A stretch of DNA of 11,342 nucleotides from Elusimicrobiota bacterium (GTDB taxonomy: Bacteria; CG03; SLGR01; PWQF01). Below, in pieces: positions 1 to 11,342 of this stretch (position 1 is the stretch's first letter; the number at the start of each line of letters is the position of its first letter). The translations under genes were made by a program, and so were the position numbers. The notes under the pieces are model-generated. The model was not told where the DNA came from and ran no database searches. It saw only the letters and a program-made list of their open reading frames with translations. The stretch is taken from the NCBI GenBank assembly GCA_003557485.1, contig PWOI01000109.1, forward strand, positions 1 to 11,342, in the 5' to 3' direction.

Positions 1-7
1 CTATCAT
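1..7 (-). CDS. start of a minus-strand gene that leaves the window (2 codons visible)
   Basis: An ATG at 5-7 on the minus strand sits 8 nt after a strong Shine-Dalgarno, GGAGGTG (17-23). Only ATG ATA and one further base lie inside the window, so the product cannot be named. The call rests on the quality of the ribosome binding site, the leader ORF and SD-pairing hairpin just upstream, and the fact that the next genes to the right run in the same direction. Two plus-strand frames are also open across 1-121, so a plus-strand gene ending here is an alternative, though neither frame gives a recognisable product. Confidence 0.45.
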
Positions 8-13
8 TTTACT

Positions 14-89
14 GGCACCTCCTGGGTGGATATTGTTAAAAACCGTTATGGCTTTTTTTATCGTCAATATTTTACCATTTGGAGGTGCC
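14..89 (-). promoter_or_regulatory. long RNA hairpin sequestering the SD of the left-edge gene
   Basis: In minus-strand RNA, GGCACCTCC (81-89) pairs perfectly over 9 bp with GGAGGTGCC (14-22), which contains the SD of the left-edge gene. The 58-nt loop can fold further: ATATTG pairs with CAATAT, and inside that AAAAGCC pairs with GGTTTTT around an ATAAC loop. The folded state would hide the ribosome binding site. The upstream arm begins 9 nt after the stop codon of an 8-codon leader ORF, so a ribosome paused on the leader would cover that arm and free the SD. This is the geometry of cat and erm translational attenuators. The structure is read by eye and the regulatory role is inferred. Confidence 0.55.
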
Positions 90-97
90 TTTTTCAA

Positions 98-124
98 CTA
101 AGAATCGCTCAACTTAGGTAACAT
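98..124 (-). CDS. putative 8-residue leader peptide (MLPKLSDS)
   Basis: A short ORF starts with ATG at 122-124 and ends with TAG at 98-100. It encodes MLPKLSDS. An excellent Shine-Dalgarno, AGGAGG (130-135), lies 5 nt upstream, far better than chance spacing would suggest for a non-gene. It ends 9 nt before the anti-SD arm of the downstream hairpin, which suits a regulatory leader rather than a functional peptide. The sequence does not match any stalling peptide I recognise, so the inducing signal is unknown. The region upstream (136-200) is AT-rich and contains TATATT, but I see no convincing -35 box. Confidence 0.45.
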   Translation of the reverse strand: MLPKLSDS

Positions 125-289
125 TATTCCCTCCTATAACGTGATAAATATATAGTTTTTCTAACGAATTTTAGAAGATAGTGAGTTTCCTATAATGTCT
201 GTAAAAGTTGATCTTTGAAACTTGAATTGTTTAGATTTTCTTTCGAGGGCGTTGGCAGAACCGTTACTGAAGAGATCTATAAAAAGGTT

Positions 290-306
290 AAAACTGCGGC
301 GGTTTT
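290..306 (-). terminator. weak hairpin after the secreted-protein operon
   Basis: On the minus strand AAAACCGCCGCAGTTTT can form a 5-6 bp stem (AAAAC/GTTTT plus a G-U pair) about 57 nt after the stop codon of the 304-residue protein, followed by AACCTTTTTAT. The stem is short and AT-rich and the T-run is offset, so termination here is only possible. It is the only terminator-like element I see between this operon and the leader ORF at 98-124. Confidence 0.3.
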
Positions 307-363
307 TATTTTCAGTCTTTTAGAGTTTTCTTCTCTTTTAGGTATTGAATTTATCGGAAACTT

Positions 364-1278
364 TTAAAATTCGTGTCTTCCCGTATGGTCTTCGTAATAT
401 CCCCCGCCTGTTTTGGTATTCATCCAAAAGTCGGCTTCATAATCATAATCCTGGGAAGTAATTGTTCCTTCACCTGTTCCATCCGAGTTAAAAGTTACTT
501 CGCTTATATAAGTATTATTCCTGAGTACTGTTTCACTTTCACCCTTTCCGCCTGATATATAATATTTTCTTCCCCCGCCGCTTAGTATCTCCGCTGAGAC
601 TTCCATATCTATAGCTTCGGCAACAGCATATCCTCCCCCGCTAAAAGTAGATCTCCATTCACCGTTTAAAATGCCACCGTTAGTTACAGTAATATCTCCT
701 GTTGTATTGAGCTCTAATTCAAAATCAGGGTTGTTTCCCACAATACTCACGCCCTCCAGTTCCGGAGCATATCCCGGAGCTGCAACCTCCCGGAAATCCC
801 CTTCTATTTCAAAGAAATTAGCCGACAATTCGGCTACTTCCAGTGTTTCCTGAAGATTTTGCAAGTCTGTTAACTCTCCGTCTTCAATGATAGGATTGTT
901 TTCGCCTTCTAGCCAACGCACATAAAAAGTATCGGGCTCAATTTCAACTGTAAAAATACCTTCGGTATCCGGACCCTCGACTTGGGGTATGGAGTAAGCT
1001 GGACTCACCTCTGAAAGAGACAAAGATAAATCGCCCAATTCATCGCCGCCGTCAGCATAGCCGCACATCGAAGCAGACATAATAACAGTATAACATACCA
1101 CCTCTGCCACAGATGTCTCGGCAGTAACGGTGCTTTCTTCTTCGACCTTTTCCTCTAATTCTTCAACTTTCTCCTGTACTGCCGATGGCAGTCCAAAGCG
1201 TAACTGGGCAAAATTGACAGATACAACAGAAAAGATTAAACCGATTGTTATTATAAATAACCTGTTTTTGTCTAACAT
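364..1278 (-). CDS. secreted acidic beta-rich protein of unknown function
   Basis: This 304-residue protein begins with a clear Sec signal peptide: basic start (MLDKNR), hydrophobic core 8-22 and likely cleavage after NFA at 24. A short heptad-like acidic segment (about 33-49, VQEKVEELEEKVEEE) could form a coiled coil. The rest is strongly acidic and rich in Gly, Thr and aromatic residues, with two cysteines (62, 72) near the N-terminus of the mature chain. There are no transmembrane segments after the signal, so it is probably periplasmic or outer-membrane associated. I recognise no domain. It starts 4 nt after the stop of the barrel gene, and its SD (AGGTAG) overlaps that stop, so the two are translationally coupled and may act at the same cell surface. 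Function unassigned; the gene call itself is secure. Confidence 0.75.
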   Translation of the reverse strand: MLDKNRLFIITIGLIFSVVSVNFAQLRFGLPSAVQEKVEELEEKVEEESTVTAETSVAEVVCYTVIMSASMCGYADGGDELGDLSLSLSEVSPAYSIPQVEGPDTEGIFTVEIEPDTFYVRWLEGENNPIIEDGELTDLQNLQETLEVAELSANFFEIEGDFREVAAPGYAPELEGVSIVGNNPDFELELNTTGDITVTNGGILNGEWRSTFSGGGYAVAEAIDMEVSAEILSGGGRKYYISGGKGESETVLRNNTYISEVTFNSDGTGEGTITSQDYDYEADFWMNTKTGGGYYEDHTGRHEF

Positions 1279-1282
1279 ATAT

Positions 1283-1765
1283 CTACCTGAAATAATAGTA
1301 AACTCCGAAATTCACTACCCATTCAAAACCATCTACTGTTAATTCAAATTCGTCTTCCTCTAAATTTATAAACGCGGGACCGAAGTCCATTATTAAAGAA
1401 ATGTTATTTGCTAAATAGTATTCCCCGCCCAAAAAAGGATAGGCGATAAACCCGCTTCCTTCAATATCATCGGAGTTAAAGAGAACATAGTCCAATTCCA
1501 GCCCGGCAAACGGAATAAGCTGCGAAGACGGGTTAAAGTTGTAATACCCTCTTGCTCCGTATATCTGGACACCTTTGTCAAATGCTCCTCTTGCTTCTAC
1601 TGAAATTTCTTCTGTCAGATCACATTTTATTCCAAGGTAAGGATAACCGATACCGAAAGAAAGTTTATCTACAAATTCTCCGGCATGCGCCCCTGCCGAA
1701 AAGATAGACAATAAAAAAACTATTTGAAAAATTGTTATTTTTTTCTTCATATTAGTTATGAGCAT
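1283..1765 (-). CDS. small outer-membrane beta-barrel-like protein
   Basis: The 160-residue product has a Sec signal peptide (MKKKITIF..., cleavage likely after AHA at 28). It then shows alternating polar/aromatic stretches typical of short membrane beta strands: LSFGIGYPYLGI, ISVEARGAF, VQIYGARGYYNF, FAGLELDYVLF, AYPFLGGEYYLA, ISLIMDFGPAF, WVVNFGVYYYF. It ends in YYYFR, close to the aromatic C-terminal signature of barrels inserted by the Bam machinery. Size suits an eight-stranded OmpA/OmpX-like barrel. Two starts are possible: ATG at 1765 after a purine-rich AGAAAGAGAG, or ATG at 1750 (MKKK), which gives a more classical signal peptide but has no SD. It is the first gene of an operon with the 304-residue secreted protein. 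Family membership is inferred from pattern, not from recognised homology. Confidence 0.75.
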   Translation of the reverse strand: MLITNMKKKITIFQIVFLLSIFSAGAHAGEFVDKLSFGIGYPYLGIKCDLTEEISVEARGAFDKGVQIYGARGYYNFNPSSQLIPFAGLELDYVLFNSDDIEGSGFIAYPFLGGEYYLANNISLIMDFGPAFINLEEDEFELTVDGFEWVVNFGVYYYFR

Positions 1766-1785
1766 TTTTCTCTCTTTCTATTGCC

Positions 1786-1814
1786 ACCATAACAATTCAT
1801 CATAACGCTGTCAA
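1786..1814 (-). promoter_or_regulatory. sigma70-type promoter of the barrel operon
   Basis: On the minus strand TTGACA (1809-1814, perfect -35) is followed after exactly 17 nt by TATGGT (1786-1791, 4/6 -10). Transcription would start near 1779, giving a leader of about 14 nt before the ATG at 1765. The -35 box lies 18 bp from the edge of repeat R1, so the insertion boundary is immediately upstream of this promoter. Confidence 0.6.
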
Positions 1815-1831
1815 GGGTAGAAGCGCAATTG

Positions 1832-2013
1832 TGAAAGAAAAAAAGCTTTCCTGATTAGCAACCAGCCCTCTAAAGCAGCATTAACCCCGCAGAGACCAGA
1901 AAGAGCTGTATGGCATAAATTATACCCACTGTTTTCTTTACGCTGAAGGTTCTCTAAATAAGGGAGGATGACCTTTCAAAAGGCGCCGTAATACGGCAAG
2001 AAACATAAATAAC
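1832..2013 (-). repeat. R1: degenerate 3' end of a WecA-like gene, direct repeat
   Basis: The first 155 bp (1832-1986) match 4018-4172 with only about four substitutions and no gaps. Related copies lie at 6042-6195 and 9761-10084, all in the same orientation. Read on the minus strand, R1 encodes FLAVLRRLLKGHPPLFREPSA and then stops. This is the C-terminal region of the WecA/MraY-family glycosyltransferase fragment at 9761-10084, but with the loop after GHPP deleted and the frame lost. It is therefore a dead gene fragment. It separates the exported-protein operon from the abiE module, and with R2 it brackets that module. Confidence 0.9.
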
Positions 2014-2165
2014 GCTTACTCCTTTTTAGTTTTACCAATACGGAGCATACTCCATTTGGGTTAATTTGTCCCCCCACGGGAAAACCCACTTGCAAGAAAT
2101 ATGAATTAAGTATATTACTAATAGCCCTTACTGCCGATGTCTGCAAATGAAAGACTTAGCTGTTC

Positions 2166-2190
2166 AAGCGCTCAAAGAGTGCTTTTCCTT
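2166..2190 (+). terminator. orphan plus-strand terminator-like hairpin
   Basis: AAGCGCTC (2166-2173) pairs with GAGTGCTT (2177-2184) around an AAA loop: eight pairs, one of them G-U. The second arm runs straight into TTTTCCTT. This fits a Rho-independent terminator read on the plus strand. No plus-strand gene ends nearby, and on the minus strand the stem has a mismatch and no T-run, so it does not serve abiEii well. It may be left over from a lost gene. The rest of 2014-2290 holds no gene I can support. Confidence 0.45.
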
Positions 2191-2290
2191 AACGTCTCAA
2201 ACAGCATATTCCTTTCGGGGTATTTTGGCATATAAAAGCCGATACTCGTATAATTATGCGCATACGGGATAAAAGCCGAAAAAATATACT

Positions 2291-3145
2291 TTAAATATTT
2301 CCCAGTATCCTGTTAAACCTGCTGAATACTTTTTTAAGGCTGAAGGTTTCTCCGGTCCTGATTACCGGATATAACGCAGATTGCACTTGATTTTCAAGTG
2401 TGATAATATCCTCTGCGCCCAGTCCAAAATTAGTTTTATAGTCTCCGGAATAGTTTTCTTCCTTAAGCTTTCTATGAAACAACCTGAGAAAATCTTTATT
2501 CATAAAATTGAATTTTCTCTCTGATATTTTCCATAAGTCATAATAGTCTCTTATAGCGTAATCCAGCCTGGTGATCGAAGCTTTCAATTTCTCAGCAACA
2601 GCTTCGTTGAGGCTTAGCGTTAATATATTACCGGATGGAAGCAGCGGCTCACCGGTAAAAGGGTCTTTATAGAAATGATTAACCCTGTTAATTACCGGTT
2701 TATCTATTGGATACTGCCGCAACGATATTTCAAGTTTGATATACTCCTCTTTCTCAGTGATTACCGACGGATAACATATATCAAACACATATTGTGTGGA
2801 CTCGTTAAACCCCTCTCCCTCCGGGTTAGGGCTTTTCAGTTTTATTCTTTCAAGGAACTCCGGCATTTTTGACTTTATCGTTTTCATTGCCCGGGATCTT
2901 TTTCCCCTCGTCTCAAGCTCGTTTCCTTTAATATAACTGAAATCCAGGTCTTCACTCAATCTTGTATGGTTAAAATATATTTTATTCAACAGCGTGCCGC
3001 CTTTAAAAATAATATTACTGCTCAAGCCTGTATTCAGATTGTTCATTATTAAAGTCAAATAGAAATCCTTTTCAATCAACCTGGGGCTGAACTTATGCTG
3101 TTTTGCAACTGCCGGTATTATATCTCTCAGTTTTTCCCTATTCAT
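2291..3145 (-). CDS. abiEii: AbiEii-type nucleotidyltransferase toxin
   Basis: The product is 284 residues from ATG 3143-3145 (MNREKLRD). Conserved nucleotidyltransferase features are all visible: FKGGTLLNK (47-55), RLSEDLDFS (62-70) with the acidic catalytic pair, KLEIS (137-141) supplying a further carboxylate, EAVAEKLKA (181-189) and RDYYDLW (199-205). These match the AbiEii/AbiGii (PF08843) family, the toxin of type IV-class abortive-infection modules; studied relatives transfer nucleotides, in mycobacterial MenT to tRNA acceptor stems. An upstream in-frame ATG at 3226 would overlap the antitoxin gene by 89 nt. I prefer 3145 because it overlaps abiEi by only 8 nt (translational coupling) and begins where family homology begins. 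No catalytic residue appears lost, so it looks active. Its region is AT-rich compared with the genes further right, consistent with transfer. Confidence 0.9.
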   Translation of the reverse strand: MNREKLRDIIPAVAKQHKFSPRLIEKDFYLTLIMNNLNTGLSSNIIFKGGTLLNKIYFNHTRLSEDLDFSYIKGNELETRGKRSRAMKTIKSKMPEFLERIKLKSPNPEGEGFNESTQYVFDICYPSVITEKEEYIKLEISLRQYPIDKPVINRVNHFYKDPFTGEPLLPSGNILTLSLNEAVAEKLKASITRLDYAIRDYYDLWKISERKFNFMNKDFLRLFHRKLKEENYSGDYKTNFGLGAEDIITLENQVQSALYPVIRTGETFSLKKVFSRFNRILGNI

Positions 3146-3941
3146 TGATAATAAGGCCCCACTCCCTGCTAAGTTTTCCTTTGCGGCTTTTGTTCTCCCT
3201 GTTAAGCGCAACATAGGTGTTTTCATTTCCGATGTTATTCCTGAGCCTGTTTATCAGTTTCTTCTCCATCCCCGCATTTTCTATAATATATCCCGCTCTT
3301 TTCAATACGGCCTTTACAGGGTATTTTACAAGGTAATCAACGAATTTTTCACTGTTAATTTTATTTATATTTTCACTTAATATTTTCCGCATAATATTAA
3401 ATGAACCCGGAGGGTTATCTACCAGATCCACCAGTGTGCGTTCCCTGTCACTTATTATTATTTCTTCTCCTTCAATATTTATTTTTTTTATGCCGTAGTA
3501 TTTTTCTTTCAAAATCTTCACCGCTTTATATTCCGTATCTGCTATTACCCTTGTTTTTGATTTTTTTGTATTCAGGACATATACCTTTTGAGGCACCTGC
3601 TGGGTAAAGCCCCAGTAATTATACATTGTAAAATATCCTATATAATACGGCACTTCCCCTATCCAGTATTTTGCGGCTATAAATTCATTCGGGGCCCACA
3701 ACTGATTGGGAGCTGTTATCGGCACAATAAAATATTTACCCTTTTCTATCTGGAGCAGGCGCCCTTTTCTTTTAAGCTTATCCAGAATGTTATCTACTTT
3801 CCTTGGATTGTTAAATAGTTTAAGAGTAAAAGCTCTTGTTATAACTTTCTGCTTTTCATACCCGGCCCTTGAAATAAGATAAATTTCATCTTTAGAAAGG
3901 CCCTTATAAAAAGAATTTGTTTCCGGTTTATTGTTTTTCAT
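3138..3941 (-). CDS. abiEi: AbiEi-type antitoxin / transcriptional repressor
   Basis: The 267-residue protein has the AbiEi layout. An N-terminal winged helix-turn-helix (about 18-75) ends in a wing LKRKGRLLQIEKGKYFIVP. It is followed by the family block YYIGYFTMYNYWGFTQQVP (99-117) and QKVYVLNT, and then a basic C-terminal domain. Known AbiEi proteins bind inverted repeats in their own promoter and counter the AbiEii nucleotidyltransferase without a stable complex. Here it is the first gene of the pair, overlaps abiEii by 8 nt, and has a perfect palindrome between its promoter and start codon, which fits autoregulation. The SD is weak (AAGAG about 8 nt before ATG). The gene is AT-rich: one 60-bp stretch (3481-3540) is about 28% GC. 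Confidence 0.9.
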   Translation of the reverse strand: MKNNKPETNSFYKGLSKDEIYLISRAGYEKQKVITRAFTLKLFNNPRKVDNILDKLKRKGRLLQIEKGKYFIVPITAPNQLWAPNEFIAAKYWIGEVPYYIGYFTMYNYWGFTQQVPQKVYVLNTKKSKTRVIADTEYKAVKILKEKYYGIKKINIEGEEIIISDRERTLVDLVDNPPGSFNIMRKILSENINKINSEKFVDYLVKYPVKAVLKRAGYIIENAGMEKKLINRLRNNIGNENTYVALNRENKSRKGKLSREWGLIINE

Positions 3942-3948
3942 TATAATT

Positions 3949-3967
3949 ACTCTTACTTTTTAAGAGT
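3949..3967. promoter_or_regulatory. perfect inverted-repeat operator of abiE
   Basis: ACTCTTA (3949-3955), a 5-bp spacer, then TAAGAGT (3961-3967) form a perfect 7+7 palindrome. It lies 10-28 nt downstream of the predicted transcription start and 7 nt before the abiEi start codon. That is where an AbiEi-type autorepressor would bind. The assignment to AbiEi is inferred from position and from the known behaviour of the family. As RNA, the same palindrome could also occlude the ribosome binding site. Confidence 0.65.
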
Positions 3968-3983
3968 TACGTCAACAATATAC

Positions 3984-4012
3984 ATAATAAGCTACGGGCA
4001 GGATTTTGTCAA
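3984..4012 (-). promoter_or_regulatory. strong sigma70-type promoter of abiEi-abiEii
   Basis: On the minus strand a perfect -35 box TTGACA (4007-4012) is followed after 17 nt by TATTAT (3984-3989, 5/6 match). The predicted start is near 3977, leaving about 36 nt of leader that contains the operator palindrome. The -35 begins only 5 bp from repeat R2, so the module carries its own promoter right up to the repeat boundary. Confidence 0.75.
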
Positions 4013-4017
4013 GTATA

Positions 4018-4179
4018 TGAAAGAAAAAACGCTTTCCTGATTAGCAACCAGCCCTCTAAAGCAGCATTAACCCCGCAGAGACCAGAAAGAGCTGTATGGC
4101 ATAAATTATAACCACTGTTTTCTTTACGCTGAAGGTTCTCTAAATAAGGGAGGATGCCCTTTCAAAAAGCGCATTAATA
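4018..4179 (-). repeat. R2: degenerate 3' end of a WecA-like gene, direct repeat
   Basis: R2 is nearly identical to R1 over 155 bp (4018-4172 versus 1832-1986, about four differences, no indels) and in the same orientation. It carries the same internal deletion in the WecA-like coding sequence. Homology stops near 4179, within the codons for the AVLRRLL segment, earlier than in R1, R3 or R4. The winged-helix gene ends only 30 bp further on. R1 and R2 bracket the abiE module; R2 and R3 bracket the second nucleotidyltransferase module. Confidence 0.9.
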
Positions 4180-4209
4180 TTTCAGGACTATTATTAAAAG
4201 TTTCGGTTT

Positions 4210-5247
4210 CTATGACTGCTCCAGTATCTTGGAGATAAACTCCTTAAATTCTTTTTCATATTTCCGGGGCGGAATATTCGGCCCGGGAAACGGAGGCAGT
4301 TCCATCTCGCTTTCCATTAATCTTTTAACTATTGTATCCATTGACTGGCGCATTTTAGAGCTTCTGATATAATCCGAATCCGTTTCACTGATATTATTCA
4401 GTAAGCTGAGAACTCCGGATAACGATTCATACATCGCTATCCAGTTTATCCACTCAGGCGGCCGGGTTTCTTCAATATCAATATCAAGGAGGAACTTCCA
4501 CCATTTACCCTGAGAAAGCCGGTACTCTTTTTTTCTTTTACCCGGCCTGCCCTCCAGAACCAGCCCTGACCCTGCAAGGTCTATAAGAGCATCCTGCGTT
4601 CCTCTGACGGAGAGTCCTATCGCATCTGCGACCCGGCTGGGATGCCCCCAATCGTGCGTCATAAGATACAGTATACATTCAGCCCTGCTGCCTGTACCCA
4701 GCAATGACCTCAGCATAAACCTGATATTAGAGGGTTTTTTAGGATTTGCCTTCTTTGATTTTCCGCTTGCGCTAAAAACCGGCCGGCTTAAAGCGTATTC
4801 AGAAAATATATCATCTTCCCCCCCTATAACCGGATAATCTTTATTATCCCTGGTTTTAAATAAAATCTCTTTCTTATCTATGCCTTTATTCCTGCCGCAC
4901 CTGCTCAAAGACTGCCATTTTCTGCGGTATGATTTTGCCTCTTTCATAAGAATAGCAGCAACAGCCCCTAAAAGAGCCTGCGTCCCGGGATTCCTGCTTT
5001 TTATTATCCCCCTCAAGCGCTGGATATCCATAACCCCTCCGTTTTTTATCAGCCAGTCTATAATCTCATCAAAAAGCCTGGGGTCATACCTTGCCGCCTC
5101 AAGAGAAAAAACCAGCAGGGCTTCCGGATCCAGTATCCTCTTATATTCCCCGGCCCCGCTGCCGGAGAGGCCCATAGCGGACCACTGCCTCCAGAGCAAA
5201 TCCAGAACGCCGTCAATAAAGTATTCTCTAAATTCGGTCTGCGACAT
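4210..5247 (-). CDS. winged-helix protein partnered with a nucleotidyltransferase (unknown function)
   Basis: This 345-residue soluble protein is not one I can name. Its N-terminal part (1-110) is helical, with motifs WRQWSAMGL (19-27), DPEALLVFSLEAARYDPRLFDEI (40-62) and DIQRLRGIIKSRN. A low-complexity basic linker (about 105-175) leads to a winged helix-turn-helix (about 176-250) with recognition region RVADAIGLSVRGTQDALIDL and wing GLVLEGRPGKRKKEYRL. The C-terminus is charged and helical. It overlaps the upstream nucleotidyltransferase gene by 20 nt, so the two are co-translated. By analogy with AbiEi, a likely role is DNA-binding antitoxin/autorepressor, with the palindrome at 5924-5960 as candidate site; this is inference. 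The order (enzyme first, HTH second) is the reverse of abiE. The SD is poor (GGGG 7 nt upstream), as expected for coupled translation. Confidence 0.8.
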   Translation of the reverse strand: MSQTEFREYFIDGVLDLLWRQWSAMGLSGSGAGEYKRILDPEALLVFSLEAARYDPRLFDEIIDWLIKNGGVMDIQRLRGIIKSRNPGTQALLGAVAAILMKEAKSYRRKWQSLSRCGRNKGIDKKEILFKTRDNKDYPVIGGEDDIFSEYALSRPVFSASGKSKKANPKKPSNIRFMLRSLLGTGSRAECILYLMTHDWGHPSRVADAIGLSVRGTQDALIDLAGSGLVLEGRPGKRKKEYRLSQGKWWKFLLDIDIEETRPPEWINWIAMYESLSGVLSLLNNISETDSDYIRSSKMRQSMDTIVKRLMESEMELPPFPGPNIPPRKYEKEFKEFISKILEQS

Positions 5248-5827
5248 CGCTGAACCCCAATTCCCTTAATAAATCAACCAGGATAACTTTAAAGCCTTCG
5301 GAAACATCATGCGTCATTGCCCATAACGCCGCCGATTCAATCTCACCTGAAGACGGCGATAAGGCCTTTAAATCATCATAATGTTTTCCGGCTCCCTGAT
5401 CTGCTGCAGCATACAGCTTGAAATGTATTTGATCATACCTCCCGATATAATGAACGCGAAGGCTTTCACCGTATGTACGGGTCTCGACCCTTTCCATTAG
5501 CCCCCGGGGCATCCCGAAATCCATCATTGAGGACGGCTCATTGTTTATCCATCTGTCATTCAGATTAAAATCCTTTTTTACTTTTTCCGCTGCCGAAAAA
5601 AGCAGAGAACCAAGTGACTCCGCCTTATGCAAAACAGTTTCTCCACTGCTGTTTTTACCGGCAAAAGCAACAATATCAATATCCATAGTAGCGCGGGCAA
5701 TATAGCCAAGAACACTGAGCGCGGCTCCGCCGCATACAACTATCTCAATACTGCCTGCGCCCGCTTCCTGCAGCTGCTCAGCAAGCGCGCTTAGAATTGT
5801 CTCAATATCATTCCTGTTTTGGAACAT
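5228..5827 (-). CDS. DUF6036-like nucleotidyltransferase (putative toxin)
   Basis: From ATG 5825-5827 (SD AAAGGG, 7 nt spacing) the product is 199 residues. The nucleotidyltransferase core is clear: VVCGGAALSVLGYIARATMDIDIVAF (30-55) gives the GG loop and the D-x-D pair (D49, D51). A later block IHFKLYAA...KHYDDLKAL (134-156) matches the K-L-x-A and (R/H)xxDDL elements of AbiEii/DUF6036-type enzymes. An in-frame TTG at 5878 would add 17 residues (MKRLMMHRN...) but has no SD and those residues do not look conserved. Members of this broad family modify RNA or proteins with nucleotides; the target here is unknown. It is the first gene of a two-gene unit with the overlapping winged-helix protein, so a type IV-like toxin-antitoxin role is inferred. 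The catalytic motif is intact. Confidence 0.85.
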   Translation of the reverse strand: MFQNRNDIETILSALAEQLQEAGAGSIEIVVCGGAALSVLGYIARATMDIDIVAFAGKNSSGETVLHKAESLGSLLFSAAEKVKKDFNLNDRWINNEPSSMMDFGMPRGLMERVETRTYGESLRVHYIGRYDQIHFKLYAAADQGAGKHYDDLKALSPSSGEIESAALWAMTHDVSEGFKVILVDLLRELGFSDVADRI

Positions 5828-5887
5828 AGAATACCCTTTATTAATTGATCTATTTCTGTGCATCATCAACCGTTTCAATCTAAAGTT

Positions 5888-5916
5888 ATAATAATATGTT
5901 TTAATTAAAAAATCAA
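5888..5916 (-). promoter_or_regulatory. probable promoter of the NTase/winged-helix module
   Basis: On the minus strand TTGATT (5911-5916, 4/6) is followed after 17 nt by TATTAT (5888-5893, 5/6). Transcription would begin about 55 nt before the preferred start codon. The region is extremely AT-rich, so other -10-like hexamers exist, for example TATAAA reaching into the adjacent palindrome, and the exact start is uncertain. Confidence 0.5.
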
Positions 5917-5923
5917 GCTATTT

Positions 5924-5960
5924 TATAGTTTAACTTCAAATTATTTGAAGTTATACTATA
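5924..5960. promoter_or_regulatory. 37-bp near-perfect palindrome upstream of the NTase module
   Basis: TATAGT-t-T-AACTTCAAA, a 3-bp centre, then TTTGAAGTT-A-t-ACTATA form an inverted repeat with 16 of 17 positions matching per arm. The inner 9+9 core is perfect. It lies just upstream of the candidate -35, or over it if the alternative promoter is used. The size suits a dimeric winged-helix regulator, and the obvious candidate is the module's own 345-residue protein. A role as a recombination or end sequence of the module is an alternative, but no second copy is present in the window. Confidence 0.7.
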
Positions 5961-6041
5961 TTTTCCTGCCAGGCATTTACTCTTTTCAAAATTATACCGG
6001 GGAGATCATAGCAGTCTCCGGAATATTCATCCGTTAACCGG

Positions 6042-6195
6042 TCACCGCAGCAGCATCACCCCTGAGGTAACAAGCAGTAACTGTATAAGATAACTTCTAA
6101 CCACTGTTTTCTTCACGCTTAAGGTTCTCTAAATAAGGGAGGATGCCCTTTCAAAAGGCGCCTTAATACGGCTATAAACATATCAATGACCGGGG
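6042..6195 (-). repeat. R3: mosaic 3' end of a WecA-like gene, direct repeat
   Basis: On the minus strand, 6195 to about 6120 encodes PVIDMFIAVLRRLLKGHPPLFREP and then stops, with the same internal deletion as R1 and R2. The following segment (6042-6119) still reads as intact C-terminus, SVKKTVVRSYLIQLLLVTSG to a TGA. The core around 6099-6170 is almost identical to R1/R2, whereas the distal C-terminal part is only about 70% similar. This abrupt change suggests recombination between paralogous copies. R3 divides the NTase module from the flavoprotein/helicase genes. Confidence 0.85.
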
Positions 6196-6316
6196 TTTAG
6201 CAAAAGAAGTATGCCGTAAGATACCCGGAAGTGATATGAGAAACCATCCGGGATCTGAGTGGTATAAAAGGTCTTATGTGAGAGGCGCCGGCTTAACGGT
6301 AGGAGTCCGCGAAGAA
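6196..6316. other. short spacer between R3 and the flavoprotein gene
   Basis: WecA-like homology ends abruptly at 6195/6196, where the coding frame that continues in R4 meets a stop, so this is a junction. The next 121 bp contain no RBS-supported gene and no convincing terminator for the flavoprotein gene. A plus-strand frame is open across the region, but I do not recognise its translation and it continues antisense into the flavoprotein gene. Together with 5828-6041 (promoter, palindrome and about 80 bp of unassigned AT-rich DNA) this accounts for the 489-bp gap between protein genes. Confidence 0.5.
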
Positions 6317-7456
6317 TTAAATCCGGGGGCGCGGACCGGATCCTTCAGGCCGGCTTTGCAAATGTTTTTTCTTCTTTAATTCAGCTGCCTCAAACTCTGA
6401 TACAAGCTCCCTGAAAAGGTCTTTTACAGATATTATTTCCCTGACCAGGTGCGCGTTCTTTCCCGCGAAGGCAAACCCCTCATCCATATTTCCCCTGCAG
6501 GCCCGGGTAAGGGCAAGGGCGATACAGTAAAAGGCTTTTGAAAAATTGCAGCTCTTGAGACACCGGCAGGGACAGGAGAACTTAACCCTGTGACCTGCTT
6601 CTATTCTTTTTAAAAAATCATTTTTTATAACCCGGCCCGGAAGCCCCACAGGGGAGTTTATTATGGCAATATCCTCTTTCCGGCTTTTCAGGTAACTTTC
6701 TTTGAAACCCTGCGCGGCGTCGCATTCATAGGTTGCAACAAAACGCGTTCCCATCTGAACCCCGGAGACCCCCGTTTTCAGTATGCGGTATATATCGGCT
6801 CCGGAATAAATCCCCCCGGCCGCAATTACAGGGATCCTCTTATCATATTTCTTCTCATACCCGGAGATTATACCGACAACTTCCGGCGCTATTGATTCAA
6901 GCTGATACTCAGGCATCTCGAGCTGTTCTTCCGTAAACCCCAGGTGCCCGCCGGCCTCAGGCCCCTCGACAACTACTGCGTCAGGAATATGGGAATATCT
7001 TTTATCCCATGAATTAAATATGATCTTCGCGGCCCTGGCGGATGAGACAATCGGGGCAAATTTCGTATGCGAATTTTTCACCGTCCCGGGGCTCACTCCT
7101 TCAGGGATCTTAAGGGGAAGCCCCGCGCCTACAAAAACAATATCCACTTTTTCATCGTAAGCGGTTTTAAAAAGCTCGTCGTAGTCGGAAAGGGCGACCA
7201 TAAGGTTAACCCCGATAACCCCTTCCGTCTTTTCTCTCGTCTTCCTGATTTCCCTTATCAGGCACCGCCTGTTAGCTTTCATAAAACTGGAAAAGAAATC
7301 AGTTTCAAGCATCCCTATTCCGGTAGCGGATATCACCCCTATGCCTCCGGCATCGGCTACAGCAGAGGCCAGGGACGACCGTGAGATACCTACACCCATT
7401 CCTCCCTGTATTACTGGAAGTTCTGCTCTCAAACCCCCAATACTTAAACTTTTCAT
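6317..7456 (-). CDS. FMN-dependent NPD/FabK-type flavoprotein (nitronate monooxygenase family)
   Basis: The 379-residue protein is a TIM-barrel flavoprotein of the 2-nitropropane dioxygenase family. It shows the N-terminal FMN loop VIQGGMGVGIS (15-25), VVVEGPEAGGHLGF (161-174) with the conserved His171, AAGGI (212-216) and VQMGTRF (233-239) for the FMN phosphate. Family members oxidise nitronates (nitronate monooxygenase) or reduce enoyl-ACP (FabK); sequence alone does not decide. An insertion near the C-terminus has a tight cysteine cluster, C295, C297, C299 and C303 with C311 and C320, typical of an anaerobe-rich subclade that could hold a metal or Fe-S centre (inference). The last 20 or so residues are a basic, Pro/Gly-rich tail. 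The SD is GGAGG with 8 nt spacing. It lies 27 nt after the helicase gene, so the two are probably co-transcribed. Confidence 0.88.
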   Translation of the reverse strand: MKSLSIGGLRAELPVIQGGMGVGISRSSLASAVADAGGIGVISATGIGMLETDFFSSFMKANRRCLIREIRKTREKTEGVIGVNLMVALSDYDELFKTAYDEKVDIVFVGAGLPLKIPEGVSPGTVKNSHTKFAPIVSSARAAKIIFNSWDKRYSHIPDAVVVEGPEAGGHLGFTEEQLEMPEYQLESIAPEVVGIISGYEKKYDKRIPVIAAGGIYSGADIYRILKTGVSGVQMGTRFVATYECDAAQGFKESYLKSRKEDIAIINSPVGLPGRVIKNDFLKRIEAGHRVKFSCPCRCLKSCNFSKAFYCIALALTRACRGNMDEGFAFAGKNAHLVREIISVKDLFRELVSEFEAAELKKKKHLQSRPEGSGPRPRI

Positions 7457-7483
7457 TTCTTACCCTCCGCCTTAAGACAGATA

Positions 7484-8902
7484 CTATCTGCCGGACTGCC
7501 TTTTCCCGCCGGATCTGGCTGTTTCAACCAGCGGGCGTCTTCCCCGTCTTTTTTCTCTGAATTTTTCCAGGATGACTTCCCCTTCTTCCGAAGATACGGT
7601 TACAAAGGAAAATTTCCTGCACATATCCACCCCGGTTATAACCCCGGGCGGGATCCCTGAACTTTCTTCAAGGAAATCAGTTAACCCCTGTTCATTAAGC
7701 CCGTCTTTTTTTCCCTTTGCTATAAACAAGCGGATTTCACCTGTTTTACTTTTCCTTTTCTTGGGGATATTTCCGGAAACAGGTTTACTTTCAGGAGGTC
7801 TTTTCTTACTTATCCGGGCAGAAGTGATCCTTTTAATTAATCCCATCTTTTTATACTCGGAAGGAGTGACAAAAGTAACCGCGATACCAGTATTTCCGGC
7901 CCTGCCTGTCCTTCCTATGCGGTGAACATAGGCATCGGGGTTCTGGGGTATTGAGTAATTTATCACGTGGGTCAGGTTCTCCACGTCAATCCCCCTGGCG
8001 GCCACATCAGTGGCAACCAGGACCTGGGTCTGAGCTTTCCTGAACCTCTTGAGGATGCGCTCCCTTTGATTCTGCGATTTATCCCCGTGAAGGCCTTCCG
8101 CTTTATATCCCCCGTCTTTGAGTTTTCGGGCCAGGTTATCAACTCCCCTTTTTGTCCGGCAGAATACCAGTCCGTAAAAATCCGGCGTCATATCGATAAC
8201 CCCGGTCAGGGCTTTTAATTTGTCCCCTGCCTTCACTTCAAAGTATATCTGTTCTATATTCTGTAATGTGACCTCATTTTTAGTTTTTATATGCGTGTAA
8301 TTTTCATTCATAACCCTTGCGGCCAGGGATTTGATCCTCTTCGGCATTGTAGCGGAAAAAAATAATATATCCTTATTCTTTGAAGTTTTACTCATTATCT
8401 TTTCCACATCATCAATAAACCCCATATTCAGCATCTCATCGGCCTCGTCCAGGATAAAGTGCGTTATCCTGCTTATATCAAGCGTGCGCCTTTTGATATG
8501 GTCCAGGACTCTCCCGGGAGTCCCTACCACGAAAGACGCCCCTTTTTTCAGATCCCTGATCTGCTTCCCGATAGGCTGCCCCCCGTATATCGGAAAGGCT
8601 GAAAAAGACCGGTCCCCTTTTAACGAATTGATCTCTCCGCAGACCTGTATGGCAAGCTCCCGGGTTGGTGTCAGTATCATTACCTGCACGTGATCCCTGT
8701 CCTGTCTGAGTTTTTCTATAAGCGGAAGCGCGAAAGCCGCTGTCTTTCCCGTGCCGGTATGGGCCTGTCCGATAAGGTTCCCCTTATCGTTCAGCAAATG
8801 CGGGATTATCTGCTCCTGTATTCTGGTGGGCTCCCTGAAACCTCTTCTTGAGATTGCGCTTATTGAATTCTTTTCCAGCCCTAAATTTTCAAATGTTTTC
8901 AT
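7484..8902 (-). CDS. deaD: DEAD-box ATP-dependent RNA helicase with DbpA-type RNA-binding domain
   Basis: All helicase motifs are present in the 472-residue product: Q motif (F4...GFREPTRIQ), motif I AHTGTGKT (47-54), Ia PTREL (79-83), Ib TPGR (128-131), II DEAD (152-155), III SAT (183-185), V ATDVAARGID (297-306), VI HRIGRTGR (327-334). A basic linker leads to a compact C-terminal domain (about 389-448, RLFIAKGKKDGL...ITGVDMCRKFSFVTV) that matches the DbpA RNA-binding fold of the CsdA/DeaD and DbpA helicases, and a basic tail rich in Arg/Gly. The role is ATP-driven RNA unwinding in ribosome assembly or mRNA decay, often cold-induced. Start ATG 8902 has AAAGGA about 12 nt upstream. It is preceded by a 335-bp gap after the RRM gene, which could act as a long structured leader. 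DeaD versus DbpA assignment is moderate. Confidence 0.92.
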   Translation of the reverse strand: MKTFENLGLEKNSISAISRRGFREPTRIQEQIIPHLLNDKGNLIGQAHTGTGKTAAFALPLIEKLRQDRDHVQVMILTPTRELAIQVCGEINSLKGDRSFSAFPIYGGQPIGKQIRDLKKGASFVVGTPGRVLDHIKRRTLDISRITHFILDEADEMLNMGFIDDVEKIMSKTSKNKDILFFSATMPKRIKSLAARVMNENYTHIKTKNEVTLQNIEQIYFEVKAGDKLKALTGVIDMTPDFYGLVFCRTKRGVDNLARKLKDGGYKAEGLHGDKSQNQRERILKRFRKAQTQVLVATDVAARGIDVENLTHVINYSIPQNPDAYVHRIGRTGRAGNTGIAVTFVTPSEYKKMGLIKRITSARISKKRPPESKPVSGNIPKKRKSKTGEIRLFIAKGKKDGLNEQGLTDFLEESSGIPPGVITGVDMCRKFSFVTVSSEEGEVILEKFREKRRGRRPLVETARSGGKRQSGR

Positions 8903-9237
8903 AAAATTAAAAAGTCCTTTAAATTATTAGTCTATGTATGAAGATTACGGTAGGTTTTCTGCCGGTCCGACTGATCTTTATCGCCTGCGAAAAGGCCCTT
9001 TTCTGTAAAGGTCCCGCTTAATCTATATACAACCCTGCCCTTATCCGTATCGCGACCGGATATCTCAACCCAACCCTGTCTCCTAATCCCAGCCTGATAT
9101 CTCTTTTGCGTATTTCAACGCAGACTCAGCAGAGAAGCTCCTTTTCAATCTCACCGGGACTTAGGTTAAATCAGGTTTTAGGTAACCCCCGGGAGAGAAC
9201 TGCTTAAGTCTCTAACAGTTCGCTGCTCTGTCCGGAT
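8903..9237 (-). promoter_or_regulatory. 335-bp intergenic region / possible structured leader of deaD
   Basis: No gene is evident. On the minus strand (the sense of deaD) two mutually exclusive hairpins overlap at 8989-9011: GAAAAGG/CCTTTTC (8989-8995 with 8997-9003, one-base centre, so in practice a smaller stem) and CCTTT/AAAGG (8997-9001 with 9007-9011). Such alternatives are compatible with attenuation, and long 5' leaders are known for deaD and other cold-shock genes, but I see no clear promoter and no RNA family I recognise. This might simply be the end of the RRM transcript. Confidence 0.3.
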
Positions 9238-9531
9238 TTAATATCTGCTGCCGAAGCTGTCTCTATTGCGGTTATTATCCTGCTTAGGACGGGCTTCGTT
9301 TACTTTTAAACTGCGTCCTTCAAACTCCCTGTTGTTCAGCGCGTTTAACGCGTTTTGCGCATCCTCTGAACTGGAAAATTCAATAAACCCAAAACCCTTG
9401 GATTTATCCGTATATTTATCCATTATAACTACAGCGTCCTTAACTTCGCCGTGTTCGGCAAAAAGCTTCTGCAGCTGGTCGTTTGTTACTGAAAAATTCA
9501 AGTTTCCTACGTAAAGTTTTTTTCCCTGCAT
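9238..9531 (-). CDS. single-RRM RNA-binding protein
   Basis: The 97-residue protein is one RNA recognition motif. RNP2 is LYVGNL (6-11) and RNP1 is KGFGFIEF (45-52), with the aromatic RNA-stacking residues Y7, F47 and F49 in place. The rest follows the beta-alpha-beta-beta-alpha-beta plan (LKVNEARP closes the fold at about 75-82). A short Asn/Arg-rich tail (DNNRNRDSFGSRY) resembles the tails of cyanobacterial and other bacterial cold-inducible RRM proteins. The SD AAGGAGG 8 nt before the ATG is excellent. It lies upstream of deaD in the same direction, so the two may serve RNA remodelling together, probably as an RNA chaperone. The RNA target is unknown. Confidence 0.93.
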   Translation of the reverse strand: MQGKKLYVGNLNFSVTNDQLQKLFAEHGEVKDAVVIMDKYTDKSKGFGFIEFSSSEDAQNALNALNNREFEGRSLKVNEARPKQDNNRNRDSFGSRY

Positions 9532-9635
9532 TCTATTTTCCTCCTTAGTTTCGCAGCTTTAAATTATTTAATGAAAATAGAATTGAAGAAGAAGCGTATT
9601 TCCAGAAAAACAATAAATTGCTGATTCCTTTTTGA

Positions 9636-9664
9636 ACCATAGCATATAAAGAGATATAAAACAA
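9636..9664 (-). promoter_or_regulatory. candidate promoter of the RRM gene
   Basis: On the minus strand TTGTTT (9659-9664, 3-4/6) is followed after 17 nt by TATGGT (9636-9641, 4/6, the same -10 hexamer as the barrel operon). It would give a 5' leader of about 100 nt, a length often seen for cold-inducible RNA-binding proteins. Both boxes are imperfect and the region is AT-rich. Confidence 0.35.
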
Positions 9665-9669
9665 GACTG

Positions 9670-9701
9670 CAGAACCAGGGCCCCGGTCCGAAACGGTTCT
9701 G
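9670..9701. terminator. GC-rich hairpin between the WecA fragment and the RRM gene
   Basis: CAGAACC (9670-9676) pairs with GGTTCTG (9695-9701). The 18-nt loop is GC-rich and includes GGGCCCC. On the plus strand it is followed by ATTTTATC; on the minus strand by CAGTCTTGTTTTAT. It lies 60 nt beyond the stop codon of the WecA-like fragment, which fits a remnant of that gene's terminator, and it insulates the RRM promoter just downstream. Confidence 0.4.
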
Positions 9702-9760
9702 ATTTTATCAACATTATTCCCTATAATCACCAAAAACTTTGCCGGTTAACAAATAACCCT

Positions 9761-10084
9761 CTAAAGCAGCGCTACCCCCGCAGAGACCAGCAATGCCTGT
9801 ATAATATAACTTATAATCACTGTTTTCTTTACGCTGTATTTTCTGTGAATCAGGTCATAAAAATGGGACCTGTCTCCCATAAAGGGAGGATGCCCTTTTA
9901 AAAGGCGCCTTAATACGGCAATAAACATATCAATAACCGGGGCTCCCAGGAGAAGGGTTGCCGCTATAAGGCCAATAAGCTTACCGGGGGAAGCAGATAC
10001 CACCCGGAGCGCCATATAACCGCAGATAAACCCTATCCAGCCGCTTCCCAAATCTCTCAGGAAGACCTTTTTTACTTGATACGC
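9761..10084 (-). pseudogene. R4: 3' fragment of a WecA/MraY-family glycosyltransferase gene
   Basis: About 108 codons stay open from an in-frame stop (TAG, 10085-10087) to TAG at 9761-9763. Recognisable family sequence runs from VFLRDLGSGWIGFICGYMAL, the counterpart of the GDxGS-xxxGF membrane motif, through two hydrophobic helices, VIDMFIAVLRRLLKGHPPF, the loop MGDRSHFYDLIHRKYSVKK and a last helix. Intact polyprenyl-phosphate sugar-phosphate transferases of this group have about 320-360 residues, so only the C-terminal third remains. There is no SD; a TTG at 10051 is the only near-start. The first Gly of the GD motif is Arg here. It is the least altered member of the R1-R4 repeat family and retains the loop that the others have lost. 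The break lies near 10070, just before the divergently oriented ATPase gene. Confidence 0.8.
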
Positions 10085-10164
10085 CTATAATAACATACTG
10101 AAAATATAGAGTATATTGGATAACATTCTCTCTGACATATTTGCGAAACTGGGGTACGCTGTCC

Positions 10165-10190
10165 TTGACTTTTTTATAAAAAAGTATTAA
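10165..10190 (+). promoter_or_regulatory. promoter/palindrome region of the AAA ATPase gene
   Basis: The -35-like TTGACT (10165-10170) overlaps a perfect 18-bp AT palindrome, ACTTTTTT-AT-AAAAAAGT (10168-10185), followed by TATTAA (10185-10190). The spacing to TATTAA is short (14 nt), so the true -10 is uncertain. The palindrome could be an operator, or simply an A/T tract. The remainder of 10085-10164 shows nothing I can assign. Confidence 0.35.
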
Positions 10191-10236
10191 TTTTGGAAAA
10201 GCAAATGCCATATTTAGACCAAAAAAGGAATTACCT

Positions 10237-11342
10237 ATGCAAGATTTAAAGAAAAGATACTTAAAGGATTGCGACAGCAGTTTCTTTCTCTTTGGCCCCC
10301 GCGGTACGGGAAAATCAACCTGGCTTAAGGAAAAATTCCGGGACCGCATCTATATTGACCTTTTAGATCCTGTCAATTACAGGAGATTCAGCGCCAGGCC
10401 GGAAAGTTTAAAATATATAGTCGATGGAAACCCGGAAAAAAATCTTATTATTATTGATGAGATACAAAAAGTTCCGCAACTGCTGGATATGGTACATAAA
10501 CTGATGGAAGATAAACATGAAAAGAAATTCATTCTTACAGGTTCCAGCGCAAGAAAACTTAAAAGACACGGGATAGACCTCCTTGCCGGGCGGGCGGTTC
10601 TAAGGAATATGTTCCCTTTTATGGCTTCCGAACTGGGAACTGATTTCAGTTTTGACAAATCTCTTCAAACAGGGCTCCTGCCAGTAATATATTTTGCCAG
10701 AAAACCCGTTGAAGCTTTGAAAGCCTATCTTGCTCTTTATATAAAAGAAGAGGTCCAGATGGAGGGTTTTGTCAGGGACATAGGCGCTTTTTCCCGCTTT
10801 CTGGAAGCGTCGAGCTTCTCCCATGCCTCTGTTCTCAATGCCAGCAGCATTGCCCGGGAATGCGAGGTCAAAAGAAAAACCGTAGAAAATTACCTGTCCC
10901 TGATGGAAGACCTTATGCTCTCTTTTCAGTTGCCGGTATTCACAAAAAAAGCTAAAAGGTCAATGATTAAGCATAATAAGTTTTTTATTTTTGATACAGG
11001 AGTTTTCAGAAGGTTAAGACCTGCCGGACCCCTTGACCGGGCAGGTGAAATAGAAGGCCCGGCGCTTGAAGGACTGGTTGCCCAGCACCTGTATGCCTGG
11101 ACAAACTACAGCGCAAACGGCGCTGAACTTTTTTTCTGGCGTACCCTTGCCGGTTCTGAGATAGATTTTGTTTTGTACGGTAAAGACCTGTTCTGCGCAA
11201 TTGAAGTCAAAAACAGAGCCCGGCTCGACAATGTGAACTTCAGAGCTTTTAAATCATTTGAAAAGGATTACCCCCAGGCAGAAAAAATTCTTTTATACAG
11301 GGGCACAGAGCGCCTTAAAAAGGGAGGGGTACTTTGTCTTCC
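10237..11342 (+). CDS. AAA ATPase with DUF4143 domain (partial at right edge)
   Basis: The frame is open from ATG 10237 (SD AAAGGA, 9 nt spacing) to the window end: 368 codons, probably lacking only the last few to about 20 residues compared with the usual 380-400. Residues 20-27 GPRGTGKS are Walker A, 70-75 LIIIDE with following IQKVP are Walker B, and ILTGSSARKLK (99-109) with AGRA (117-120) is the sensor region typical of this ATPase group. The C-terminal DUF4143 part includes a winged-helix-like stretch (SIARECEVKRKTVENYLSLMED) and a PD-(D/E)xK-like end: E278, GSEIDF (D310), then AIEVKN (E323, K325). Such proteins are abundant and often multicopy in bacteria and archaea; their function is poorly known, and nuclease or defence-related roles are only suggested. 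It is the sole plus-strand gene here and faces away from the WecA fragment. Confidence 0.9.
   Translation, partial: MQDLKKRYLKDCDSSFFLFGPRGTGKSTWLKEKFRDRIYIDLLDPVNYRRFSARPESLKYIVDGNPEKNLIIIDEIQKVPQLLDMVHKLMEDKHEKKFILTGSSARKLKRHGIDLLAGRAVLRNMFPFMASELGTDFSFDKSLQTGLLPVIYFARKPVEALKAYLALYIKEEVQMEGFVRDIGAFSRFLEASSFSHASVLNASSIARECEVKRKTVENYLSLMEDLMLSFQLPVFTKKAKRSMIKHNKFFIFDTGVFRRLRPAGPLDRAGEIEGPALEGLVAQHLYAWTNYSANGAELFFWRTLAGSEIDFVLYGKDLFCAIEVKNRARLDNVNFRAFKSFEKDYPQAEKILLYRGTERLKKGGVLCL

Follow-up and report, generated by a model that had tools for sequence, protein, structure and literature searches.

The window analysed here is a stretch of 11,342 nucleotides from an Elusimicrobiota bacterium. Its first base is the first base of contig C50 in a genome of 2.07 Mb that is assembled into 212 contigs. 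At the left edge a gene opens on the minus strand with ATGATAG (positions 7-1), the start codon occupying 7-5, and the remainder is off the contig; the gene thus cannot be followed beyond this point in the present assembly. The SD sequence of this gene lies within GGAGGTGCC (22-14, minus strand), which is complementary to GGCACCTCC (89-81, minus strand), so that pairing of the two arms sequesters the SD. A preliminary description of this region had proposed such a hairpin with further stems nested in its loop, and both were recovered: the 9-nt arms are present, and inner stems of 3, 6 and 7 bp are nested between them. Folding of minus-strand RNA from positions 135-1 predicted the hairpin with a free energy of -31.2 kcal/mol (z = -2.46; 4 of 200 shuffles equally good), and folding from 118, which is the element boundary described below, gave -30.0 (z = -4.04; 0 of 200 shuffles equally good). 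An 8-codon ORF, MLPKLSDS*, precedes the hairpin at 124-98 on the minus strand with an ATG at 124-122 and the SD AGGAGG at 135-130, the SD and ATG together spanning 135-122. The spacing between its stop codon and the 5' arm was counted as 8 nt instead of the 9 nt first reported. No Rfam family was found at gathering scores within the window.

Farther into the window, positions 183-227 on the minus strand bear the remnant of an IS256/Mutator-type element end. The same end occurs at the ends of contigs C171, C80, C145 and C127, the last of which includes a PF00872 transposase. A minus-strand gene pair at 2291-3941 matches AbiEii and AbiEi of the type IV toxin-antitoxin kind. A second nucleotidyltransferase gene (DUF6036, with a weak AbiEii match) is located at 4210-5878 on the same strand and overlaps a partner gene in its upstream region that encodes 345 aa and has no Pfam match.

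Relatives of the left edge were sought with positions 363-1. Parts of the 118-1 block recur at 74-92% identity in genomes that belong to other families of Elusimicrobia, mostly at contig ends, and a contig that breaks inside a sequence recurring elsewhere indicates a mobile element. When the copies were compared by eye, matching began at CCTAAGTTGAGCGATTC (118-102, minus strand) and not before, and the flank differed each time. In one copy (L007 in G009) the same start codon is followed by a reading frame that continues into MIGNSTPKCKFRIDKIETTTDCLTARGGMVFIARY, a transposase N-terminus, which supports the earlier placement of a gene start at position 7. The peptide is 59% identical to the beginning of an element in G006:C64. 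The latter is a decayed full-length relative of ~1.9 kb with CCTAAGTTGAGCGATTC at both ends, and its PF13701 (IS1380-type DDE) transposase domain scores above the family cut-off and contains internal stops. PF13701 transposase genes that were found on plasmids are annotated as IS1380-like. As the 35-residue N-terminal peptide had no match to Pfam or NCBIfam in hmmscan searches, identification of the transposase relies on the longer relative. Comparison of these copies establishes that positions 118-1 on the minus strand are the left end of an IS1380-family insertion sequence. The hidden gene had been supposed to have a resistance, efflux or ribosome-related function; instead, the relatives show a transposase.

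Terminal inverted repeats were observed at both ends of the G006:C64 element and, in G008, at left as well as right ends; the window has the left repeat only. Target duplications of IS1380-family elements are short, at 4-5 bp. Two left and two right ends in G008 share 5-bp flanks (TTCTT and TAAAA) of the kind that such duplications would produce, and by inference from these TGTTA at 123-119 (minus strand) is presumed to be one side of a 5-bp duplication in the window. A search of this genome failed to find the right end that belongs to the window's copy; the transposase gene of the copy lies off the contig, and PF13701 had no match elsewhere in this genome. When 84,980 species, each represented by one genome, were scanned with a degenerate version of this end, the whole end was recovered in Elusimicrobia only, the other matches being unrelated, and scans of viral contigs produced no relative of the element and one unrelated pattern match. 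Right ends in G008 (L031, L032) and G003 (L029, L030) have the terminal repeat in common and differ between the genomes just inside it, which suggests that several related elements exist in the phylum. In L007 (~115-160) the transposase start is preceded by the SD-like stretches ACCCATGAGGT and ACCCAGGAGGT, which resemble a duplication of a short piece.

A near-consensus promoter for the transposase gene is predicted within the left end by a weight-matrix scan. It consists of a -35 box TTGAAA (97-92, minus strand) and a -10 box TAAAAT (74-69; TATAAT in most relatives) separated by a 17-bp spacer. The 5' arm of the hairpin is situated in this spacer, upstream of the predicted transcript start. 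The consequences for folding were calculated for both kinds of RNA. In RNA from 118-1, GGAGG was unpaired ~0.05% of the time with an opening cost of 14.6 kcal/mol. Inclusion of the flank to 135 gave a cost of 9.2 kcal/mol, a decrease that may reflect competition of the host AGGAGG for the arm. In RNA from the predicted promoter, GGAGG was ~58% unpaired and the opening cost was 3.7 kcal/mol. The left end also provides stop codons in three frames at 116-98 on the minus strand (TAA 116-114, TGA 111-109 and TAG 100-98), and all six distinct left ends have three-frame stops inside their first 21 bases.

These features suggest a mode of control. Transcription from the predicted promoter of the element would begin downstream of the 5' arm, and we propose that the resulting RNA, being devoid of this arm, leaves the SD open so that some transposase is made. 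RNA that reads in from neighbouring host genes would include both arms, fold and hide the SD, and an element that lands in a transcribed region would consequently be left off. Since the stops occupy all three frames, host reading frames would terminate there, and incoming host translation may thereby end ahead of the hairpin. It is probable that at this IS1380-family left end the arm within the promoter spacer seals the transposase SD on read-through RNA, whereas RNA from the element's own promoter would be open.

The wider occurrence of this layout was assessed with 48 transposase starts of IS1380-family elements from many phyla, which were drawn from genome searches and annotated plasmids and for which start codons were partly annotated and partly chosen by hand. 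An upstream partner of the start region outperformed dinucleotide shuffles in 26 of 48 cases at p<0.05 and in 17 of 48 at p<0.01. The longest helix was greater than in control ORFs (Mann-Whitney p = 5e-7), the controls being 68 uncurated ORFs. Arm pairs include CGGTAAATCCT/AGGATTTACCG in L071 and GGAAGTGCCT/AGGCACTTCC in Streptomyces, as well as pairs that cover the start codon in IS613 (TTTTGCCATG/CATGGCAAAA) and IS1380A (CATCGGGTT/AACCCGATG). The arm sequences differ while complementarity is retained, which constitutes covariation across the IS1380 family. Among the close copies in the Elusimicrobia group, intact arm pairs are too few for covariation, and the two G006 copies have lost arm pairing through decay. 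No stem was evident with the annotated starts of ISEcp1, IS1247 and several others.

With an approximate promoter matrix, the highest-scoring promoter-like sequence enclosed the 5' arm in 22 of 34 stem-bearing elements compared to 11 expected from shuffles, the 34 stems having been picked by eye, some of them failing the shuffle test, from a sample that includes near relatives. After close relatives were merged the proportion was 16/24 (p = 6e-4). In 30 of the 34 elements the predicted transcript start lay downstream of the 5' arm. When 15 elements were folded both ways, with transcript starts placed by hand, the predicted accessibility of the start region was higher in the RNA begun at the promoter in 14, although longer RNAs fold more regardless; the two predicted RNAs of L053 had practically no difference in opening. 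The comparison suggests that an arm-in-promoter design is common across the IS1380 family. We consider it reasonably likely that much of the family, including members in Elusimicrobia, Bacteroides, Enterococcus, Streptomyces and Acetobacter, retains a promoter-internal stretch able to pair with its own translation start, and that in some lineages the 3' arm has shifted off the SD and onto the start codon. If so, the family would conserve a means of self-protection from read-through that has yet to be described: a literature search that covered few subscription journals retrieved no description of translational control in IS1380 elements.

The region was originally viewed as a translational attenuator of the cat/erm type, in which stalling of a ribosome on MLPKLSDS would open the hairpin and thereby switch on the hidden gene. 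The parts do follow one another as this requires, from the SD and start codon through the short ORF to the hairpin that sequesters the second SD, and one other copy (L008) likewise has an in-frame SD and ATG upstream. The element begins at 118, however, and the SD and ATG of the ORF are therefore host DNA; PKLSDS* results from reading the terminal repeat in one of its frames. Thus, the 8-codon ORF with its SD is present as described, but it is a product of the junction, beginning in host DNA and ending in the terminal repeat, and does not qualify as a leader peptide. Conservation in relatives, by which the ORF was to be judged, did not materialize, as most other copies either lack an SD and ATG upstream of the terminal repeat or have different ones. 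Nor does a ribosome-stalling switch fit signals that belong to flanking DNA and differ between copies. The inverted repeat, for which the end of a transposon had been named as an origin that would speak against attenuation, does sit at the end of an IS1380-family element, and the hidden gene is a transposase. The boundary at 118 makes stalling-dependent induction extremely improbable, and a drug-inducible leader-peptide attenuator was rejected as a candidate because the SD and ATG lie in host DNA outside the element. Two of seven copies have a host SD and in-frame ATG just upstream of the element; in L008 (~70-125) these are 2-3 codons upstream in the same orientation and frame, yielding MIIPELSDS*.

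Two further explanations retain the transposase and differ in what the arms do. The repeat might function at the DNA level, for instance as a subterminal site to which transposase binds, with RNA pairing to the SD as a side effect. Binding sites would be expected close to a transposon's left end, which is where the arms lie, but the right ends that were examined lack an arm, and across the family the arm sequence varies while the 3' arm continues to cover the SD or start codon; we regard this explanation as improbable. Alternatively, the hairpin could be part of all transcripts and generally lower transposase production, if the true promoter were to precede the 5' arm or to lie beyond the element. 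This is rather unlikely given that the arm is upstream of the predicted transcript start both here and in the 30 elements noted above, although the best promoter-like sequence is upstream of the arm in L077, L088, IS1678 and ISSsu5, and a stem-loop that hides a ribosome-binding site is documented for IS200 (PMC3196728).

Overall, the hairpin is real and was misread as a drug-responsive attenuator; read-through protection of an IS1380-family transposase is its most likely role, as judged from the predicted promoter and folds. The element would add to the examples of a form of control that is already known, and the layout shared across the family is the part worth following. IS1380-family elements mobilize resistance genes on clinical plasmids, and ISEcp1 adjoins CTX-M on an annotated plasmid. 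Silencing of an IS1380-family transposase within transcribed DNA is not described in the literature searched. Placement of an arm within the promoter spacer yields a prediction that is both simple and testable, and it may aid in locating true left ends and start codons. The locus also illustrates that a short ORF beside an SD-hiding hairpin can arise by an accident of insertion.

The cat and erm attenuators resemble the window in the presence of a short ORF upstream of an SD-sequestering hairpin, but here the ORF arose by accident at the insertion junction, and the gene under control encodes a transposase. A parallel is IS10/Tn10, which reportedly, in work of Davis, Simons and Kleckner from 1985, is protected from external promoters in that read-through RNA folds over the transposase start and RNA from its own promoter does not. 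The element here would behave alike, its read-through RNA folding over the start and its own-promoter RNA staying open, although the IS10 transposase is of another family. Terminators at the 5' ends of insertion sequences have also been proposed to prevent their expression in transcribed regions (PMC2965389). In IS200 the ribosome-binding site of the transposase is occluded by a stem-loop (Beuzon et al., 1999, as related in PMC3196728), which is similar to the arrangement predicted here; IS200 differs in that it has an extra terminator-like stem against incoming RNA, is unrelated and has no terminal repeats. A further comparison is with the named IS1380-family members IS1380A, IS613, IS1678, ISSsu5 and ISEcp1, with which relatives of the window element share a PF13701 transposase, terminal inverted repeats and a 5-bp target duplication. 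Whereas ISEcp1 and IS1247 depart from the element in having no such stem at their annotated starts, several named members are like it in possessing arm pairs with the start region.

Follow-up and report, generated by a model that had tools for sequence, protein, structure and literature searches.

Four copies of the 3' end of a WecA-like gene, all on one strand, each lie between two neighbouring gene units of contig C50, which in its entirety (11.3 kb, both flanks ending at contig ends) is the window analysed here. We think it probable that these copies, R1 to R4, are the scars of successive insertions with long target duplication and that R is not a dedicated attachment site. The repeats and their common descent, a link between modules of the toxin-antitoxin (TA) type and repeats in this genome, and one pair of filled and empty sites were observed directly, and the whole suggests that TA-type modules and their relatives can spread even if the insert encodes no integrase. 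The genome to which the contig belongs is a metagenome assembly of 2.07 Mb in 212 contigs, with a completeness of 86.6%.

The R repeats and the units between them

A repeat search of C50 found a single family of direct repeats, whose four copies all point the same way, and the units follow each other in the order R1-abiE-R2-NTase/wHTH-R3-(NMO, deaD, RRM)-R4-ATPase (Table 1). It had been proposed in the preliminary description, which was made from this DNA alone, that four same-orientation ends of a WecA-like gene separate successive modules, and with this the repeat search, the alignments and the open reading frame of R4 all agree. The identities given there to the units are also those found with Pfam, except that the RRM protein was recognised via NCBIfam and that the winged-helix protein has no Pfam match. 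The pair formed by the nucleotidyltransferase and its 345-aa partner is adjacent in the relative G008 as well, and deaD, the flavoprotein gene and the RRM gene each have different neighbours in the relatives examined. An addiction-type character fits the AbiE and NTase units and does not fit the NMO-deaD-RRM unit; since the latter is not TA-like, it may have come to lie between R3 and R4 for a different reason. No recombinase or integrase was recognised among the ORFs of the contig, as had already been remarked of the integrase.

Table 1. Features of the window
Feature	Position	Strand	Remarks
Outer-membrane beta-barrel-like protein	1283-1765	minus	below Pfam cut-off; first gene left of R1
Promoter-like TTGACA/TATGGT, extended -10	1786-1814	minus	18 bp from R1
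R1	1832-2013 (repeat-family copy 1832-1993)	minus	WecA-like 3' end and downstream part, frameshifted, 31-nt deletion
AbiEii nucleotidyltransferase toxin	2291-3226	minus	PF08843; PADLOC
AbiEi antitoxin	3138-3941	minus	PF09407; PADLOC
Promoter-like TTGACA/TATTAT	3984-4012	minus	5 bp from R2, upstream of abiE
R2	4018-4179	minus	96% identical to R1; same 31-nt deletion; shortest copy
Partner protein, 345 aa	4210-5247	minus	putative winged-helix protein (preliminary description); no Pfam match
DUF6036/AbiEii-family nucleotidyltransferase	5228-5878	minus	Pfam
R3	6049-6212 (repeat-family copy 6007-6168)	minus	82% identical to R1/R2; 31-nt deletion; 3' side more decayed
Nitronate monooxygenase/FabK-like flavoprotein	6317-7456	minus	Pfam
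DEAD-box RNA helicase with DbpA domain	7484-8902	minus	Pfam
RRM RNA-binding protein	9238-9531	minus	NCBIfam
R4	9725-10084 (repeat-family copy 9723-9884)	minus	least degraded; without 31-nt deletion; WecA/GT4-type gene truncated 5'
AAA_14-DUF4143 ATPase module	10164-11342 (gene from 10237, runs off contig)	plus	Pfam, PADLOC

The common descent of the repeats is seen from pairwise alignment, in which R1 and R2 are 96% identical over 162 nt (the longest exact run being 80 nt), R1 and R3 82% over 134 nt, and R2 and R4 78% over 123 nt and 91% over a further 34 nt; outside an indel, R1 or R2 is about 78% identical to R4. With E values from 1e-8 to 1e-61 these similarities are far from chance, and they form a ladder which descends from R1-R2 (96%) through R2-R3 (82%) to R4. 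R4 contains an ORF at 9761-10051 on the minus strand, about 96-100 codons of which are open, and this aligns with the last 95 or so residues of WecA-type polyprenyl-phosphate transferases, its stop lying near the natural C-terminus. Relative to R4, an identical, frameshifting gap of 31 nt is present in R1, R2 and R3. As this deletion is common to the three copies, their ancestor was already a dead fragment, and since R4 retains the older state, the branching order is ((R1,R2),R3),R4. It had also been suggested that a promoter lies beside every repeat. The best minus-strand sigma-70-like boxes of our scan are indeed found immediately downstream of R2 and R1, at 5 and 18 bp respectively, but R3 and R4 have only weak matches in the same scan.

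Where else does R occur? Outside C50 the assembly contains no further full copy, and none was found in the relatives; an R profile run over 16 genomes recovered the four window copies and one short related fragment in G003, so that R is not the common dispersed repeat, unconnected with gene boundaries, which had been named as the finding that would speak against a cassette-like array. Weak profile matches, for instance in G004:C190 (3.2e-4) and G008:C17 (4.7e-4), were not counted as R copies, since the long ORFs listed for their surroundings showed no GT4 frame, and the G003 fragment had other matches whose low scores suggest chance similarity. The exact R junction pattern had no match in collections of genome contigs and viral contigs, no DNA similar to R was detected in plasmids or phages, and Rfam has no RNA that matches it. 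The intact WecA-like gene, for which the preliminary description proposed a search, is likewise absent from the assembly: its three other GT4 genes do not include the parent, and two of these match R4 at no more than 25-30%; at 86.6% completeness the parent could simply be missing. The best match to the parent gene in other genomes, on a Proteobacteria MAG contig, is 42% identical. We found no intact target gene with a replaced 3' end in the assembly, and no second strain or close relative holding the window locus.

Direct repeats around modules elsewhere in the genome

The contigs that were sampled are carriers of AbiEii or DUF4143 genes, with further contigs as controls; C50 was given, C172 was found via the ATPase, and C141, C83, C124 and C134 were picked by gene family only. 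On C172 there is a copy of the window ATPase, 91% identical in the comparison of the window with its own assembly, the homology starting at window position 10164. HipBA and this ATPase are enclosed on C172 by a duplicated 43-nt sequence, the start of the pit (phosphate permease) gene; its left copy directly follows a glycosyltransferase gene and its right copy begins an intact pit. The same glycosyltransferase-pit junction is found on C124, uninterrupted and with one repeat copy, and if the flanks on C172 are joined with one repeat copy, 917 nt align to C124 at 86%. The pit-start duplication around the insert measures 43-46 bp, and what is duplicated is the target's own sequence, not R. C172 and C124 are a filled/empty pair for a related insertion, not for the window's own locus, and the two contigs may represent paralogous loci or come from different strains that were binned together. 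The idea that the left pit copy on C172 is a longer, decayed pit was dropped, the extra similarity being within shuffle range. With the end of R2 as query against 584 kb of the genome's own sequence on both strands, the best match, at 33 of 43 positions, lies at the 3' end of the C172 ATPase gene, with a score of 48 against 42 for the next best; this 43-nt piece of R rests on the pairwise score, because the profile search did not report it. The C172 copy thus probably originated at a locus in which the ATPase was followed by R, and from the R end on this copy we would predict a further R beyond the end of C50.

Other gene ends are repeated in a similar manner. On C124 a DUF5615 gene is followed by a second copy of the cysN 3' end (54 nt) and an AAA_14-DUF4143 gene by a second copy of a GT2 3' end (33 nt); a 136-nt repeat, 93% identical, flanks abiE on both sides on C141, and several repeats lie around the MNT/HEPN and DUF4143 units of C83; a tRNA-end-like sequence serves as repeat on C141 and C83. 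The repeat sequence changes from insertion to insertion among the contigs of this genome, with no fixed site, and the target-derived direct repeats that flank inserts range over R itself (120-162 nt), the cysN end (54 nt), the GT2 end (33 nt), the pit start (43-46 nt) and the repeat of C141 (136 nt). Repeats at unit boundaries were present on 6 of 10 contigs with TA modules and on 3 of 47 without (Fisher p = 4e-4), and by their position those of the latter three look like paralogous genes or internal protein repeats. Included in the six is the repeat of C134 (72%), to which the flank test described below gives no support. In this test, which scored 500 nt on each side of a module for 19 modules and 1,036 control intervals, 9 of the 19 exceeded the 99th percentile of the controls (expected, 0.2; Mann-Whitney p = 6e-5), as did 7 of 17 when the window was left out (p = 6e-4); both p-values are optimistic, since the modules are clustered and not fully independent, and the module list was compiled after boundary repeats had already been seen. 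About half of the TA-type modules have no flanking repeat in the flank test.

Origin of the array

We infer that the process seen at pit also lies behind the array in the window, and the order of events is proposed in the same spirit. The WecA-like gene would first have been cut down to a 3' fragment, and DNA modules would then have entered at or next to this R fragment, which as the target would have been duplicated at each entry, a second copy in the same orientation being left on the far side of the module. As such a copy would again be a target, units would become stacked into an array, with R acting as a passive target and scar and later as homology for recombination. The joining itself may have occurred by staggered-end repair, or by excision of a circle and its reinsertion through ordinary recombination. 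The preliminary description had envisaged elements that integrate into the 3' end of a functional WecA-like gene and bring a replacement for it. That insertion duplicates the end of a gene is upheld by the C172/C124 pair, but the functional end and its replacement find no support, R1-R3 being derived from a dead fragment; no intact parent was found in the assembly and no integrase on the contig. Nor is the WecA-like gene a special target: elsewhere in this genome the ends of other genes take its role. Could the scheme be carried further, so that each TA-type module of this lineage is mobile as a unit although it encodes no recombinase, duplicates long stretches of whichever gene end it enters, and can insert into the same scar again, step by step and with a fixed polarity, the arrays growing at one end and the conserved R core being the preferred point of entry? 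We regard this extended version as doubtful.

Is it possible that R is, after all, the site of a dedicated recombination system, its core of 60-70 bp being the att site of an unseen recombinase of an integron- or island-like kind? All R copies have the same orientation and lie at boundaries, the ATPase copy of C172 is accompanied by an R end, and a large serine recombinase adjoins TA modules and repeats on C83, so that some of the C83 repeats may be site-specific. Moreover, a permutation test with a 60-nt window (p 0.0006) shows the core to be better conserved than the remainder of R among the dead, frameshifted copies R1-R3. This finding, which might be due to selection acting on the core or to conversion of one copy by another, counts against R as a pure scar without gene conversion. 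However, no recombinase was found on C50, and full R copies are absent from all other TA contigs examined, where the repeats are different ones. The duplication at pit consists of the target's own sequence. The fold of R is ordinary on either strand (z between -1.5 and 1.4 against shuffles, with RNA parameters), and structured sites of the attC type were not found at R, the RNA-parameter folds being no stabler than those of shuffled sequences. We therefore consider site-specific recombination at R unlikely.

A second alternative is that circles made up of a module and R are excised by recombination between two R copies and reinserted by a single crossover at homology, for which host enzymes would suffice. 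The R copies of 120-160 bp offer homology of this kind, R1 and R2 are nearly identical, and such a model has been proposed for transposed Arabidopsis genes with genic repeats (PMC2869330). The longest exact run shared by R1 and R2 is just 80 nt, however, and since the pit target of C172 has no R, homologous reinsertion via R fails for that event, which makes this explanation of the array quite unlikely in our opinion. The ladder-like relatedness of the R copies and their pseudogene-like decay would also accord with plain segmental duplication, in which tandem copies of a dead fragment decayed and the units arrived later by unrelated events; this we find improbable, as the stretches between the units contain, besides R, no duplicated sequence of similar length, and as unrelated repeats show the same link with TA modules in other parts of the genome. 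Finally, it is highly improbable that the repeats led the assembler to join unrelated contigs, for although this is a metagenome assembly of 212 contigs in which R1 and R2 share an exact run of 80 nt, R3 and R4 are too diverged to mislead an assembler, and the pit site occurs filled on one contig and empty on another, with flanks that agree. Successive insertion with long target duplication is thus the explanation that we prefer.

Comparison with known systems

It is an old question how toxin-antitoxin and defence-type modules spread without an accompanying transposase or integrase. As about half of the sampled modules have repeats, and one filled/empty pair and one stacked array are at hand, insertion with long target duplication can be tested by counts and by comparison of strains. 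A narrow search of the literature found no earlier report of this pattern for toxin-antitoxin modules. In integron cassette arrays, modules stand in a row with a similar site in the same orientation by each, and these attC sites are structured and need IntI. The window shares the row and the one-orientation sites with such arrays, but neither an attC-like fold nor an integrase was found here.

Rows of toxin modules with repeated gene fragments are also known from the orphan cdiA-CT/cdiI and rhs arrays, although their fragments come from the toxin-delivery gene itself and those of the window from an unrelated WecA-like gene (PMC3150448). Hotspots of horizontal transfer that lack mobile elements resemble the present case in the integrase-free turnover of accessory genes, but in the model proposed for them whole segments are swapped by double recombination in flanking core genes (PMC5635113), whereas gene ends are duplicated here; exchange at a hotspot would presumably leave no duplicated gene ends. 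In Arabidopsis, transposed genes lie between direct repeats that share homology with the target site and, as in the window, consist mostly of genic sequence; Arabidopsis is a eukaryote, and circles from tandem duplications are the mechanism which the authors of that study favoured (PMC2869330).

A close likeness, as far as the papers that cite it go, is to the restriction-modification genes of Helicobacter pylori; on the basis of two Helicobacter genomes, these were proposed in 2000 to insert with long target duplication (Nobusato et al. 2000, via PMC3031569, PMC1643837 and PMC3874152). In the relevant passage of one citing paper the target duplications are described as long and variable, 'in the order of 100 bp', and the genes as moving with no known mobile element (PMC3874152), and the mechanism is treated as unsettled in the passages that cite the proposal. 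As these passages portray it, the H. pylori case shares with ours addiction-type modules, long and variable direct duplications of the target and the lack of a known mobile element; it concerns restriction-modification genes, whereas here modules of the TA type and of the AAA_14-DUF4143 type are involved and are stacked at one target. Our findings would add toxin-antitoxin modules, and a lineage without cultured members, to the range of long target duplication.

Repeated stretches in and beyond the window

Near the left end of the window contig lies a stretch with 74-92% identity to stretches in four other genomes (G005, G006, G008 and G009), where several of the matches are at contig ends; this stretch has the look of either a repeated element or the conserved end of a gene. 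A second stretch probably belongs to an element present in several copies, at which the assembly was interrupted: it recurs near the ends of four contigs of the same assembly (C171, C80, C145 and C127). Upstream of the DUF6036/AbiEii-family nucleotidyltransferase gene we observed a near-perfect palindrome of 37 nt, possibly an operator, which recurs upstream of an unrelated gene. A short intergenic fragment from the same part of the WecA-like gene as the window's R copies was found in G003, a host from another family of the order, with a peptidase-like gene on one side and a radical-SAM-like gene on the other.

Coordinates of the features by contig
Feature	Contig	Positions
Left-end stretch	window	17-118
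Recurring stretch	window	175-227
Palindrome	window	5924-5960
Palindrome, recurrence	G000 C210	2835-2876
WecA fragment	G003:C40 (L032)	1501-1534
MNT/HEPN unit	C141 (L140)	1976-3118
MNT/HEPN unit	C83 (L144)	339-1481
Large serine recombinase and small partner gene	C83 (L144)	1461-3364
Inverted 188-nt pair	C83 (L144)	1523-1710/3480-3667
MNT/HepT remnant	C124 (L146)	15310-15370
Intact MNT/HepT module	C124 (L146)	17587-18230

Modules on other contigs of the assembly

On C124, the MNT/HepT remnant lies upstream of a glycosyltransferase gene and matches the intact module on the same contig. The recombinase and its partner gene on C83 have the inverted pair near them and are beside MNT/HEPN modules. 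One MNT/HEPN unit is common to C141 and C83 (91% identity), and in both contigs a repeat core of 30-40 nt stands on either side of it. ARAGORN detected no tRNA at this core, which we take to be like a tRNA 3' end.
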